Assembly: GCF_000195085.1 (NCBI RefSeq) | Contig: NC_015380.1 | Span: forward strand, 854,001 to 918,000 | Source of the DNA: Candidatus Pelagibacter sp. IMCC9063 | Lineage (GTDB): Bacteria; Pseudomonadota; Alphaproteobacteria; Pelagibacterales; Pelagibacteraceae | Direction of reading: 5' to 3' | Length of the DNA stretch: 64,000 bases | Part shown: positions 1-64,000 of the stretch, one piece after another | Position numbering within the stretch: position 1 is the stretch's first letter | How the letters are laid out: each line of letters begins with the position of its first letter | Program-made: the position numbers and the translations under genes | Notes under the pieces: generated by a model | Databases searched by the model: none | Seen by the model: the letters and a program-made list of their open reading frames with translations, nothing else | What the model was told of the DNA's origin: nothing

Positions 1-59
1 CCAGCGTATGCTGAGCCTGTAAAAAGAACTAAGATTGATACAATTAAAAATTTTTTCAT
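1..59 (-). CDS. secreted protein, N-terminal fragment (runs off window)
   Basis: Only the first 19 codons and part of the next are inside the window. The minus strand from ATG at 59 reads MKKFLIVSILVLFTGSAYA and then Gly. This is a textbook Sec signal peptide: a KK start, a hydrophobic core and an AYA cleavage site. A purine-rich ribosome binding site (GAAAGGAAA) lies just upstream on the minus strand. The mature protein is outside the window, so no function can be given. The leader differs from the repeated leader family found at 1554-9135. Confidence 0.7.
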   Translation of the reverse strand, partial: MKKFLIVSILVLFTGSAYA

Positions 60-102
60 GTTTTCCTTTCAGTTAATTTTTTTTAAATACCATAGATGAT
101 AA

Positions 103-227
103 GATTAAAGTCGCTCACAATTGTCACGGAGCTTAATCGGGAACGACTCTTCGGTAATAATTACCAGAAGAGCCCCCTTTAAAATGACCTTTCGGTCGAA
201 TTCATTTAGAAAAATGAATTCTTTTTT
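103..227 (+). ncRNA. candidate structured small RNA with its own terminator
   Basis: No ORF covers this stretch. It contains three successive hairpins: a long one at about 147-172 (CTCTTC-GGTAAT against ATTACC-A-GAAGAG), a small GACC-TTTC-GGTC hairpin at 186-197, and a terminator hairpin at 198-227. The order and the plus-strand T-run point to a plus-strand transcript ending near 227. It does not match any riboswitch, 6S, SRP or tmRNA signature I could recognise. The 5' end is a guess from an AT-rich promoter-like stretch near 90-105. Confidence 0.35.
198..227 (+). terminator. rho-independent terminator
   Basis: A perfect 10-bp stem (GAATTCATTT / AAATGAATTC) with a four-base loop is followed directly by six Ts. 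The polarity fits the plus strand. No plus-strand CDS precedes it in the window, so it most likely ends the structured RNA candidate just upstream. Confidence 0.75.
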
Positions 228-610
228 AGTCTACTTAATAAAAGTTTAATTTACTTAAACCTTCAAGTTTCAGGCGGTGACATATATAGTCCTCCTCCAA
301 CAATTACCCTCTGCGCATTTAAAGAATAAGTCAAATTGACGAATTAAAAACCAAAACAAATTATATCGTAGCAAAACCAAGTAGTTATTTGCTTAGTTGG
401 TTAAAATAAAATTAATAGGATTTCTTAAGCATTACATACCAAGGGTTTTTTTTTAATTGTAAAAATTTAATATTTTTGTCTTTGTTTTCAATGCTTTAGA
501 TTTCTTTAATGTAGTGATTGAAAGGCGTATAATTTTAGAAATTTTTTTTACAAAACTCATTTTCTTAAAATACTAACTTTTTTTATTTAAGTAGTAGTCT
601 GGTTGTTACA
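228..610. other. intergenic stretch without recognisable gene
   Basis: No ORF of convincing length or start is seen on either strand. There is a locally GC-richer patch at about 265-320, read as GGCGGTGAC and CCTCCTCC on the plus strand, inside otherwise very AT-rich DNA. This could be part of an RNA gene, but I do not recognise it. The last 60 bases probably hold the promoter of the HD-domain gene at 611. Confidence 0.4.
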
Positions 611-1033
611 ATGAACTTAGAAAGAGCTATCGAAATTGCCCAAGAAGCTCATAAGGGAGTAAAGGACAGAGGGGGCCATGATTACATTAACCATCCCATA
701 AGAGTCATGCATGCCATGAGTAATGATCAGGAAAAAATAGTAGCGATCCTTCATGATGTAGTAGAAGATTCAGATTGGACCTTTGAACGGTTAAAGGAAG
801 AAGGTTTTGAAGATTCTGTGATTGAAAGCTTACGTTGTGTAACCAAATATTCAGAAGAAGAAGACTATCAAGAATTCATCAAGAGAGCTGCTACCAATAA
901 GATTGCTACCAAAGTAAAAATGGCAGATATCGAAGACAACCTAGATTTAAGTAGACTAGGTACCTTAACCGAAAAGGATCTCACCCGAATAGAAAAGTAC
1001 AAAAAAGCTTTAAAGTATTTAAAAGCCTTATAA
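611..1033 (+). CDS. HD-domain phosphohydrolase, small (p)ppGpp hydrolase-like
   Basis: This 140-aa protein resembles the hydrolase half of RelA/SpoT proteins and the stand-alone small alarmone hydrolases (Mesh1 type). Visible signature residues are the HP pair at 28-29, the HDVVED metal-binding motif at 48-53, and the MADIEDNLD segment at 104-112 that supplies the last Asp and Asn. The family uses a Mn ion to remove pyrophosphate from ppGpp or related nucleotides in the cytoplasm. No synthetase domain is attached and no synthetase is nearby. Other HD hydrolase substrates are possible. It stands alone at the edge of the accessory island. Confidence 0.75.
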   Translation: MNLERAIEIAQEAHKGVKDRGGHDYINHPIRVMHAMSNDQEKIVAILHDVVEDSDWTFERLKEEGFEDSVIESLRCVTKYSEEEDYQEFIKRAATNKIATKVKMADIEDNLDLSRLGTLTEKDLTRIEKYKKALKYLKAL

Positions 1034-1069
1034 TTCCATCTATCCACAACTTTTCCTTTTAAATCAAAC

Positions 1070-1098
1070 TTGAAACGTGGTTCTTGAGACCGTACAAT
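1070..1098 (+). promoter_or_regulatory. sigma70-type promoter upstream of 1113
   Basis: TTGAAA (1070-1075) is separated by exactly 17 bp from TACAAT (1093-1098). This is close to the vegetative sigma consensus. Transcription would start near 1105, giving a 5' leader of fewer than ten bases before the ATG at 1113. Confidence 0.55.
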
Positions 1099-1112
1099 AT
1101 TAGGGATAAATT

Positions 1113-1352
1113 ATGAGAGGTAGTTGGTTAGCATATTGTATGAGTAGTAACGATTGTTCTTCGTTAGAATGGATTGCACCTATAACTTATTTTCTACTAA
1201 CCCTTGCTTCAATTTATTTTGCAAGAAAAGAGTACTTAACAAAAATCAAACCTGTAGGATTTATTCCTCGTAATATAGTCATGATGGTATTTTATATTTC
1301 AGTTCCGATTGGTTTTTTCACTATAGGAGTTGTAAGTTTAGTAGTTTTTTAG
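1113..1352 (+). CDS. small membrane protein, unknown
   Basis: This 79-aa protein has two hydrophobic segments (about 18-35 and 52-78) separated by a short charged loop (ARKEYLTKIKPVG), so it is predicted to span the inner membrane twice. There are two Cys in the N-terminal part. I do not recognise a family. A good promoter lies directly upstream, which supports it being expressed. It belongs to the island of small secreted and membrane proteins. Confidence 0.5.
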   Translation: MRGSWLAYCMSSNDCSSLEWIAPITYFLLTLASIYFARKEYLTKIKPVGFIPRNIVMMVFYISVPIGFFTIGVVSLVVF

Positions 1353-1353
1353 C

Positions 1354-1461
1354 GTGAAAAATAATCCAGATATAAATCGTAATCATGAGAAGTATAAGAG
1401 CGTGAGCCCAGACGATTTATCCTTAGCATATAAGTCGTTTTGCACGGACTCACAGAAGTAA
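1354..1461 (+). CDS. possible 35-aa ORF after 1113 gene
   Basis: A GTG codon one base after the stop of the preceding membrane protein opens a 35-aa frame, hydrophilic and rich in Asn, Lys and Ser, ending in TAA. The tight spacing fits a coupled gene. There is no other support, and it may be a decayed fragment. No function can be proposed. Confidence 0.25.
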   Translation: MKNNPDINRNHEKYKSVSPDDLSLAYKSFCTDSQK

Positions 1462-1517
1462 TGGTACTTATGGAAGGAACTTTAGTCTACAGAAAAAATA
1501 ATCTTTGCATTCACAGT

Positions 1518-1547
1518 ATTCCAATACTCATAATTCTGGGATAGAAT
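1518..1547 (+). promoter_or_regulatory. conserved cassette promoter, copy 1
   Basis: ATTCCA (1518-1523), an 18-bp spacer and TAGAAT (1542-1547) are followed after 6 bp by the ATG at 1554. The spacer shares the ATTCTGGG block with the copies at 3153-3182 and 9142-9171. Because the -10 box sits 6 bp from the start codon, the mRNA is probably leaderless or nearly so. No Shine-Dalgarno is present. Confidence 0.5.
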
Positions 1548-1553
1548 TTAGGG

Positions 1554-2741
1554 ATGAGAAGTATTTTATTGGCGTTAGTTTTGAGTTTGTTGTTGAATGG
1601 AAATGTAACTGCAGAACAATTAAGCAAATCTCCTTTTATACCAGATGATGTTTATGATCAATTCAGTCAATTGTCTAAAGAGCATAAAATTAAATTTTGT
1701 GGCTTTAAAAATTACAAACCAAAAAATAACATAATTAACAAAGATCTCCCTCCAAGAATTTATGGTTACAATTCAAGAATGGATAATGATAAAAATGTAG
1801 AAGGTATTTATGCTAGAGATGTTTTTAGAGCATACTCGCATGCTATTAATTTTGTGATGGTAAATGAAAATGATGAAATAAAAGAAATTCTTTTTAATAA
1901 ACTTTATATATGGGCAAAAAATAAGGCTCTTACTAAAACAAAACAATGTTACAGGAATTCAGCTAAAAATTCTATATTGGAAGAATGCGAAGGAGAATGG
2001 AGTGATCCTGAGGGACAAGATTTAGCGCCGATTAAAGACGCAACAGTTACTTTGGAAATAATTATGGGATTAAATTATATCTACAATCTTAATTTTGCTG
2101 ATTACAAGATTAACGATTCTAGACATAAAGATATTAATGCGTGGTTTAAACCTTTTTACAAAAGAATAAAGCGAGCTAATAAATTTTATTGGGGAAATTC
2201 TGCTGGTTGGTATTTTCCAAATATAGCATTAAGACATAATAGTAATAAAAAATATAAAAGTTTAGTGAAGAAACTGGTAAAAGGTGCTGATAAATGGATT
2301 TTAGAGGATGGAAGCATTAGGGATAGAACTACTCGTGGAGATAGAGCATTATGGTACCATCATACAGGTCTAGGCGAGGCATTCATGATACTAGAAATTG
2401 CTAACGCTGCTAAAGTGAAATTACCTAAAAATTTTGAAAAAAAATTAATTAAAGCTGTGGAGTTATTCCACGACTCATTTTTAGATAATTCAAAAATTGA
2501 GCCTTGGGCAAAGAAACGGCATAATTCGCAAGCTAGCAATAGAGTTCAAAAATTTACTCTTAACTTAGATAGCATTTCATTTAATGGTTCATGGTTTCAT
2601 ATTATGCAGTATAGATACCCAGAACATAGAACTTCAAGGTTTTTAAATAGTCATATGTCAAATCGTTCACAATCTCTTAAAGGTGATGAGGTTACTGGAA
2701 TTGGGATGGGCTGTGTATACAACGCATTAGCAAATCAATGA
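1554..2741 (+). CDS. secreted alginate-lyase-like protein
   Basis: This 395-aa protein has a Sec signal peptide (MRSILLALVLSLLLNGNVTA, cleavage near residue 20). The body is rich in Trp, Tyr and His, like alpha/alpha-toroid polysaccharide lyases. Two segments resemble the alginate lyase (PL5/Alginate_lyase) family: the Asn-Lys-Phe-Tyr-Trp segment near 209-221, and DGSIRDRTTRGDRALWYHH near 250-268, which parallels the DG(T/S)...RG.RAL.YH signature. It may cleave a uronic-acid polysaccharide in the periplasm. Its leader belongs to the repeated cassette. The stop overlaps the next mini-leader in an ATGA. The family assignment rests on motif memory, not a search. Confidence 0.55.
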   Translation: MRSILLALVLSLLLNGNVTAEQLSKSPFIPDDVYDQFSQLSKEHKIKFCGFKNYKPKNNIINKDLPPRIYGYNSRMDNDKNVEGIYARDVFRAYSHAINFVMVNENDEIKEILFNKLYIWAKNKALTKTKQCYRNSAKNSILEECEGEWSDPEGQDLAPIKDATVTLEIIMGLNYIYNLNFADYKINDSRHKDINAWFKPFYKRIKRANKFYWGNSAGWYFPNIALRHNSNKKYKSLVKKLVKGADKWILEDGSIRDRTTRGDRALWYHHTGLGEAFMILEIANAAKVKLPKNFEKKLIKAVELFHDSFLDNSKIEPWAKKRHNSQASNRVQKFTLNLDSISFNGSWFHIMQYRYPEHRTSRFLNSHMSNRSQSLKGDEVTGIGMGCVYNALANQ

Positions 2742-2776
2742 AAAAACTTTTAGAGATCGTGGTTTCAAAAGATTAA
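2738..2776 (+). other. truncated leader mini-ORF (12 aa)
   Basis: ATG overlaps the preceding stop (ATGA) and opens MKKLLEIVVSKD, whose first nine residues copy the island signal peptide (MKKLLGIMV). TAA then abuts the ATG at 2777. It reads as a signal-peptide start that lost its hydrophobic core and now only leads into the next ORF. Confidence 0.5.
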
Positions 2777-3088
2777 ATGGTTTTACTTTGGTCCATTTCA
2801 TTTTTAGTAGTCTTAATTTTTTTAAGTAATTTTTTAACAAATTATTTAAAAAGTCTTGACATAGAAAATGATCACAACAGCCCAGATGCTTTTTGGAAAT
2901 TTACCTATGATCATTATGATAAAAATGAATTTAATAAATCTATTACAAAAGTAAAAGATTCTGATTCAGTAGAAAAGCAAAAAATATTTAAAGACAGATT
3001 GATTATATTATATTGGCTGCTTACAATTTCGATTTTTGTAACTGTTATTTATATTTTAACTTTAGTTTTAAAAATGATATTATTATAA
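2777..3088 (+). CDS. small two-helix membrane protein, unknown
   Basis: This 103-aa protein has one hydrophobic segment at each end (about 3-22 and 78-102) and a charged central domain with many Asp and Lys. The N-terminal helix probably acts as an uncleaved signal anchor. The ATG follows directly on the TAA of a truncated leader mini-ORF and has no Shine-Dalgarno of its own, so translation is likely coupled. No family is recognised. Confidence 0.5.
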   Translation: MVLLWSISFLVVLIFLSNFLTNYLKSLDIENDHNSPDAFWKFTYDHYDKNEFNKSITKVKDSDSVEKQKIFKDRLIILYWLLTISIFVTVIYILTLVLKMILL

Positions 3089-3152
3089 TCAAGAAATCGT
3101 AGCTAATTAATCTTCTCATTACGTTATGTATATAATTATAGCCTATCCATCC

Positions 3153-3182
3153 GTTCCATTGCCCGAGATTCTAGGGTAGAAT
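3153..3182 (+). promoter_or_regulatory. conserved cassette promoter, copy 2
   Basis: GTTCCA (3153-3158), an 18-bp spacer and TAGAAT (3177-3182) lie 7 bp before the ATG at 3190. About 35 bases here match the minus-strand copy at 9136-9171 with only a few differences. This indicates that the upstream region is part of the repeated cassette, not only the coding leader. Confidence 0.55.
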
Positions 3183-3189
3183 TCTGGTT

Positions 3190-3588
3190 ATGAAAAAGCT
3201 TTTAGGGATCATGGTTCTGGGTTTGTTGTTAAGTGGGAACGCTTATGCAGAAATTAACTGGCAGAAAAGAAATTTGTGCGAAAAATCTGAATACAAAGAT
3301 TTATGTTCTATAATTTTAGATAAAAAATTAGTTGGTGTAAATACAATAGCAAATTTTAAATTTGAAAAAGGAAAAATTATTGCACTAATAATTGTTAAAA
3401 AAAGGGAAAATATGAGTTTGCTTCAAGATCCAGATCCAAGTTATGTAGCAAAATATACAGGTGAATATCTTGTTTATAAAAATGCAGATGGGATATTTAT
3501 CACAGAATTTGCACCTTCCTCTCCTATGGAAAATTTAATATGTGATAATTCGAATAAATGTATTAATGCCAACTCAATAAGATCTTAA
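3190..3588 (+). CDS. secreted protein with cassette leader, unknown
   Basis: This 132-aa protein carries the best-preserved copy of the island leader (MKKLLGIMVLGLLLSGNAYA, cleavage after AYA). The mature part of about 112 residues has four Cys (CEKS, DLCS, ICDN, KCIN), consistent with periplasmic disulfides, and a short beta-rich middle section. No family is recognised. The promoter is the cassette copy directly upstream. One base separates its stop from the next truncated leader, so it probably heads a short operon running to 4211. Confidence 0.6.
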   Translation: MKKLLGIMVLGLLLSGNAYAEINWQKRNLCEKSEYKDLCSIILDKKLVGVNTIANFKFEKGKIIALIIVKKRENMSLLQDPDPSYVAKYTGEYLVYKNADGIFITEFAPSSPMENLICDNSNKCINANSIRS

Positions 3589-3589
3589 C

Positions 3590-3628
3590 ATGAAAAAACT
3601 AATTTGCATCATGGTTCTGGGTTTATGA
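3590..3628 (+). other. truncated leader mini-ORF (12 aa)
   Basis: The frame MKKLICIMVLGL stops in the middle of the hydrophobic core at TGA (3626-3628), which overlaps the ATG of the next ORF at 3625. Its first 27 bases nearly match the start of the minus-strand gene at 8378, and the rest matches the leader at 3190. Confidence 0.55.
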
Positions 3629-3750
3629 CACTTGAGATTATTATTATTTCATTAACTATCGTCTTTGCAGTTTATTTTTTATTTAGACCTACCTCTAAAA
3701 AAGAAAAAGACAGGTTTGAAGATAAAGATAACTGGAGGGGTGGGTTTTAA
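3625..3750 (+). CDS. 41-aa single-helix membrane peptide
   Basis: The ATG overlaps the stop of a truncated leader mini-ORF (ATGA). The product has an N-terminal hydrophobic stretch (MTLEIIIISLTIVFAVYFLF) and then a charged tail with Lys, Asp and Arg ending in WRGGF. It is predicted to be a small inner-membrane peptide with a cytoplasmic tail. TAA is followed without a gap by the next mini-leader ATG. The function is unknown. Confidence 0.4.
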   Translation: MTLEIIIISLTIVFAVYFLFRPTSKKEKDRFEDKDNWRGGF

Positions 3751-3795
3751 ATGAAAAAAATCCTAACGTTCCCAATTCTCGGTAGAGTGGATTAG
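3751..3795 (+). other. truncated leader mini-ORF (14 aa), fused to a degenerate promoter block
   Basis: The frame starts MKKIL and then runs into DNA resembling the cassette promoter (GTTCCC at 3768, ATTCTCGG, TAGAGT at 3783). It stops with TAG three bases before the ATG at 3799. It looks like a recombination joint between one leader start and the upstream block of another copy. Confidence 0.45.
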
Positions 3796-3798
3796 AAA

Positions 3799-4167
3799 AT
3801 GTATGAAATAGCTGCAAATTTAATATTATTGGTTCATTTTATATTTATTCTCTTTGTTGTATTTGGTGCCTTATTATTTTTTGCTTCAGCAAAGATTATT
3901 TTGATACATACGCCTGCTTTTATTTGGGGGTGCTATATCGAATTCACTAATTCTATATGTCCTCTGACTTATCTTGAAAATTGGTTTTTACATAAAGCTA
4001 ATCTAACAACATATTCTGTAGGTTTTATTCAAAATTACTTAGTGCCGATTGTTTATCCGGTGAGTCTTACGAAAGATTTACAAACATACCTAGGAATAGC
4101 CCTAATAGTCATAAATGTAGTTTTTTATGCCTTTATATTTAATAAATTGAAAAAAAATTTTAAATGA
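3799..4167 (+). CDS. DUF2784 membrane protein
   Basis: This 122-aa protein has four predicted membrane helices. It matches the DUF2784 pattern: an N-terminal LILLVHFIFILFVVFGALL helix, then HTPAFIWGCYIEF with the ICPLTYLEN motif, then a Y..GFI.NYL.P.VYP segment and a C-terminal helix. The biochemical role of the family is unknown. It is preceded by a mini-leader and a degenerate cassette promoter, and its TGA overlaps the next leader relic (ATGA). It is likely acquired and inserted into the leader-cassette array. Confidence 0.75.
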   Translation: MYEIAANLILLVHFIFILFVVFGALLFFASAKIILIHTPAFIWGCYIEFTNSICPLTYLENWFLHKANLTTYSVGFIQNYLVPIVYPVSLTKDLQTYLGIALIVINVVFYAFIFNKLKKNFK

Positions 4168-4211
4168 AAAAGATTTTAGGTATAGCGTTTCTGGTTTTGT
4201 TGTTGTGCTAG
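4164..4211 (+). pseudogene. decayed leader relic (15 aa then stop)
   Basis: The ATG overlaps the DUF2784 stop. The frame MKKILGIAFLVLLLC ends at TAG, but the DNA beyond the stop (AATGCTTATGCAAAAATT) still matches the end of the consensus leader (NAYA plus the start of a mature protein). A small change in the AGTGGG segment appears to have created the stop. No intact mature domain follows, so this secreted-protein gene is dead. Confidence 0.55.
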
Positions 4212-4391
4212 AATGCTTATGCAAAAATTGATTGAAAATACATCAAAAACGATACATCTTTAGATTTAAGGTAAGCAAACGACGAAATTTAACATCGATA
4301 TCTTCTTTAATATTTTAGCAAAACATGACCGCTCTACTATTGTATTCAATTAACCTTAATTTGGTTTAATTAATGCGATATTTAAAGCTTA

Positions 4392-4541
4392 TTAAGCCTT
4401 TTTTGTTTTAGGGACGATCTTTGTGTGATTGGAGTTTTTGTTTTTTTTATTACAACATTCTTTTAAAACTTTAACTGCAGCCATACCACCTAAAAAAGTT
4501 AAACCGAGTACCTTAAGCCCAATTAAAGTTTTAATTATCAT
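4392..4541 (-). CDS. possible 49-aa small membrane-associated protein
   Basis: The minus strand from ATG at 4541 reads MIIKTLIGLKVLGLTFLGGM and continues with AAVKVLKECCNKKNKN to a Lys-rich tail ending at TAA (4392). The N-terminus is hydrophobic with a GG and a CC pair, and the tail is basic. It is the only plausible gene in the 4212-4676 gap. No homologue is recognised and no clear ribosome binding site is seen. Confidence 0.35.
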   Translation of the reverse strand: MIIKTLIGLKVLGLTFLGGMAAVKVLKECCNKKNKNSNHTKIVPKTKKA

Positions 4542-4676
4542 TATTATTAATTATCACAGATTTTTTATTCAAGAAATAGTTTTAAACTTAATCAATCCAA
4601 GAAGTGAGACACTATTGCAAAAAAAATAAATGCAATTATCTTTAAAATACAACTAAGAGCATATATCTAGATCGTC

Positions 4677-5387
4677 ATGACAAATAAATATCTTATTTTT
4701 GGAGCAACAGGTTCCATTGGTTCCAGTTTAGCTAAAATGCTTAAGCAATCTGATTTTGATATTCATCTTGTCGCCAGACAAGAAGATTTGGTATCACAAC
4801 TTGCTAATGAATTAGGTTGTAGTTTCACCGTAGCTGATGTTTTAGAAGAAAATTTTATTGAAAAGGTAAAAGCTGATGCGCCTGATATCAAAGGGCTAGC
4901 TTATTGCGTAGGTTCTATAGATTTAAAGCCACTTAAAATGGTTAAAGAACAGGATTTACAAAAATGTATGAAGCTTAATCTGTACTCTGCGGTGGAAATT
5001 ATAAAAGCTTATCATGATAGTTTAAAACAAAACAAAGGTTCAATTGTATTATTTTCAACAGTTGCTGCTCAAAGAGGATTTACAAATCATGCAATTATCG
5101 CTTCTGCTAAAGCTGCCGTGGAAGGATTAACAGTTTCTCTAGCGTCTGAATTTGCACCTGATATTCGTGTCAATTGTATTGCACCCAGCTTAAGCTACTC
5201 AAAAATTGCCGAACCTATGCTTAAAAATAAACCTTTAGCGGATGGTATCGCAAAAGCTCACCCACTTAAAAGATTGGGTGAGGGAAAAGATTCAGCAGCC
5301 TTAGCTAAATTTTTACTGAGTGAAGAAAGTTCTTGGATGACGGGACAAATTATTGGTGTCGACGGCGGACGATCTAAGCTTTCTTAA
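4677..5387 (+). CDS. short-chain dehydrogenase/reductase-like protein without catalytic Tyr
   Basis: This 236-aa protein has the full SDR Rossmann fold: GATGSIG at 9-15, Asp54 after the third strand, an N-terminal NLYSA helix near 101, the serine strand LFSTVAA (Ser127), the IRVNCIAPS strand near 163-171, and the GVDGG end. The classical YxxxK motif reads Ile141-A-S-A-Lys145, so the catalytic tyrosine is missing while serine and lysine remain. I recall a subgroup with an IAxAK motif in marine proteobacteria. It may bind NAD(P) without classical alcohol oxidation. It is a single gene next to the convergent alternative oxidase. Confidence 0.8.
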   Translation: MTNKYLIFGATGSIGSSLAKMLKQSDFDIHLVARQEDLVSQLANELGCSFTVADVLEENFIEKVKADAPDIKGLAYCVGSIDLKPLKMVKEQDLQKCMKLNLYSAVEIIKAYHDSLKQNKGSIVLFSTVAAQRGFTNHAIIASAKAAVEGLTVSLASEFAPDIRVNCIAPSLSYSKIAEPMLKNKPLADGIAKAHPLKRLGEGKDSAALAKFLLSEESSWMTGQIIGVDGGRSKLS

Positions 5388-5423
5388 ATATATAAATTCA
5401 ATTTAAAAAATTAATATTCTTTA

Positions 5424-6077
5424 CTAATTTGTTTTTTTTAAATTTGTTTGTTGTTCTTCGTTAGGATCTAATTTGTTGTTTAAAATATTTGCATATGAAT
5501 GATTAACATCTCTATGACCCGCTTCATCTTCTCTAACTCTTACGACCACATCTCTTAAAGTCGCGTGAAGTGGAAGGCTATAGTAATCAATGGCAATTTT
5601 AGGAGCAGGTTCATTTTTCATTTTACCGCTATCAAGTTCGTCTAAGAACTCAGTATAACTATAAACTGCTTCTTCTTCAAAATAACCAACAATTCGGTGC
5701 GCCGTTCTTTTTGAAATAATATAAATAAATAAATACATTAGAATAAAAATGAATTGCGCTATTAAAATGATAACTCGTTCCATGGCCGTTGGTTTTGCAA
5801 TGTTGACGAAAATCATTAGATGCATTCTTTCATTTTCAGCTTCATCTAAAAGGGTCTTAATCCAACCCTTATCATCTTCAATTTTTCTAATGGACTTTAA
5901 ATGCGTTAACATTCCAGCTATCATACCAGGAACTGCTGCCACTGTTTCCAGTACCACAGCACGATGCCCATATTTTTTTTTAAAGAAGGTATCTGCAACA
6001 AACCTTAAAAATTTGGTAAATCCAAATGCAATACGATCACTAATATTTTCAGGTTTATGGTGACTGTCTAATTTCAT
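5424..6077 (-). CDS. aox: alternative oxidase (ubiquinol oxidase, di-iron)
   Basis: This 217-aa protein shows all the di-iron ligand motifs of the alternative oxidase family: LET (Glu44), NERMH (Glu83, His86), EEEA (134-137) and REDEAGHRDVNH (Glu185, His188). Two hydrophobic stretches (about 45-60 and 100-121) fit its monotopic inner-membrane attachment. The enzyme oxidises ubiquinol and reduces oxygen to water without pumping protons, bypassing the cytochrome bc1 complex. The window also encodes complex I, which would feed it ubiquinol. It lacks the plant N-terminal regulatory extension, as bacterial forms do. Confidence 0.93.
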   Translation of the reverse strand: MKLDSHHKPENISDRIAFGFTKFLRFVADTFFKKKYGHRAVVLETVAAVPGMIAGMLTHLKSIRKIEDDKGWIKTLLDEAENERMHLMIFVNIAKPTAMERVIILIAQFIFILMYLFIYIISKRTAHRIVGYFEEEAVYSYTEFLDELDSGKMKNEPAPKIAIDYYSLPLHATLRDVVVRVREDEAGHRDVNHSYANILNNKLDPNEEQQTNLKKTN

Positions 6078-6082
6078 AAAAT

Positions 6083-6214
6083 TTATATAGTAAATCTTAA
6101 TAAATTTTCTTCTGCAATTTTATCATCTATGCTCTTTGCCATCATTGGGCATGAACCTGCATAAGCAGAACTTGTGAAAAGTACTAAGAATAATGTAATT
6201 ACTATTTTTTTCAT
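6083..6214 (-). CDS. small secreted peptide, unknown
   Basis: Starting at ATG 6214, the product is 43 aa with a signal peptide (MKKIVITLFLVLFTSSAYA) and a mature part of about 24 residues beginning GSCPMMAKSIDDKIAEE. The longer frame adds an unlikely N-terminal tail, so I chose the internal ATG. The SCPM..K.ID motif recalls short secreted proteins of marine alphaproteobacteria, but this copy is shorter than I would expect and may be truncated. The stop is five bases from the oxidase start, so the two are probably co-transcribed. Confidence 0.5.
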   Translation of the reverse strand: MKKIVITLFLVLFTSSAYAGSCPMMAKSIDDKIAEENLLRFTI

Positions 6215-6381
6215 TAATAACCAAATAATAGGAAAATAATTAGTTTTTACTATAACCAATATTGTCACTTTGCATGTGCAAAATGACCCAACTATTTCTT
6301 GTATAAATTTACTGTGCGCATAAAGCCTATAATCATTTAATAAAAATCCTGTATTATGATTATTATTAATGATTGAAATTT

Positions 6382-6798
6382 ATGATTGAAAAATTTAATG
6401 GAATTTTTTATTTAGTATTATTTGTAGTACATTTCTTAGGTGTTGGAGCTTATGCTTATCAACTGATTATTGGAAACCAAAAATTTAGAGATAAATTTCA
6501 AATAAATGAAACTGCTACAGCAACCCTGAGAATGATTGGCGCTATGTTTTTAGGTACTTTCCTGATGGCAATGTATATCATGTTTGTAAGACCCAATGGC
6601 GTTCAGGATACATGGGCATTTTTCAATTTAGTTTTTGTTCAAAATTTGTGCATTTTTATTGTTAATACTTATTCGATTAAGATTGATAAGACCGGTGTAA
6701 AATCACCATCAAATGAAGCTGTAGTTGCACCATTAATCTTTACAATCATTAGTGCAGTTCTCTGTTATGGGTTGGCTGATAAAATTTATATTTACTAA
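6382..6798 (+). CDS. four-helix membrane protein, unknown
   Basis: The ATG at 6382 gives 138 aa. An in-frame TTG at 6373 is less likely. Four hydrophobic segments are spread over the length (about 5-25, 45-65, 75-95 and 115-135) with a short basic loop near 28-40. No conserved motif was recognised. It is divergent from the 6083-6214 peptide, so the interval 6215-6381 should hold two promoters. Confidence 0.6.
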   Translation: MIEKFNGIFYLVLFVVHFLGVGAYAYQLIIGNQKFRDKFQINETATATLRMIGAMFLGTFLMAMYIMFVRPNGVQDTWAFFNLVFVQNLCIFIVNTYSIKIDKTGVKSPSNEAVVAPLIFTIISAVLCYGLADKIYIY

Positions 6799-6820
6799 AC
6801 TTTTGAAGGCAATGATAAGA

Positions 6821-7285
6821 ATGAAACATATACTATACAAAGTAATTGTGATTACCTTGTTTGCTTCATCAATATCTTATGCTGAGTTAATAGAACCTAA
6901 TGATGGAATTGAACCTTCTCAAGTTATCAAAATTCAATTGAGAAGTTTAAAGCAGAACAATAAACCTAATAAAGACAATGGGATTGAACAGACCTGGAAA
7001 TTTGCCCATCCAAACAATCAAAAATACACAGGTCCTTTAGACCGATTTAAAACTATGATTAAAGGAAAGTCTTACGAAATGTTGCTCAACCATTTAGACC
7101 ATAATATTACAATGGTTCAATCTAATGATTTAATAGTGAATTTTGAAGTAACGGTTCTTGATAAAAACAAAACCTACTATAAATTTAATTGGACAGTTGA
7201 AAAATATAGAGAAGAGGGACCACTTAAAGACTGCTGGTTAACTACTATAGTGTCAGCTCCAAAATCTCTAGGATCATCAATTTAA
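6821..7285 (+). CDS. secreted DUF4864-like protein
   Basis: From ATG 6821 the 154-aa product has a signal peptide (MKHILYKVIVITLFASSISYA). The mature part matches the DUF4864 pattern: I..QL.SL....N....WKFAHPNNQKYTGPLDRFKTMIKGKSYEMLLNH. The fold is NTF2-like in related families and the function is unknown. ATG 6812 is an alternative start. The gene follows the membrane protein ending at 6798 by 22 bases and may be in the same transcript. Confidence 0.6.
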   Translation: MKHILYKVIVITLFASSISYAELIEPNDGIEPSQVIKIQLRSLKQNNKPNKDNGIEQTWKFAHPNNQKYTGPLDRFKTMIKGKSYEMLLNHLDHNITMVQSNDLIVNFEVTVLDKNKTYYKFNWTVEKYREEGPLKDCWLTTIVSAPKSLGSSI

Positions 7286-7347
7286 ATAATCCCCATTTAA
7301 AAGCCCATCTAAAATCCTATCTTCAACAGCCCAATAAATTTCCAATA

Positions 7348-7388
7348 CCTACACAAAACCTACACAAAACCTACACAAAACCTACACA
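7348..7388. repeat. short tandem repeat, 11-bp unit x 3.7
   Basis: The unit CCTACACAAAA is repeated three times (7348-7380), followed by a partial fourth (CCTACACA, 7381-7388). On the minus strand each unit contains TAG, and the repeat forms the 3' end of the 51-aa ORF at 7371-7526. It is too short and has no spacers, so it is not a CRISPR. Strand slippage is the likely origin. Confidence 0.85.
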
Positions 7389-7526
7389 GATTGTTCTCTG
7401 GGATCTCTCTGGACTTCTAAAAGATGCGCAACTCATCGTCTTAACGTTAGCTTTTTTTAAAATATAAAAGTCATAAATCGCGACACTTAAAATAGTCAAC
7501 GTTGATATCCAAGCGGCGGTGTTCAT
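7371..7526 (-). CDS. small membrane protein (51 aa)
   Basis: The ATG at 7526 overlaps the upstream stop (ATGA) and is preceded by GAGAAGAGAG. The N-terminal half MNTAAWISTLTILSVAIYDF forms one membrane helix followed by YILKKAN. The last 20 residues run into the 11-bp tandem repeat and look unrelated to the N-terminal part, so the 3' end is probably altered. Small proteins of this NTAAWISTLTIL type occur in marine bacteria as far as I recall. The role is unknown. Confidence 0.5.
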   Translation of the reverse strand: MNTAAWISTLTILSVAIYDFYILKKANVKTMSCASFRSPERSQRTICVGFV

Positions 7527-7687
7527 TTTTTATTTTTCTCTCTTCTCCATAATATATAAAATAATAATATGAGAGCTGGCTGTAAGATTACAAAAATAAC
7601 AATATTAGCCAATTCATAGCCCATCCCTGTTACATCACCTATAACCTCAAGAACCCAGACACACCAGTTGAAAAAATCATGAATCAT
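7523..7687 (-). CDS. small membrane protein (54 aa)
   Basis: The minus frame from ATG 7687 reads MIHDFFNWCVWVLEVIGDVT and then GMGYELANIVIFVILQPALI, ending in a basic tail WRREKNKK. It contains one strong C-terminal membrane helix and a Trp-rich amphipathic N-terminus. It overlaps the next gene by ATGA and lies 13 bases after the gene at 7701, so it belongs to a five-gene minus-strand operon starting at 9135. Its role is unknown. Confidence 0.55.
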   Translation of the reverse strand: MIHDFFNWCVWVLEVIGDVTGMGYELANIVIFVILQPALILLFYILWRREKNKK

Positions 7688-7700
7688 GGAGGTTATTTTT

Positions 7701-8378
7701 TCATATAAAGTATTTTAATGAGTTTCCAATAGCTGACAATATTAGTATCACAGTAGTAACCTTTGCTGTAGTAGCCCAGCTATAAAGCTCGCCTGCTTTA
7801 ATTTTTTTAGCTTTATAAATATCTGCAGAATTAAACACTCCCATGACTGCAAGTACATTCCAAATAATAAGCAAAATATAAATTAACAAAATAATTATTT
7901 TATTGGGCAAAAACAAAGTGGTTAAAATGTTAAAAAAAATATTTCCAAAAATAAAAAAACCCCAAAAAGAAGCGGCTAAACTTTTATTACCATGCCAGAA
8001 ATTTTTAAACGTGTGTTTGCGATTAATTTTTCCTAGATTAAAAGTATTTTTTTTTAATCTCATTTTTAGACTCCGTTTTCTTTTATTTTTAAACAATCCC
8101 ACTAGAGGAATTGCAAAAACTAATGCAAAACCCATAATACCGTAAATAAAATTAGTCCTTGTTTCCTTATCTCGTATTTGTTTAATTTCTTTACTGGTGA
8201 ATTTGCACTCTCTTTCAGGCAAAACTATATGAAAATATTCAGATTGTGAATTAACCCAACGCGAATGAACTTTACCTTCATAGCATTCAAGATTTTTTAC
8301 CATACCACCTTTGTGTTCGGCACTAGCCACTGCACCAAATAAACAACTTAGAACGATGATGCAAATTAGTTTTTTCAT
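7701..8378 (-). CDS. membrane protein with cassette-type signal peptide, unknown
   Basis: This 225-aa protein begins with a signal peptide (MKKLICIIVLSCLFGAVASA). The first 27 bases are almost identical to the truncated leader at 3590. A periplasmic part of about 50 residues with two Cys is followed by a membrane helix near 78-95, a very basic loop (KRKRSLKMRLKK), a Trp-rich segment (FWHGNKSLAASFWGFFIF) and two or three more helices. It overlaps its upstream gene by ATGA. No known family was recognised. Confidence 0.6.
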   Translation of the reverse strand: MKKLICIIVLSCLFGAVASAEHKGGMVKNLECYEGKVHSRWVNSQSEYFHIVLPERECKFTSKEIKQIRDKETRTNFIYGIMGFALVFAIPLVGLFKNKRKRSLKMRLKKNTFNLGKINRKHTFKNFWHGNKSLAASFWGFFIFGNIFFNILTTLFLPNKIIILLIYILLIIWNVLAVMGVFNSADIYKAKKIKAGELYSWATTAKVTTVILILSAIGNSLKYFI

Positions 8379-8821
8379 TTATTAATGGCCCGTACAATTC
8401 CATTGCATATTTTTAGATCACCACCAATATAGTTATTCATCATATATATCCCTGTTTTAGCAAAAGATTCGTTTCCATCTTTTTCTAGATACTTCATCAT
8501 ATTATCTATGTCAGTCTTAAGACTCTTTGCTGTAACCTCTTCAGTCCAATTCATTTTTTTCATTAAGATTTTTGCAGCAAAATTAAACGTTATTCGAAAC
8601 GCTTTTAAAAGATTTTCTGGATTAGAAGAGTCTTTAGTTATTGAAGTAGCATATATATATGCTGCGGAGCATCTTTTTAAAACGTAGGTAAAAGTTATAG
8701 GATCACTAGCGTAATTATCATTTTCTTGAATATATTTTTTTAAAGCTATCATTGATTGAGAATAAGCATTCCCACCCAACAACAAACCCAGAACCACGAT
8801 CAAAGAGAAGAGTTTTTTCAT
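8375..8821 (-). CDS. secreted protein with cassette leader, unknown
   Basis: ATG 8821 gives 148 aa; an upstream in-frame TTG at 8827 is rejected because the ATGA overlap with the previous stop is the pattern of this operon. The signal peptide is MKKLFSLIVVLGLLLGGNAY with SQ at cleavage. The mature part is alpha-helical with two Cys (KRCSAA, KICNGI) that could form a disulfide. It shares the GLLLGGNAY leader block with the genes at 3190 and 9135. The function is unknown. Confidence 0.6.
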   Translation of the reverse strand: MKKLFSLIVVLGLLLGGNAYSQSMIALKKYIQENDNYASDPITFTYVLKRCSAAYIYATSITKDSSNPENLLKAFRITFNFAAKILMKKMNWTEEVTAKSLKTDIDNMMKYLEKDGNESFAKTGIYMMNNYIGGDLKICNGIVRAINK

Positions 8822-9135
8822 TTCCAATTACTATCGCATCCTATCATCCAAGCATTAGTTGGATACTTTCTTAGCATTTCTGCAGTATTAGAATATTCGT
8901 CTATAAAATCCTGACAATCATCTACTTCTTTAGCTTTAAATTTTCCACCTAAATAAAATTTGTATTTACTAGGTCCCCCTTCCATACATGGATCTCCTGT
9001 TCTTCCAAGGTCAGGGTTATTCAAAACTCCTTCCTGATAATTGCACAAATATGCTTTTACATCTTTCTTAAAAAAAGCATAAGCATTCCCACTCAACAAC
9101 AGTGCTAATACCAATCCCAACACAATCCTCTTCAT
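8818..9135 (-). CDS. small secreted Cys-rich protein with cassette leader
   Basis: This 105-aa protein has the signal peptide MKRIVLGLVLALLLSGNAYA. The mature part of 85 residues has four Cys (YLCNY, DPCME, DDCQD, IGCDS), likely two disulfide bonds, and a Gly-rich centre. It is the first gene of a minus-strand operon in which each of the next two starts overlaps the preceding stop in ATGA. The promoter is a clear cassette copy directly upstream. No family is known to me. Confidence 0.6.
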   Translation of the reverse strand: MKRIVLGLVLALLLSGNAYAFFKKDVKAYLCNYQEGVLNNPDLGRTGDPCMEGGPSKYKFYLGGKFKAKEVDDCQDFIDEYSNTAEMLRKYPTNAWMIGCDSNWK

Positions 9136-9171
9136 CTTCGAATTCTACTCCAGAATCATGGGCAATGGAAC
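9136..9171 (-). promoter_or_regulatory. conserved cassette promoter, copy 3 (minus strand)
   Basis: On the minus strand GTTCCA (9171-9166), an 18-bp spacer and TAGAAT (9147-9142) lie 6 bp before the ATG at 9135. The spacer (TTGCCCATGATTCTGGAG) differs from the plus-strand copy at 3159-3176 at only a few positions. The arrangement again predicts a leaderless mRNA. Confidence 0.55.
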
Positions 9172-9217
9172 GGGGTGATAAGCTAGGAAATACTGTAATC
9201 TCTGATAAATTATATGA

Positions 9218-12200
9218 GTGAGAAAGATATCAGAATCAAAAAGTTGGAAAGAATTAAACAATCATTTAGCTTCTCTAACTACCTCGCAAAAATCTAAAGC
9301 AGGTGGAGATATATTTGAACACGTTTGTAAGTATTATTTACAAACAGCACCTCACTACCAGTCCAAGCTAAAAAAGGTTTGGCTCTTAAAAGAAATTAAA
9401 GAAGATTTAAAAAGAAAACTTAATCTCCCCGATACCGATGAAGGTATCGATTTAATTGCAGAGACTTATGATAAAAAATATTGGGCGATCCAATCTAAAT
9501 ACAGATCCAATCCTAAAGACACCCTTACGATTAAAGGGGATCTAGCAACCTTTGCTAATTTAGCTTTTAACAACTGTAAACACATAAGTCATGGTTTAGT
9601 TCTAACGACTTCTGATAAACCACCACTTAAAACCAAACTATTAAGGGGAGTTGGTTTTGAAACGTTAGAAAGCTTTGTTGGTTTAGATGATAATGATGGT
9701 GAAGGTTGGAAAGCTATTACTGCTAAAGCCAAAGGTAAAACCATTAAACCAAAAGCCCTAACTCCAAGACCCCATCAAGCAGAAGCTATTAAAAAGAGTT
9801 TCGAACACTTTAAAAACAATGAACGTGGCAAAATGATTATGCCCTGTGGTACGGGTAAAAGTTTAGCTGCATTTTGGATTGCAAGAAAAGTAAATGCTAA
9901 ATCTATTTTAATTGCTGTTCCTTCATTAGCGCTTCTTCAACAAACGTTAAAAGTATGGACTAGAGAATATTTAATAGCAGGTGTTAGACCTGATTGGTTA
10001 TGCGTTTGTAGTGATCAAACGGTAAGTGATGATCAAGATGATTTTGTCAGCAACATTTATGATTTAGGAATCGATGTCACTACGGACAAGAATGATATTA
10101 AAAAGTTTCTTCAAAAAAAGAACAGTAACTTAAAGATAGTATTTACCACCTATCAATCAGGAAAAGTCACCGCTCAAGGAGCTAAAGGATTTAAGTTTGA
10201 TCTTGGAATTATGGATGAGGCTCATAAAACAGTAGGGCATGGTGAAAAAGCAATGGCTCATTTAATTCATCAAAAGAACATCAAGATTAAGAACCGTTTG
10301 TTTATGACGGCAACCGAGAGATTATTTAGAGGCGATAAAGATGAATACTTATCCATGGATGATCCAAGAGATTATGGAGAGATCATCTATCAATTAAGCT
10401 TTAAAGCTGCGATCGAAATGAAGCCACCTATCATTTCAGATTATAAGATTATTACTTTCGGGATCACGGCTCCTGAAATTGAAGCGGTTTATAGTAGTAA
10501 TAAATTCATCCAAGTTAAAAAAGAAATCGATAATATTACTGCCAGAGAATTTGCAATAGCCATAGCTCTTCGAAAGGCAATAAAGAAACTTAAAATAAGT
10601 AATGCTATTTCTTTTCACAGCTCCATCAAAAGAGCCAATAACTTTAAAAAACAACAAGAGCTTATCTCTAAAGTTTATAAACAATACGGAAAAATCAAAA
10701 CATTCCACGTAAGTGGTGCAATGGCAACCAGCCAACGTACATCACAAATGAGAGAGTTTGCGGAAGGCAAAGGTTTAATGACCAATGCTAGATGTTTAAC
10801 GGAAGGGGTGGATTTACCAGCGATCGATTGTGTTGTGTTCACGGATCCCAAAAGATCCAAAGTAGATATAGTGCAAGCGGCAGGAAGAGCTTTGCGATTA
10901 TCTAAAAGTAAAAAGTTTGGTTATATTCTTATACCCATTCTTATTTCAGAAGATGAAAATGCCACTGAAGCTGCAAAGGACACAGCCTTTGAAGATATCG
11001 TAGCAACGATTAGAGCATTAGCTACACAAGATACCAGGATCACTGATTATTTAAGAGCGGTCAGCAGTGGAACTATTCCAAGAGGCAAAGGAAGTCCAGT
11101 TGATGGCTTGACAAAACTTAATGTCCTAACAAAAGTTAATGAAGAAGAGTTTAATAAATCCATCCAACTAAAGGTCTGGGACCGTGTAGCTTTTGGTAAT
11201 TGGAGACCTTATGAAGAAGCTAAAAAATATGTTCAATCTTTAAAGTTAAAAAATTCCACACAATGGAGAGCCCATATTAAACTAAAAAATTTTCCAAAGG
11301 ACATTCCACAAAGCCCAAATGAAGTCATTGTATACAAAAAAGAATGGGAAAGCTGGGGTGTATTTTTAGGAACAGGAAATGTTGCTTCACAACTAATACA
11401 ATATAGAGATTACAAAGAAGCAAAAAAATACGCTCAATCTTTAAATCTTAAGAGCGGAAGAGAATGGGTAGCCCATACTAAATCTAAAAATTTTCCTAAA
11501 GATATCAAGGTTGCCCCTCATTCATATGAAGAATTTGAAAGTATGGGTATATTTTTAGGAACAGGAATTGTTGCTAACAGGTTAAGAAAATACAAAAAAT
11601 ACAAAGAAGTTAAAAAATATGCTCAATCTTTAAAATTAAAAAGTGCTAAACAATGGACTGATCATTGTAAATCAAAAAATTTCCCAGAAGATATTCCAGT
11701 AAAAGTTTGGGATATTTACAAAAATGAATACCAAGGTATGGGAGATTTTCTAGGTACAGAAAATACTTCTTGGAGATATAAAAATTACAAATCGTACAAA
11801 GAAGTTAAAAAATACGCTCAATCTTTAAATCTTAAGAGCAGAAGAGAATGGAAAGCCCATATTAAATCTAAAAATTTTCCTAAAGATATCCCTTTATACC
11901 CAGATAATCTCAAAACGTATAAAAAAAAATGGGAAAACTGGGGTGTATTTTTAGGCACAGGAAATACTTCTTTGAAACATAAAAAGTACAAATCGTACAA
12001 AGAAGCTAAAAAATATGCTCAATCTTTAAATCTTAAGAACAGAAATGAATGGATAGCCCATGCTAAATCTAAAAATTTTCCTAAAGATATCAAGCGTGCC
12101 ATTTGGCTTGATGAAGAGTTTGAAAGTATGGGTGTATTTTTGGGAACAGGAACTGTTGCTAACCATTTAAAAGAATTTAGAAGTTTCAAGAAAGTTAAAA

Positions 12201-12358
12201 AATATGCTCAATCTTTAAAATTAAAAAGTGCTAAACAATGGACTGATCATTGTAAATCAAAAAATTTTCCAGAAGATATTCCGAGAAATCCAGACGCTTC
12301 TTACAAATATAAAAAAGAATGGAAAGGCTGGGACGATTTTCTGGGTAAGAAGAAATGA
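9218..12358 (+). CDS. Mrr-like nuclease/SF2 helicase fusion with six C-terminal repeats
   Basis: This 1046-aa protein has three parts. Residues 25-150 look like a PD-(D/E)xK (Mrr-type) nuclease: FEHVCK (Glu34), GIDLIA (Asp78), AIQSK (Gln92, Lys94). Residues 180-640 form an SF2 helicase with Walker A PCGTGKS (209-215), DEAH (333-336), TATE (364-367) and QAAGRALR (553-560). Residues 665-1046 are six repeats of 63-67 aa (YKEAKKYAQSLNLKS..EW, KSKNFPKDI, WGVFLGTG). The nuclease-helicase half resembles the N-terminus of type ISP restriction enzymes, but no methyltransferase is present. The repeat resembles the W-GW-FLGTG integrase-type repeats of algae and giant viruses. A role in anti-phage defence or mobile-element biology is inference. 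GTG 9218 is the start. Confidence 0.8.
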   Translation: MRKISESKSWKELNNHLASLTTSQKSKAGGDIFEHVCKYYLQTAPHYQSKLKKVWLLKEIKEDLKRKLNLPDTDEGIDLIAETYDKKYWAIQSKYRSNPKDTLTIKGDLATFANLAFNNCKHISHGLVLTTSDKPPLKTKLLRGVGFETLESFVGLDDNDGEGWKAITAKAKGKTIKPKALTPRPHQAEAIKKSFEHFKNNERGKMIMPCGTGKSLAAFWIARKVNAKSILIAVPSLALLQQTLKVWTREYLIAGVRPDWLCVCSDQTVSDDQDDFVSNIYDLGIDVTTDKNDIKKFLQKKNSNLKIVFTTYQSGKVTAQGAKGFKFDLGIMDEAHKTVGHGEKAMAHLIHQKNIKIKNRLFMTATERLFRGDKDEYLSMDDPRDYGEIIYQLSFKAAIEMKPPIISDYKIITFGITAPEIEAVYSSNKFIQVKKEIDNITAREFAIAIALRKAIKKLKISNAISFHSSIKRANNFKKQQELISKVYKQYGKIKTFHVSGAMATSQRTSQMREFAEGKGLMTNARCLTEGVDLPAIDCVVFTDPKRSKVDIVQAAGRALRLSKSKKFGYILIPILISEDENATEAAKDTAFEDIVATIRALATQDTRITDYLRAVSSGTIPRGKGSPVDGLTKLNVLTKVNEEEFNKSIQLKVWDRVAFGNWRPYEEAKKYVQSLKLKNSTQWRAHIKLKNFPKDIPQSPNEVIVYKKEWESWGVFLGTGNVASQLIQYRDYKEAKKYAQSLNLKSGREWVAHTKSKNFPKDIKVAPHSYEEFESMGIFLGTGIVANRLRKYKKYKEVKKYAQSLKLKSAKQWTDHCKSKNFPEDIPVKVWDIYKNEYQGMGDFLGTENTSWRYKNYKSYKEVKKYAQSLNLKSRREWKAHIKSKNFPKDIPLYPDNLKTYKKKWENWGVFLGTGNTSLKHKKYKSYKEAKKYAQSLNLKNRNEWIAHAKSKNFPKDIKRAIWLDEEFESMGVFLGTGTVANHLKEFRSFKKVKKYAQSLKLKSAKQWTDHCKSKNFPEDIPRNPDASYKYKKEWKGWDDFLGKKK
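11210..12340 (+). repeat. six in-frame coding repeats, a duplicated three-unit block
   Basis: Units begin at about 11210, 11411, 11600, 11795, 11996 and 12185. The spacings are 201, 189, 195, 201 and 189 bp, so units 1-3 and 4-6 are offset by exactly 585 bp. Units 3 and 6 are almost identical over 90 bases. Units 2 and 5 share EEFESMG in place of the Lys-Trp-Trp-Gly segment of units 1 and 4. This shows a recent block duplication without frameshift. Confidence 0.9.
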
Positions 12359-12744
12359 CGAAAAAAGAAGATGAAATTATTGAGGTAGGGTTAGATTTGT
12401 ATGAATTAGCTATGGCGGGTAAGCTAAAATACAAGGCTCCGCGTAGGAAATCACAACAAAACTTAGAGCATAAAGTACTCTTTGGTATGATGAAATTAGT
12501 TCGAGAAAAACTACACACTCCTCACAAAGCTCAATTGCAGTTTAGCAAAACCGAAGAATTATTGGAGCTATATAGAAAAGATAAGAAGATACCTGCCACG
12601 GACAATCCTAAGCATTGGGCTTCAGAAAAGCTATTTAAATACTGCAAGAATATGTGGGATAAATATATGCGAAAAGGCGGTATTTATTCATCTTTAAAGA
12701 GGAATAAAAAAGGTAGACCCAAAGATAAAAAAAAGAATAGCTAA
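12355..12744 (+). CDS. unknown protein coupled to the helicase
   Basis: This 129-aa protein starts within the last four bases of the helicase gene (ATGA), so the two are almost certainly co-translated. It is mostly alpha-helical, with acidic N-terminal residues, a basic middle (KYKAPRRKSQQ) and a strongly basic tail (RNKKGRPKDKKKNS) that could bind nucleic acid. Trp-containing segments (HWASEKLF, NMWDKYMRK) lie in the second half. I recognise no family. Its position makes it the first candidate partner of the helicase. Confidence 0.6.
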   Translation: MTKKEDEIIEVGLDLYELAMAGKLKYKAPRRKSQQNLEHKVLFGMMKLVREKLHTPHKAQLQFSKTEELLELYRKDKKIPATDNPKHWASEKLFKYCKNMWDKYMRKGGIYSSLKRNKKGRPKDKKKNS

Positions 12745-12795
12745 ATAAGAACTTAGCAATTTTTTTCATACATTTTCTTTTGTAGAGAATGATCT

Positions 12796-13176
12796 ATGAA
12801 ACATTTAAATAAATACGACCGCAAACTAGAGCTACTAGCTTTAGAATGCATTGAGTTGTTAAAGAAACAACTTCATTTACCAAACAAAGAAAAACCAAGA
12901 GAACAATTTGCCAAAGGTGGCAGTGTTGGCTCCTTGATGGATAATGGAAGAATTGACCAGCCGATGAAGCGCTTGTCTATGAAGCCAGTGGAACAAATGC
13001 ATAAGATGCAGCAACTGCGTATATTGCTTTCTGAAGGAGGAATGGTTGATGATGAATCACAAACCAGATATCTCATATCCATTTTAGAATCAGCACATGA
13101 ACTATCACCCATTGAGCAAAAACTATTAGAGGATCTGTATCAAGATCTTAATAAATTTAAAGGAGGAAAAAAATAA
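12796..13176 (+). CDS. unknown helical protein
   Basis: This 126-aa protein has two helical regions (about 5-35 and 60-120) joined by a Gly-rich linker (KGGSVGSLMDNG, near 41-52); SEGGMVDDES lies near 79-88. Short Gly-Gly-Met/Val segments of this type occur in phage-related proteins, but that is weak evidence. The stop shares one base with the next start (TAATG), so it is coupled to the 13176 gene. The spacing of 51 bases from the previous gene suggests one operon from the helicase onward. Confidence 0.55.
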   Translation: MKHLNKYDRKLELLALECIELLKKQLHLPNKEKPREQFAKGGSVGSLMDNGRIDQPMKRLSMKPVEQMHKMQQLRILLSEGGMVDDESQTRYLISILESAHELSPIEQKLLEDLYQDLNKFKGGKK

Positions 13177-13739
13177 TGAGCAGTGAAGCAAAGGTAACTT
13201 CTATCAAACAAGTAGAGGCTAATAAGAAAAATGCACAAAAAAGTACAGGGCCCAAATCTATGTGGGGAAAACATAATGCAAGCGGTAATGCAGTTTCCCA
13301 TGGTTTGCATGCCAATAAACATTTGGTGATAGGAGAACAGCTAGAAGAGTTTGAAGAATACCGATCTGCTTATTTAGATATGTTAGCACCTATTAATCCC
13401 GTTCAGGAGGAAACTGCTTTGCAGATTATTTCTGCAGGATGGAGACTCAGACGTTATGCCAATGTAGAGGCTGGCTTGTTTGATAACGAACAGTTGGATG
13501 GAAAACAATTTTTAAAAGAATCTTATGCCAGTAAAATTAGTTCGAAAGAGTATGAGGATTTGGTTAATAAAAGTTATAGGCCTAATGAGCTCCAAGGTCT
13601 GGCTTTTACTAGAAACTGCAATAGTCAAAATGGATTTTTAAAACTAAGTACGATCGAGCAACGATTGTTGACTAGGTACTATAAGCTTTTAGATATTTAT
13701 GCTTCGATGCAAGAGAAGAGTAGCAATGAAGAAACGTAA
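13176..13739 (+). CDS. uncharacterised STGP-GK-HGL motif protein
   Basis: This 187-aa protein carries the N-terminal signature EANKKNAQKSTGPKSMWGK, then NAVSHGLHAN at about 47-56, a VIGEQLEEFEEYR segment and a helical WRLRRYANVEAG segment near 91-102. I recognise this as a widespread bacterial family of unknown function, often seen in variable DNA. There are no catalytic residues I can name. It is coupled to its upstream neighbour by TAATG and overlaps the next ORF by 14 bases. Confidence 0.6.
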   Translation: MSSEAKVTSIKQVEANKKNAQKSTGPKSMWGKHNASGNAVSHGLHANKHLVIGEQLEEFEEYRSAYLDMLAPINPVQEETALQIISAGWRLRRYANVEAGLFDNEQLDGKQFLKESYASKISSKEYEDLVNKSYRPNELQGLAFTRNCNSQNGFLKLSTIEQRLLTRYYKLLDIYASMQEKSSNEET

Positions 13740-13896
13740 GAAAAAGCCTTCGTGCGAAACGAACCCATTTAAGGAAACTCGCCCATTTTATAATGAGCGA
13801 AAGTACATTAGATGGGTTGATCCCTTTGAGTCGATTAATCAAACCAGTCTAGGTCATTCTCAGAGCTGGAGGGACAATAAGTCCAAAAAAGAGTAA
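13726..13896 (+). CDS. small basic protein (56 aa), unknown
   Basis: The ATG at 13726 lies inside the end of the preceding gene and gives MKKRKKKPSCETNPFKETRP and a Tyr/Trp-containing remainder ending in DNKSKKE. The N-terminus is extremely basic. A longer frame opens at 13699 but would overlap the neighbour by 41 bases, so the internal start is preferred. It is the last gene before the glycine riboswitch. The function is unknown. Confidence 0.4.
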   Translation: MKKRKKKPSCETNPFKETRPFYNERKYIRWVDPFESINQTSLGHSQSWRDNKSKKE

Positions 13897-13971
13897 TATT
13901 AAGTGAGGTTTTTTAGGCTTTTATGCAACCTATGGGCGGTTGTTTAGTTTGATTATTGCTTTAATTAGAGT

Positions 13972-14121
13972 GTTTTACGGGAGAGACTATTTAAATATAG
14001 CGCTGAAGGATCAACTGCTCAGGAAAATCTCAAGCAAAAGGACCGTAAAAATTAAAACTCTGGAAAGAGAGCTTAAGTGCTCCACCGAAGGATTAAGATC
14101 TCAGGTATTCAAGACAGATGA
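13972..14121 (+). promoter_or_regulatory. tandem glycine riboswitch upstream of gcvT
   Basis: Two glycine aptamers lie in series. The first (13972-14050) is closed by GTTTTACGG / CCGTAAAA and contains GGGAGAGA, GCGCTGAAGGATCAA, CTCAGG and AAAAGGAC. The second (about 14056-14121) contains CTCTGGAAAGAG, CCACCGAAGGA, ATCTCAGGTA and GACAGATGAG. A short linker joins them, as in the classic two-aptamer form. It ends 15 bases before the gcvT ATG and no terminator hairpin intervenes, so glycine probably controls translation start. A 66-codon frame across it is spurious. Confidence 0.9.
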
Positions 14122-14136
14122 GCATATAGATTTTGA

Positions 14137-15231
14137 ATGAGTAGTTTAAAAACAGCGTTATTTGATTTTCATGTTAGCCAAGGAGCAAAGATGGTTCCTT
14201 TCGCAGGCTATGAAATGCCTATTCAATATTCTTTTGGAATTATCAATGAGCATGACAAAGTAAGAGCTGCTGCAGGTATTTTTGACGTTTCACACATGGG
14301 ACAATTTTCAATTGTAGGCGATGATAGCGTTTGCTCAGCAATTGAAAAAATTATTCCAATTGATTTGTCTGTATTAAAAATGAACCAATCCAAATATTCT
14401 TTTCTTATGAATGAGCAGGGTGGGATCGATGATGATTTGATTGTGACCAGAGTTAAAAATGGAATTAATATTGTTTTGAATGCTGCATGCAAACACAGTG
14501 ACGTTAAAACTTTAAAAAATATTTTACCTAATCCAGATTGTGCAACTTTACATGATCATTTAGCCTTAATAGCTGTTCAGGGTCCTTTGGCGGTTTCCAT
14601 TTTAGAAGAAATAGTTCCAGGTGTTGCTGATTTAAAATTTATGAATGGAGGAGAATTTTCATATAACGGTGAAACGATTTATATTACTCGATCTGGCTAC
14701 ACAGGTGAAGATGGTTATGAAATTTCTATTTCAAATGAAAAAATAACAAAACTTTGTGAGGAATTGTTATCTAAAAATAAAATCGCTATGATTGGTCTTG
14801 GGGCAAGAGATTCTTTGCGTTTAGAAGCTGGGCTTTGTTTATATGGTCACGATTTAGATAAAACAACATCACCTATTGAGGCAGATTTAATGTTTGGAAT
14901 TGCAAAAAATAGAAGAGCTACTTTTGATTTTGTTGGTGGTGACGTTGTAAAGGCCCATGTAGAAAAAGGAGTTACAAGAAAAAGAGTTGGAATTAAGTTA
15001 GAAGGTAAAATTATTGCAAGAGAAGGGGCTAAAATATTTCAAAGTGAGAAAGAAGTGGGAGTGGTTACCAGCGGTTGTTTCGGACCAAGTGTAGGAAGTG
15101 CTGTTGTCATTGGTTATGTTAATTTTGATTGTTCAGAAGAAGGAACTTCTGTGGAATTAGAAGTAAGAGGTAAACAATATCCAGCAAAGATTTGTTTGTT
15201 ACCATTTTATAAAAAAAGTTACGCAAAATAG
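14137..15231 (+). CDS. gcvT: aminomethyltransferase, glycine cleavage T protein
   Basis: This 364-aa protein is a full-length GcvT. The enzyme moves the aminomethyl carbon from the lipoyl H protein to tetrahydrofolate, making 5,10-methylene-THF and ammonia. Visible marks are the start ALFDFHVSQGAKMVPFAGYEMPIQY, GIFDVSHMGQF near 47-57, TRSGYTGEDGYEIS near 188-201, GARDSLRLEAGLCLYGHDLD near 226-245 and the C-terminal TSGCFGPSVG. It is the first gene of gcvTHP, nine bases before gcvH, directly downstream of the tandem glycine riboswitch. No lpd gene is in the window. Confidence 0.95.
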   Translation: MSSLKTALFDFHVSQGAKMVPFAGYEMPIQYSFGIINEHDKVRAAAGIFDVSHMGQFSIVGDDSVCSAIEKIIPIDLSVLKMNQSKYSFLMNEQGGIDDDLIVTRVKNGINIVLNAACKHSDVKTLKNILPNPDCATLHDHLALIAVQGPLAVSILEEIVPGVADLKFMNGGEFSYNGETIYITRSGYTGEDGYEISISNEKITKLCEELLSKNKIAMIGLGARDSLRLEAGLCLYGHDLDKTTSPIEADLMFGIAKNRRATFDFVGGDVVKAHVEKGVTRKRVGIKLEGKIIAREGAKIFQSEKEVGVVTSGCFGPSVGSAVVIGYVNFDCSEEGTSVELEVRGKQYPAKICLLPFYKKSYAK

Positions 15232-15240
15232 GAGAAACAT

Positions 15241-15621
15241 ATGAGTGAAGTAAAATATTCAAAAAAACATGAGTGGGTATCAGTAGACGGAGATGTGGGA
15301 ACGGTAGGAATTACCAAACATGCAACCGAACAATTAGGAGATATTGTGTTTGCAGAAATTCCTGATGTAGGAAAAGCACTAACTAGTGGTGGAGAAGCTG
15401 CTGTGGTTGAAAGTGTGAAAGCTGCTTCTGATGTGTACACACCAGTTAGTGGAGAAATAGTGGAAGGAAACCCAGCTATTGTTGAGGATCCTTCGTTAGT
15501 GAACAAAGACCCAGAAGGAAACGGTTGGTTTTTTAAGATTAAAATTACTAGTCCGGATGAATTAACAGCTCTTATGAGCAAAGCTGATTACGACAAATTT
15601 GTAGAGGAGAACCCAAGTTAA
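15241..15621 (+). CDS. gcvH: glycine cleavage H protein
   Basis: This 126-aa protein is the lipoyl carrier of the glycine cleavage system, shuttling the aminomethyl group between GcvP, GcvT and lipoamide dehydrogenase. The start [20 protein letters not shown] and the lipoylation segment [10 protein letters not shown], with the modified Lys at about residue 60, are typical. A GGAGAAACAT ribosome binding site precedes the ATG. The stop shares one base with the gcvP start (TAATG). Confidence 0.96.
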
Positions 15622-18485
15622 TGAGAGATCACAGAACATCAGAATTTATTAAAAGACACATAGGCCCATCCCAAGCTGAGCAAACTAAAATGTTGGATTC
15701 AGTTGGTTACAAGTCCATGGAAAAATTTATTAAAGACATTGTTCCTTCAAGCATTTTAGAAGACGAGCAATTAGATATGAGAGATTCTGTATCAGAACAA
15801 AAAGCATTAGATATTTTAAAAGGAATAGCTTCTAAAAATACAGTAAATAAAAGTTATATAGGAATGGGTTATTACGGAACCTACACGCCTAATGTGGTGT
15901 TGAGAAATGTTTTGGAAAATCCAGGTTGGTACACAAGTTATACGCCATATCAGCCAGAAATTGCACAAGGCAGATTAGAAATGTTGTTAAACTTTCAACA
16001 GATGATTAGAGATTTGACTAAAATGGATATCGCCAATGCATCTTTGCTAGATGAATCTACTGCAGCTGCAGAAGCAGTAGCGCTTTGCCAGAGAATTAAT
16101 AAAGAAGATGCTAAAATTGTTTTTGTTTCTCAAAATTGTAATCCACAAACTATAGATGTGATTAGAACTAGAGCGGAACCTTTTGGTTTGCATGTCATGG
16201 TGGGAACGTTTGATATGTTAGAAAACATCAAAGATAATATATTGTGTGGAATTGTTTCCTATCCAGATACGTATGGTTTCGTAGAAAATATTGAAACTCA
16301 TATTAAAACCATTCAATCAAAAAAAGGAAAAGCAATTGTAGTTGCTGATTTACTTGCTCTTACCTTACTAAAAGCACCAGGAGAAATGGGTGCGGATATT
16401 GTGGTTGGAAATTCTCAACGATTTGGAGTGCCGATGGGATATGGCGGACCTCACGCTGCTTTTTTTGCAGCCAAAGATGAATATAAAAGAGCGATGCCAG
16501 GTAGAATTATTGGAGTATCGGTTGATCGAAAAGAAAACCAAGCATTACGTATGGCTCTACAAACAAGAGAGCAACACATTAGACGTGAAAAAGCAACGAG
16601 CAACATTTGTACGGCTCAAGCATTGCTTTCTATTATGGCAGCAGCTTATGGAATTTATCATGGACCGGATGGCATTAAACATATTGCAGAACGCGCTAAT
16701 ACTTTTGCAAATATGTTTGCCTCCGAGACGTCAACTAAATATAAATTAGTTGCAGACACTTTTTTTGATACTGTTTGTTTAGACACGGGAGCAGACACAG
16801 CAGATATTTTAAAACGAGCTTATAATTACGGTATTAATTTACGAAAAGTAAATGACGAAAGAATAAGCGTTTCTTTTGATGAGACTACCGAACTAAAAGA
16901 TATCAATAATTTACTTGAGATTTTTGGTGTGGAAAAAAAATTAGAAGCACTAGATGCCAATACTGCGACCAGCATTCCAGCTGAATTGGTTAGAGGTTCT
17001 AAGTTTATGGAACATGAGGTATTCAATTCATTTCACTCAGAAACAGAGATGTTAAGATATTTAAAACGTCTAGAAAACAAGGATATAGCGCTTAATCAGT
17101 CTATGATTGCACTTGGATCCTGTACGATGAAATTAAATGCTGTTGCTGAAATGATCCCAGTGACGTGGCCAGAATTCGGTGGTCTTCATCCTTTTGCACC
17201 AGTTGATCAAGCGCAAGGATACCAAGAATTATTTGAAGATTTAAAAAAGATGTTGTCTGAGATTACAGGTTTCTCTGGAATTTCATTACAACCGAATGCA
17301 GGAGCTCAAGGTGAGTATGCAGGTTTAATGACTATTCGAAAATTTCATATTTCTAATGGAGATGAAGAAAGAAATATCTGCATCATTCCGGAAAGTGCTC
17401 ATGGTACTAACCCCGCATCAGCGCAAATGGCGGGTATGAAAGTGGTCGTGATTGATTGTGATGAAGAGGGAAATATTGATTTAGAAGTACTAAGGAAAAA
17501 AGCAGAAGAACATTCTAAAAACTTAGCAGCTTTAATGGTAACCTATCCTTCTACACACGGTGTGTTTGAAGAAAACATTGTAGACATTTGTAAAGTGATT
17601 CATGATCATGGAGGTCAAGTCTACATGGATGGAGCTAATCTAAATGCACTAGTTGGAATTGCAAAACCGGGAAAATTTGGACCAGACGTGTGTCATATGA
17701 ATTTACATAAAACATTTTGCATCCCGCACGGTGGAGGGGGCCCAGGTATGGGACCAATCGGTGTGAACGAACACTTAGAACCTTTTTTACCCAATCATTC
17801 TGTTATTACGGAAAACTCAGGACCAGAAACTGGAATGGGATCGGTATCAGCTGCACCCTGGGGAAGCGCTAGTATTCTACCAATTTCTTGGATGTACATC
17901 CGTATGATGGGACCTAAAGGATTGAGAGAAGCAACTGAAGTTGCGATTTTAAATGCAAATTATATGTCTAAAAAATTAGAAGGACATTTTAAAACTTTGT
18001 ACAGAGGAACGAAAGGCTTAGTAGCACATGAATGTATTATTGATCTTCGTCCCATTAAAGCGGAAAGCGGTATTAGTGAAGAAGATATTGCGAAACGATT
18101 AATTGATTATGGGTTTCATGCACCGACCATGTCTTGGCCTGTTGCGGGAACGTTAATGATTGAGCCAACGGAGAGCGAAAGCTTAAATGAAATTGATAAA
18201 TTTTGTAATGCATTAATTAATATTAAAAAAGAAGTTCTTATGGTTCAAAATAAAATATTTGATGAAAAGGATAATCCCTTGAAGAACGCTCCTCATACCC
18301 ATCAAGAGTTAACAGGAGATGTGTGGGAACACAAATATACGAGAGAGCAAGCAGCCTTTCCTTTAAAATATTTAAAGGAGAATAAATTTTGGGCACCTGT
18401 ATCCAGAGTAGATAATGTGTATGGTGATCGAAACTTAGTTTGTTCTTGTCCTTCTTTAGACTCTTATAGAGACGAAGTAGCTTAA
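15621..18485 (+). CDS. gcvP: glycine dehydrogenase (decarboxylating), P protein
   Basis: This 954-aa protein is the single-chain form that fuses the two subunits found separately in Firmicutes and archaea. It decarboxylates glycine with PLP and loads the aminomethyl group on GcvH. The PLP lysine lies in the motif MNLHKTFCIPHGGGGPGMGP. Other family marks are FIKRHIGPS at the N-terminus, YTPYQPEIAQGRLE and SCTMKLNA. It is the last gene of gcvTHP and is translationally coupled to gcvH. Confidence 0.96.
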   Translation: MRDHRTSEFIKRHIGPSQAEQTKMLDSVGYKSMEKFIKDIVPSSILEDEQLDMRDSVSEQKALDILKGIASKNTVNKSYIGMGYYGTYTPNVVLRNVLENPGWYTSYTPYQPEIAQGRLEMLLNFQQMIRDLTKMDIANASLLDESTAAAEAVALCQRINKEDAKIVFVSQNCNPQTIDVIRTRAEPFGLHVMVGTFDMLENIKDNILCGIVSYPDTYGFVENIETHIKTIQSKKGKAIVVADLLALTLLKAPGEMGADIVVGNSQRFGVPMGYGGPHAAFFAAKDEYKRAMPGRIIGVSVDRKENQALRMALQTREQHIRREKATSNICTAQALLSIMAAAYGIYHGPDGIKHIAERANTFANMFASETSTKYKLVADTFFDTVCLDTGADTADILKRAYNYGINLRKVNDERISVSFDETTELKDINNLLEIFGVEKKLEALDANTATSIPAELVRGSKFMEHEVFNSFHSETEMLRYLKRLENKDIALNQSMIALGSCTMKLNAVAEMIPVTWPEFGGLHPFAPVDQAQGYQELFEDLKKMLSEITGFSGISLQPNAGAQGEYAGLMTIRKFHISNGDEERNICIIPESAHGTNPASAQMAGMKVVVIDCDEEGNIDLEVLRKKAEEHSKNLAALMVTYPSTHGVFEENIVDICKVIHDHGGQVYMDGANLNALVGIAKPGKFGPDVCHMNLHKTFCIPHGGGGPGMGPIGVNEHLEPFLPNHSVITENSGPETGMGSVSAAPWGSASILPISWMYIRMMGPKGLREATEVAILNANYMSKKLEGHFKTLYRGTKGLVAHECIIDLRPIKAESGISEEDIAKRLIDYGFHAPTMSWPVAGTLMIEPTESESLNEIDKFCNALINIKKEVLMVQNKIFDEKDNPLKNAPHTHQELTGDVWEHKYTREQAAFPLKYLKENKFWAPVSRVDNVYGDRNLVCSCPSLDSYRDEVA

Positions 18486-18488
18486 AGA

Positions 18489-18653
18489 GTGAAATGGGAA
18501 TTGCTGTACAACCCGGGCAATGTACTTTGTGATTATCTAAAGATTAAAGATGATCATAAGTTCATTTTAAGAGTGTTTATAAATCTTACATATTTTGGCC
18601 ATTTTATTGCTGTTATCATTCTATTTTTAGTTCGTAATACAGATCTTCTATGA
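18489..18653 (+). CDS. small membrane protein coupled to tspO (54 aa)
   Basis: GTG at 18489, four bases after gcvP, opens a 54-aa frame that begins MKWELLYNPGNVLCDYLKIK. One membrane helix (TYFGHFIAVIILFLV) is near the C-terminus. Its TGA overlaps the tspO ATG (ATGA), which is strong evidence that it is a real coupled gene and not spacer. I have a weak memory of similar short proteins in marine alphaproteobacteria. Its role is unknown. Confidence 0.6.
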   Translation: MKWELLYNPGNVLCDYLKIKDDHKFILRVFINLTYFGHFIAVIILFLVRNTDLL

Positions 18654-19135
18654 ATTTTATTACAAAATACCAAAGCTTAGCCCTTATACTTCTTGCAACT
18701 TATGTCATCTCCCTACCAGCTAGTATTATTACCATGCCGTCGGTGGCCACTTGGTATGTGGATATTGTAAAGCCAAACTTTAATCCTCCCAATTGGGTAT
18801 TCGGTCCTGTCTGGACCACCCTGTATGCCTTGATGTCGGTTGCGGTATGGAATGTTTGGAATGATCTAAAAAAAACAAAAATATATTATGCCAAAAAAAT
18901 TATTTTTATTTATTTTGTACATTTGTTAGTAGGAGCTAGTTGGAGCTTTGTATTTTTTGGAATGCATCAAGTAGGATTAGCAGTATTTATTATTGTAGCT
19001 ATTATTAGTTTTATTATTGTCCTTATGAAAATCTATTGGCCTATCAACAAAGCATCTTTTTATTTAATGATTCCGTATTTGCTATGGAGTTCGTATGCTT
19101 TGATTTTAAATATTAGTATTTGGAAACTTAATTAA
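18650..19135 (+). CDS. tspO: TspO/MBR family tryptophan-rich sensory protein
   Basis: This 161-aa protein has the five-helix TspO pattern with Trp/Pro-rich conserved segments: TWYVDIVKPNFNPPNWVFGPVW near 32-53, then TTLYALMSVAVW, a GASWSFVFFGMHQVGLA segment near 99-115 and a C-terminal PYLLWSSYALILN helix. TspO binds porphyrins and other tetrapyrroles in the membrane; bacterial roles include regulation by light, oxygen or stress. It is coupled to the 54-aa protein upstream. Its last eight bases overlap the convergent polyprenyl synthase gene. Confidence 0.9.
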   Translation: MNFITKYQSLALILLATYVISLPASIITMPSVATWYVDIVKPNFNPPNWVFGPVWTTLYALMSVAVWNVWNDLKKTKIYYAKKIIFIYFVHLLVGASWSFVFFGMHQVGLAVFIIVAIISFIIVLMKIYWPINKASFYLMIPYLLWSSYALILNISIWKLN

Positions 19136-20144
19136 TTCGATTAACGATATAAAAAGCTAATTCTTGTAATCTAGTTTTTTCTTTGCTTTCAGGAAAAATC
19201 CCAAGAGAATCTGCTGATACCGAAGAAAAGTGTTCTGCTCTTTTTTTACAAGAAGCAATGACTTGATACTTAGTCATTAAATTTAACGTATATGCCAACT
19301 CTTCTTTAGTGCGTTCTTTACGAACAAACATTTCTTTTAGAGCTAATCGTTCCGACTCGGATGATTTTTGATATAACATGATAATGGGCAAGGTAACTTT
19401 ACCTTCATAAAAATCATTACCAATCACTTTTCCAAAAGCAATTTTATCAGAATAGTAATCTAAGATATCATCTGTAATTTGAAAGCATATTCCAAGATTG
19501 AAACCAAATGAAGTTAAAGCTTCTTTTTCATTTTTAGATTTATCGTTAATGCATCCACCCACTCGCATAGAAGCTGCAAATAGTGAAGAGGTCTTTGATC
19601 CAATAATCTCTAAATAAGTTTTTTCTAAAGTTTCAACTTCTTTTTCATGTTGAAGCTGAAGAATTTCTCCCTGTGCGATTTCTGATGATACAGAAGAGAG
19701 TAGTTTTAATACTTCTAAAGATCCATCCTCCACCATAATCTCAAAACACCTACCTAATAAGTAATCTCCAGTTAAAATAGAATTTTTATTTCCCCAAAGA
19801 TTGTTATTAGTTTTTTTGCCTCGTCTAAAATCTGATTTATCAATCACATCATCGTGAAGTAAAGTGGCATTATGAATGAGCTCTACACAAGCTGCTAATT
19901 TAATGTGACGGTCACCTTGGTAACCAAATAATTCTGAAGATGCGATCGTTAACAAGGGTCTTAGTCGTTTTCCACCAGACTGAATTAAGTAAGAAGACAT
20001 CTCTCCAATAAGCTCGACATGGCTAGAAAGTTTCTCTTTAATAAAAGAATCTACCTCTTCAATTTCTGATTGATAAGCGCTTCTAAGCTCCTCATAAGGA
20101 TTGGAGGTTTCTAGCTTCTTTAATGGAACTACATTATTAGACAT
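19128..20144 (-). CDS. ispB: polyprenyl (octaprenyl-type) diphosphate synthase
   Basis: This 338-aa protein is a trans-isoprenyl diphosphate synthase that makes the ubiquinone side chain. It has the two Asp-rich motifs, HDDVIDKSDFRRG near 97-109 and FQITDDILDYYSD near 231-243, plus the GGKRLRPLL segment at 57-65. Product length cannot be read reliably from sequence, and the octaprenyl or decaprenyl assignment is inference. It is convergent with tspO with an eight-base overlap, where the TTAATTAA palindrome carries both stops. Confidence 0.88.
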   Translation of the reverse strand: MSNNVVPLKKLETSNPYEELRSAYQSEIEEVDSFIKEKLSSHVELIGEMSSYLIQSGGKRLRPLLTIASSELFGYQGDRHIKLAACVELIHNATLLHDDVIDKSDFRRGKKTNNNLWGNKNSILTGDYLLGRCFEIMVEDGSLEVLKLLSSVSSEIAQGEILQLQHEKEVETLEKTYLEIIGSKTSSLFAASMRVGGCINDKSKNEKEALTSFGFNLGICFQITDDILDYYSDKIAFGKVIGNDFYEGKVTLPIIMLYQKSSESERLALKEMFVRKERTKEELAYTLNLMTKYQVIASCKKRAEHFSSVSADSLGIFPESKEKTRLQELAFYIVNRIN

Positions 20145-20265
20145 GACTTAATCTAGCTTATTTAAATGACCATGGTTAATTATCTAATGACGCACCAAAT
20201 ACAATTGAATCATGCTATATTTCTTTACTCTCAATTTCTTAAGTTTTAAAAGGCTTAAACAAAAT

Positions 20266-21069
20266 ATGTTTTTTAAAAAAAAATCACTTATAGCTCATAT
20301 TCGCCTTTCAGGCGTGATTGGCAATGTAGGAAGATTTCAACAAGGCCTAAGTTATGCATCTCACCACGAGATTATCAAAAAAGCTTTTTCTCTTAAAAAG
20401 ATCAAGGCCGTAGCTATTACCATTAACTCTCCAGGAGGATCGCCCGTTCAATCTCATTTATTATATTCTCTTATTAGAAAATTGGCCGATGAAAAAAAAG
20501 TGAAAGTAATCACCTTTGCAGAAGACGTTGCAGCATCGGGTGGTTATATGTTGGCTTGTGCAGGAGATGAAATTTATGCAAACGCTAGTTCTATTTTAGG
20601 ATCGATTGGAGTTATTTATTCAGGTTTTGGTTTTCAAGAATTAATTAAAAAAGCAGGAGTAGAACGAAGAGTGCATACTGCAGGTACTAGCAAAAGTATT
20701 TTAGATCCTTTTGTAGAAGAAAAGCCTGAAGACATTCAAAAATTAAAAGCAATTCAAGAAGAGCTGCATAAAGAATTTATTCTATTAGTTAAAAACAGTA
20801 GAAAAGGAAAAATTACACTAGCAGATGACAAATTATTCACTGGGGAATTTTGGGCAGGATCCAAATCAAAGGAACTGGGTCTTATTGATGGAATAGGAAA
20901 TATGTTCCAAGTCATAGAAGATCAGTTTGGAAAAGATGTTAAGGTTAAAAATTTTGAGAAGCAAGAAGGTTGGTTAAAGAAAAAATTATCTTCTAGCATG
21001 GCCAATGCAGCTTCTTCAATAGTAAGCGAATTGGAAACTAGATCTTTTTGGAATAAGTTCGGACTTTAA
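20266..21069 (+). CDS. sppA: S49-family signal peptide peptidase, SppA-like
   Basis: From ATG 20266 the product is 267 aa; an in-frame ATG at 20212 adds 18 mostly hydrophobic residues and cannot be excluded. The S49 core is clear: [11 protein letters not shown] for the oxyanion region, [14 protein letters not shown] with the nucleophile Ser, and a Lys in [17 protein letters not shown] as candidate general base. The short single-domain form is usual in alphaproteobacteria. Such proteases cut membrane-embedded signal peptide remnants. The gene ends one base before glyQ. Confidence 0.85.
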
Positions 21070-21070
21070 T

Positions 21071-22015
21071 ATGGTTGCAAAAAAAGCAAAAGTAAAAGCA
21101 AAACCTAAAGCTGTTAAGAAAGTAAAGACAGCGGCTGCAAGCAAAGAAAAGAAACAACCTAATTTTTTAAGTTTTCAAGAAATCATTTTTAAATTACAAA
21201 AATTTTGGTCAGATCAAGGTTGTGTTATTCTTCAGCCTTACGATACAGAAGTTGGTGCAGGAACGTTTCATCCAGCGACTACACTAAGATCCTTAGGACC
21301 GGAACCATGGAAAGCAGCTTATGTTCAGCCATCGAGAAGACCCACCGATGGAAGATATGGTGAAAACCCTAATCGCTTACAGCATTATTATCAATTTCAA
21401 GTAGTGATCAAACCATCTCCAGAAGATGTACAAAAATTATATTTAAAAAGTCTTGCTGCGATTGGAATTAATCATAAAGATCATGACATTCGTTTTGTAG
21501 AAGATGATTGGGAAAGTCCCACTTTAGGTGCGGCTGGTCTTGGTTGGGAAGTCTGGTGCGATGGTACAGAAGTTACCCAATTCACGTACTTTCAGCAGAT
21601 GGCAGGATTTGAATGCAAACCAGTTACTGCAGAAATTACTTACGGCTTAGAAAGATTAGCAATGTTTATTCAAGGTAAAAAAAGTGTGTTTGATATTGAA
21701 TGGAATAAAGAAGGTATTAAATATGAAGCAATATTCAAGCAGGCTGAAAAAGAATTTTCGGCGTATAATTTTGAACATGCCAATACAGACAATTTATTAA
21801 AAATGTTTGGTTTTGCAGAAGCTGAATGCAATGCCTTAATAGAAAAAAAACTTTGCTTGCCTGCTTATGACCAGTGCTTAAAGGCCAGCCATACTTTTAA
21901 CTTACTGGATGCAAGAGGAGTGATCTCCGTTTCTGAAAGAGCAGGATACATTACCAGAATTAGAAACTTAGCTAAAGGCTGTGGCCAGGCTTGGATTGAT
22001 AGCCAGCAAAAATAA
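21071..22015 (+). CDS. glyQ: glycyl-tRNA synthetase alpha subunit
   Basis: This 314-aa protein is the catalytic alpha subunit of the tetrameric bacterial GlyRS. Visible marks are [20 protein letters not shown], the [19 protein letters not shown] segment and [19 protein letters not shown] with the motif-2 arginines. Residues 2-29 form an extra Lys/Ala-rich tail ([16 protein letters not shown]) not found in standard GlyQ; it resembles histone H1-like tails. A similar tail is on ppdK two genes downstream. The stop directly abuts glyS. Confidence 0.95.
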
Positions 22016-24086
22016 ATGGCCCAATTTTTATTAGAACTGTATTCAGAGGAAATACCTCATGGATTACAAATTGATACGAGAAAAAATATTGAATCTTCAT
22101 TTAAAAAAAAACTAGAAGAGTTTAGTACTAGCTATAAAAAGTTTTCTGTTTTCTCCACACCAACTCGTCTTTGCGTTTCCATAGATGGTTTGCCCTCTCA
22201 CTTGTCTGTTCCATCTAAAGAAATTAAAGGACCTAAGGTAGGTTCTCCAGAGCAGGCCTTGATAGGTTTCTTAAAATCAAATCAATTAGAACAAAAAGAT
22301 GTGTTTGAAAAGACGATTGATAAAGGAAGTTTTTATTTTATAAAAACCAAGCAGCAAAAAATAGACTTACAACAATTGCTTGCAACTACCGTTCCAGAAA
22401 TATTACAAAGTTTAAATTGGAAAAAATCTATGCGATGGGCCGACCATAATCTTTCTTGGGGAAGACCATTAAAATCTATTTTTTGCCTATTAGACAAACA
22501 CACAATCAATTTTAATTTTCATCACTTATCTTCTTGTAATAAAATTTATGTGGGAGCTATTTATGATGAAAAAAATATTACGATTAAATCTGCTGAGCAG
22601 TATTTCCAAGTTTTGAAAGATAAGAATGTTGTTTTAGATCAAGATGTTAGAGAAAAAATGATCTTAAGTAGCCTCACCTCTATTTTTAAAAAATCTAAGT
22701 GCGAAGACAATCCTAACTTACGATTAGTAGAAGAGGTGACTAATTTAGTAGATCATCCAACTGCTTTAAAAGGCTCTTTTTCTGCTGATTTTCTAGTGTT
22801 ACCAGAGGAATTGTTGAATCTTACTATGATGCAACATCAACGATATTTTCCCATGAAGTCTTTAGAAACGGGAAAAATTACAAACAGCTTTATTACCATT
22901 TCCAATAACCAAGATGAAAAAAAATTAATTATAGATGGAAATGAAAGAGTGTTGCAAGCACGCTTATCAGATGCAAAGTTTTTCTGGGACAAAAACAGAA
23001 GACAAAATCTTGTAAAAAATGTTTCTAAATTAAATGGTATTACTTTCTACAAAGATCTAGGAACCTTGTATGACAAAACTCAAAGAGTCAGACAGTTAGC
23101 CTCACTAATTGCTGATATTATTGGTGCGAATAAAGGTGATGCTGAAATTGCAGCATCTATTTGCAAAGCAGATTTGGTGACAGATTTAGTGGGAGAGTAT
23201 CCAGAGCTACAAGGAGTCATTGGAAAATATTTTGCAATGTCCCAAGGGTTTAGTCCAGAAATTGCAAATGCTATTTCAGAACATTATTTACCTTTAGGTC
23301 CATCCGACAAAGTTCCCAAAGACAAAATTGCTATCTGTGTAGCTCTTGCAGATAAGTTAGATACTTTAATTGGTTTTTTTGGAATAGGGTTAAAGCCTAC
23401 TAGCTCCAAGGATCCCTTTGCATTAAGAAGAGCTGTGTTGGGCATGATTAGAATTGTGATAGAGAACAAACTATCCATCTCTCTAAAAGAACTCATCAAC
23501 AATGCAAAAAAATTTATATTTATCTAAGAACGTAAATATTACTAACAAGAGTTTAGCAGATGATCTGGTAGAATTTTTTAATGATCGATTTAAGAGTTTG
23601 CTAAAAGAGAAAGATATTAGCTTCAATGTTGTAGATTCAGTATTAAACAATAACCGAAGCGATGATTTTTATAATTTGTTTTTAAAAATTATTACCATTG
23701 CAAAATGCATCAAACAACCTGAGGGAATTAATTCTATCGCAGCTTATAAGCGTGCTAAAAATATTTTAGAACAAAATGAAGATATTATAAAAGGAAATAT
23801 TTTTGGAACCCCAGATATCGTGTTGTTTAATTCTGAAATTGAAGAAACATTGTTTGCTAAAATTAATGAGGTTAAAGAATACTTTACAACCCCAAGTAGA
23901 CTTCGCGATTCTAAAAAAACTATCCAGATGTTGTCTGAAGTTAAAGTAATAACAGATCAATTTTTTGAAGAAGTGAAGGTTAATGATGAGAATGAAGAAG
24001 TGAAAAAAAATAGACTAGAATTATTACTTTTGATGTGTAAAACCTTTGATAATTTTACAGACTTTTCAAAATTTGAAGGAATTTAA
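22016..24086 (+). CDS. glyS: glycyl-tRNA synthetase beta subunit, frameshifted
   Basis: Two overlapping frames together encode a normal 689-aa GlyS once one base is removed. Frame one (22016-23527) starts MAQFLLELYSEEIPHGL and holds the N-terminal and HD-like regions. Frame two (open from 23502) continues NLYLSKNVNITNKSLADDLV and holds the C-terminal tRNA-binding domain. The break lies in an A7 run at about 23505-23511 and A6 would restore the frame. The gene is essential when glyQ is present, so the break is an error, a slippage site or a real gene split using ATG 23502. Confidence 0.85.
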
Positions 24087-26836
24087 TGCCAAAGAAGATT
24101 AAAAAAAAAGCTTTAAAAAATGCCAAGGTAAAAAAAGCCAAGGCGTCTAAAAGCAAAAAAACTTCATCTAAATTTAAGTGGGTATATAATTTTGAGGATA
24201 CTCCTCGATTAAACACACAATCTCTAAAGAATTTATTAGGTGGCAAAGGTGCCAACTTGTCAGAAATGATAAGAATAAAATTACCAGTTCCTCCAGGATT
24301 TACAATTACGACAGAAGCCTGCAATGAATATTACAACTTAAATAAAAAATATCCTGCCGCTTTAGTTAAGCAAGTAAAAGACTCAATAAAAAAAGTTGAA
24401 AAAAAAATAAAAAAATCATTTGGCAATGCATCTAACCCTCTTCTAGTTTCTGTAAGATCAGGTGCGAGAGTTTCTATGCCAGGTATGATGGATACGGTTT
24501 TGAACTTAGGATTAAATGACAAGACCGTTATTGGATTGGCAAAAAAAACAAACAACGAAGCATTTGCTTACGATAGCTACCGTAGATTTATTCAGATGTA
24601 TAGCAACGTTGTGCTTGGTGTGAACCATCACAATTTTGAAGACTTAATTGAAAATTACAAATTAACCAAAGGAGTTCTTTTAGATACAGAACTTACAGCC
24701 GAAGACTGGAAATCTTTAATTGGATCTTTCCGCGAACAAATTATTAAAGAAACCGGAAAAGATTTTCCTCAAGATGTGCATCAACAATTATGGGGCGCTA
24801 TTGGAGCAGTGTTTCAATCATGGAAAAATCATAGAGCCAACGTATATAGAAAATTAAATAATATTCCGGAAGAGTGGGGAACTGCAGTTAATGTTCAATC
24901 TATGGTATTTGGAAATATGGGACAAGATTGTGCTACCGGTGTTGCTTTTACTCGAAATCCTTCTACGGGAGAAAATAGTTTTTATGGTGAGTATTTAATT
25001 AATGCGCAAGGAGAAGATGTAGTAGCAGGAATTAGAACTCCACAAAATATTACCAAGAAAGCAAGATTAGAAGCAGGATCGAAAGAACTTTCTATGCAAG
25101 AATCTATGCCGAAAGCATTCAATGAACTAGTTACCATTTATAAAAAATTAGAAAAGCACTACCGAGATATGCAAGACATAGAATTTACGGTGGAAAATAA
25201 AAAATTATGGATGCTACAGACTAGGTCTGGGAAAAGAACAGCGAAAGCAAGTATTAAAATTGCTGTGGACATGGTTAAAGAAAAATTAATTAATAAAGAT
25301 GAGGCTGTCTTAAGAATTGATCCAAAAATTCTTGATACTTTATTGCATCCAACTTTAGATCCTAACGCAACTAAGAATATTGTTGCAAAAGGATTACCTG
25401 CATCACCTGGTGCTGCTACAGGAAAAGTAACTTTTACAGCAGATGATGCTGAACAATTAAAAGCACAGGGGCAAAAATCAATTTTAGTTAGATTAGAAAC
25501 TTCACCGGAAGATATCCATGGAATGCATGCTGCAGAAGGAATTTTAACTTGCAGAGGTGGAATGACGAGTCATGCCGCGGTAGTTGCAAGAGGAATGGGA
25601 AGACCTTGTGTATCAGGAGCTGGAACAATTCAAATTGATTATGAAAGCAAACTTTTTAAAGTTGGCTCTCACGAAGTAAAAGAAGGAGATATTGTAACGC
25701 TTGATGGCTCTACAGGAGAAGTTATGCTTGGAGAGGTAAACACCATTAAGCCTGATATTTCTGGGGATTTTTCCACCCTTATGGCATGGGCAGACAAAGT
25801 TAGATCTCTTAAAATTAGAACCAATGCAGAAACTCCTTTGGATACTAAAGTAGCAAGGGATTTTGGAGCAGAGGGTATTGGTCTTTGTAGAACAGAACAT
25901 ATGTTCTTTGATGATGAGAGAATTTTATATGTAAGGCAGATGATTTTGTCTAAAAATGTAGAAGATCGAAATGAAGCCTTAAAAAAGATTCTGCCGTTCC
26001 AGAAAAAAGATTTTATAGAGATATTTAAAACAATGAGTGGACTACCTGTGACAGTTCGTTTGTTAGACCCACCTTTACATGAATTTTTACCTAAAAGTGA
26101 AAAAGAAATTTCTGGAGTAGCTAGCAGTTTAAATATCACTGAGCGTGAAATCAAAAATAGAATAAATGATTTGCATGAAGAAAACCCTATGTTGGGACAT
26201 CGTGGTTGTAGATTAGCAATTTCATATCCAGAAATTTATGAGATGCAGTGTGAGGCTATTTTCGAAGCATTAATGGAGTGTCAGAAAGCAAAAGTAAAAG
26301 CAATCATTCCTGAAATTATGATCCCTTTAATTTGCACTGCCAAAGAGTTGGAAATTTTAAGAGCTTTAGTAGATAGGGTTGCCAAAATTGTTGAGAAAAA
26401 ATATTCCATTAAATTAAGTTACTTAGTTGGTACGATGATTGAATTACCAAGAGCAGCTTTAAATGCATTTGAAATTTCTAAACAAGCTGACTTTTTTAGT
26501 TTTGGAACAAATGATTTAACTCAAACTACACTAGGAATAAGCAGAGATGACTCTGGAAAATTTTTAGATGATTATGTAAATAATAATATTTTCAAAATTG
26601 ATCCATTCATTAGTATTGATGTCGATGGTGTAGGGCAGTTAGTTAAGATTGCTTGTGAGAATGGAAAAAAGAATAATTCTAAAATTAAGCTCGGTATATG
26701 TGGAGAACATGGTGGCGACCCGGACTCCATTGATTTTTGTCATAATGCAGGATTGCACTACGTATCTTGTTCCCCTTATAGAGTACCTATTGCTAGATTG
26801 GCAGCAGCCCAAGCAAAAATAAGATCGAAAAGATAA
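24086..26836 (+). CDS. ppdK: pyruvate, phosphate dikinase
   Basis: This 916-aa protein interconverts pyruvate, ATP and phosphate with PEP, AMP and pyrophosphate. The nucleotide-binding domain shows GGKGANLSEM near 51-60, the phosphohistidine domain GGMTSHAAVVARGMGRPCVSG near 491-511, and the PEP domain the terminal GICGEHGGDP motif. Residues 2-30 are an extra Lys/Ala/Ser-rich tail before the usual start (KFKWVYNFED). It is coupled to glyS by TAATG, the same glyQ-glyS-ppdK order I recall from SAR11 genomes. In SAR11 it links glycolytic and gluconeogenic flow. Confidence 0.95.
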   Translation: MPKKIKKKALKNAKVKKAKASKSKKTSSKFKWVYNFEDTPRLNTQSLKNLLGGKGANLSEMIRIKLPVPPGFTITTEACNEYYNLNKKYPAALVKQVKDSIKKVEKKIKKSFGNASNPLLVSVRSGARVSMPGMMDTVLNLGLNDKTVIGLAKKTNNEAFAYDSYRRFIQMYSNVVLGVNHHNFEDLIENYKLTKGVLLDTELTAEDWKSLIGSFREQIIKETGKDFPQDVHQQLWGAIGAVFQSWKNHRANVYRKLNNIPEEWGTAVNVQSMVFGNMGQDCATGVAFTRNPSTGENSFYGEYLINAQGEDVVAGIRTPQNITKKARLEAGSKELSMQESMPKAFNELVTIYKKLEKHYRDMQDIEFTVENKKLWMLQTRSGKRTAKASIKIAVDMVKEKLINKDEAVLRIDPKILDTLLHPTLDPNATKNIVAKGLPASPGAATGKVTFTADDAEQLKAQGQKSILVRLETSPEDIHGMHAAEGILTCRGGMTSHAAVVARGMGRPCVSGAGTIQIDYESKLFKVGSHEVKEGDIVTLDGSTGEVMLGEVNTIKPDISGDFSTLMAWADKVRSLKIRTNAETPLDTKVARDFGAEGIGLCRTEHMFFDDERILYVRQMILSKNVEDRNEALKKILPFQKKDFIEIFKTMSGLPVTVRLLDPPLHEFLPKSEKEISGVASSLNITEREIKNRINDLHEENPMLGHRGCRLAISYPEIYEMQCEAIFEALMECQKAKVKAIIPEIMIPLICTAKELEILRALVDRVAKIVEKKYSIKLSYLVGTMIELPRAALNAFEISKQADFFSFGTNDLTQTTLGISRDDSGKFLDDYVNNNIFKIDPFISIDVDGVGQLVKIACENGKKNNSKIKLGICGEHGGDPDSIDFCHNAGLHYVSCSPYRVPIARLAAAQAKIRSKR

Positions 26837-26838
26837 GT

Positions 26839-27666
26839 TTACTTTTTAATTTCTAAAGAGAAATCAAAATTAGATATTGTGTGGGTCAGAGAGCCCATGG
26901 AAATACGGCTCACACCAGTTTTGGCATAGCTAACAATATTTTTTTCGTTAATATTTCCAGACGCTTCTGTTTGAATATTTTTAGGAAGCAACTGAATACC
27001 TTTTTTGATTTGAGATGGTTGCATATTATCAAAAAGAATTCGGTTTATTTTTAAATGTTTAATCCCTTTTAATTGAGCAAGCGTATCCACCTCTACAGTA
27101 ATAATTTTTTTAGATTTATTTTTCTTAATTACATTCTGAAGAAGTAATGCAATATTTTTTGTATTTGCTAGATGGTTATCTTTAACAAATATTTCATCAC
27201 TTAAATTCATTCGATTATTAGTGCCACCCCCTATTAATACAGCATATTTCTGTAGGTTTCTGAGATTAGGAATAGTTTTTCTAGTGCAACAAACTTTGCT
27301 TTTAAACTTTTTAATTTTTTTAGATACATGATTAGTTTTAGTAGCTATCCCCGTTGTTAAACCCAAAAAATTTAGAGCAGTTCGTTCGGCTGTTAGAATA
27401 GAGTTTTTTTTTCCATAGATTTCTAAAATGGATTGATTGTTTCTAATTATATTTCCATCTTTAAATTTTCTTTTGATCCTTAAAGAAGGATCTACAGATA
27501 AGAAAACTGCTTTAGCAATTTCTAGCCCACACAAAATACCGTGTTCCTTAGAAATAATCTTTGCATGCACTTTTTCTTTATTAGCAACAGTTAACTGAGT
27601 AGTGATATCCTTTGAGGGAACATCTTCTCTCAAAGCATCAGAAATAATTTTATTAAGATTATTCAA
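26839..27666 (-). CDS. nadC: nicotinate-nucleotide pyrophosphorylase (quinolinate phosphoribosyltransferase)
   Basis: This 275-aa protein converts quinolinate and PRPP to nicotinate mononucleotide in de novo NAD synthesis. Visible marks are the start ALREDVPSKDITTQL, the segment ERTALNFLGLTTGIAT, TRKTIPNLRNLQKYAVLIGGG and EASGNINEKNIVSYAKTGV near the C-terminus. It lies six bases after nadA on the same strand. The enzyme that makes iminoaspartate (nadB or aspartate dehydrogenase) is not in the window. Its end is two bases from the convergent ppdK stop. Confidence 0.94.
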   Translation of the reverse strand: MNNLNKIISDALREDVPSKDITTQLTVANKEKVHAKIISKEHGILCGLEIAKAVFLSVDPSLRIKRKFKDGNIIRNNQSILEIYGKKNSILTAERTALNFLGLTTGIATKTNHVSKKIKKFKSKVCCTRKTIPNLRNLQKYAVLIGGGTNNRMNLSDEIFVKDNHLANTKNIALLLQNVIKKNKSKKIITVEVDTLAQLKGIKHLKINRILFDNMQPSQIKKGIQLLPKNIQTEASGNINEKNIVSYAKTGVSRISMGSLTHTISNFDFSLEIKK

Positions 27667-27672
27667 GATCAG

Positions 27673-28683
27673 TTAATCTTGTCTTCCAATAGCAACCATT
27701 TTTTCAATAGAACCTCTAGCTCGCTCTAAGGTGTTGCTATCAATTAAAATTTCATTTTTTTTATTTTGTAAGCAGTCTAATATATTCGATAATGTAATAG
27801 ACTTCATGTGAGGACAAAGATTGCAAGGCTTAATAAAATTTACATCTGGATTTTCAATTTCAATATTGTCACTCATAGAACATTCTGTAACTAAAAAAAC
27901 ATCCTTAGGTTTTTTGTCTTTAACATAATTGACCATATGAGATGTGGACCCTGCAAAATCAGAGGCAGCAATAACATCTGGAGGACATTCTGGGTGAGCA
28001 ATAATCATAAGACCCGGATAGTTTTTTCTTAATTCTTTTATCTCTGCTTCGCTAAATTTTTCATGAACTTCACATTTTCCATGCCAGGAAATAATTTCAA
28101 CATTGGTTTTGGTAGCAACATATTTTGCCAAATATTCATCTGGTAAAAACAAAACTTTATCAACGCCAAGAGACTCTACTACCTTAACTGCATTGGCTGA
28201 TGTGCAACAAACATCGGTTTCAGCCTTAACATCAGCAGACGTATTCACATAAGTTACCACGGGAACTCCGGGGTGTTTTTTCTTAAGTTCAATGACATCT
28301 TGGCCAGTAATAGATGCTGCCAAAGAACATCCAGCTTTTAAACTAGGAAGGTACACATGTTTATCAGGAGACATGATTTTGGCAGTTTCTGCCATAAAGT
28401 GCACACCACACATTATTATATTGTCTTCTTTTACTTTTGACGCTTCTACAGCTAAAGCCAAAGAATCTCCCACAATATCTGCCACACCATAAAAAATCTG
28501 AGGCGTTTGATAGTTGTGAGCTAATATAACTGAATTAGTTTCTTTTTTTAGTTTGTTAATTTCGTAAATATAAGGCGCAAGAAAAGGCCATTCAATATCC
28601 GGTATTGAGTCTTTAATCTTATTATAAATAGAAGAAGTTTCATGTTGTACCTCATCTGTAAAAGTAAGTTGTTGTGTGCTCAT
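27673..28683 (-). CDS. nadA: quinolinate synthase A
   Basis: This 336-aa protein condenses iminoaspartate with dihydroxyacetone phosphate to quinolinate using a [4Fe-4S] cluster. Candidate cluster cysteines are in [17 protein letters not shown] and CNLCPHMK. The start region [23 protein letters not shown] and the EVHEKFS segment are typical. It is the first gene of a nadA-nadC operon on the minus strand; the divergent tRNA-Leu gene lies 88 bases upstream. Confidence 0.95.
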
Positions 28684-28771
28684 AAAAAAAAATATTAATA
28701 GCAGAATAACTATAATTGGTACTGTATTATTGTCACGTTTATATCTATTAATGTTTAAAAATCATTACTTT

Positions 28772-28857
28772 GCGGCCATGCTGGAATTGGTAGACAGGTA
28801 CGGTTGAGGGCCGTATGAGCTTTGCTTGTGAGAGTTCAAGTCTCTCTGGCCGCACCA
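28772..28857 (+). tRNA. tRNA-Leu (GAG)
   Basis: A full cloverleaf with acceptor stem GCGGCCA / TGGCCGC, discriminator A and an encoded CCA (28855-28857). The anticodon loop TTGAGGG between ACGG and CCGT gives anticodon GAG. A long variable arm (about 28819-28831) identifies a class II tRNA, and the T loop reads GTTCAAGTC. Confidence 0.97.
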
Positions 28858-28932
28858 AAGAAGGCTCTTAAATAGGTAGGCTAAAAAAGCAGATTTTATT
28901 CAATCTATGAAAAAATAAGATAGAACTAATTC

Positions 28933-29229
28933 ATGAATAACAAGCTTTATACAGATCCAACTTATCAACGCTTTAAAAAGTATAAAAAAAAATATTCTTT
29001 AGGGAGTAATTTTGACCTAAACCTAAAAGAAAGCAATTCGGAAGTATATTTAAAAGACAAGGTTAATTGGGAACGGGCTAGAACAGAATTTAAATTGTCT
29101 AAAAAACAAATGTTAGAGCTAATAGACAAAGGGGAGGTCTCTCATACTTGGCAAGATAGCGTCAACAAAGACAGGTCATATAAGGGAACAGTTACTTTTA
29201 AAGATAGAGAGCCCAAACAAGAAAAATAA
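28933..29229 (+). CDS. unknown small cytoplasmic protein
   Basis: This 98-aa protein is very hydrophilic and basic, rich in Lys, Tyr and Asp, with no signal peptide or membrane helix. Short recognisable segments are NWERARTEFKLSKKQMLELI and GEVSHTWQDSVNKDRSYKGT. I do not recognise the family. It lies between tRNA-Leu and an aminotransferase gene, with 41 bases to the latter, so it could be co-transcribed with it. Confidence 0.5.
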   Translation: MNNKLYTDPTYQRFKKYKKKYSLGSNFDLNLKESNSEVYLKDKVNWERARTEFKLSKKQMLELIDKGEVSHTWQDSVNKDRSYKGTVTFKDREPKQEK

Positions 29230-29270
29230 TTTACTTTTTATTGTAAATTGATAATCATATATTCTAAATC

Positions 29271-30506
29271 ATGTTATCCAAGTCCCATCTATCTAAGCTA
29301 CAACCATCCTCAACTTTGCTTATTAATGAGCAATGCAAAGCAATAGAAAAATCTGGTGGAGAAGTTTTTAAATTTGGTTTTGGCCAATCTCCATTTCCTA
29401 TTCCCCAAAATATTGTTGATGAGCTAAAGGCACATGCTTTTGAAAAAGATTATTTACCGGTAAATGGTCTTCTATCTTTAAGAAATGCTATTCACAAAAC
29501 GTTATTACAAAAAAAATTAAATCACTTTTCTGTCGATAATGTTTTTGTAGGACCCGGCACTAAGCAGTTAATGTTTTTGTTGCAATTAGCTTTTGACGGA
29601 GACATAATTTTACCTGCACCTAGTTGGGTTTCTTATGAGCCACAGTCTGTTATTTCTAATAACAAGGTTCACTGGATACAAACAAAAATAGAAAATAATT
29701 GGCACGTAACATCCGAAGAAATCACGGAAGTATTAAAACAATCTACCGCTAAAAATAAAATTATAATTTTAAATACTCCCAACAATCCTTCAGGAACTAA
29801 TGCCAATAATTTAAAAGAACTTGCTGAAATTTTTAAAAAAAATAATATTATTGTTTTATCAGATGAGATTTATTCAGATTTAAATTTTTCTGAAAATTAT
29901 GAATCTATTGCAAAATATTATCCTGAAAAGACGATTATCAGTAATGGTCTTAGCAAGTGGTGTGGAGCGGGTGGTTGGAGGTTAGGTTTTTTTGCTATTC
30001 CCGATTCTTTAAAAGAATTAAATGATAAAATGCAAGTTCTTGCTAGTGAAGCTTATAGTTCGGCCTCTGCACCAATTCAATATGCTGCAATTGCTGCTTA
30101 TGAATCTGATCAAACTAAATTTTTAAATCATTCTAAAAAAATCCTAAATCTTATTGGGGAGCATTGTTATAAAAAATTAAAGACTAACAATATTGAAGTG
30201 TTAAAACCTGAAGGAGGTTTTTACATCATGCCAGATTTTAGCACCTTACTAGCAAATAAATTTAAATCCTCCGCAGATTTTTGCAAAGTTCTTTTAGATG
30301 AAACAGGAGTTGCTTTATTGCCAGGGTCTGATTTTGGCTTTGATTCAAAAAAATTAATTTTTAGACTAAGTTTCGTTGATTTTGATGGAGAAAAATTTCT
30401 TAATTACTCCTATTTGAAAGATGAGTTAAGCGAGGAAGACTTGAATATTTATGCCCCTAAAATAGTCAAAGGTATTAACAAAATCATTGATTGGGCTAAC
30501 AAATAA
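29271..30506 (+). CDS. class I/II PLP-dependent aminotransferase
   Basis: This 411-aa protein shows the fold-type I aminotransferase marks: a GFGQSPFPIP segment, LPVNGLLSLRNAI, the LNTPNNPSGT motif near 171-180, VLSDEIYSDL near 201-210 and the PLP lysine in SNGLSKWCGAGGWRLGF near 224-240. It is in the aspartate/aromatic/alanine-type superfamily, but the substrate cannot be decided from sequence. It precedes the TRAP-TAXI transporter genes, separated by a probable terminator and an operator-like palindrome, so common regulation is uncertain. Confidence 0.85.
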   Translation: MLSKSHLSKLQPSSTLLINEQCKAIEKSGGEVFKFGFGQSPFPIPQNIVDELKAHAFEKDYLPVNGLLSLRNAIHKTLLQKKLNHFSVDNVFVGPGTKQLMFLLQLAFDGDIILPAPSWVSYEPQSVISNNKVHWIQTKIENNWHVTSEEITEVLKQSTAKNKIIILNTPNNPSGTNANNLKELAEIFKKNNIIVLSDEIYSDLNFSENYESIAKYYPEKTIISNGLSKWCGAGGWRLGFFAIPDSLKELNDKMQVLASEAYSSASAPIQYAAIAAYESDQTKFLNHSKKILNLIGEHCYKKLKTNNIEVLKPEGGFYIMPDFSTLLANKFKSSADFCKVLLDETGVALLPGSDFGFDSKKLIFRLSFVDFDGEKFLNYSYLKDELSEEDLNIYAPKIVKGINKIIDWANK

Positions 30507-30528
30507 AGACCTTGAGTCTCTTTTTTTT
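30507..30528 (+). terminator. weak rho-independent terminator after the aminotransferase
   Basis: A short AGAC / GTCT stem with a five-base loop is followed by CTTTTTTTT. The stem is short, so the assignment rests mainly on the T-run just after the stop codon. Confidence 0.4.
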
Positions 30529-30555
30529 ACACTATACGCTAATCTCTAATAATAA

Positions 30556-30581
30556 AATTAAATACAATATTGTATTTAATT
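30556..30581. promoter_or_regulatory. 26-bp perfect palindrome, candidate operator
   Basis: The arms AATTAAATACAAT and ATTGTATTTAATT form a perfect inverted repeat with no spacer, ending 21 bases before the ATG of the TRAP-TAXI receptor gene. The central TACAATATTGTA resembles sites bound by dimeric HTH repressors such as the GntR group. No regulator gene is adjacent. There is no T-run after it, so it is not a terminator. Confidence 0.6.
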
Positions 30582-30602
30582 AAACTTTAAATAGGGGACA
30601 TT

Positions 30603-31607
30603 ATGAAAAAACTAATATCTTCTGTAGTAGGAGCTTTAAGCATTTTTGCTTTAAGTTTATCACTGATGGCTACGGCAAAGTCAGCTGAATTTTTTACTAT
30701 AGGAACAGGCGGACCAACTGGGGTTTATTTCCAAACTGGTAACGCTATTTGTAAAATGTTGCACAAATCTGCAATCAGTAAAGAGCACGGAAGAAAAAAA
30801 GGTGGTGACAAAGCTTACAGATGTACAGCGCCTTCTACTGGTGGTTCGAATTACAATATTGGACAAATTAAAGAAGGTGAATTTCAATTTGGTGTAGCTC
30901 AGTCTGACTGGCAATACCATGCTGTAAATGGATCTAGCAAATGGGAAGGAAAAAAATACGGAAAATTAAGAGCTGTATTCTCTGTACACAACGAGCCTTT
31001 TCAAATTTGGGCTAGCAAAAAATCTAAAGTTAAAAACTTTAAAGGCCTTAAAGGAAAAGTAGTTAACATTGGTAACCCAGGTTCTGGACAAAGAGGAACT
31101 ATGGAAGAGCTAATGAAAGCTATGGGAGTTAACAATAGTTACTTCAAAACAACTACAGAGCTTACATCATCTGAGCAAGTAAAAGCTTTATGTGATGGTA
31201 AAATTGATGCATTCGGTTATTCAGTTGGATTTCCTAATGGAGCAATGGAACAAGCTGCTACTTGTGCTGCAAAAGCAAGCCCAATTAATTTGACTGGATC
31301 GCAAGTGAAAAAGTTAATTAGTGGAGCTGATTATTATGCACAAGCTGTAATTCCAAAAGGTACTTACTCTAACCAGAAAAAAGACGCGACTACTTTTGGT
31401 GTAAAAGCTACAGTAGTAACAAGTGCGGATGTTTCTGATGAGCTAGTATATTTGGTGACAAAAGCTGTTTTTGAAAACTTTGATGATTTCAAAAAACAAC
31501 ATCCTGCATTTTCTTTTTTAAGTAAAAAAGATATGATCAAAGATGGTTTGTCTGCACCTTTACATCCTGGTGCGATTAAATATTACAAAGAAGCTGGGTT
31601 AATGTAA
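30603..31607 (+). CDS. TRAP transporter solute-binding protein, TAXI family
   Basis: This 334-aa periplasmic receptor has a signal peptide (MKKLISSVVGALSIFALSLS, cut after KSA). The mature start EFFTIGTGGPTGVYFQTGNAIC and the NIGNPGSGQRGTMEELMKAMG segment are typical of the TAXI group. The ligand is not known from sequence; relatives bind glutamate or dicarboxylates. AGGGGA precedes the ATG. A strong terminator after the stop should give more receptor than permease, as is common for binding proteins. Confidence 0.92.
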   Translation: MKKLISSVVGALSIFALSLSLMATAKSAEFFTIGTGGPTGVYFQTGNAICKMLHKSAISKEHGRKKGGDKAYRCTAPSTGGSNYNIGQIKEGEFQFGVAQSDWQYHAVNGSSKWEGKKYGKLRAVFSVHNEPFQIWASKKSKVKNFKGLKGKVVNIGNPGSGQRGTMEELMKAMGVNNSYFKTTTELTSSEQVKALCDGKIDAFGYSVGFPNGAMEQAATCAAKASPINLTGSQVKKLISGADYYAQAVIPKGTYSNQKKDATTFGVKATVVTSADVSDELVYLVTKAVFENFDDFKKQHPAFSFLSKKDMIKDGLSAPLHPGAIKYYKEAGLM

Positions 31608-31630
31608 TCTAGTTTTTAAACTAAATCAAA

Positions 31631-31659
31631 AAAGGCCCACTTAGTTGGGCCTTTTTTTT
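31631..31659 (+). terminator. rho-independent terminator/attenuator between receptor and permease genes
   Basis: AAAGGCCCA pairs with TGGGCCTTT around the loop CTTAGT, and the T-run follows. It lies 23 bases after the receptor stop and 19 bases before the permease ATG. Partial read-through would let one promoter serve both genes at different levels. Confidence 0.9.
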
Positions 31660-31678
31660 ATAGCTTAATAATTTCACA

Positions 31679-34003
31679 ATGGTTTTAAATATAAAAAAAA
31701 ATGTAGAAAGTAAGATCCAGGAAGATTTATCTCCTACAAGAAATTTGACTGGAATACATTTGAAAATTGTAAGTGCGCTTGCAATTATTTGGTCTTTATT
31801 TCAGCTTTGGTATGCATCTCCGTTTCCATTCATGTTCGATTTTGGAATGTTTAAAGGTCTACCAGCAAGAGCTATACATTTGGGATTTGCCCTAACTTTA
31901 ACATTCTTAATTTATCCTTTTTCTAGAGGTAAAAAAATTTCTTTCTTTGATATTGTAATTAGCATTACAGCAGCTTTTTGCTGTTTATATATTTATTTTT
32001 TTTATGACCAATTAATTGCAAGAGGTGGAGTTCTTTTAAAAGTCGATATTGCAAGTTTTTCTATTCCATTGGAAATTATTATTGGTAGTACTGGAATTCT
32101 TATTTTGCTAGAAGCTACGAGAAGAGCCATCGGTACTCCTCTGGTTATTATTGCAGTATGTTTTTTATTATTTTCTTACTTTGGTAGATACGCACCAGAG
32201 ATTATTTCTCATGGAGGACTATCTCTTAAGCGCCTTGTTGGTTTTCAATGGTTTGATCAAGAAGCTATTTTTGGAATTCCTATCGGTGTTTCTGTAGATT
32301 TTATTTTTCTATTTGTTTTGTTTGGTGCTCTTTTGGAAACAGCTGGAGGAGGAAAATATTTTTTAGATTTAGCATTCTCAATGGTGGGAAGAATGAGAGG
32401 AGGGCCTGCAAAAGCTGCTATTCTTGGTTCTGGATTAACTGGACTAATTTCAGGCTCTTCAATTGCAAATACAGTAACTACGGGAACTTTTACTATTCCT
32501 ATTATGAAAAAATCTGGCTTTTCCAAAGAAAAAGCCGGAGCGATTGAGGTTTCTGCGTCAGTCAACGGTCAAATAATGCCTCCCGTTATGGGGGCTGCTG
32601 CTTTTGTAATGGCTAGTTTTATAGGAGTGACGTACTTTGAAATTGTGAAGCATGCATTTCTTCCAGCAATTATTTCATACTTAGCTTTATTTTACATTTC
32701 TCATTTAGAGGCATTGAAAATGAACTTAAAAGGAATGGAAGAAAGTGAAATTCCAAATTTGAAAAAAACTTTTTTAGACGGTTTGCATTTTCTAATTCCT
32801 ATTTTTGTTTTAATTTATATGTTGGTTTTTTTACGTTACACAGCGTCATATTCAATTTTTTTTGCAACCATCACTTTGATACTTGTGAATTTAGTTCAAA
32901 AGCTATTTAAAGAATCTGATTATTTATTTGCTTTAAAATCCTGGTTTAATCAAACAGTAGTTGGCTTTGAAAAGGGTGCTTTAAATATGGTTGGAGTGGG
33001 TATTGCCATTGCAACAGCCGGAATAATTGTTGGAGCAGTTGGCTCTACTGGCTTAAGTACTAATCTAATTATCGTCATAGAATCTATTGCCAAAGACAAC
33101 ATCGTGATCTTATTATTTTTAACTATAATCTTATGTTTATTGTTAGGTATGGGTTTACCAACTACTGCTAATTATGTAGTGGTAGCTTCATTGATGGCTG
33201 CAGTGCTAGTTGAGGTGGGGGCGGCTTCAGGATTTATTTTCCCATTAATTGCGGTTCATTTGTTTGTGTTTTATTTTGGTTTAATGGCGGATGTTACCCC
33301 TCCTGTTGGACTTGCCTCTTATGCTGCAGCAGCTATTTCGGGAGGAGATCCTTTGAGAACAGGAATGCAAGCATTTTGGTATAGTTTGAGAACTGCGATT
33401 CTTCCAATTGTTTTTTTGTTTAATCACGAGCTATTATTAATAGGTATTGAAAATATTTGGCATGGTTTATTAGTGATTGTAACTTCTTTGATTGGAATTT
33501 TAATTTTTACTTCAGCTACACAGGGCTGGTTTTTTAACAAACTTAGATGGTATGAAATTATTATCTTTTTGTTTATTTCTATTTCCTTTCTTGCGCCAGA
33601 GTTTATCTTAAATAGAGTATATCCAAAGTATAACTATTTTGATGTCTATCAGGCTCAAACAGTTCAGTTAGATTTTGACAAAGAGGTAAGATTTAAAGTC
33701 ACTAGAAATAGTGACTACGGTGAACGTTACAAGCTATTCTTAATTAAAGAAAACAGTTTTGAAAAGAAATATACCCTTCAAGATTTTGGATTAAATGTTG
33801 TAACAGACAAAAACAAACTAGTTATTGTAGATACAATTCAATGGAATGGTCTCGCCAAGAAAGCTGGATTTCAGCAGGGAGATATTATTAGCGAATTCAA
33901 GATAGAGAATACCAATAGGCCTGACAAAGACTGGATTTATCCATTTGCATTAATTCTTCTGGGATTGTTTGGTTTTTCTAATTACAAAAGAGAGAAAAAT
34001 TAA
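31679..34003 (+). CDS. TRAP transporter fused permease, 4TM/12TM (DctQM type)
   Basis: This 774-aa inner-membrane protein is the fused small and large permease typical of TAXI-TRAP systems. The large-subunit signatures are visible: GGPAKAAILGSGLTGLISGS, NTVTTGTFTIPIM, SVNGQIMPPVMGAAAFVM and GMGLPTTANYVV, then DVTPPVGLASYAAAAI. A C-terminal domain of about 130 residues with a PDZ-like segment (NGLAKKAGFQQGDIISEF) is followed by one last helix. It imports an organic acid with a sodium gradient together with the receptor encoded upstream. Its last four bases overlap the convergent sufE stop. Confidence 0.92.
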   Translation: MVLNIKKNVESKIQEDLSPTRNLTGIHLKIVSALAIIWSLFQLWYASPFPFMFDFGMFKGLPARAIHLGFALTLTFLIYPFSRGKKISFFDIVISITAAFCCLYIYFFYDQLIARGGVLLKVDIASFSIPLEIIIGSTGILILLEATRRAIGTPLVIIAVCFLLFSYFGRYAPEIISHGGLSLKRLVGFQWFDQEAIFGIPIGVSVDFIFLFVLFGALLETAGGGKYFLDLAFSMVGRMRGGPAKAAILGSGLTGLISGSSIANTVTTGTFTIPIMKKSGFSKEKAGAIEVSASVNGQIMPPVMGAAAFVMASFIGVTYFEIVKHAFLPAIISYLALFYISHLEALKMNLKGMEESEIPNLKKTFLDGLHFLIPIFVLIYMLVFLRYTASYSIFFATITLILVNLVQKLFKESDYLFALKSWFNQTVVGFEKGALNMVGVGIAIATAGIIVGAVGSTGLSTNLIIVIESIAKDNIVILLFLTIILCLLLGMGLPTTANYVVVASLMAAVLVEVGAASGFIFPLIAVHLFVFYFGLMADVTPPVGLASYAAAAISGGDPLRTGMQAFWYSLRTAILPIVFLFNHELLLIGIENIWHGLLVIVTSLIGILIFTSATQGWFFNKLRWYEIIIFLFISISFLAPEFILNRVYPKYNYFDVYQAQTVQLDFDKEVRFKVTRNSDYGERYKLFLIKENSFEKKYTLQDFGLNVVTDKNKLVIVDTIQWNGLAKKAGFQQGDIISEFKIENTNRPDKDWIYPFALILLGLFGFSNYKREKN

Positions 34004-34410
34004 GCTAAATTTTTTTTTGCAATTGATATAAGAGTATCAATTAAGTTAGAAAGACCACTTTGTCGTTGAGCTGTAAGCAATTCTAAAATTCCAAGATTTT
34101 TAAAATCATTTTTACTTAGTTTTGAAATCTCTGCGATTTGCTCATTGTTTAGTAGGTCAATAACAAGTTTTGCGGTACCTTTTGTAATGAATGCATCGGC
34201 ATCAAATCTATAGACCATTGTATCGTTAGATTGTTTCGAGCCAACAACCCAAAGATTAGAAGCACATCCAGCAATTTTATTATCATGGATTTTGTATTGA
34301 TTGTCTAATTCAGCGGCATCGTTTGCTATATCAATTAAGTATTGCAAACGATCGGTTCCCTCCAGAACAGAAATTTCCATACCTTTAGCTTTAATTTTTT
34401 CAATAATCAT
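34000..34410 (-). CDS. sufE: SufE-like sulfur acceptor protein
   Basis: This 136-aa protein has the SufE fold marks: the reactive Cys49 in NKIAGCASNLWVVG, FDADAFITKGTAKLVIDLL near 69-87 and an ELLTAQRQSGLSNLI helix near 109-123. SufE takes persulfide sulfur from the SufS cysteine desulfurase for Fe-S cluster assembly. It overlaps the SufU-like gene by 11 bases and ends a four-gene minus operon. The sufBCDS genes are not in this window. Confidence 0.88.
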   Translation of the reverse strand: MIIEKIKAKGMEISVLEGTDRLQYLIDIANDAAELDNQYKIHDNKIAGCASNLWVVGSKQSNDTMVYRFDADAFITKGTAKLVIDLLNNEQIAEISKLSKNDFKNLGILELLTAQRQSGLSNLIDTLISIAKKNLA

Positions 34411-34804
34411 TTGTAATAGTCGTAGTTAATATCGCATCAATGGGTAAAACAATACAGTTTTTACGATTTCTATTGTTAATATTTAAAAGCGACTTGAAAT
34501 CCATAATCTCAAAAGTTTGTTTCGTATCAATTTGGTTAAAAAAGTTCATAATTTGTATTTTAAACAAGCCTAAGCTGTCCCAATTGAGCTTATTTATATT
34601 TTTGGAAAGTAATGAGGCCGATGCTTGGCAATAGATGCATACCTCACCTTCATACCTAAAATTACTTATTTGCTTATTCTTTAGATCGAATTCTATTTTA
34701 ATCTCATCGCCGCAATTTTTATTTTTTAATATATTTTTAAATTGCGCATGTCCTTTCAAGCCAAAAGATTTTGTGTTGGCAGCAAGTTTAATTAACTCCT
34801 CCAT
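34400..34804 (-). CDS. SufU/IscU-like iron-sulfur scaffold (NifU N-terminal family)
   Basis: This 134-aa protein retains the NifU_N pattern: CGD at 31-33, EVCIYCQASASLL with Cys56 and Cys59 near 54-66, and RKNCIVLPIDA with Cys117. These Cys and Asp33 are candidate cluster or zinc ligands. It may hand sulfur or clusters with the adjacent SufE. The usual G.GC.I motif is changed to EGEVCIYC, so a divergent role is possible. It shares an operon with sufE and a zinc-ribbon gene. Confidence 0.75.
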   Translation of the reverse strand: MEELIKLAANTKSFGLKGHAQFKNILKNKNCGDEIKIEFDLKNKQISNFRYEGEVCIYCQASASLLSKNINKLNWDSLGLFKIQIMNFFNQIDTKQTFEIMDFKSLLNINNRNRKNCIVLPIDAILTTTITNDY

Positions 34805-34813
34805 AAATACATA

Positions 34814-35159
34814 TTACTTTAGATAAGGGCCTATGTTTAAAATTAATACTTCTTTAACAAGATAATAAAACTGACCTATATTTATAATTAATTGTTCCTT
34901 TGCTAAATAATATGTCTGAAATGAAGGTATATTAGTAATAATAAAAATTTGGAAGTAATCGAGGGCTATAATTGATAAACCAAAAAAAATTACGAAAAGA
35001 AATAATACTCGAGAAAATAAGAAATTTTTAGAGTTTGATTTGTTTCCATGTATCCATTTTAAATTACAAATACCACATTGAACTTCTCTATTGCCAGTTC
35101 CAAGTTCTGATTTTTTTTACATCAAACTGATATTTACCACACTTACAATTTATGATCAT
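34814..35159 (-). CDS. MJ0042-type zinc-ribbon membrane protein, frameshifted
   Basis: Two minus-strand frames join into a 114-aa protein when one A is removed from an A8 run (plus-strand T run at 35111-35118). The N-terminal piece MIINCKCGKYQFDVKK and the next piece LGTGNREVQCGICNLKWIH form the zinc ribbon CxCG...CxxC seen at the N-terminus of many alphaproteobacterial proteins. A membrane helix (VLFLFVIFFGLSIIAL) and a short tail follow. The ATG overlaps the upstream stop (ATGA). Without correction the frame stops after 23 codons. Confidence 0.7.
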
Positions 35160-35554
35160 TTGTTAGCCCCTGGCGGCATCATAGTAATGATTTTGATTTT
35201 AGAGTTATGTAATTTGTTTAAAAATAATGATTTTGTATTAGTAGGTTTGTATTTAATTATTCTTGTTAATAAAAGAGATTTTTCAAAAGATGTTTCTTTC
35301 TTTTTCTGAATAATATTGTTTTTTTTGACTTTTGTATTTTTTCTTAGTTCAGTTTTGGAGACTACGCTCTTAATTGCAGTTTTTTCTTTTGGTTGATTGT
35401 TTATCTCAATAGCAGCTTCATTGTTTTGAATACTATCTACAGCTTTTAAAATCTTTTCTGTGGTTAGTTTCTTTGCTTTTTGATTATTTGAAATAGGATT
35501 GATATCATGAACGGCATCTAAAATTTCATTTATTGAAAATTTTTTATTCATCAA
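35156..35554 (-). CDS. unknown basic protein, first gene of the sufE operon
   Basis: This 132-aa protein has two short related helices, SINEILDAVHDI (7-18) and TEKILKAVDSI (31-41), followed by a long Lys-rich, probably disordered region and a C-terminal basic helix. It has no signal peptide or membrane segment. Its stop overlaps the zinc-ribbon start (ATGA), so it is translationally coupled. The function is unknown. Confidence 0.5.
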   Translation of the reverse strand: MMNKKFSINEILDAVHDINPISNNQKAKKLTTEKILKAVDSIQNNEAAIEINNQPKEKTAIKSVVSKTELRKNTKVKKNNIIQKKKETSFEKSLLLTRIIKYKPTNTKSLFLNKLHNSKIKIITMMPPGANK

Positions 35555-35621
35555 ATTTTTATATCATATTTTTAAAATAAATATAATTTTAAGAATACAA
35601 CTTATAAACAGATATTTAAGC

Positions 35622-36506
35622 ATGAGAAACTTTCTTTTATTTTTATCCACCTTAACCTGTTGGGCACCTACCTGGTATCTTATAAAATTTCAGTTTGGAA
35701 TTGTTGATCCTATTGTGTCTGTATTTTATCGCTTTTTTTTAGCTGGTTTAATTCTATTTGTTATTTTACTTATCGCAAAAAAAAATATGATCTTTAGAAT
35801 AAGAGACCATGCTCGCTTTGCAGCTCTTGGAGTAGCATTGTTTTCTTTAAACTATATATTTTTTTATTCTGCCAATACTTATTTAATAAGTGGAATAGTT
35901 ACTGTAGCTTTCTCTTCAATTTTGATTATGAATATTTTAGGGGAGAGAATCTATTTTGGAGTTATCTCATCAAAGAAAACTTGGTTAGCTGCTGGGCTTG
36001 GAATTTTAGGAATCTTTATTATTTTTCAAAAAGAGATTCTGGCATTTGAATCTAGCAACAATATGCACCTAGGAATTGCTTTTTCTTTTATAGCAACTTT
36101 TTGGGCTTCTACTGGCAACCTACTGCATCAGAGTAATTTTAAAAACAAGATCCCTTTTTTTCCATCCTTGTCTTATGGAATGATTTATGGCTCTTTGTTT
36201 TCGCTTATGATCGCAAAATATCGTGGAGCTGAACTGATTTTTGACTTTTCTGCTTCGTATGTTTTTTCCTTTTTATATTTGGTGATATTTGGATCTGTTA
36301 TTGCTTTTTATTTATATTTAAACTTATTAGAACGGATCGGATCGGCTAGAGCGGGCTACATAGGTGTAGTTATGCCAATAGTGGCCCTTTCTATCTCAAC
36401 AGTTTTTGAAGGTTTGCAGTGGACTGAAAACTTAATCTATGGACTTCCTATTTTGATTGTTGGATGCGTGTTGATTCTTGATCAAAAATCCAAATCAGAA
36501 CTATAG
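35622..36506 (+). CDS. EamA/DMT-family transporter
   Basis: This 294-aa protein has ten predicted helices in two repeats of five, as in EamA drug/metabolite transporters. Family marks are TWYLIKFQFGIVDPIVSVFYRF at the N-terminus, and RIGSARAGYIGVVMPIVAL with EGLQWTENLIYGLPILIVGCVL in the second half. Such proteins usually export amino acids or related solutes; the substrate cannot be read from sequence. It is divergent from the sufE operon by 67 bases. Confidence 0.88.
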   Translation: MRNFLLFLSTLTCWAPTWYLIKFQFGIVDPIVSVFYRFFLAGLILFVILLIAKKNMIFRIRDHARFAALGVALFSLNYIFFYSANTYLISGIVTVAFSSILIMNILGERIYFGVISSKKTWLAAGLGILGIFIIFQKEILAFESSNNMHLGIAFSFIATFWASTGNLLHQSNFKNKIPFFPSLSYGMIYGSLFSLMIAKYRGAELIFDFSASYVFSFLYLVIFGSVIAFYLYLNLLERIGSARAGYIGVVMPIVALSISTVFEGLQWTENLIYGLPILIVGCVLILDQKSKSEL

Positions 36507-36563
36507 AAGAGACGTCTTTTTTATTGTCATCAATTCATTAATTATGTAAAAACTTGCCATCAT

Positions 36564-36639
36564 GCCCCCTTAGCTCATTTGGTAGAGCAATTGATTTGTA
36601 ATCAATAGGTGATCTGTTCGAATCAGATAGGGGGCACCA
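36564..36639 (+). tRNA. tRNA-Thr (TGT)
   Basis: Acceptor stem GCCCCCT / AGGGGGC, discriminator A and an encoded CCA (36637-36639). The anticodon stem TTGAT / ATCAA encloses the TGT anticodon, and the T loop reads GTTCGAATC. The cloverleaf is complete with a D-loop GGTAGAGC. Confidence 0.97.
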
Positions 36640-36734
36640 CTTTCTTTAGATAGCTAATTAAATAATAAAAACTTTGTTAATAAGTTATTTGCTATTTTGG
36701 CAAAAATAAATCACTCTTAACAAAAAGTTAATTT

Positions 36735-37757
36735 ATGAATAAAATTTTAATATTAGGCTTTGGTGTAGCTAGCACTGCTTACATATCGCTTTTAGATCAT
36801 AATAAAAAAAAAGTGTCCGTATTAGGTACACCATTTGATCTTAAAAAAATCTCTAGCTTAAATGCATCTCACATTAAAAAAGATAAAAAATCTGGATTGG
36901 TTTTTTCAAATAATGTTAAATTTTACAATAACATAGAAGAGATTATCAAATCTAAATATTCCTTAGTTGTTGTTGGAGTTAACTCGAATGGAATTTTATG
37001 GGCTTCCAAGCAACTTCGTTTGCTGAAACCAGGCTGTCCTATTTTAATTTTAACGAAAGGCTTGTTTAAATCAAAAAATAAAATTTATAAACTTTCAGAT
37101 TTTTTTAAGCAAAAAAATAAATTAACTAAAATAGTTTATGCAGCTGGCCCATGCCTTGCTGGTGAGCTGATAAACAAAACACACACAAGAACTGTATTGG
37201 CTAGCAATTCTATCATTAACGCAAAGTACGTTAAAAAAATATTGCAAAATGACTATTATCATCCAGATATTACTGCAGACATAGCTGGTGCAGAAATTTG
37301 CTCTGCGACCAAAAATATTTATGCAACAATCATAGGCTCTTCTGTTGGGCAGTCGAATAAATATTTGTCTAAAAAAGATAAGGAAAAAAATTATTTTAAT
37401 GCTGCTTCTGCATTGTTTGAACAGTCTATTCGCGAAATGAATATTATAGTTACAAAATTTAAGGGACAAACGTCAACTGTATTAGGTCCTGCTGGAACTG
37501 GTGATCTTTACGTGAGTGCTTTAGGAGGAAGAAATAGCAAAATGGGTTCTTTTTTAGGTAATGGTTTTTTGTATAAAAACATCATTAAATCACAAATGAA
37601 AAATATTACAGTGGAAGGTGCTGAGCTGATGCTTGATGTTGGTTCCTTGTTATTAAAGACAGTTGGGAAAAAGAATCTGCCTCTAGCAAGCCTTTTGTTG
37701 AGCTCTCTTAAAAACAATAAAAAATTAAAGATAGATTGGAAAAAATTTTCAAATTAG
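36735..37757 (+). CDS. gpsA: NAD(P)-dependent glycerol-3-phosphate dehydrogenase-like protein
   Basis: This 340-aa protein has an N-terminal Rossmann motif (ILGFGVAST, 6-14) and the GpsA C-terminal marks: AAGPCLAGEL, AEICSATKNIYATIIG with the candidate catalytic Lys, and GPAGTGDLYVSALGGRNSKMG. GpsA reduces dihydroxyacetone phosphate to sn-glycerol 3-phosphate for phospholipid synthesis. It is divergent from standard GpsA at several motif positions (GPCLA instead of GPSFA), so a related dehydrogenase is possible. Confidence 0.8.
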   Translation: MNKILILGFGVASTAYISLLDHNKKKVSVLGTPFDLKKISSLNASHIKKDKKSGLVFSNNVKFYNNIEEIIKSKYSLVVVGVNSNGILWASKQLRLLKPGCPILILTKGLFKSKNKIYKLSDFFKQKNKLTKIVYAAGPCLAGELINKTHTRTVLASNSIINAKYVKKILQNDYYHPDITADIAGAEICSATKNIYATIIGSSVGQSNKYLSKKDKEKNYFNAASALFEQSIREMNIIVTKFKGQTSTVLGPAGTGDLYVSALGGRNSKMGSFLGNGFLYKNIIKSQMKNITVEGAELMLDVGSLLLKTVGKKNLPLASLLLSSLKNNKKLKIDWKKFSN

Positions 37758-37839
37758 TTAATTTTTGCGACATTTTGTGTGGTTAATTAGCTCAATCCCT
37801 TATTTATTAGAATATAAATTAGGTGTATAGACAAGGCCT

Positions 37840-38208
37840 ATGGAAACTGAGTTTTTAAGAGATTATGCAACAATTTTGATTTTTTTATTCATCTCGATTG
37901 GCCTTGGCTTTGGGTTTATTTTTGTTAATTTTTTATTTTCACCAAGCAATCCTGACACGGAAAAGCTATCAGCTTATGAATGTGGTTTTGAGGCTTTCTC
38001 AGACTCTAGAATGAAATTTGATGTGCGATTTTATTTAGTAGCAATCCTATTTATTATCTTTGACCTTGAAGTAGCTTTTTTATTTCCTTGGGCTGTAACT
38101 TTGGGACAATTAGGACCCTTAGGTTTTTGGAGTATGATGATATTTTTAACAGTTCTTACGATTGGTTTTATTTATGAGTGGAAAAAAGGAGCGTTAGATT
38201 GGGAATAG
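37840..38208 (+). CDS. nuoA: NADH-quinone oxidoreductase subunit A
   Basis: This 122-aa protein is the first gene of the complex I operon. It has three membrane helices and the conserved loop [36 protein letters not shown]. NuoA helps form the junction between the membrane arm and the quinone site. AAGG lies before the ATG. An AT-rich promoter region with TATAAAT is present at 37760-37835. Confidence 0.97.
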
Positions 38209-38726
38209 TACCTGCCGAAAAATTGAAAGACATTCCAAAAGAATTCAGAGAAGTAGCTGAAGAATTTACGGAAAAAGGATTTGTTACCATTGGTAGCGAT
38301 AGACTCATAAATTGGGCTAGAACTGGATCTTTGCACTGGATGACTTTTGGTCTTGCATGTTGTGCTGTTGAAATGATGCAAACCTCAATGCCGAGATATG
38401 ATCTAGAACGTTTTGGAGCTGCTCCAAGAGCCTCTCCTCGTCAGTCAGATGTCATGATTGTTGCTGGAACTTTAACAAATAAAATGGCTCCTGCTTTAAG
38501 AAAAGTTTATGATCAAATGCCAGAACCTAGATATGTAATTTCCATGGGTAGCTGTGCTAATGGCGGTGGTTATTATCACTATTCTTATTCGGTAGTAAGA
38601 GGTTGTGATAAAATTGTGCCCGTAGATATTTATGTTCCAGGTTGCCCACCTTCGGCGGAAGCATTGCTGTATGGTATTTTGCAACTTCAAAAAAAAATAA
38701 GAAGAGAAGGAAGTCTTCAACGCTAA
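38199..38726 (+). CDS. nuoB: NADH-quinone oxidoreductase subunit B
   Basis: This product is 175 aa from TTG 38199, which has an excellent AAGGAG seven bases upstream; a GTG at 38178 would add seven residues. NuoB carries cluster N2, the last iron-sulfur cluster before quinone. Ligand motifs are [19 protein letters not shown] and [11 protein letters not shown]. It overlaps nuoA by ten bases and nuoC by one (TAATG). Confidence 0.96.
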
Positions 38727-39334
38727 TGTCAGAAATTTATCAAAATTTAAAGAAATTAGTTTTAGAAAAAAAAGAACTAAAGCTTAAAGAGGTAGATTTG
38801 ACTCATGATAATCTTATTTTAAACTGTGATGTAGATAACATTATTCATAATATTGATATTCTAAAGAGATCTCCTGAATTTAAATTTCGTCAGTTAATAG
38901 ATATCTTAGGAGTAGATTATCCTCAACAAAGTAAAAGATTTGAAGTTATTTATTTGTTTTTAAGTCATGAAAATAATTTTAGAATTTCTTTAAAGATCAA
39001 GATTGGAGATGAAGAGATAGTCCCAACTCTTACAGATATTTTTCCATCAGCCAACTGGCAAGAGCGAGAAGTTTTTGACATGTATGGAATTCGATTTGCT
39101 GATCATCCTGATCTCAGAAGAATTTTGACTGACTATGAATTTGAAGGCTATCCATTAAGAAAAGATTTTCCTCTAACTGGATATAAAGAGGTCAGATATA
39201 GCGCAGAACATCAAAAAGTTATTTACGAACCAGTTAAGCTAGCTCAAGATTATAGAGATTTTAATTTTGAGAGTCCTTGGGAAGGGTCTGAATATATTAA
39301 AAAAGAACAAGACAAAGTGGAAGAAAAGAAATGA
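38726..39334 (+). CDS. nuoC: NADH-quinone oxidoreductase subunit C
   Basis: The ATG at 38726 (TAATG overlap) gives 202 aa. The frame is open further upstream but that part overlaps nuoB. It has the 30-kDa subunit signature: [22 protein letters not shown], then [25 protein letters not shown]. NuoC forms part of the hydrophilic arm with NuoD. It overlaps nuoD by four bases (ATGA). Confidence 0.95.
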
Positions 39335-40506
39335 GCAAACATACCAAAACAATGAATCTAAATTTTGGTCCACAACACCCTGCAGCACACGGTGTACTTC
39401 GTTTGATTCTTGAATTGGATGGAGAGGTTATTGAAAGAGCCGATCCTCATATTGGTTTATTACACAGAGGAACTGAAAAATTAATTGAACACAAAACATA
39501 CACCCAAGCTATTCCATATTTTGACAGATTGGATTATGTCGCTCCCATGAACCAAGAGCATGCATTTGCTATGGCAGTGGAAAAGCTTCTGAAAATTGAA
39601 GTGCCTATTCGAGCTCAGTATATCAGAGTAGTTTTTTGTGAGATCGGAAGAATTTTAAGCCATATTTTAAACATTACAACACAAGCATTAGATGTTGGTG
39701 CTTTAACACCTTCTTTGTGGGGTTTTGAAGAACGCGAAAAACTTATGGTATTTTATGAACGAGTGTCCGGTTCAAGATTACATGCCAACTACTTTAGACC
39801 TGGTGGTGTTCATATAGATCTGCCCACTGGTCTTGCGGATGATATTTATAAATTTTGCGAAACTTTTCCTGACGTAATTAATGATTTAGAAACTTTGCTT
39901 ACTGACAATAGGATTTTTAAACAAAGAAATGTAGATATAGGAATTGTCTCTAAGCAAGAAGCTTTGGATCATGGTTTTTCAGGAGTTATGCTAAGAGGAT
40001 CAGGAGTACCTTGGGACTTAAGAAAATCTAATCCTTATGAATGTTACAACGAATTTGATTTTAAAATTCCAGTAGGAAAAAATGGTGATTGTTACGATAG
40101 GTATCTTTGCCGGATAGAAGAAATGAAAGAAAGCATTTCTATTATGAAGCAAGCTCTGCAAAAAATGCCAGAGGGACCTGTAATGACAGCCAATACAAAG
40201 GTAGGACCTCCAAAACGTAAGGAAATGAAAATGAGTATGGAGGCACTAATCAATCACTTTAAATTATATACAGAAGGTTATCATGTACCTAAAGGAGAAG
40301 TGTATACTGCTGTTGAAGCTCCTAAAGGAGAGTTCGGTGTTTATTTAGTGTCTGATGGTTCCAACAAACCTTATCGCTGTAAAATTAAAGCACCTGGATT
40401 TACACACTTGCAAGCTATGAATTATATGATCAAAGGACACATGTTAGCGGATGTTCCGGCTGTATTAGGTTCTATGGACATTGTTTTTGGAGAGGTTGAC
40501 CGATGA
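39331..40506 (+). CDS. nuoD: NADH-quinone oxidoreductase subunit D
   Basis: This 391-aa protein is the 49-kDa subunit that forms the quinone pocket with NuoB. It starts [18 protein letters not shown], holding the conserved HPAAHG loop, and ends [22 protein letters not shown]. It is a separate gene from nuoC. The stop overlaps the nuoE start (ATGA). Confidence 0.97.
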
Positions 40507-41102
40507 GTGGAAAGCACGTTGCTAAAGACCAGCCAAAATCATTTATTTTTTCTTCAGAAAATTTAAAAACAAAAGATATAATATTAAAAAAATATCCAGA
40601 AGTTAGAAAAAAAAGTGCTGTAATGCCTTTATTAAATTTAGCTCAAAAGCAAAACGATGGATGGATATCATTAGCAGCGGTTCAATATATTGCTGACTTG
40701 TTAGAAGTTCCTTACATAAAAGTTTATGAGGTTGCTACGTTTTACACTATGTACAATCTTGCCCCTGTAGGAAAATATTTTGTCCAAGTGTGTACTACAA
40801 CGCCCTGTGCAATAAGAGGCTCAGGAAAAATAGTAGAAGCTTGTAAGAAATATATTTCTAGTAACGAAGGACATCTAAGCGAAGATAAAAAAAGCTCATG
40901 GATTGAAGTGGAGTGTTTAGGCGCTTGTGTTAATGCACCTATGATACAAATTAACGAAGATTATTATGAGGATTTAGATGCCATTTCAGCAGAAAAGATT
41001 TTTAAAAGCTTTAAAGACGACAACTTGCCAAAATTAGGATCTCAAAAGGGAAGAAAAGGATCTGAACCGATTAAACAAAGATTAACTTTATTAAAAAATT
41101 AA
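40503..41102 (+). CDS. nuoE: NADH-quinone oxidoreductase subunit E
   Basis: This 199-aa protein is the 24-kDa thioredoxin-like subunit with a [2Fe-2S] cluster (N1a). Ligands lie in [12 protein letters not shown] and [14 protein letters not shown]. The helical N-terminal domain and the [16 protein letters not shown] segment are typical. The stop directly abuts nuoF. Confidence 0.96.
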
Positions 41103-42395
41103 ATGCTAGAAGATAAAAATAGAATATTTAAAAATTTATACGGAGATGAGAGTTTTAGCCTTCCTGCCGCTGAAGTTAGGGGTGATTGGAAAGATACTAA
41201 AGAAATCATTTCTAAAGGAAAAGATTGGATTATAGAAGAGGTTAAAAAATCAGAGCTACGCGGTAGAGGTGGCGCCGGATTTCCTACTGGAGTTAAATGG
41301 TCTTTTGCACCGAAAGAAGTCAAAGAAGGAAGACCTCATTATCTAGTAATTAATGCCGATGAATCAGAACCAGGAACATGCAAAGATAGAGATATATTAA
41401 GGTATGAGCCTCACAAATTAATCGAAGGATGTTTAATTGCAGCCTACGCAGTAAGTGCAAATATTTGTTACGTCTACATTAGAGGCGAGTATGTAAATGA
41501 AGGTAAGGTTTTACAAGAGGCAATTAATGAGGCTTATGAAAAAGGTTATTTAGGAAAAAATGCTGCAGGAACTGGATGGGATCTAGATATTTTCATTCAC
41601 TATGGAGCAGGAGCATATATTTGTGGCGAAGAAACAGCCTTATTAGAAAGTCTTGAAGGAAATAAAGGTCAACCAAGATTAAAACCTCCTTTTCCAGCGT
41701 TGATAGGTCTTTATGGGTGTCCAACTATTGTTAACAATGTAGAAACTGTTGCGGTAGTTCCTACTATCTTAAAAAGAGGAAGCGAATGGTTTGCCTCTTT
41801 TGGAAGAGTAAAAAACAGAGGAACTAAAATTTTTTGTATTTCTGGAAATGTTAACAACCCATGCAATGTTGAAGAAGAAATGGGCATTCCTTTAAAAGTT
41901 TTAATAGAAAAACATGCGGGTGGAGTAATAGGTGGATGGGACAATCTACAAGCTGTAATTCCTGGAGGCTCATCTATGCCCCTACTTCCAAAGAATATTT
42001 GTGAAACTATAAATATGGATTTTGATGCTTTGATCGAGGCGAAAAGTGGCTTAGGAACAGCAGGCATAGTAGTAATAGATAAGTCGCAAGATATTGTTAA
42101 GTGCATGACTAGAATAGCCAGATTTTATAAACATGAAAGTTGTGGTCAATGCACTCCATGTAGAGAAGGTACGGGTTGGATGTGGAGAATGTTAGAACGA
42201 ATAGGTCGAGGAGAATCTAATATTTCTGAAATTGATATGCTTATGGATGTCACCAAGCAAATTGAAGGACATACGATTTGTGCTTTTGGTGAAGGTTCTT
42301 CATGGCCTGTCCAAGGTCTTTTAAGACACTTTAGAAAAGAAATGGAAGCAAAGTGTAATTCAGACCAATATCATTTAAGGAAAGACATAATTTAA
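41103..42395 (+). CDS. nuoF: NADH-quinone oxidoreductase subunit F
   Basis: This 430-aa protein binds FMN and NADH and carries cluster N3. Marks are [50 protein letters not shown] and the ligand motif [12 protein letters not shown] near 347-358. It is the electron entry point of complex I. It shares one base with nuoG (TAATG). Confidence 0.97.
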
Positions 42396-44404
42396 TGCCA
42401 AAAGTCAAAGTAGATGGAGTAGAGATTGAAGTTGAGAATGGAACTACCGTTTTGCAAGCTTGTGAAATTGCAGGCAAAGAAATACCAAGATTTTGTTATC
42501 ATGAAAGACTTTCTATAGCTGGAAATTGTAGAATGTGCTTAGTGGAAATAGAGAGATCAGCAAAGCCTGTTGCTTCCTGTGCAATGCCAGCTGCAGAAGG
42601 ACAAGTTATTTTTACAAATACAGAGATGGTAAAAAAAGCAAGAGAAGGTGTTATGGAATTTTTGCTTATTAACCATCCACTAGATTGCCCGATTTGTGAT
42701 CAGGGTGGTGAGTGTGACCTTCAAGATCAATCAGTTAATTACGGTGGCCGAAGCTCTCGTTATGAATTGAACAAAAGATCTGTAAAAGAAAAATATATGG
42801 GACCGTTAATCAAAACCCAAATGAATAGATGTATACACTGCACAAGATGTATTCGTTTTGCAGAAGAAATTGCCGGTGTTCCTGATTTGGGCGCAATTAA
42901 TCGTGGTGAAAACATGGAAATAACGACATTTCTTGAAAAAACTGTAGACAGTGAATTGTCAGCCAATGTCATCGACTTGTGCCCTGTCGGAGCACTTACT
43001 TCCAAGCCTTACGCTTTTGAAGCAAGACCTTGGGAGTTAACCAAAACAGAAACTATAGATGTTATGGATGCAGTTGGATCTAATATTAGAGTTGATACAA
43101 AAGGATGGGATGTAAAAAGAATTTTACCTAGAATAAACGAAGATATTAACGAAGAGTGGATATCTGATAAAACTAGATATGCTTGTGACGGATTGTCTTC
43201 GAACAGAATAGATCAGCCTTACATTAAAAAGGAAGGTAAGCTAACCCCATGTTCTTGGGAGGAAGCTTTTTTAAAAATTAGTGAAGAGTTTAAAAAAACT
43301 GCAAATATAGGTGGCCTAGTAGGAGACTTGGTAGATTTGGAAACTATTTTTTCATTAAAAAATTTACTATCAAGCGTTAGTGGAAGTGATTCGGTAGATT
43401 TTAGACAGAAAGATTTTTATATAGATCCATCTCATCCTTCTAACTATTTATTTAACACCCCCATTGCTGAAATCGATGATGCTGATTTATTTTTATTAGT
43501 TGGTGCAAACCCGAGATTAGAAGCAACGATGATAAATTCTAGGATTAGAAAAAACTTTGTTAGCAAAAAATCAGAAGTTTTTTCAATTGGAAACCCTGGA
43601 GATCAAACGTATAAAATAAATTTATTAGGTGATAATTTGAATATTCTTAAAGATATAGAAGCTGAAAAAAATTTATTTGCTGATAAAATAAAAAAATCAA
43701 AAAAACCAATATTTATAATTGGTGAAAGTGTGTTGAACTCTAAGCAAGGAAAGTTTGTTTTGGAAACTTCAAAAAATATTTTGAAAAAATACAATGCTCT
43801 CTCAGGTCTTAATACACTTCATAGAAATGCGTCTTCTGTAGGAGCTTTAATGCTGGGTGCTTACAATACTAACCAGGACGTTTTGAAAAATGAAATTTTA
43901 TATTTGATCGGCGCAGATGAAATAGAAATTGATAGTAAAAATAAGTTTATTATTTACCAAGGCTCTCATGGTTCTAAAAACACAAAGATAGCAGATGTTG
44001 TTTTGCCTGGAGCTGCTTATACGGAAAAAGATAGTTTATATGTTAATTTAGAAGGCAGAGTACAAGCTGCATACAAAGCCTCTTTCCCCCCTGGAGATGC
44101 AAAAGAAGATTGGAAAATTTTAAGAGCTTTATCGGATGTGCTTAAAAAACCACTAAAATTTAATACTATTGAACAGTTAAGGTCTAAAATATTTGAATCA
44201 TTTTCTGTTTTGCCGGAGATTAATCAACTGCCAAAAGTAAAGACTGAAAATTTATCCATAGCATCTGTAGACACGCTAGATTCCAAAGTAAACTTTACTA
44301 TTTTAGATTATTATCAAACCAATGAAATTGCCAGATCCTCCAAAACTATGATGGAGTGCAAAAGTGCCAGAGAGCAATTGGCAAAAACAGGAACGGACGA
44401 TTAG
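42395..44404 (+). CDS. nuoG: NADH-quinone oxidoreductase subunit G
   Basis: This 669-aa protein is the 75-kDa subunit. The N-terminal [2Fe-2S] domain has [19 protein letters not shown], followed by [15 protein letters not shown] and the [4Fe-4S] domain [13 protein letters not shown], and [15 protein letters not shown] degenerate molybdopterin oxidoreductase domain fills the rest. The length is normal for alphaproteobacteria. nuoH follows after two bases. Confidence 0.96.
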
Positions 44405-44406
44405 AG

Positions 44407-45408
44407 ATGATGTCTGAATACTTAAATATTATACTTTTTGATAGCTTGAAGATATTGGCGTTATTAATACCTGTTTTAATTGCTGTAGCTTTAATTGTTT
44501 GGGTAGATAGAAGAGTGTGGGGTCTTGTACAGCTAAGAAAGGGTCCAAATGTAGTTGGTCCATTTGGTTTATTTCAAACTGTTGCTGACGCTTTAAAATA
44601 TATTTTTAAAGAAATAATTATTCCAGCGGGTGCAAATAAGATTATTTTTATTTTAGCCCCAGTCGTTACTATGTCCTTAGCTTTATTAGCTTGGGCAGTA
44701 ATTCCTTTTGGAGAAAACCTTTATGTAACCAACATTAATGTTGGAATTTTGTATTTATTTGCAGTTTCTTCTTTGGGAGTTTATGGAATTATTATGGCAG
44801 GATGGGCTTCCAATTCAAAATATCCTTTTCTTGGAGCATTAAGGTCAGCAGCTCAAATGGTATCGTATGAAGTTTCCATAGGATTGGTTATTATCACTGT
44901 TCTATTGTGTGTAGGTTCTTTAAATCTAGTTGATATTGTTGTTGCTCAAAAAAATATATGGTTTGCCATTCCTTTGTTTCCCATGTTCGTTATTTTCTTT
45001 ATTTCAGCTTTAGCAGAAACCAATAGGCCTCCTTTTGACCTTCCTGAAGCAGAAGCAGAGCTTGTCTCTGGATATCAAACTGAATATTCAGGAATGATGT
45101 ATGCACTTTTTTGGCTTGGAGAGTATGCGAATATATTATTAATGTGCGCACTAGGTTCTATTTTATTCCTAGGTGGGTGGCTATCTCCATTGGATATCAC
45201 TCCATTCAATCTTGTTCCTTCTCCTATTTGGCTGATTTTCAAAATTCTACTATTATTTATTTTATTTGCATTGGTAAAAGCAATTGTACCAAGATATAGA
45301 TACGATCAATTAATGAGATTGGGATGGAAAGTATTCTTACCTCTCTCTTTATTTTGGGTGGTATTGACTTCGGGGTTTTTATTCTACTTTGACTTACTTC
45401 CAAATTAA
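44407..45408 (+). CDS. nuoH: NADH-quinone oxidoreductase subunit H
   Basis: The ATG at 44407, two bases after the nuoG stop, gives 333 aa; the frame is open upstream but would overlap nuoG. The product has eight membrane helices. Marks are [21 protein letters not shown] and [25 protein letters not shown], the loop that lines the quinone channel. A second ATG at 44410 is possible. Confidence 0.95.
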
Positions 45409-45410
45409 AT

Positions 45411-45896
45411 ATGAAATTTGATAGAATTATAAAGACAATTTTTTTAGTAGAGTTTGTAAAAGCTCTATATTTGGCAATTAAATACATGTTTAAAGACAAG
45501 GCTACTATCAACTATCCTTTTGAAAAAGGCCCTTTAAGCCCAAGATTTAGAGGGGAACATGCCTTACGTAGATACCCAAATGGAGAAGAGCGATGCATTG
45601 CTTGTAAATTGTGTGAAGCAGTATGTCCCGCTCAAGCAATTTCTATTGATGCAGAACTAAAAGAAGACGGTTCTAGAAAAACTACTAGGTATGATATTGA
45701 TATGGTTAAGTGTATTTATTGTGGCCTTTGTCAGGAAGCTTGCCCAGTAGATGCAATAGTACAGGGGCCCAATTTTGAATTTTCTACAGAAACTAGAGAA
45801 GAGCTTTATTACAACAAAGATAAGCTAATGGATAACGGAGATAGATGGGAAAAAGAAATTGCTCATAATATAAAAAAAGATAAAGCCTACAGGTAA
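45411..45896 (+). CDS. nuoI: NADH-quinone oxidoreductase subunit I
   Basis: This 161-aa protein carries clusters N6a and N6b in two ferredoxin motifs: [16 protein letters not shown] and [16 protein letters not shown]. The N-terminal [17 protein letters not shown] segment is typical of the alphaproteobacterial and mitochondrial form. It shares one base with nuoJ (TAATG). Confidence 0.97.
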
Positions 45897-46513
45897 TGCT
45901 AGCTCATTCAATTATATTTTATTTTTTTTCATTTATAACAATCGCATCCTCTTTAATGGTGATCGCTAGTAAAAATACTGTTCATGCAGTTTTTTTTTTA
46001 ATACTTGATTTTGTTAGTATATCATCTTTGTTTATCATGATGGGAGCTGAATTTTTAGGAATGCTCACATTGATTGTTTATGTCGGTGCAGTAGCAGTAC
46101 TTTTTCTATTTGTTGTTATGATGATTAATGTCAATTTTTCAGAATTAAAATCTGGTTTTTTAGAATACATACCATTTGGATTGCTAATCGGTCTTGTTAT
46201 TTTGTTAGAACTTGGAATGATGATTGCTACCTGGAAATACAAACCTGATTTTGTACCATCTAATACGATTATAAATAAAACTATTACTAATACAGAAAGC
46301 CTAGGCCTAGTAATTTACACAGATTATATTTTCTTTTTTCAATTATCAGGTTTTATTTTATTAGTAGCGATGATTGGTGCTATCGTTTTAACCTTTAGAA
46401 GAAAAGAATCTCTTAGAAGACAAGACATTACCACACAAGTTTCTAGAGAGAGAACAGATTCAGTTGAATTGGTTGAAGTGAAGCATTCCGAAGGAGTTAA
46501 AATAAATGATTGA
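45896..46513 (+). CDS. nuoJ: NADH-quinone oxidoreductase subunit J
   Basis: This 205-aa membrane protein has five helices. The conserved segment [27 protein letters not shown] contains the pi-bulge helix implicated in coupling. A charged C-terminal tail of about 40 residues follows. It overlaps nuoK by eight bases. Confidence 0.95.
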
Positions 46514-46817
46514 AATTGGATTAACCCATTATTTATTCCTTGCGTCTATAATTTTTACAATTGGTGTAATAGGAATATTTTTAAACAGAAAAAATGTAAT
46601 TGTAATTTTAATGTCGGTGGAACTAATTTTAATTGCTGTAAATATTAATTTAGTTTCATTTTCTGTTTATTTGAATGATATTGTTGGGCAGGTTTTTACA
46701 TTGTTTGTATTAACTGTAGCAGCCGCTGAGGCCGCTATAGGGCTTGCTATATTAGTGGTATTTTTCAGAAACAAAGGCTCTATTCACGTAGATGATATCA
46801 ACTCTTTAAAAGGTTAA
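46506..46817 (+). CDS. nuoK: NADH-quinone oxidoreductase subunit K
   Basis: This 103-aa three-helix protein has the buried acidic residues in [16 protein letters not shown] and [12 protein letters not shown] that form part of the proton path. The length is standard. nuoL starts three bases after the stop. Confidence 0.97.
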
Positions 46818-46820
46818 ACA

Positions 46821-48731
46821 ATGGCTTATTTATTAGTTTTTTTGCCATTAGTTGCCTCTTTCATAGTTGGTATTTTTGGTAGAATTTTAGGAGATAAAAT
46901 TTCACAATTTATTACGTGCTCGTTTGTTTTAATTTCATCTGTTTTATCTATCTATATCTTTTCTGACGTTGCTATAAATTCTAACATCTACAATCTTAAG
47001 ATTTTTAACTGGATCACTTCTGGAGGCCTAGTACTTAATTGGTCTATCAATATCGATACTCTTACTTCAGTCATGTTGGTAGTTGTCACTTCGGTTTCAG
47101 CTTTAGTTCATGTTTACTCAGTAGGATATATGTCTCATGATCCTGACAAACCCAGGTTCATGTCTTACTTATCTTTATTTACTTTTATGATGTTAATGCT
47201 AGTCACATCAGATAATTTTTTACAGCTATTTTTTGGCTGGGAGGGAGTAGGTCTTGCATCTTATCTTTTGATAGGATTTTGGTATAAAAAACCATCAGCC
47301 AATTCAGCAGCCATAAAAGCATTTGTTGTCAATAGAGTAGGAGATTTTGGTTTAGCGATTGGTATTTTTTTAATATTCAAATACACAGGCAGCGTTAATT
47401 TTGTAGATGTGTTCAAAGCTATTCCAACGCTTTTAGATAAAAATATTAGCATGCTTGGCATTGAGTCTTCTTTAATTAACTTTATTTGTATTTTTCTATT
47501 TATTGGGGCGATGGGTAAATCAGCGCAGATTTTTTTACACACTTGGCTACCTGATGCTATGGAAGGACCAACACCTGTTTCTGCATTAATTCATGCAGCC
47601 ACCATGGTTACGGCGGGAGTTTTTCTAGTTGTGAGATGTTCGCCAATATTTGAATACTCTCCTTTTGTTTTAAATATTATAGTTTTGGTTGGCGCTACTA
47701 CAGCTTTTTTTGCTGGTACCATTGGCCTTGTTCAGAACGATATTAAAAGAGTGATAGCGTATTCAACATGTAGTCAATTAGGGTACATGTTCTTTGCAGC
47801 TGGTTTGGGAGCTTATCATATTGCTATTTTTCATTTATTTACACATGCATTTTTTAAAGCGCTTCTTTTTTTAGGAGCTGGATCTGTCATTCATGCATTT
47901 AATGACGAGCAGGATATGAGAAACATGGGAGGTGTTTGGAAAAAAATTCCTTACACTTATTCATTAATGATTATTGGAACCTTGGCACTAACAGGCTTTC
48001 CTTTTCTTTCAGGTTTTTTTTCAAAAGATGCAATTATAGAAACTGCCTATAATTCAACTTCTTTTTTTGCTGGTTATGCAGTTACTATTGGAGTGTTAAC
48101 AGCTTTTATGACTTCTCTTTATTCGTGGAGGTTAATTTTTATGACTTTTCATGGAACCTATAACAACAAAAACATTAGTCTATCTAAGGTTCACGAATCT
48201 CCAGCAGTAATGCTTGTGCCTCTTTTATTTCTTGCTTTAGGTGCGATTTTTGCTGGTTACGCTTTTAAAGACTATTTTATAGGTTCTCAATTTATCCAAT
48301 TTTGGAGCAGTTCAATTTTCTTTTTAAAAGAGTTTGTTTTGCTGCATCCTCCTTTGTGGTTTTTATTACTAACTCCAATTTTAGTTTTATTAGCCATTCC
48401 ACTTTCTTATTACTTTTTTGTCAAAGATAAAAAATCTCTGGATGGTTTTGTAGAAATAAACAAACCTCTTTATAATTTTCTAGTAAACAAATGGTACTTT
48501 GATGAGTTGTATGATTTTTTATTCGTGAAGCCCGCCAAAAAGATAGGTGCTTTTTTTTGGAAAATTGGAGATGGTACAATCATAGACGGCTTTGGTCCTG
48601 ATGGTCTAGCTAAATTAGTCAAATTAGTTTCAGATAAGGCTGTTCAATTTCAGTCAGGGTTTTTATATCATTACGCTTTTGTTATACTGATAGGGCTTTC
48701 AATCTTATTAACCTACATGATGATTTTTTAA
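46821..48731 (+). CDS. nuoL: NADH-quinone oxidoreductase subunit L
   Basis: This 636-aa antiporter-like subunit pumps protons and carries the long lateral helix. Marks are FFGWEGVGLASYLLIGFWY, GKSAQIFLHTWLPDAMEGPTPVSALIHAATMVTAG and a Lys in the KRVIAYSTCSQLGYM helix. It has about 16 membrane helices and is of normal length. nuoM starts three bases later. Confidence 0.97.
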   Translation: MAYLLVFLPLVASFIVGIFGRILGDKISQFITCSFVLISSVLSIYIFSDVAINSNIYNLKIFNWITSGGLVLNWSINIDTLTSVMLVVVTSVSALVHVYSVGYMSHDPDKPRFMSYLSLFTFMMLMLVTSDNFLQLFFGWEGVGLASYLLIGFWYKKPSANSAAIKAFVVNRVGDFGLAIGIFLIFKYTGSVNFVDVFKAIPTLLDKNISMLGIESSLINFICIFLFIGAMGKSAQIFLHTWLPDAMEGPTPVSALIHAATMVTAGVFLVVRCSPIFEYSPFVLNIIVLVGATTAFFAGTIGLVQNDIKRVIAYSTCSQLGYMFFAAGLGAYHIAIFHLFTHAFFKALLFLGAGSVIHAFNDEQDMRNMGGVWKKIPYTYSLMIIGTLALTGFPFLSGFFSKDAIIETAYNSTSFFAGYAVTIGVLTAFMTSLYSWRLIFMTFHGTYNNKNISLSKVHESPAVMLVPLLFLALGAIFAGYAFKDYFIGSQFIQFWSSSIFFLKEFVLLHPPLWFLLLTPILVLLAIPLSYYFFVKDKKSLDGFVEINKPLYNFLVNKWYFDELYDFLFVKPAKKIGAFFWKIGDGTIIDGFGPDGLAKLVKLVSDKAVQFQSGFLYHYAFVILIGLSILLTYMMIF

Positions 48732-48734
48732 TTA

Positions 48735-50237
48735 ATGAACTTACCGATATTAACCATAATCACTTTTCTTCCTTTGATAGGAGTTTTTTTTATTCTTTTT
48801 AACAAAGGAGAAGAAGAGAGGGTAGGTAAGATTAGTTTTCATGTGTCTTTGCTAACTTCTTTGCTAGTTTTTGTTTTGTCATTATTTTTATGGTTTAGCT
48901 TTGACAAAACCATATCCTCTTTTCAGTTTGTCGAAGAAAAAAAATGGATCATTGACTTTGTGAAATACAAAGTAGGAGTGGATGGTATTAGTATCCTTTT
49001 TGTTGTGCTGACTGCCTTTATTACTCCAATTTGTATTGTTGCAACCTACAATAGTGTAAAATTTAGAAAAAAAGATTTCTTTATTGCTCTACTAGTGATG
49101 GAGACAATGATGATAGGAGTTTTTTGTTCCTTAGATCTTTTCTTATTCTATCTTTTTTTTGAAGCAGGATTAATACCCATGTTTTTAATTATTGGTATAT
49201 GGGGTGGGATTAGACGAGTGTATGCGGCTTTTAAATTTTTCTTATACACACTTCTAGGATCTGTTTTTATGCTGATTGCAATTATATTTATATATATGCA
49301 AACAGGAACCACAGATGTGGAGGCTTTGTTAGCCTTGGATATACCTGTGCAATATCAATATTTATTGTGGCTTGGTTTTTTTGCTTCATTTGCTGTTAAA
49401 ACACCAATGTGGCCAGTTCACACTTGGTTACCAGATGCGCATGTTGAAGCTCCTACTTCAGGCTCAGTAATTCTAGCAGCTATTTTGCTTAAAATGGCAG
49501 GCTATGGTTTTATTAGATTTTCCCTTGGTTTATTTCCAGTAGCTTCAGATTTTTTCTCACCTTTGGTATTTTCATTGAGTATAATAGCTATTGTTTACAC
49601 GTCCCTTGTAGCCTTAGTCCAAAAAGATATGAAAAAATTGATAGCCTACTCGTCAGTTGCTCACATGGGCTTTGTTACTATTGGTATTTTTGCTTTCAAT
49701 TCACAAGGTATCGAAGGAAGTATATTTCAAATGATAAGTCACGGCATAGTGTCTGCTGCTTTATTTCTTTGCGTAGGTGTTGTTTATGACAGAATGCATA
49801 CGAGACAAATTTCAGATTATGGTGGGGTATCAAACGTAATGCCCAATTATGCAATTGTATTTATGGTTTTTATCTTAGCAAGCGTAGGACTTCCAGGAAC
49901 CAGCGGTTTTGTTGGAGAGATTTTAGTTTTGATTGGAATATTTAAAACGAACTATTTGGTAGCTTTCTTTGCAGCTACAGGAGTTGTTTTGTCAGCTTGT
50001 TATAGCTTATCATTATATAGAAGAGTTTGTTTTGGAGAAATTATCAATGATAAGGTTAAAGTTTTAAAAGATATGAATTATTCAGAATATATTACTTTAA
50101 TACCTTTACTGATTCTTGTAATTTTACTTGGAGTTTATCCAAACATTATTTTAGATACAATTTCAACAAGTGTGGAAAATTTAGTCTCTGTTTACAATGT
50201 TAAAATTTCAACATTTAATAATTTAATGATTAAATAA
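48735..50237 (+). CDS. nuoM: NADH-quinone oxidoreductase subunit M
   Basis: This 500-aa antiporter-like subunit has the proton-channel marks FYLFFEAGLIPMFLIIGIWGG, PMWPVHTWLPDAHVEAPTSGSVILA and KKLIAYSSVAHMGF. It has about 14 helices. It lies three bases from nuoL and two bases before nuoN. Confidence 0.97.
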   Translation: MNLPILTIITFLPLIGVFFILFNKGEEERVGKISFHVSLLTSLLVFVLSLFLWFSFDKTISSFQFVEEKKWIIDFVKYKVGVDGISILFVVLTAFITPICIVATYNSVKFRKKDFFIALLVMETMMIGVFCSLDLFLFYLFFEAGLIPMFLIIGIWGGIRRVYAAFKFFLYTLLGSVFMLIAIIFIYMQTGTTDVEALLALDIPVQYQYLLWLGFFASFAVKTPMWPVHTWLPDAHVEAPTSGSVILAAILLKMAGYGFIRFSLGLFPVASDFFSPLVFSLSIIAIVYTSLVALVQKDMKKLIAYSSVAHMGFVTIGIFAFNSQGIEGSIFQMISHGIVSAALFLCVGVVYDRMHTRQISDYGGVSNVMPNYAIVFMVFILASVGLPGTSGFVGEILVLIGIFKTNYLVAFFAATGVVLSACYSLSLYRRVCFGEIINDKVKVLKDMNYSEYITLIPLLILVILLGVYPNIILDTISTSVENLVSVYNVKISTFNNLMIK

Positions 50238-50239
50238 TT

Positions 50240-51658
50240 ATGGAAAATATTAATTTTATATATCCGGAAATTTTTATAGCAATTTCTATTTTAGGATTGT
50301 TAATGGTTGGAGTTTTTAAAACCAATAGTTTTAATTTAGTTACTAAGCTTACTTCGTTTATGCTTTTGATAACTATACCTATAGTTTTTTTGAATAGTAC
50401 TGTTTCGATGAAGCTATTTTCAAATAACTACATAGTCGATGAATTGTCTTCTTTTTTAAAAATACTTATTTTGGGGTCTAGTGCTTTTGCGTTATTTTTT
50501 ACTGATCAGTACATAAAGAAAAATAAATTAGATAAATTTGAATATCCAGTATTGATTACAACAGCTATACTTGGAATGTTTGTGATGGTCAGTTCAAATA
50601 ACTTAATTGGCCTGTATCTTGGAATTGAGCTTCAGTCTCTTTCTCTTTATGTTTTGGCTTCATTAAGTAGAGATTCTACAAAATCTACAGAAGCCGGTGT
50701 TAAGTATTTTGTTCTAGGAGCATTGTCTTCTGGTTTGCTTTTGTACGGCTGTTCTCTAGTTTATGGATTTACAGGATCTACAAACTATTACGTAATTGCC
50801 GAAAACTTTTCTGCTGACAATATTGCTTTATTATTTGGTCTTGTCTTTATATTGATTGGATTGGCTTTTAAAATATCTGCTGTTCCATTTCATATGTGGA
50901 CACCAGATGTTTATGAGGGTGCTCCTACTTCAGTAACAGCATTTTTTGCGTTAGCTCCAAAAGTCGCTGGCTTTGGAGCAATTATAAGAATTTTATATAT
51001 TGCTTTTGGAAATGTTTTTGATGAGTGGCAGTCTATCTTGATTTTCATATCAGTAGCATCTATGATTTTGGGAGCCGTTGCTGCTATTGGGCAAACCAAC
51101 ATTAAAAGACTTATGGCCTATAGCAGTATTAGTCATATGGGCTATGGTCTTGCAGGGTTAGCCACTGGAATTAACGAAGGTGTGACAGCTTCTGTTCTTT
51201 ATATTTTTCTTTATGTCGTAATGAACATCGGAAGCTTTGCCTGCATTCTCATTATGAAGAGAAAAGATATTTATTTAGAAAACATTAGAGACCTTTCTGG
51301 GTTGTCCAAAAATCATCCTCTTGTAGCTTTTTGCTTAACGGTAATGTTTTTTTCTTTGGCAGGTATTCCTCCCTTAGCTGGATTTTTTGCCAAATTTTAT
51401 ATTTTTATGGCTGTAGTTAAGGCGGATTTAATTATTTTAGCCGTAATTGGATTGGTAACTTCAGTAATTTCAGCGTTCTATTATTTGAGAATTATTAAAA
51501 TAATATATTTTGATCCGGAACAAGAAAAGTTCGACCCAATCTCAAGCAAAGGTGTTAAAATTTCTTTAGCACTTTCAACCTTGTTAATATTATTTTACTT
51601 CTTGAATCCTTCTATACTAAATTTTTTCGTTAACCTTGCATCAAAGTCAGTTCAATAA
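50240..51658 (+). CDS. nuoN: NADH-quinone oxidoreductase subunit N
   Basis: This 472-aa antiporter-like subunit closes the operon of 14 nuo genes. Marks are LYLGIELQSLSLYVLASL, FKISAVPFHMWTPDVYEGAPTSVTAF and KRLMAYSSISHMGYGLAGL. It is followed after five bases by birA, so transcription probably runs on. Confidence 0.97.
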   Translation: MENINFIYPEIFIAISILGLLMVGVFKTNSFNLVTKLTSFMLLITIPIVFLNSTVSMKLFSNNYIVDELSSFLKILILGSSAFALFFTDQYIKKNKLDKFEYPVLITTAILGMFVMVSSNNLIGLYLGIELQSLSLYVLASLSRDSTKSTEAGVKYFVLGALSSGLLLYGCSLVYGFTGSTNYYVIAENFSADNIALLFGLVFILIGLAFKISAVPFHMWTPDVYEGAPTSVTAFFALAPKVAGFGAIIRILYIAFGNVFDEWQSILIFISVASMILGAVAAIGQTNIKRLMAYSSISHMGYGLAGLATGINEGVTASVLYIFLYVVMNIGSFACILIMKRKDIYLENIRDLSGLSKNHPLVAFCLTVMFFSLAGIPPLAGFFAKFYIFMAVVKADLIILAVIGLVTSVISAFYYLRIIKIIYFDPEQEKFDPISSKGVKISLALSTLLILFYFLNPSILNFFVNLASKSVQ

Positions 51659-51663
51659 AAGCA

Positions 51664-52182
51664 ATGACCAAGACAATTTTTTATTTTGATAGTGTTAATA
51701 GCACCAACGATGAAGCTAAGAAATTAGTTGAAAATCATAAAGTTATGTCAGGCTTAGTGATTAGTGATCACCAAAAAAAAGGTAGGGGAAGGTTTGGTAA
51801 TAATTGGGTATCCATGAAAGGAAATTTTATGGGGTCTGCTTTCTTTCCTGTTCGTAATTACAATTCTATTGACAGGTTGCAGTATAAAGTTTTAAAAACC
51901 CTTCTTAATTTATTTGTCAAAATTACCAAAAAAAATAATTTTAAAATTAAGAAACCTAATGATATTCTTATAGGAGACAAAAAAGTATGCGGAATACTTA
52001 TAGAAAGCTTTGTTAACAATAATAAACTATTTGCCATCATTGGAGTAGGGGTTAATTTTATAAAAAATCCAATTCTTAAAAAGTATAAGGCAACTAATTT
52101 TAAAAAAGAGTTTAACAAATCAATAAACGTATTAGAATTTTCTAGAATTTTAAATCAAGAAATGAAAAAAACTATTATATGA
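51664..52182 (+). CDS. birA: biotin--[acetyl-CoA-carboxylase] ligase, short form
   Basis: This 172-aa protein is the catalytic core of biotin protein ligase, which makes biotinyl-AMP and transfers it to carboxylase carriers. Visible marks are DSVNSTNDEAK, the KKGRGRFGNNWVS adenylate loop near 38-50, KKPNDILIGDKKVCGILIE near 96-114 and the GVGVNF strand. It lacks both the HTH domain and most of the C-terminal domain of E. coli BirA, so it cannot be a repressor. Its stop overlaps coaX (ATGA), which argues the short end is real. Confidence 0.85.
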   Translation: MTKTIFYFDSVNSTNDEAKKLVENHKVMSGLVISDHQKKGRGRFGNNWVSMKGNFMGSAFFPVRNYNSIDRLQYKVLKTLLNLFVKITKKNNFKIKKPNDILIGDKKVCGILIESFVNNNKLFAIIGVGVNFIKNPILKKYKATNFKKEFNKSINVLEFSRILNQEMKKTII

Positions 52183-52930
52183 TTTTAATTGGAGATATAG
52201 GAAATACACAGTCTAAGTTTGCTCATTATAACAAAGGCAATAACAAGATATTTAAATTAAAAAATTTTAATACTTCCGATATAGAAAAAAATAAAGATTT
52301 TACAAAATTTGTTAATAATACAAAATTTACAAATGCTGTTATTGCATCAGTAGTTCCAAAGGTTTTTTTGAAAATTAAATCTGTATTGAAAAAAAAAATA
52401 TAAAATGTTATGAGATTTTAGATAAAAAGTTAAAAAACCCAATTAAAATTAAGATTAGAAAGCCTAAGCAGTTAGGTTCTGATAGGTTAGCAAATGTATT
52501 TGCAGCTAACCAACTTTATAAATCTAATTGTATTGTGATTGATTTTGGCACAGCAACCACTTTTGATATTTTGTCTAAAAATGGAATTTATAATGGAGGG
52601 TTGATTACTCCTGGTGTTAGACTCTCTTTATCTACACTAAGTTCATTAACCGCACTGTTACCATTAATAAAGCTAAAGAAAACGAAGCAAATTATAGGAA
52701 AAGATACTATTTCAGCTATCAATTCAGGAGTTTATTGGGGCTATGTGGCAATGATTGATGGATTGTTAAAAAAAATTATATCAACTACTAAAAAAAAATA
52801 TAAAGTAATTTTAACTGGTGGTTTGGCACATATTTTTTCAAATTCACTTCAATACAAATCTACAATCAATACAAACATCACCCTACATGGTGTTGTTGAA
52901 ACCATTAAATACAATAAAAAATTATTTTAA
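52179..52930 (+). CDS. coaX: type III pantothenate kinase, frameshifted
   Basis: Frame one (52179-52403) has the P-loop-like start MILIGDIGNTQSKFAHYNKG. Frame two (about 52399-52930) continues CYEILDKKLKNPIKI, then QLGSDRLANVFAANQLY and VIDFGTATTFDIL with the phosphate and pantothenate motifs, and ends LTGGLAHIFSNSL. The break is an A9 run at about 52390-52398. One extra A gives an intact 250-aa kinase of normal length. The enzyme phosphorylates pantothenate, the first step to coenzyme A. It is an error or slippage site rather than old decay, because both halves are otherwise intact. Confidence 0.85.
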
Positions 52931-52932
52931 AT

Positions 52933-54603
52933 ATGACGCAAGATAAAAATGAATTAGTTTTCTGTCCTCTGGGAGGAGCTGGTGAGATCGGCATGAATAT
53001 GAATTTATATGGCTATGGATCTCAAGATGAAAAAAAATGGATTATGATAGATATTGGAGTTGGATTTACGGACGATTCCGTTCCGGGAATAGATTTGATG
53101 GTTGCTGATCCTGATTTTGTTGTGCAAAGAAAAAAAGATTTATTAGGAATCTTGTTAACTCATGCTCATGAAGACCATATAGGAGCTATTGCGCACCTTT
53201 GGCCATTATTAGAATGTCCAATATACGCAACTCCTTTTACTGCTTCTTTAATTAAAGAAAAACTAAGAGAAAAAAGAGTTCAAATAGGGGAGAACCTTAA
53301 AATCATTCAATTAAATGGAAATGTAAATTTAGGTCCTTTTGATATTGATTATGTATCGCTCACACATTCTATACTAGAGCCTAATGCCCTTTCTATAAAA
53401 ACTCCTGCTGGTACATTATTTCATACAGGAGATTGGAAATGTGACAGTGAGCCTTTGATTGGTGAAAAAATGGATGAGGGTAAACTTAAGGACATAGGGG
53501 ACAAGGGTGTTCTTGCTATGATTTGTGATTCTACCAATATATTTTCAGAAGGTAGATCAGGTTCTGAAAAAGATGTTCGTGATAGCATGATGACTATTAT
53601 GGAAAATATTAAAAATAGAATTGTTGTTACTACTTTTGCTTCTAACGCTTCAAGAATGGAAACAGTTTTTAAATGTGCCGAAAAAGCAGGAAGGCACTTG
53701 TCTTTAGTGGGCAGGTCGATGCACAGAATTTATAACACAGCACGAGATTGTGGTTATCTACAAGATATTAAGCCACCATTAGATCCAAGGGATGCAAAAA
53801 AAATTCCAAGAAATAAAATTGTTTATCTTTGCACCGGTAGTCAAGGAGAGCCGATGGGAGCTATGAATAGAATAGTAAATGAAGAGCATCCAGATGTATT
53901 TTTAGACAAAGATGATACGGTTATTTTTTCTTCAAGAATTATTCCTGGGAACGAAAAAAAATTATTTAAAATGCATAATATACTGGTCAAAAGAGAAATA
54001 AATGTCTTATCTGAAGACAATGCTTTCATCCATGTCTCTGGCCATCCTGCAAGAGATGAAATGAAAGACATGTATAGTTGGATTAGACCCAAAATAGCAA
54101 TTCCTGTTCATGGTGAACATCGTCATCTAAAAGAGCATTATGATTTTGCAAAACTTCAAGGAGTTAAACACCCAGCACTAATAGAGAATGGAGATATAAT
54201 TAAAATATATCCTGGAGAACCAAAAATTATAGACAAGGTTCATAATGGAAAAATGCTAGTGGATGGGAATAGACTGATAGATGAGGATTCAAGATTTTTA
54301 AAAGATCGAAAAAATATTGCTAGCAATGGATTGATGGATGTAACTTTGCTTATATCTAAAAAGGGTCAGTTAGATCGAAACCCTATTATTAATTTAAGAG
54401 GTTTGCCATTGAATGAGGAGGAGTTTGATGAAATTTTATACGACCTTGAAGATGAGATAGTTAATATTACTAGCACCTACTCTCTCAATAATAAAAAACA
54501 AGAAAAAAATTTAATAGACGGGCTAAAATCTAATCTGAAAAAAATTATTTATAGCAAAACTAAAAAAAGACCTTACACCAATATAATTCTAATTCGTTTA
54601 TAG
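52933..54603 (+). CDS. rnj: ribonuclease J
   Basis: This 556-aa protein is a metallo-beta-lactamase/beta-CASP nuclease for mRNA decay and rRNA processing, with 5' exonuclease and endonuclease activities. Motifs are LTHAHEDHIGAI near 75-86, the FHTGDWKCDSEP segment, CDSTNIFSEGRSGSE, the VSGHPARDEMKDM segment and PVHGEHRHL near 394-402. It is preceded by coaX and followed by a DUF1467 gene, an order I recall from alphaproteobacteria. Confidence 0.94.
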   Translation: MTQDKNELVFCPLGGAGEIGMNMNLYGYGSQDEKKWIMIDIGVGFTDDSVPGIDLMVADPDFVVQRKKDLLGILLTHAHEDHIGAIAHLWPLLECPIYATPFTASLIKEKLREKRVQIGENLKIIQLNGNVNLGPFDIDYVSLTHSILEPNALSIKTPAGTLFHTGDWKCDSEPLIGEKMDEGKLKDIGDKGVLAMICDSTNIFSEGRSGSEKDVRDSMMTIMENIKNRIVVTTFASNASRMETVFKCAEKAGRHLSLVGRSMHRIYNTARDCGYLQDIKPPLDPRDAKKIPRNKIVYLCTGSQGEPMGAMNRIVNEEHPDVFLDKDDTVIFSSRIIPGNEKKLFKMHNILVKREINVLSEDNAFIHVSGHPARDEMKDMYSWIRPKIAIPVHGEHRHLKEHYDFAKLQGVKHPALIENGDIIKIYPGEPKIIDKVHNGKMLVDGNRLIDEDSRFLKDRKNIASNGLMDVTLLISKKGQLDRNPIINLRGLPLNEEEFDEILYDLEDEIVNITSTYSLNNKKQEKNLIDGLKSNLKKIIYSKTKKRPYTNIILIRL

Positions 54604-54605
54604 GC

Positions 54606-54863
54606 ATGTCCATAGGGGGTGGTTTTGTAATTTTTGTAGTTATTTGGATGGTAGTGTTATTCATGATTTTGCCAATTAGAATTTCTTCACAAATTGAAAA
54701 TGACAATATCACCCCTGGAACCGATCCTGGTGCTCCCTCCAATCCTAATATAGTTAAAAAATTCTTAATAACCACTCTGGTTTCAGTAATAATATTTGCG
54801 ATTATTATTCTTTTGACATATTTTGAAATTATAAATTTAAGAGAATATTTTTCACAACAATGA
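54606..54863 (+). CDS. DUF1467 family membrane protein
   Basis: This 85-aa protein has two membrane helices around a conserved loop, FMILPIRISSQIENDNITPG and DPGAPSNPNIVKKFLITT. This is the DUF1467 pattern of alphaproteobacteria. The function is unknown. It lies between rnj and proS as in other members of the class, and overlaps proS by four bases (ATGA). Confidence 0.85.
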   Translation: MSIGGGFVIFVVIWMVVLFMILPIRISSQIENDNITPGTDPGAPSNPNIVKKFLITTLVSVIIFAIIILLTYFEIINLREYFSQQ

Positions 54864-56185
54864 AACTATCAAACTTTTTTTTACCCATTCTTCGAGACGT
54901 TCCATCAGATGCCACAATAAAATCACATCAACTAATGCTTAGATCTGGAATGATACGACAGTCTGCTTCAGGAATCTATTCATGGCTACCTCTTGGCTTC
55001 AAAGTATTAAAAAAAATAGAATCCATTGTAAGGGATGAGCAAAATAAAGCTGGTGCTCAAGAGATGCTGATGCCCACTATTCAATCTGCAGATTTGTGGA
55101 AAGAAAGTGGACGTTATGACGGTTACGGATTGGAAATGTTAAGGATTAGAGACAGGCAAGATAGAGAACTTTTGTATGGCCCAACCAACGAAGAGCTTAT
55201 TACACAAATTTTTAGAGATAATGTAAAGACTTACAAGTCATTGCCGTTAATTCTTTACCATATTCAATGGAAGTTTAGAGACGAAATTAGGCCTCGTTTT
55301 GGAATTATGAGATGTAGAGAATTTTTAATGAAAGATAGCTATTCTTTTGACGAAAATAAAGAAGGGGCCATTATTTCATATAACAAAATGTTTTGCGCCT
55401 ACCTTAAAACTTTTGAGCGCTTAGGTTTAAGGGCAATCCCTATGGCAGCAGATACCGGTCCTATTGGAGGAGACCTTTCTCATGAGTTTATAATCTTGGC
55501 TGATACTGGAGAAAGTCAAATTTTTACAAGCAAAAAAATATTAGATTTGAAGATCAGCGATTTTAAGAATGATTCAGAAAGTTTAGCAAAAATGGTAAAA
55601 TCTTACACAGATATATATTCTGCTACAGATGAAAAGTTTAACCAGTCTGATTTTGACAAATCTGTAGAAAAAAAAGATCAGCTTGTAACAAGGGGAATTG
55701 AAGTTGGGCACATCTTTTATTTTGGAGACAAGTATTCTAAGCCTATGAAGGCACTGGTAAACTCCAGTGAGGGAAAAAATATAACTATAGAAATGGGCTC
55801 CTATGGTATTGGCGTTTCAAGATTAGCTGGAGCAATTATAGAAGCTAATTATAAAGACAATGTTATGAAATGGCCTGCTAGCGTAACCCCGTTTCATGTA
55901 GCTGTTATATATTTAGGTAAAAAAAATGATGAAACTTTAAAGAAAAAAACTTCTGATGTTTATGAGAAGTTATTAAATAATTCTTTTGAAGTCCTTTTGG
56001 ATGATACTGACGAAAGTCCAGCGAGTAAATTTAAAAATTTTGATCTCATTGGAATACCTTATCAGATTATTATAGGCGCAAAACAAAGTGGTGATGAGTT
56101 TGAGTTTAAAGAGCTAGGAGAAGAAAAAGAAATTATTAATCTTGATATTATTATAAACAAATTAAAGAAAATATATTTCAATTGA
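54860..56185 (+). CDS. proS: prolyl-tRNA synthetase
   Basis: This 441-aa protein is the short alphaproteobacterial form that lacks the editing insertion. Class II motifs are visible: the RSGMIRQSASGIYSWLPLG segment, QEMLMPTIQSADLW, GPTNEELI with FRDEIRPRFGIMRCREFLMKDSY, and GSYGIGVSRL as motif 3. The C-terminal anticodon domain includes GIPYQIIIG. Its stop overlaps the lolC start. Confidence 0.96.
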   Translation: MKLSNFFLPILRDVPSDATIKSHQLMLRSGMIRQSASGIYSWLPLGFKVLKKIESIVRDEQNKAGAQEMLMPTIQSADLWKESGRYDGYGLEMLRIRDRQDRELLYGPTNEELITQIFRDNVKTYKSLPLILYHIQWKFRDEIRPRFGIMRCREFLMKDSYSFDENKEGAIISYNKMFCAYLKTFERLGLRAIPMAADTGPIGGDLSHEFIILADTGESQIFTSKKILDLKISDFKNDSESLAKMVKSYTDIYSATDEKFNQSDFDKSVEKKDQLVTRGIEVGHIFYFGDKYSKPMKALVNSSEGKNITIEMGSYGIGVSRLAGAIIEANYKDNVMKWPASVTPFHVAVIYLGKKNDETLKKKTSDVYEKLLNNSFEVLLDDTDESPASKFKNFDLIGIPYQIIIGAKQSGDEFEFKELGEEKEIINLDIIINKLKKIYFN

Positions 56186-57416
56186 TAACACAATCGGAGC
56201 TTCTTATTGTTAAAAGATACTTAAAACCCAAGAAAAAAGAAGGCATTCTTAAAATCATTTCAATTTTTTCATTTTTGGGAATTGGCTTGGGTGTAGCTAC
56301 CTTAATCATTGTTATGTCTGTTATGAATGGTTTTCGATCCGACTTGATTGGAAAGCTCCTGTTATTTCAGCCACATATTTTAATTTATGAATTCGATAGT
56401 TTTAAGAAAAACAAAAAAAAATTGAAGGAATCTTAAGCAAGAATAAAATCAATCATCAAAGCATAAAACTTTCCTATAGTATTCAAGGATTGGTTATTAG
56501 TCAGGGAATAAATAAGGGAACTAATATTAGAGCAATTACTAAAAATGATTTTTTATCTGATGAGTTAATTAAAAAAAACATTATTAAAGGTGAATTAAAA
56601 AATTTTGAAAACAATTATGCCTCTATAGGTTCCAATTTTGCAGCAGATTTAGGTGTCACAGTAGGTGATAAAATTACAATTTTATCCTCCACAACAGAAA
56701 GCACTCCATTTGGAAACATTCCAGAGCAATTTGATTTTATTGTAGGTTCGGTATTTCATTCTGGCATTTACGAATTTGATAGCAATTTTGTTTTAATAAA
56801 TGCAGAAAGCTCACCAGATTTTATAAAAAAACAAGGTACTAATAAAAATATAGAATTAAAGCTTAATAACCCTGATCAAGCCCAAAAAGTTAAAGATCTT
56901 TTAGAAGAAAATAAATTTAAAGTTTTTTCATGGATTGATAATAATAAAACTTTCTACGATGCTTTGTTGGTAGAAAGAAATGTTATGTTTATTATCTTAA
57001 CTTTAATTATAATAGTTGCAGCTTTTAACATAGTCTCAGGACTAACAATTCTTGTTAAAAATAAGACTAAAGAAATTGCCATATTAAAAACAATCGGTTT
57101 TTCCAGCCTATCAATAAATAAAATATTTTTTATAACAGGATCTTTTATTGGAGCGGCAGGAACTTTGTTTGGCGTTGTTTTGGGTGTTTTGTTTTCTTAT
57201 AATATCGAAAGTGTACGAATTTTTTTAAGTAATGTTTTAAATATAGAGATATTTCCAGCAGAAATATATTTTTTAAGCAAAATGCCTAGCGAGATTAGCA
57301 TTCCAACTATTTTAACTATTTCTGGTATAGCTCTGGCTATTACTTTTTTGTCATCAATTATTCCTTCGATTAAAGCTTCAAAAATAAACCCAATTCAATC
57401 TTTAAAGTATGACTGA
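56182..57416 (+). CDS. lolC: LolC/LolE-family lipoprotein-releasing permease, frameshifted
   Basis: Frame one (56182-56436, TTG start overlapping the proS stop) holds VKRYLKPKKKEGILKIISIFSFLGIGLGVATLIIVMSVMNGF and the first helix. Frame two (56490-57416 and its upstream part) continues the periplasmic domain and the three C-terminal helices, ending ALAITFLSSIIPSIKASKINPI. The break is an A9 run at 56413-56421. One extra A gives an intact 411-aa protein. LolCE with LolD extracts lipoproteins from the inner membrane. Only one permease gene is present here, as expected for a homodimeric complex. Confidence 0.85.
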
Positions 57417-58089
57417 TAATTTTTTAAATATTTCTGCTTTAAACAAATCTTATACAGACAGTAATGAAAAAATAAATGTTTTGTCAGATCTCAATTTAAC
57501 ATTGGCAGATAATTTAATTGTATCTCTATTGGGTCCTTCTGGTTCAGGAAAAAGTACATTGTTGCACCTTTTGGCACTCCTAGATAAGCCAAATTCAGGT
57601 GTGATAAAATTTAACAATACTGACCTAACAACCTTGTCAGATTTTGAAATGACCATTTATAGAAGAAATGAAATTTCTATAATTTATCAGAACAATAATT
57701 TGATTTCTGATTTAACAGCATTAGAGAATGTAGCAATTGCAAATATTTGCAAAAATAATGATAAAAAAAATGCAAACATATTAGCAAAGAAACTGCTGGT
57801 AGATTTTGGATTGGAAAATAGGGTAAATCATTTTCCCTATCAGATGTCTGGAGGAGAACAGCAGAGAGTTGCTATTGCTAGAGCAGTCATCAATGAGCCA
57901 AAATTAATTTTTGCAGATGAGCCAACAGGTAGTTTGGACCAAAAAAATTCGGATCTAGTTTTAGATTACCTATTTCAATTAAGAAAAAAAAATCGTTTGA
58001 TTGTAATTGCAACCCACAATAGAGATTTGGCCCGCAAAACAGATTTAAGATTAACTTTATCAGATGGCAATGTTAAAGTTGATTCTTAA
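57409..58089 (+). CDS. lolD: lipoprotein-releasing ABC transporter ATPase
   Basis: This 226-aa ATPase has Walker [13 protein letters not shown] near 43-54, a Q-loop IIYQNNN, the signature [15 protein letters not shown] near 145-159 and Walker [18 protein letters not shown]. It powers lipoprotein release with the LolC-type permease encoded directly upstream (eight-base overlap). The stop shares one base with dnaE (TAATG). Confidence 0.93.
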
Positions 58090-61000
58090 TGCCTGAAAAT
58101 AATTATTTTAATCACTTTAAAGTTCATACTCAGTATTCAATATGCGAAGGTGCTTTAAAAATTGTTGATCTAGCAGTGCATTGTACATCTAATAATGTTG
58201 CTTCAGTCGGTATTTCTGATTCTTTCAATATGTGTGGTGTTTTAGAATTTTCGCAAGAAATTTCAAAAGCAGGATGCCAGCCTATTATTGGCACTCAAAT
58301 AAACTTTTCTTTTTCAGAAAATAATCTTGAGAAGATGGGTAAAATTTCTCTTGTTGCTAAAAATGACACTGGTTATAAAAATTTATTAAAACTTTCTTCA
58401 AGCTCTTACCTATCCATAGAAAAAAATGAAGACCCTCATTGCGATATTCAAGAATTAATTGACAATTCTGATGGTTTAATAGTTTTAGTGGGAGCCAGCC
58501 ACTCTTTATTATCTTCCCTGGTACTAGAAAACAATATTTTAGATTCTGAACTTCTTCTTCAAAAGATTCAAAAATTTTTTGAAGGAAATCTTTATATCGA
58601 AATACAAAGACATAATGAACCTCATGAGCAAGCTTTAGAAACTCAACTTCTTTATTTTAGTGAAAAATTTTCCATTCCAATAATAGCTACGCACGAAGTT
58701 TTTTATTTAAAAAAAGACATGTATGAAGCTCACGACGCTTACATTTGTGTTGGTCAAAAAACTTACGTAAATGATATCAAGCGTCTTAGATATTCAGAAG
58801 AGCATTATTTTAAGTCAGATTATGAAATGAGCGAGCTTTTTTTGGATTTACCAGAAGCCTTAGAAAACAACAAGAACCTAGCCTTGAGATGTAGCTATAG
58901 ACCCTTGACTAGTAAGCCGATGTTGCCAAATTTTAATACAGAATCTTCCAATGTTAATGACGAACTAAAAATTAATGCAAACAAAGGTCTGGAAGATAGG
59001 CTTAAGAATTTTATTTTAATTAATATAGCTGATGAAGATCAAAGACTAGCAACCAAACAGGTATATAAAGAAAGGCTAAATTATGAAATTGAGATGATTT
59101 CTAAAATGAAATTTTCAGGATATTTTTTAATTGTATCAGATTATATTAAATGGGCTAAAAGTAATAATATTCCTGTAGGACCAGGAAGAGGATCTGGTGC
59201 AGGATCATTAGTTGCCTGGTGCTTATCCATAACAGACCTTGATCCTATTAAGTTCGGTTTGATTTTTGAACGATTTCTAAATCCAGATAGAATTTCAATG
59301 CCAGATTTTGATATAGATTTTTGCCAAGAAGATCGTGATAAAGTTATTAATTACGTTAAAGACAAATACAAAAACAAGGTTGCGCAAATAATTACTTTTG
59401 GAAAACTTCAGGCTAGAATGGCTTTGCGTGATATTGGTAGAGTTATAGGTTTGCCGTATGGACGCGTAGATCAATTATCTAAAATGATTCCCTTTGATCC
59501 TTCAAGACCCTTAACGCTAGCAGAATCTGTTGCTATGGAACCAAGACTTCAAGAAGCTCAAAAAGAGGATCCGACAATCGAAAAACTTATCAATCTAGCT
59601 TTGAAGTTAGAAGGTTTATTTAGAAATATTGCAACTCATGCTGCAGGAATTGTAATTGGTGATAAAAATTTAACAGAAATAGTTCCATTGTACAAAGATC
59701 ATGATTCAAGCATTCCTATTCCCGTTACCCAATTTGATATGAACTGGTCTGAGCAAGCGGGATTAGTAAAATTTGATTTTCTAGGATTAAAAACACTTAC
59801 AGTTATTAAAAAAACAATTGAGTTAATAGAAAAAGATAGTCAAAAGCTAGATATAGAAAAAATTCCTTTAGATGATAGCAAAACATTTGAACTCCTCAGT
59901 TCAGGAGAGACAATGGGAATTTTTCAGTTGGAAAGCGCCGGCATGAGGGAAGTTTTAAAACAAATGATACCTAATAAGTTTGAAGATATTATAGCATTAG
60001 TAGCTTTGTATAGACCTGGCCCTATGCAAAATATTCCCTCATATAATAATCGAAAACATGGACTTGAAGAGCCTGATTATCTTCACCCTAAAATTGAAAA
60101 CATATTAAAAGAAACTTATGGTGTGATTATCTATCAAGAACAAGTTATGCAAATTGCTCAAGCTTTATCAGGTTTTTCAGCAGGAAAAGCAGATATTTTA
60201 AGAAAAGCAATGGGTAAGAAAAAATCAGCTGAAATGGATAGGCAAAAAAAAGATTTCATTGAAGGCGCTATTAAAAATGACATTCCAAAAGAGCAGGCTG
60301 TTTATATATTTCAGTTAGTGGAGAAATTTGCTCAGTACGGATTTAACAAAAGTCATGCAGCTGCCTATGCTTTAATAGCTTATCAAACAGCTTATTTGAA
60401 GACTCATTATCCATTAAGTTTTTTTTCAGCATCTATGAGTATGGAGATGTCCAATACTGATAAGCTAAATCAGTTTTATGAAGAGTTAAAAAGACTTTCT
60501 ATAAAAGTACATAACCCATGTATCAATCATTGTTTTGCAGATTTTGTCCCAAAGGATGGTACAATTTTTTATGCACTATCGGGAATTAAAGCCGTAGGAT
60601 TTGAGGCAATATCTAATGTTATCAAAGAGAGAGAGGAGAATGGAAAGTTTTTATCTATGGAGGATTTTCTTAAGAGGGTAAGTAGCAAAGATATAAACAA
60701 GCTGCAACTCGAAGGCCTTATTAAAGCCGGTGCATTTGACTGCATAGATAAAAATCGTAGTAAACTTTATGAAAATGTCCCTGAAATTATTAAGCAATCA
60801 AAAAGTTACGATGAAAACCTTCAGGTAGATCAAATAAATCTATTTGAATCTCAGACAAATGACAATTTCAAAATTAACTTTACTGTACATCCAGCATGGG
60901 ATGAGCCTGAAAAAATTAAAAGGGAATTTGAATCTATTGGTTTTTTTGTAAGTGAACATCCATTAAAAAACTATAAACACATTTTAGATAATTACAGTGT

Positions 61001-61511
61001 TGTTCAATTTCAGAGTTTTTCAGATAATAAAAATATTAATGAATGCATGTTGTCAGGCACAGTTATGGCTATACAGGAAAAAAAAACTGCAAAGGGTATG
61101 CCTTTTGCAATAGTTAAGTTTAGTGACCTAAGTAGAATGTTTGAGTTTTTTATTTTTTCAGAAGTGTTGGTTACCAATAGAGAAAAGTTATCTGCAGGAA
61201 AGTCTTTTTTAATAAATGTTAAAAGAGAAGTGCTCAAAAGCGGAATTGAAAGAACAAATGTTACAAAAATTTTTTTAATTAATGATATTTCTGAAAAGAA
61301 AATAGACAATCTCGATGTTACAATTAATAAGTTGGATGATATTGGAAGTTTAAAAAATCAGCTTTCCAAAAACGGAAAAACAGCAGTATCCTTATCTCAT
61401 GTTGATAATGGTAAAAAAATGATTTTTAACCTTAAAAACAAAAGAACTGTTACTCTAGAATCGGTCAAAACCATTGAAAATGAAGGTTTTTTAACAAAAA
61501 TTAATAATTAA
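58089..61511 (+). CDS. dnaE: DNA polymerase III alpha subunit
   Basis: This 1140-aa protein is the replicative polymerase. The N-terminal PHP domain starts FNHFKVHTQYSICEGALKI, with degenerate metal ligands as in other DnaE1. The palm motifs are GPGRGSGAGSLVAWCL and MPDFDIDFCQEDRDKVI with the catalytic Asp residues near 411-415. Further marks are YGVIIYQEQVMQIAQALSGF and KFAQYGFNKSHAAAYALIAYQTAYLK. An OB domain and a short C-terminal part complete it. It is full length and translationally coupled to lolD. Confidence 0.96.
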   Translation: MPENNYFNHFKVHTQYSICEGALKIVDLAVHCTSNNVASVGISDSFNMCGVLEFSQEISKAGCQPIIGTQINFSFSENNLEKMGKISLVAKNDTGYKNLLKLSSSSYLSIEKNEDPHCDIQELIDNSDGLIVLVGASHSLLSSLVLENNILDSELLLQKIQKFFEGNLYIEIQRHNEPHEQALETQLLYFSEKFSIPIIATHEVFYLKKDMYEAHDAYICVGQKTYVNDIKRLRYSEEHYFKSDYEMSELFLDLPEALENNKNLALRCSYRPLTSKPMLPNFNTESSNVNDELKINANKGLEDRLKNFILINIADEDQRLATKQVYKERLNYEIEMISKMKFSGYFLIVSDYIKWAKSNNIPVGPGRGSGAGSLVAWCLSITDLDPIKFGLIFERFLNPDRISMPDFDIDFCQEDRDKVINYVKDKYKNKVAQIITFGKLQARMALRDIGRVIGLPYGRVDQLSKMIPFDPSRPLTLAESVAMEPRLQEAQKEDPTIEKLINLALKLEGLFRNIATHAAGIVIGDKNLTEIVPLYKDHDSSIPIPVTQFDMNWSEQAGLVKFDFLGLKTLTVIKKTIELIEKDSQKLDIEKIPLDDSKTFELLSSGETMGIFQLESAGMREVLKQMIPNKFEDIIALVALYRPGPMQNIPSYNNRKHGLEEPDYLHPKIENILKETYGVIIYQEQVMQIAQALSGFSAGKADILRKAMGKKKSAEMDRQKKDFIEGAIKNDIPKEQAVYIFQLVEKFAQYGFNKSHAAAYALIAYQTAYLKTHYPLSFFSASMSMEMSNTDKLNQFYEELKRLSIKVHNPCINHCFADFVPKDGTIFYALSGIKAVGFEAISNVIKEREENGKFLSMEDFLKRVSSKDINKLQLEGLIKAGAFDCIDKNRSKLYENVPEIIKQSKSYDENLQVDQINLFESQTNDNFKINFTVHPAWDEPEKIKREFESIGFFVSEHPLKNYKHILDNYSVVQFQSFSDNKNINECMLSGTVMAIQEKKTAKGMPFAIVKFSDLSRMFEFFIFSEVLVTNREKLSAGKSFLINVKREVLKSGIERTNVTKIFLINDISEKKIDNLDVTINKLDDIGSLKNQLSKNGKTAVSLSHVDNGKKMIFNLKNKRTVTLESVKTIENEGFLTKINN

Positions 61512-61554
61512 TAACCTTGATTTAAATTTTCATTCTTTTATAAGATCTTAAAAT

Positions 61555-61629
61555 TTCGCACGAAGAAAATGGCGTAAGCTCCCGGTCCTGAAAAGGTAGT
61601 TTCTTCGGTGGATTAACCGAAAATATTTT
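61555..61629 (+). promoter_or_regulatory. structured 5' leader of rpsB
   Basis: A long-range stem pairs GAAGAAA (61562-61568) with TTTCTTC (61600-61606). Inside it lies a CCGGTCCTGAAAAGG segment, and a hairpin CGGT-GGATTA-ACCG (61606-61619) follows. The leader is GC-rich compared with its surroundings. A TATAAGAT -10 box lies at about 61539-61546. It is likely the binding site for autoregulation by ribosomal protein S2, but that is inference. Confidence 0.6.
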
Positions 61630-62433
61630 ATGAACTTACCAAGTGTAACAATTAAAGACCTTTTAGAAGCAGGAGTACATCTGGGTCATAAGACTTTTAG
61701 ATGGAACCCAAAAATGAAACCTTTTATTTTTGGAGAAAAAAACTCAGTACACATTATCGACCTTTCACAAACCTTAGAACTTTTGAACAAAGCTCTTTTA
61801 GAGCTTCATAGATGTGCATCAAATAATGGAAAAATTCTTTTTGTTTCTACTAAAAAGCAGGCTTCAGAATTGGTTGCTAACGTAGCAAAAGAAACTAATA
61901 ATTTTTATGTAAATCATAGATGGCTTGGTGGAATGTTAACAAATTGGAATACGATCAACAAATCAATAAAAAGATTAAAAAGAATTGAAGAAGATCTAAA
62001 ACTAGAGGATACGGGATTCACTAAAAAAGAACTTATTAAAATGAGTATGGAAAAAGAAAAGTTAGATCGATCGTTGGGTGGTATCGCTAATATGAAAAAA
62101 CTTCCAGATATGATTTTTATTATTGATACGAACATAGAATCTTTAGCAGTACTAGAAGCAAAAAAATTGAATATTCCAATAGTTGCTGTTGTAGATAGCA
62201 ATTCAAATCCAGAGTTTATTGATTTTCCTATTCCAGGCAACGATGATGCTAGACGATCTATAGATTTGTATTGTGATCTCGCATTAAAAACAATTCAAGA
62301 TGCACAATCTAAAATGAGCGGAGATAAAGATCAAGTATCAAATATTTCTGATATTTCTGAAAAAGTATCGGAAATTAAAAAAGAATCAAAACCTGAAGTA
62401 TCTTTAGAAATTGATAAAAAGTTAATTAATTAA
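61630..62433 (+). CDS. rpsB: 30S ribosomal protein S2
   Basis: This 267-aa protein has the S2 core: [25 protein letters not shown] at 11-35, [44 protein letters not shown] and [22 protein letters not shown]. The C-terminal tail (about 35 residues, Ser/Lys/Glu-rich) is variable. It is the first gene of the translation cluster and follows the structured leader. Confidence 0.97.
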
Positions 62434-62440
62434 TTTTTTC

Positions 62441-63346
62441 ATGAGCATTTTTGATAAAGTAAAAGAATTGCGTGACCTTACAGGTGCAGGAATGGTTGAT
62501 TGCAAAAACGCCCTTTCAGAGAATGATGAAAATATTGATTTAGCTATTGAATATTTAAGAAAAAAAGGAATTGCAAAAGCTGCAAAGAAATCCGACAGAA
62601 GTGCTGCAGAAGGTTTAATTACTATTGTTAAATCTTCAACAAAAGCATCTATTGTTGAAATAAACTCCGAAACAGATTTTGTTGCAAAAAATCCAGAATT
62701 TAATTCTTTTTGTGAGCAGGTTTCAAATCTTTGCTTAGAATCAAATAGTTTAGAATCTCTAAAAGAGAAGAAGACAGATAAAGATTTAACTGTATCTGAA
62801 ACTTTAATAAATTTAATTGCAAAAATTGGAGAAAATATTCAAATAAGAAGATTTAAAAACATTCATTGCAAGTCTCAAGTGTCTACCTATATTCACAATA
62901 AGCAAAATGATAATTCTGGTAAATTGGCAGTACTTTTGTCTTATGCGTCTGACAATAAGGATTTAAGTAAAGATTTTGCAAATCAATTATGCATGCACAT
63001 AGCGGCGATGTCTCCTCAGTCATTAGATGAAAGAGGAATTAGTCAAGAATTTTTAGAAAGTGAGAAAAAAATTATGAAAGATCAATTGTTAGAGGGCGGG
63101 AAAAAACCAGAGATGATTGATAAAATTATTTTAGGAAAAGTTTCTAAAATCATTAAAGACAATACATTATTAGGACAGAAGTGGGTTATCAACCCTGAAC
63201 TAACAGTGCAACAAGCAATTGATGGTTTTGTAAAAGACAACAAATCCTCATTTTCAATAGAGGACTTTGTTAGATATAAAGTTGGTGAAGGTATAGAGGT
63301 AAAAAAATCTGACTTTGCCAATGAAGTTAAAGATTTAACTAGCTAG
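62441..63346 (+). CDS. tsf: elongation factor Ts
   Basis: This 301-aa protein exchanges nucleotide on EF-Tu. It starts with the UBA-like domain KVKELRDLTGAGMVDCKNAL and has the conserved EINSETDFVAKNPEF segment near 72-86 and HIAAMSPQSLDE in the core. The length is normal. It is seven bases downstream of rpsB and nine bases upstream of frr. The usual next gene pyrH is missing. Confidence 0.96.
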   Translation: MSIFDKVKELRDLTGAGMVDCKNALSENDENIDLAIEYLRKKGIAKAAKKSDRSAAEGLITIVKSSTKASIVEINSETDFVAKNPEFNSFCEQVSNLCLESNSLESLKEKKTDKDLTVSETLINLIAKIGENIQIRRFKNIHCKSQVSTYIHNKQNDNSGKLAVLLSYASDNKDLSKDFANQLCMHIAAMSPQSLDERGISQEFLESEKKIMKDQLLEGGKKPEMIDKIILGKVSKIIKDNTLLGQKWVINPELTVQQAIDGFVKDNKSSFSIEDFVRYKVGEGIEVKKSDFANEVKDLTS

Positions 63347-63355
63347 GTTTGTTCT

Positions 63356-63916
63356 ATGAGTACGAATTCTAAACTCATTTCTTTTGAAGCTAAGATGCAA
63401 AACACCATTCAAAGTCTCACACAAGACTTGTCAACTATAAGAACAGGTAGAGCGCATGTTTCTATGCTAGATTTAATTAAGGTTGAAGTCTATGGACAAA
63501 AAATGCCCATCAATCAAGTTGCTACAATTTCTACTCCAGAATCTCAATTATTGACAGTTCAAGTTTGGGATGCAGCTAATGTAAAATTTGTAGATAAGGC
63601 TCTTAGAGAATCTGATTTAAATATCAATCCCACAGTTGATGGTCAAATAGTAAGAGTCCCTGTCCCAAAGCTTTCAGAAGAAAGAAGATTGGATCTTATA
63701 AAGATTGTAAAAAATCAGTCTGAGAAAATAAAAATATCTATAAGAAATATTAGAAGAGAAGGCATGGACTTATTAAAAAATTTACTAAAAAATAAAGACA
63801 TTTCAGAAGATGATAACGCCAAACTCTCGAATGAACTACAGCAAATAACCGACAAGTTTATTAATGAGGTCGACAAAAAAATATCAGAAAAAGAACAAGA
63901 AATCATCAAGGTATGA
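63356..63916 (+). CDS. frr: ribosome recycling factor
   Basis: This 186-aa protein splits the post-termination ribosome with EF-G. Marks are [23 protein letters not shown] near 25-47, the [12 protein letters not shown]-like segment and LTEERRLDL-type [13 protein letters not shown] near 104-116. The long helices of domain I and the short domain II fit RRF. Its stop overlaps the uppS start (ATGA). Confidence 0.96.
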
Positions 63917-64000
63917 ATAAAGTAAACCACGTTGCTATCATTATGGATGGTAATGGGAGGTGGGCATTAAAAAGAAATAAGCCGAGAAATTTTGGTCACC
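63913..64000 (+). CDS. uppS: undecaprenyl diphosphate synthase, N-terminal fragment
   Basis: Only 29 codons are inside the window. They read [17 protein letters not shown] and then a Lys/Arg-rich turn followed by PRNFGH, the strongly conserved UppS start with the catalytic Asp in MDGNGRW. The enzyme makes the lipid carrier for peptidoglycan. The ATG overlaps the frr stop (ATGA). It runs off the end of the window. Confidence 0.92.

What the first reader, a model, noticed from the sequence alone, without database searches (positions are those of the whole stretch)
1518..9171. Portable promoter plus signal-peptide cassette repeated through an accessory island
Near-identical leaders occur at 1554, 3190, 8821(-) and 9135(-), with related starts at 2738, 3590, 3751, 4164 and 8378(-). 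In at least three copies the similarity extends about 35 bases upstream into a promoter with constant geometry: (G/A)TTCCA, 18 bp, TAGAAT, 6-7 bp, ATG. The mature proteins attached are unrelated. The DNA looks like a modular expression-and-secretion cassette spread by recombination, so that new mature domains gain ready-made expression and export. Recurrent leaders in SAR11 may be known informally, but the shared promoter and the shuffling are, as far as I know, not described.
Basis: partly seen in the sequence, partly recalled or inferred. Interest (0 to 1): 0.75.

Follow-up and report, generated by a model that had tools for sequence, protein, structure and literature searches.

The report
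SAR11 gene cassettes sharing one leader
Across SAR11, the ocean's most abundant bacteria, dozens of unrelated genes, mostly for secreted-type proteins, begin with nearly the same 40-letter DNA sequence, and genes appear to be swapped between genomes at that sequence, which would be an undescribed way for very small genomes to exchange single genes.

Summary
In the window the three promoter blocks are exact (3 found, 0.02 expected) and the leaders are related, but not near-identical (62-67% DNA identity among the three promoter-bearing copies). Across SAR11 there is a 40-bp core, ATGAAAAAACTTTTAGGGATCGTGGTTCTGGGTTTGTTGT, starting sharply at the ATG. A model of it matches 77 of 142 near-complete family genomes and, of 398 genomes drawn from the phylum, only the own one. 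Rare codons, in copies not selected by DNA, show that it is conserved as DNA. Complete core-led ORFs fall into 93 protein families; stubs of the core also precede other genes. Similarity between genomes mostly stops at cores: 555 of 562 alignments break there, 80 of 111 at other starts in the islands, 823 of 2,599 elsewhere. Some core-to-core cassettes are shared at 92-99% DNA identity; window 1575-2764 is one (93.7%), ending inside two cores. Upstream blocks are modular too, in 14 further classes, and head copies mostly have leaderless geometry. Many arrays lie near tRNA genes or fragments. Best explanation: gene cassettes exchanged by homologous recombination at a coding leader. Ten searches of an open-access library showed no description of it.

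The parts
1518..1547 (+). Promoter-like block ATTCCA-18-TAGAAT; 6 bp to ATG (leaderless geometry)
1554..1616 (+). Diverged leader (27 of 40 core bases) of the alginate-lyase-like gene
   Evidence: also matched by R1, which was built with it
1554..2741 (+). Gene g1554, 395 aa, Pfam Alginate_lyase (E 5.1e-7)
1575..2764 (+). Exchanged cassette: 93.7% DNA identity to L123 over 1,190 bp; homology ends at +21 of this leader and +26 of the next core
   Evidence: GcvP of the same two genomes 69% DNA, 66% aa
2738..2764 (+). Stub core (26 of 27 bases) overlapping the stop of g1554; the next gene does not use it
2777..3088 (+). Hydrophobic ORF, 103 aa, no Pfam match, behind the stub
3153..3182 (+). Promoter-like block GTTCCA-18-TAGAAT; 7 bp to ATG
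3190..3229 (+). Best-preserved core copy of the window (38 of 40; profile E 3.7e-15)
3190..3588 (+). Secreted-type ORF, 132 aa; an 80% aa identical relative in L159 stands behind a DUF3764 gene beside tRNA-Thr
3590..3626 (+). Stub core (E 0.0035)
3799..4167 (+). DUF2784 gene; its 79% aa identical relative in L128 has a stub core before it and a full core after it; in the window the remnant before it (3751) is weak
4164..4226 (+). Full-length leader broken by an in-frame TAG; no gene uses it
9142..9171 (-). Promoter-like block GTTCCA-18-TAGAAT; 6 bp to ATG
8818..9135 (-). Leader-bearing ORF, 105 aa (22 of 40 core bases); a 79% aa identical relative in L144 is followed by a core and a different gene
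8375..8821 (-). Core-led ORF, 148 aa; its ATG overlaps the previous stop (ATGA)
7701..8378 (-). ORF of 225 aa with a weak leader copy (28 of 40; profile E 0.069)

Best explanation
The repeated element is a 40-bp coding core (ATG plus the beginning of a signal peptide) that serves as the joint of gene cassettes in SAR11 accessory islands. SHOWN: it is conserved as DNA in six genera; it starts at the ATG, often at or overlapping the stop codon of the gene before; neighbouring cores mostly delimit single genes; homology between genomes usually ends at cores; some whole core-to-core cassettes are shared between divergent genomes; one upstream class or anchor gene is joined through the same core to different genes. 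INFERRED: exchange is by ordinary (RecA-type) homologous recombination between cores of incoming and resident DNA, because crossovers seem to fall at different places in the core and the copies tested have no fold; a dedicated recombinase was sought with one integrase only. A gene that arrives with a core would receive a start codon, transcription (a leaderless promoter at the head of an array, or read-through with start/stop overlap inside it) and, if in frame, export. Repeated exchange would keep cores alike; where it is rarer, as perhaps in this window, they decay into ordinary signal peptides or stubs. Many arrays sit near tRNA genes and tRNA fragments, so integrases of mobile elements may deliver them, and recombination at cores then reassort genes.
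For: Core profile with sharp 5' edge: 249 copies; same in 86 copies without the fetch 23-mer. DNA-level, in 40 full-length copies without the fetch 23-mer: CTG 28 of 38 Leu (background 2.0%), GGG 28 of 34 Gly (6.7%), ATC 35 of 38 Ile (8.4%), GTG 19 of 23 Val (7.7%); in 25 leaders from loci fetched by a protein profile: 12 of 24, 13 of 16, 19 of 22, 13 of 16. Breakpoints: 127 of 127 informative core starts have a break; wider test, breaks 555 of 562 alignments at cores, 80 of 111 at other starts in islands, 823 of 2,599 elsewhere; per start P 4e-4 and 4e-36. Single-contig genomes only: 61 of 62 break at 14 cores, 94 of 251 at 68 other starts. Pairs with one flank alike: 19 share only the gene side, 34 only the upstream side (21 of them from one anchor gene), 2 both. 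Core-to-core cassettes, e.g. L160/L072 1,266 bp at 98.8%. One anchor gene plus core before seven different genes in seven genomes. Window cassette. Crossover bounds from <9 to >36. 71 of 101 intervals between neighbouring cores are one ORF. 176 proteins, 93 families. tRNA link.
Against: Loci were fetched by the core, so the sample is not random, and alignments are not independent. Other starts inside islands also break often (80 of 111 alignments; only 23 informative starts), so much of the signal is that islands are fluid. Most loci are single-cell or metagenome assemblies, in which 40-60 bp repeats could cause mis-joins; single-contig genomes agree but give few cases. No exchange was seen in progress and no recombination gene was tested. 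Crossover bounds assume that differences in the core predate the exchange. Four other near-complete genomes of the window's genus had no match to the core model, and the window's island has no tRNA gene within about 19 kb on either side.
Confidence: 0.7

Rival explanations
1. The core is kept by selection on the nucleotide sequence itself (a translation-start or RNA element: leaderless 5' end, ribosome loading, target of a small RNA or RNA-binding protein), and the breakpoints only reflect how fluid the islands are.
For: Synonymous sites are far from free. TRNNNT hexamers end 6 or 7 bases before the ATG 58 times among 85 head copies (a copy may count twice), against 21 times among 162 internal ones, so the core is the predicted mRNA 5' end of many heads. 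26 stubs have another ORF starting within 200 nt, where they could act by reinitiation.
Against: In the window the leaders at 1554 and 9135 keep only 27 and 22 of 40 core bases yet still read as signal-peptide-like. 20 short copies have no ORF of 50 aa starting in the next 200 nt. Other starts in the same islands break less. Core-to-core transfer is not explained by selection alone. Single-strand DNA folding of two copies gives nothing (RNA folding was not run).
Confidence: 0.2
2. The core is the site of a dedicated, unidentified recombinase or of a mobile element that inserts at start codons (integron-like).
For: Arrays of mostly one-gene units with a constant joint and sometimes an orphan joint; many arrays near tRNA genes; one element with a phage-type integrase carries a core-led gene.
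Against: Crossover bounds differ from case to case, from before +9 to after +36. Two copies tested have no fold. One integrase used as query had a relative in only 1 of 110 loci; other recombinase families were not searched.
Confidence: 0.12
3. Artefact: single-cell assemblies mis-join at 40-60 bp repeats, giving false junctions.
For: Most loci with many copies are single-cell genomes by their titles.
Against: The window's genome is one contig and its cassette 1575-2764 ends inside two cores. In single-contig genomes (G000, G003, G017, G026, G035; G077 had no profile hit) 61 of 62 alignments break at cores, against 94 of 251 at other starts; three of the 14 cores alone (L206 two, L210 one) give 47 of the 61. 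A shared cassette with different flanks on both sides needs two mis-joins.
Confidence: 0.05
4. An ordinary gene family: paralogues of one ancestral secreted protein whose mature parts diverged.
For: Shared leader.
Against: 93 families by BLAST among 176 proteins, with Pfam matches as different as trypsin-like peptidase, polysaccharide lyase, cytochrome c, thioredoxin, LolA-like and autotransporter; cassettes 92-99% identical with unrelated flanks.
Confidence: 0.02

Closest known systems
Replacement and additive flexible genomic islands exchanged by homologous recombination in aquatic bacteria (Lopez-Perez 2014, PMC4033161, passages seen; Wilhelm 2007, PMC2217521, passages seen)
   Same: Accessory genes exchanged by homologous recombination through conserved DNA, proposed for SAR11 HVR2 with rRNA genes as anchors
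   Different: There whole gene clusters are exchanged through flanking sequence; here single genes through a 40-bp coding repeat inside the island
Integron gene cassettes (recalled)
   Same: Arrays of one-gene units separated by a constant element
   Different: The joint is coding sequence at the 5' end of the gene, two copies tested have no fold, and crossovers show no single point; an integron integrase was not searched for
Polymorphic toxins and Rhs/CDI carboxy-terminal exchange (PMC3482391, listing and start of abstract seen; details recalled)
   Same: A constant start joined by recombination to unrelated ends
   Different: The constant part is a 13-codon leader and the variable parts are whole proteins, several of them enzyme-like
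tRNA-bounded cargo islands: tycheposons and additive islands with repeated tRNA ends (PMC10872708, passages seen), VEIMEs and other hitcher elements (PMC11389934, passages seen)
   Same: tRNA genes, partial tRNA copies and cargo; L168 has a phage-type integrase and a primase-like protein
   Different: Here tRNA-bounded segments can be only 1-3 kb, and the one integrase type sought was beside 1 of 110 loci; a shared leader is not mentioned in the passages seen
Mobile promoters and mycoplasma surface-protein families with a constant promoter and signal peptide (recalled)
   Same: Promoter and leader reused with different mature parts
   Different: Here cargo is unrelated in sequence and shared across genera, and there are many upstream classes

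Membership tests
Integron gene cassettes | attC-type recombination site that folds as single strand | tested here: not met
   Two copies, both strands, fold no better than shuffles (z 0.74 to 0.86)
Integron gene cassettes | Fixed crossover point | tested here: not met
   Bounds from before +9 to after +36, if core differences predate exchange
Integron gene cassettes | Integron integrase near the array | not tested
   Only one phage-type integrase was used as query; 1 of 110 loci matched
Exchange by homologous recombination at shared sequence | Similarity ends inside the shared sequence, flanks unrelated | tested here: met
Exchange by homologous recombination at shared sequence | Dependence on RecA | not testable with these tools
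   needs a genetic experiment
   Its block groups only with itself at 60% identity; 14 other classes exist
   codon test on copies not selected by the DNA pattern
Leaderless promoters | -10 box 6-7 bp before the start codon | tested here: met
   58 hexamer ends among 85 heads, 21 among 162 internal copies; transcription starts not measured
Sec signal peptides | Lys-rich n-region, hydrophobic h-region, A-x-A-like end | tested here: inconclusive
   Read by eye from translations; no predictor was run
tRNA-integrated islands | Full tRNA at one side and a partial copy at the other | tested here: inconclusive
   Met for examples such as L206 and L211: partial copies in 43 of 111 loci; not met for the window's own island
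Tycheposons, VEIMEs | Own integrase and replication or packaging genes | tested here: inconclusive
   Seen in L168 (Phage_integrase, primase-like AAA); not searched systematically elsewhere

The most novel reading that the evidence does not exclude
SAR11 bacteria share a clade-wide economy of single-gene cassettes: a 40-bp coding sequence is at once recombination joint, translation start (often of leaderless mRNAs) and export signal, so a gene acquiring it is expressed and secreted at once, delivered by small tRNA-bounded elements. Heads of arrays often carry 8-bp direct repeats 11 bp apart whose words differ from cassette to cassette while the two halves agree, which would be a set of distinct operators or integrase arm sites.
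Probability: 0.3. Interest if true: 0.9.

Novelty: new variant of a known kind. Interest (0 to 1): 0.75.

Why it matters
SAR11 genomes are extremely streamlined, and the four island and SAR11 papers whose passages were seen treat exchange of whole islands through flanking sequence. A coding repeat that lets single genes be swapped and at once expressed and exported would give a concrete, testable route, would make sense of many hypothetical secreted proteins, and offers a search tag (the 40-bp core) for SAR11 accessory genes in metagenomes. The leaderless heads with paired repeats would give a first handle on regulation of these genes.

Tried and rejected
Ordinary paralogue family: rejected, 93 mature families. 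Protein-only conservation: rejected by codon use. My first codon test (CTG 149 of 169, GGG 122 of 131, ATC 160 of 167, GTG 135 of 142) was inflated, because most copies came from a fetch by an exact 23-mer covering codons 7-13; the figures I rely on come from copies without that 23-mer and from loci fetched by a protein profile. A promoter shared by all copies: rejected, pooled upstream positions carry at most 0.3 bits. attC-like fold: not found in two copies. Carriage on deposited phages: no match covering 80% of the core in 50,697 phage records, 5 weak ones at E 2-7; one IMG/VR contig has the exact 23-mer. Spread beyond SAR11: model R1 hit only the own genome among 398 genomes of the phylum, with strict filters that lose weak matches and at least one other SAR11 genome without a hit among them; of 110 genome stretches with the exact 23-mer, 106 titles name Pelagibacteraceae/-ales or Pelagibacter, three are the single cell AAA288-N07 titled 'Alpha proteobacterium', and one (L094) says only 'Proteobacteria bacterium'. 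Direct repeats at 11 bp as a private mark of cassette heads: weakened, since other gene starts in the same loci show them too, less often (32 of 157, shuffled mean 11.6, maximum 21, with a smaller excess also at 13 bp, 18 against 9.3; heads 39 of 87, shuffled mean 3.2). Yardsticks for divergence: tsf and nuo DNA and tsf protein mostly found nothing in the partial single-cell genomes; GcvP worked for two of four. A recombinase was sought with one integrase only. Ten paper searches (mostly only listings seen) and passages of six papers showed no description of the shared leader; 'signal peptide' occurs in none of the five searched for it. Most subscription journals are missing from that library.

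Caveats on my own counts: the head/internal split uses an open frame of at least 40 codons ending -20 to +2 of the ATG as a proxy. In one search one window gene (g6822) was translated in a wrong frame and is not used. The classes list one copy twice (L002 is window 3190). Models A1 and R1 were built with window copies included. The breakpoint tests used 207 or 206 cores of the 110 stretches L058-L167, only those far enough from contig ends. One search lists only alignment ends near cores; run-through was counted afterwards. The 136 kb without partial tRNA copies holds few tRNA genes, so it is a weak control.


Full report
What is in the window. The window is 854001-918000 of a single-contig genome of 1,284,727 bp; from its size I recall it as Ca. 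Pelagibacter sp. IMCC9063, which no call names. The leaders are related but not near-identical (62-67% DNA identity between the three promoter-bearing copies). Against the family core described below, 3190 keeps 38 of 40 bases and the others 22-33. Two of the 'related starts' (2738, 3590) are stubs; 4164 is a full leader broken by TAG that no gene uses; 8378 is weak (E 0.069) and 3751 was found by none of three profile searches.

The family-wide element. A DNA pattern of the leader matched 16 of 297 family genomes in 6 of 14 genera, with no match to the reversed control. The exact 23-mer GATCGTGGTTCTGGGTTTRTTGT occurs in 110 stretches of a collection of 84,980 species genomes; 106 titles name Pelagibacteraceae/-ales or Pelagibacter, three are the single cell AAA288-N07, and one is titled 'Proteobacteria bacterium'. 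A profile made from leaders in these loci, none of them from the own genome, gave 294 hits, 249 after removal of duplicates. Conservation begins sharply at the ATG and falls off after position 40; the rest of the signal peptide varies (LLSGNAYAE, LWCNVGIAE, CCGTANAK and others). 86 copies that lack the fetch 23-mer show the same profile, somewhat weaker after +28. Codons that are rare in these genomes dominate: in 40 full-length copies without the 23-mer, CTG 28 of 38 Leu (background 2.0%), GGG 28 of 34 Gly (6.7%), ATC 35 of 38 Ile (8.4%), GTG 19 of 23 Val (7.7%); in 25 leaders from loci fetched by a protein profile, 12 of 24, 13 of 16, 19 of 22 and 13 of 16. A sequence-only model found the core in 77 of 142 near-complete family genomes, 6 of 8 genera, one to six matches each; four other genomes of the window's genus had none. 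Of 398 genomes drawn from the phylum only the own genome matched, with strict filters.

Anatomy. 135 of 249 copies start within -8 to +2 of the stop of an upstream open frame of at least 40 codons, most often as ATGA (51). Of 101 intervals between neighbouring same-strand cores, 71 are filled to 80% or more by one ORF, and in 64 of these the ORF starts at the core. Of 74 short copies, 26 still open an ORF of 60 aa or more, 26 have another ORF starting within 200 nt, 20 have none and 2 run off the locus. L128 shows the pattern best: eight copies in 8 kb, before a hydrolase-like gene, a transporter-like gene, a DUF2784-like membrane gene and others (the first two names are by eye). The 176 complete core-led ORFs form 93 families, 68 of them singletons; 28 Pfam families matched among the 93 representatives, including polysaccharide and alginate lyases, trypsin-like peptidase, cytochrome c, thioredoxin, LolA-like and autotransporter domains.

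Exchange at the core. Among alignments of at least 150 bp between the 110 loci, 127 of 127 informative core starts (of 207) show a break and 7 alignments run through. With a wider zone that treats cores and controls alike, breaks are 555 of 562 at cores, 80 of 111 at other ORF starts inside the islands and 823 of 2,599 elsewhere; all alignments break at 112 of 119 cores, 15 of 23 island starts and 94 of 309 others. Of core pairs with one flank at least 88% identical, 19 share only the gene and 34 only the upstream side; 2 share both. 21 of the 34 come from one 104-aa gene (DUF3764), which with the same core precedes seven different genes in seven genomes. Some complete core-to-core cassettes are shared: L160/L072 1,266 bp at 98.8%, L126/L107 882 bp at 98.1%, L164/L128 952 bp at 96.8%; the 26 rows include reciprocals and run down to 70% identity.

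The window takes part. Window 1575-2764 matches L123 at 93.7% over 1,190 bp, from +21 of the leader at 1554 to +26 of the stub at 2738, although GcvP of the two genomes is 69% identical in DNA and 66% in protein. The relative of g3190 in L159 stands behind the DUF3764 gene; the relative of g8818 in L144 is followed by a core and a different gene; g3799 has a relative in L128 with a stub core before and a full core after it.

How the exchange works. Where one flank is at least 97% identical, differences within the core bound the crossover, if they predate the exchange: it lies after +36 in one pair and before +9 in two others. A single fixed site is therefore unlikely. Two copies have no DNA fold, and the one integrase used as a query has a relative in 1 of 110 loci. 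This favours homologous recombination; RecA dependence is inferred. Mis-assembly is a real concern for single-cell genomes, but in single-contig genomes 61 of 62 alignments break at 14 cores, against 94 of 251 at 68 other starts, although three cores give 47 of the 61.

Upstream blocks. Anchored at the ATG, 15 classes of upstream sequence share at least 60% identity over 60 bp (null maximum 53% in 4,000 shuffles); one class is the window's own. In every pair but the one that is the same copy listed twice, the sequence behind the leader is less than 50% identical. A TRNNNT hexamer ends 6 or 7 bases before the ATG 58 times among 85 heads, against 21 among 162 internal copies, so heads are probably leaderless. 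39 of 87 heads carry an 8-bp direct repeat at 11-bp spacing (shuffled mean 3.2, maximum 6); 12 bp (10) and 15 bp (7) are slightly above chance, the other spacings from 8 to 16 are not; internal copies show 16 of 162 against 9.2, and other gene starts 32 of 157 against 11.6. The repeat words differ between heads while their halves agree; I do not know why.

tRNA link. 51 of 117 loci have a core within 2.5 kb of a tRNA gene, mostly Thr(tgt) 24, Leu(taa) 11 and Met(cat) 10. 43 of 111 loci hold 61 partial tRNA copies (43 three-prime, 18 five-prime), median 588 bp from a core, against none in 136 kb of comparison sequence, which includes the window but few tRNA genes. Single-contig genomes show it too (L206, L209, L211). 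One IMG/VR contig, L168, combines a core-led MORN gene with a phage integrase and a primase-like protein. The window's island is not next to a tRNA gene.

Known or new. Passages of SAR11 and island papers describe exchange of whole islands through flanking sequence; passages concern hitcher elements and tRNA-bounded islands. Ten paper searches gave no listing on a shared leader, and a search for the peptide strings gave no paper. I file it as a new variant of a known kind, recombinational gene exchange with a constant joint. The mended codon figures and the new single-contig count do not change my odds.

Noticed in passing
L206:6218-6259, L211:3687-3737 and 5020-5067, and 43 of 111 loci: Partial tRNA copies (mostly tRNA-Thr 3' halves and tRNA-Leu 5' halves) near core arrays, suggesting tandem 1-3 kb islands at tRNA genes.
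   Followed up: partly
Upstream of head cores in many loci, e.g. L083 (-) 2373, L118 6558, L124 (-) 2107: 8-bp direct repeats exactly 11 bp apart whose words differ between cassettes while both halves agree: candidate operators or integrase arm sites.
   Followed up: partly
L168 (IMG/VR contig, 9,737 bp): Element with phage integrase, primase-like AAA protein and a core-led MORN-repeat gene; its first bases look like part of a tRNA-Met by eye.
   Followed up: partly
L211:3828-4418 and 4415-4915: Two neighbouring pilin-like genes share an almost identical N-terminus, lying between two tRNA-Thr fragments: possibly another constant-start family.
   Followed up: no
L062, L104, L129, L140, L145, L019 (e.g. 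L129:3774+): A recurring stub: core followed by about AAATATCATCCTATAGATTATGGG and then a direct-repeat block; 200-212 bp from tRNA-Leu in the five loci that were scanned for tRNAs (L019 was not).
   Followed up: no
window 9218-12358: ORF with restriction-type nuclease and helicase domains (Mrr_cat_2, ResIII) and, by eye, a C-terminus with several repeats of about 65 aa (KKYAQSLKLKS..W..H), next to the island.
   Followed up: no
window 13968-14055: Glycine riboswitch upstream of a gcvT-like gene (named by eye).
   Followed up: no

What the first reader, a model, noticed from the sequence alone, without database searches (positions are those of the whole stretch)
9218..12358. Nuclease-helicase fused to duplicated integrase-type repeats
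The N-terminal half resembles the restriction and translocase part of type ISP enzymes, but the methyltransferase half is replaced by six W/FLGTG repeats known to me mainly from algal, protist and giant-virus proteins. With no modification enzyme nearby, self-protection would need another basis. Repeats could set DNA target choice or host-factor binding.
Basis: partly seen in the sequence, partly recalled or inferred. Interest (0 to 1): 0.7.

Follow-up and report, generated by a model that had tools for sequence, protein, structure and literature searches.

The report
Nuclease-helicase with swappable repeat array
A SAR11-type bacterium carries a one-piece DNA-cutting motor, probably used against phages, whose usual methylation and target-reading half is missing and whose tail is a row of small repeats; close relatives keep nearly the same motor but exchange the whole row, which suggests that the row chooses what gets attacked.

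Summary
The 1046-aa protein at 9218-12358 is an Mrr-type nuclease plus SF2 motor, closest among solved structures to the first 650 residues of type ISP enzyme LlaBIII, followed by six ~65-aa repeats (a duplicated triplet). Coupler, methyltransferase and target-recognition domains are absent. D74, D78, Q92 and K94 are invariant in all seven relatives that retain the nuclease. The repeats belong to Pfam INT_rpt, shown through relatives; elsewhere this repeat is attached to GIY-YIG nucleases, helicases and a probable recombinase, so it is probably a DNA-targeting module. The same architecture (3-7 repeats) occurs in a few alphaproteobacterial genomes and six distinct IMG/VR sequences; the two longest are integrative elements. 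New result: among close relatives the helicase is 91-96% identical but the array only 37-43%, with a sharp DNA breakpoint at repeat 1, as in a specificity-domain swap; a control pair with near-identical motors keeps its array (93%). No methyltransferase was seen beside close homologues; the genome shows only a CcrM-like one. Most likely this is a modification-independent, array-targeted anti-invader nuclease-translocase carried by mobile elements. DNA targeting and defence are inferred, not shown.

The parts
9218..12358 (+). nuclease-helicase with INT_rpt array, 1046 aa, GTG start
9341..9619 (+). Mrr-type (PD-(D/E)XK) nuclease domain, residues 42-134
   Evidence: Pfam Mrr_cat_2 8.1e-14; D74, G76, D78, Q92, K94 identical in the window protein and all seven relatives that retain the nuclease, and nearly invariant across 14 wider homologues
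9449..9451 (+). codon of putative catalytic Asp78
9491..9499 (+). codons of Gln92-Ser93-Lys94 (QxK motif)
9758..10315 (+). SF2 helicase domain 1 (Walker A at 210-214, DEAH at 333-336)
   Evidence: ResIII 2e-18; motifs nearly invariant
10568..10900 (+). SF2 helicase domain 2 (motif VI residues Q553, R557, R560)
   Evidence: Helicase_C 2.8e-13; invariant
11048..11209 (+). linker between motor and repeat array
   Evidence: 94% identical to L003 whereas R1 is 52%
11210..11410 (+). INT_rpt repeat R1
11411..11599 (+). INT_rpt repeat R2
11600..11794 (+). INT_rpt repeat R3
   Evidence: R1-R3 modelled at pLDDT 94.2
11795..11995 (+). INT_rpt repeat R4 (partner of R1 in the duplicated triplet)
11996..12184 (+). 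INT_rpt repeat R5 (partner of R2)
12185..12355 (+). INT_rpt repeat R6 (partner of R3)
12355..12744 (+). 129-aa ORF overlapping the stop codon by 4 bp; not a conserved partner
   Evidence: no other match in 247 genomes of the family; no Pfam hit
13176..13739 (+). accessory 187-aa gene ('STGPK' protein) that recurs downstream of this nuclease-helicase
   Evidence: homologue downstream of the L003 copy at an unrelated locus; also beside a relic in G064; present without the helicase elsewhere
13699..13896 (+). 65-aa gene, similar to the C-terminal end of the next gene in L003
   Evidence: 52% identity over 29 aa, E 2e-6

Best explanation
It is a single-chain DNA-attacking enzyme of a kind carried by mobile elements. 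The C-terminal INT_rpt array binds particular DNA (a sequence or a structure) on incoming phage or rival-element DNA and loads the SF2 motor. The motor moves along or unwinds that DNA and the N-terminal Mrr-type nuclease cuts it. No methylation is used: the host is spared because the array's target is absent or hidden in host DNA. New targets are acquired by exchanging or duplicating the array while the motor stays the same. Shown here: the domain anatomy, intact nuclease and motor motifs, absence of a partner methyltransferase for the families tested, carriage on integrative elements, and array exchange. Inferred: DNA binding by the repeats, cleavage activity, the basis of self/non-self choice, and the anti-phage role.
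For: Nuclease and motor motifs are invariant. The architecture recurs in L003/L004, L006 (fragment), L107, L108 (cut at its nuclease end) and six distinct IMG/VR sequences with up to 7 repeats. Array exchange: L020/L036 nuclease 98%, helicase 93%, repeats 43%; L031/L036 helicase 96%, repeats 38%; nucleotide identity falls from about 76-99% to 52-54% at R1; dN rises from 0.05-0.08 in the motor to 0.61-0.71 in the array; control pair L027/L035 stays at 97% (helicase) and 93% (repeats). The nearest published pattern is type ISP, where the first half is highly conserved and the target-recognition half varies (PMC4872093). INT_rpt arrays are attached to GIY-YIG nucleases, SNF2-type and other helicases and a probable recombinase; an HNH-like case and a possible further nuclease case in jumbo phages rest on reading the sequence only. 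The array is strongly basic, +11.5 net charges per 100 aa, above every other ORF of 250 aa or more in the window (highest +9.7). Carriers have an integrase and a primase-helicase, and phages and their satellites are known to carry hotspots of anti-phage systems (PMC9122126). Patchy presence with decayed copies in the family.
Against: No assay. The confident repeat model has no relative in the PDB, so DNA binding is not supported by fold. Defence is guilt by association: in the window itself the neighbours are metabolic and small accessory genes, and PADLOC has no model of this protein, only a partial type IIG match. The carrier contigs are metagenomic assemblies, where repeats can cause misassembly, although L031 and L032 agree and L020 and L031 have complete ORFs. 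The IMG/VR label 'viral' is not proof that the carriers are phage-related.
Confidence: 0.5

Rival explanations
1. Sensor version: the array does not read DNA but binds a phage or host protein on DNA (such as a single-strand binding protein), and the nuclease-helicase then degrades DNA non-specifically. It would work like Nhi or Hachiman.
For: Single-gene and two-gene nuclease-helicases of this working type exist and need no methylation (PMC12904381; PMC12278908). A protein-binding array would also be exchanged quickly in an arms race.
Against: INT_rpt partners are mostly enzymes that act on DNA, and the array is strongly basic.
Confidence: 0.22
2. Mobile-element maintenance or transfer factor: the enzyme helps the element replicate, excise or move (as the helicase TtrA is needed for transfer of a Streptomyces linear plasmid), and the array recognises the element's own DNA.
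For: It lies beside integrases in L020 and L031, about 1.9 kb from one in L003, and on contigs with primase-helicases. TtrA is a putative helicase required for conjugation of SLP2 (PMC8743542). Distant helicase homologues are common on Streptomyces plasmids, often annotated as HA-domain proteins.
Against: Array exchange between near-identical motors is not expected of a factor that recognises one conserved element sequence. Chromosomal copies in the window and L107 show no integrase in the stretches read. An intact Mrr-type nuclease is a poor fit to element maintenance.
Confidence: 0.2
3. Host DNA repair helicase-nuclease (RadD- or XPB-like) with a general DNA-binding tail.
For: Weak matches to RadD and XPB models.
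Against: Scores lie far below the family cut-offs. A match in only 8 of 247 genomes of the family, with relics, is unlike a housekeeping repair gene.
Confidence: 0.06

Closest known systems
Type ISP restriction-modification enzymes (LlaGI, LlaBIII)
   Same: Single chain starting with an Mrr-type nuclease and an SF2 motor (LlaBIII E 1.5e-54 over residues 11-610); same D...QxK motif; conserved front half and variable target-recognition half (PMC4872093).
   Different: No coupler (PF22240), no N6 methyltransferase, no Type_ISP_C target domain (PF18135); a repeat array instead, and no modification partner found.
HA-repeat nuclease-helicases (for example Rhodococcus WP_064689746, Mrr_cat_2 + ResIII + Helicase_C + 8 HA)
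   Same: Same layout: nuclease, SF2 motor, then a tandem array of small domains with no methyltransferase.
   Different: The repeats are unrelated in sequence profile (hhalign probability 0.2%).
Integrase repeat unit family (Pfam PF14882, INT_rpt)
   Same: Relatives found with a profile of these repeats pass the Pfam cut-off (L037 9.9e-24, L034 5.3e-18, L066 1e-7).
   Different: The window's own repeats do not match the Pfam model; the partner domains are a restriction-type nuclease and motor, not a recombinase.
Nhi and Hachiman
   Same: DNA-degrading nuclease-helicase defence that needs no methylation (PMC12904381, PMC12278908).
   Different: Hachiman is a two-protein complex; no repeat array is described for either in the passages read; sequence relationship to Nhi was not tested.

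Membership tests
Type ISP restriction-modification enzyme | N-terminal Mrr-type nuclease and SF2 motor in one chain | tested here: met
Type ISP restriction-modification enzyme | coupler domain (PF22240) | tested here: not met
   no hit; the same search finds it in L015-L018
Type ISP restriction-modification enzyme | N6-adenine methyltransferase domain | tested here: not met
   no hit; genome-wide searches find only a CcrM-like gene (PF01555) and a PrmC-like gene (PF02384)
Type ISP restriction-modification enzyme | Type_ISP_C target-recognition domain (PF18135) | tested here: not met
HA-repeat helicase | tandem HA domains (PF03457) after the motor | tested here: not met
   profile comparison probability 0.2%
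INT_rpt repeat family (PF14882) | direct match to the Pfam model | tested here: not met
   (no match at E 10 in the own genome)
INT_rpt repeat family (PF14882) | homology through intermediate sequences | tested here: met
   a profile of the SAR11-type repeats finds L037 at 2e-147 and L034 at 1e-116, which Pfam calls INT_rpt at 9.9e-24 and 5.3e-18
Anti-phage defence system | protection in a phage challenge | not testable with these tools
Anti-phage defence system | cargo of mobile elements, patchy distribution | tested here: met
Nhi (single-gene nuclease-helicase immunity) | sequence relationship to Nhi | not tested
   analogy from a review only

The most novel reading that the evidence does not exclude
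The INT_rpt array is a modular DNA-reading code, each repeat contacting a short stretch of DNA through variable positions of its second helix (columns 16, 17, 20, 21 and 23 are among the most variable, while W19 and the FLG motif are conserved). Nature would then retarget one nuclease-motor simply by exchanging, adding or duplicating repeats: a protein-coded, reprogrammable restriction system without methylation.
Probability: 0.18. Interest if true: 0.9.

Novelty: new variant of a known kind. Interest (0 to 1): 0.62.

Why it matters
If right, this is a restriction-like enzyme that tells self from non-self with an exchangeable repeat array in place of DNA methylation, in a SAR11-type bacterium whose genome showed no restriction methylase for the three methylase families searched. 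It also gives the uncharacterised INT_rpt repeat, found in jumbo phages and giant-virus helicases as well, a first testable function: DNA targeting. Annotation pipelines may file such proteins as type IIG or ISP restriction-modification enzymes although they have no methyltransferase domain.

Tried and rejected
Conserved operon partner: the 129-aa gene overlapping the stop codon is found in no other of 247 genomes, rejected. Pfam and PDB matches to enolase around 542-643 are weak and were ignored. No structure-library match for the repeat model in the PDB; in BFVD the matches include SF2 helicases of Bodo saltans virus, Klosneuvirus and a marseillevirus at E 0.01-0.04, meaning that the repeat also rides on viral helicases, not a function. 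The full-length model has mean pLDDT 68 and was used only for secondary structure. The first viral scan with the single protein found nothing; repeat and motor alignments worked. No paper on the function of INT_rpt was found: one computational structure table lists PHINT_rpt PF14882 (PMC8078820) and a phrase search found none. Homology of INT_rpt and HA repeats: not supported. Fast point mutation in place of array exchange: rejected by the breakpoint and by the control pair. Extra phylum-level spread was sought with the repeat profile and gave only one more genome, a probable recombinase fusion.

Full report
What is there. The ORF at 9218-12358 (+) is intact, 1046 codons with a GTG start. Pfam finds an Mrr_cat_2 nuclease at 42-134 and the two SF2 helicase halves, ResIII at 181-366 and Helicase_C at 451-561. 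Among solved structures the best match is the type ISP enzyme LlaBIII, residues 11-610 against 16-650, E 1.5e-54, with D78 and Q92-S-K94 placed on the GVDL and QAK motif. PADLOC's type IIG enzyme model is matched only over positions 16-645 of 1646. The coupler, methyltransferase and Type_ISP_C domains, which the same library finds in plasmid type ISP enzymes, are absent. The genome is a single 1.28-Mb contig; that it is SAR11-type is my inference from its kinship with G089, whose copy is identical to that of the single cell SCGC AAA280-B11, which I know from memory as a freshwater SAR11.

The repeats. Six units of 57-67 aa fill residues 665-1046. They are DNA direct repeats 189-201 nt apart, and 11198-11497 repeats at 11783-12082, so R1-R3 and R4-R6 form a duplicated triplet (partner units 58-78% identical in protein). 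A profile built from the SAR11-type repeats finds INT_rpt arrays in IMG/VR contigs with E down to 2e-147, and Pfam calls those arrays PF14882, Integrase repeat unit. The window's own copies do not match the Pfam model, so membership rests on intermediates. Three repeats were modelled with AlphaFold at mean pLDDT 94.2 as an all-helical array with no relative in the PDB. Related viral models include giant-virus SF2 helicases.

What else the repeat is attached to. GIY-YIG nucleases (L030, L039, L042, L044, L046), SNF2-type helicases with a Methyltransf_8 domain (L022, L033, L038), other helicases (L028, L066) and, at the N-terminus, a protein in G752 that reads by eye as a tyrosine recombinase. 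Two jumbo-phage proteins look like an HNH nuclease fusion (L013) and a possible further nuclease fusion (P0002) by eye, without a Pfam hit. Most partners therefore act on DNA, and the window's array is more basic than any other ORF of 250 aa or more in the window. This is the main argument that the array is a DNA-targeting module; it is inference.

Relatives with the same architecture. Same family of bacteria: L003/L004 (857 aa, 3 repeats, helicase 82% identical) and the fragment L006. Other Alphaproteobacteria: L107 (976 aa, 5 repeats, full nuclease motif) and L108 (7 repeats, contig cut at the nuclease end). IMG/VR: L020, L027, L031 (identical to L032), L035, L036 and L115, with up to 7 repeats. 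In cellular genomes the repeat is rare: 3 of 385 genomes drawn from the class and 3 of 398 drawn from the phylum, own genome counted in both. Within the family, 8 of 247 genomes match the protein at all, own genome included, and several of these matches are other helicases or relics.

Array exchange. L020, L036 and L031 share 82-98% of the nuclease and 91-96% of the helicase but 37-43% of the repeats. At DNA level identity is about 76-99% up to the linker and falls to 52-54% where repeat 1 begins. dN is 0.046-0.078 in the motor and 0.61-0.71 in the array; in the control pair L027/L035 it is 0.018 and 0.038, so the array does not simply mutate fast. The window against L003 shows a similar step, linker 94% and R1 52%. 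For L020, L031 and L036, the best match of each repeat in another protein is seldom the same-numbered repeat of its close relative, as expected if whole arrays are replaced. This parallels type ISP enzymes, whose first half is conserved and whose target-recognition part varies between enzymes with different targets (PMC4872093).

Self-protection. No methyltransferase is visible among the ORFs read around the close homologues. In the own genome PF01555 finds one gene next to an rnhB-like gene (CcrM-like), PF02384 one over cut-off that reads as PrmC, PF00145 none over cut-off; other methylase families were not searched. One distant member of the wider family, L007 (33%, no repeats), has an N6_N4 methylase as its convergent neighbour, so partnership with methylation cannot be ruled out for that wider family.

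Mobility. The IMG/VR carriers L083 (13.8 kb) and L084 (20 kb of 21.8 kb) have an integrase-like gene beside the nuclease-helicase and DUF5906-type primase-helicases; in L084 the integrase is judged by eye from its likeness to that of L083, without a Pfam hit. L003 has a Phage_integrase gene over cut-off about 1.9 kb downstream. In G006 a decayed N-terminal piece lies beside a tRNA-Leu gene; in G064 and in the own genome (C1:174620-174724) decayed repeats remain. In G012, of the same genus, the homologue of window 2777-3085 lies about 1 kb upstream of gcvT compared with 11 kb in the window, so the stretch holding the gene is a variable region; its exact ends were not mapped. The 187-aa gene at 13176-13739 recurs downstream in L003 at an unrelated locus and beside the G064 relic, but also occurs alone elsewhere.

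How it probably works, and standing. The array loads the enzyme on invader DNA, the SF2 motor moves, the Mrr-type nuclease cuts, and targets are changed by exchanging arrays. Anatomy, motif integrity, absence of a partner methylase for the families tested, carriage and array exchange are shown; DNA binding, cleavage and defence are inferred. It works like a type ISP or HA-type nuclease-translocase but is not a member of either, since defining domains were tested and not met. Novelty is therefore a new variant of a known kind.

Noticed in passing
own genome G000:C1:174620-174724 (L002, minus strand, about 690 kb from the gene): Fossil of a single INT_rpt repeat with stop codons around it, pointing to an earlier, lost copy.
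   Followed up: partly
L009 (G006:C2), about 1500-1828: Decayed N-terminal piece of the nuclease-helicase lies directly before a tRNA-Leu gene, an insertion place typical of integrative elements.
   Followed up: partly
L080 1198-2256 (minus strand): The CcrM-like gene of this genome appears frameshifted near its 3' end: the expected C-terminal motif continues in another frame. Real or a sequencing error.
   Followed up: partly
window 13176-13739: An unnamed 'STGPK' protein family found in 16 of 247 genomes of the family, up to three copies per genome, no Pfam or PHROG hit; seems to be a travelling accessory gene.
   Followed up: partly
L054-L059 (1018 aa): A protein of virus-like contigs with an INT_rpt array but no Pfam match to its first 660 residues, though motifs there look helicase-like; six contigs carry it.
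   Followed up: no
L022, L033, L038: INT_rpt arrays in front of an SNF2-type helicase and a Methyltransf_8 domain: an odd fusion for a DNA enzyme.
   Followed up: no
L027 and L035: In these two contigs the nuclease-helicase is preceded by other PD-(D/E)XK nucleases (Pfam PDDEXK_1, and NucS_C in L035), an unusual nuclease-rich neighbourhood.
   Followed up: partly
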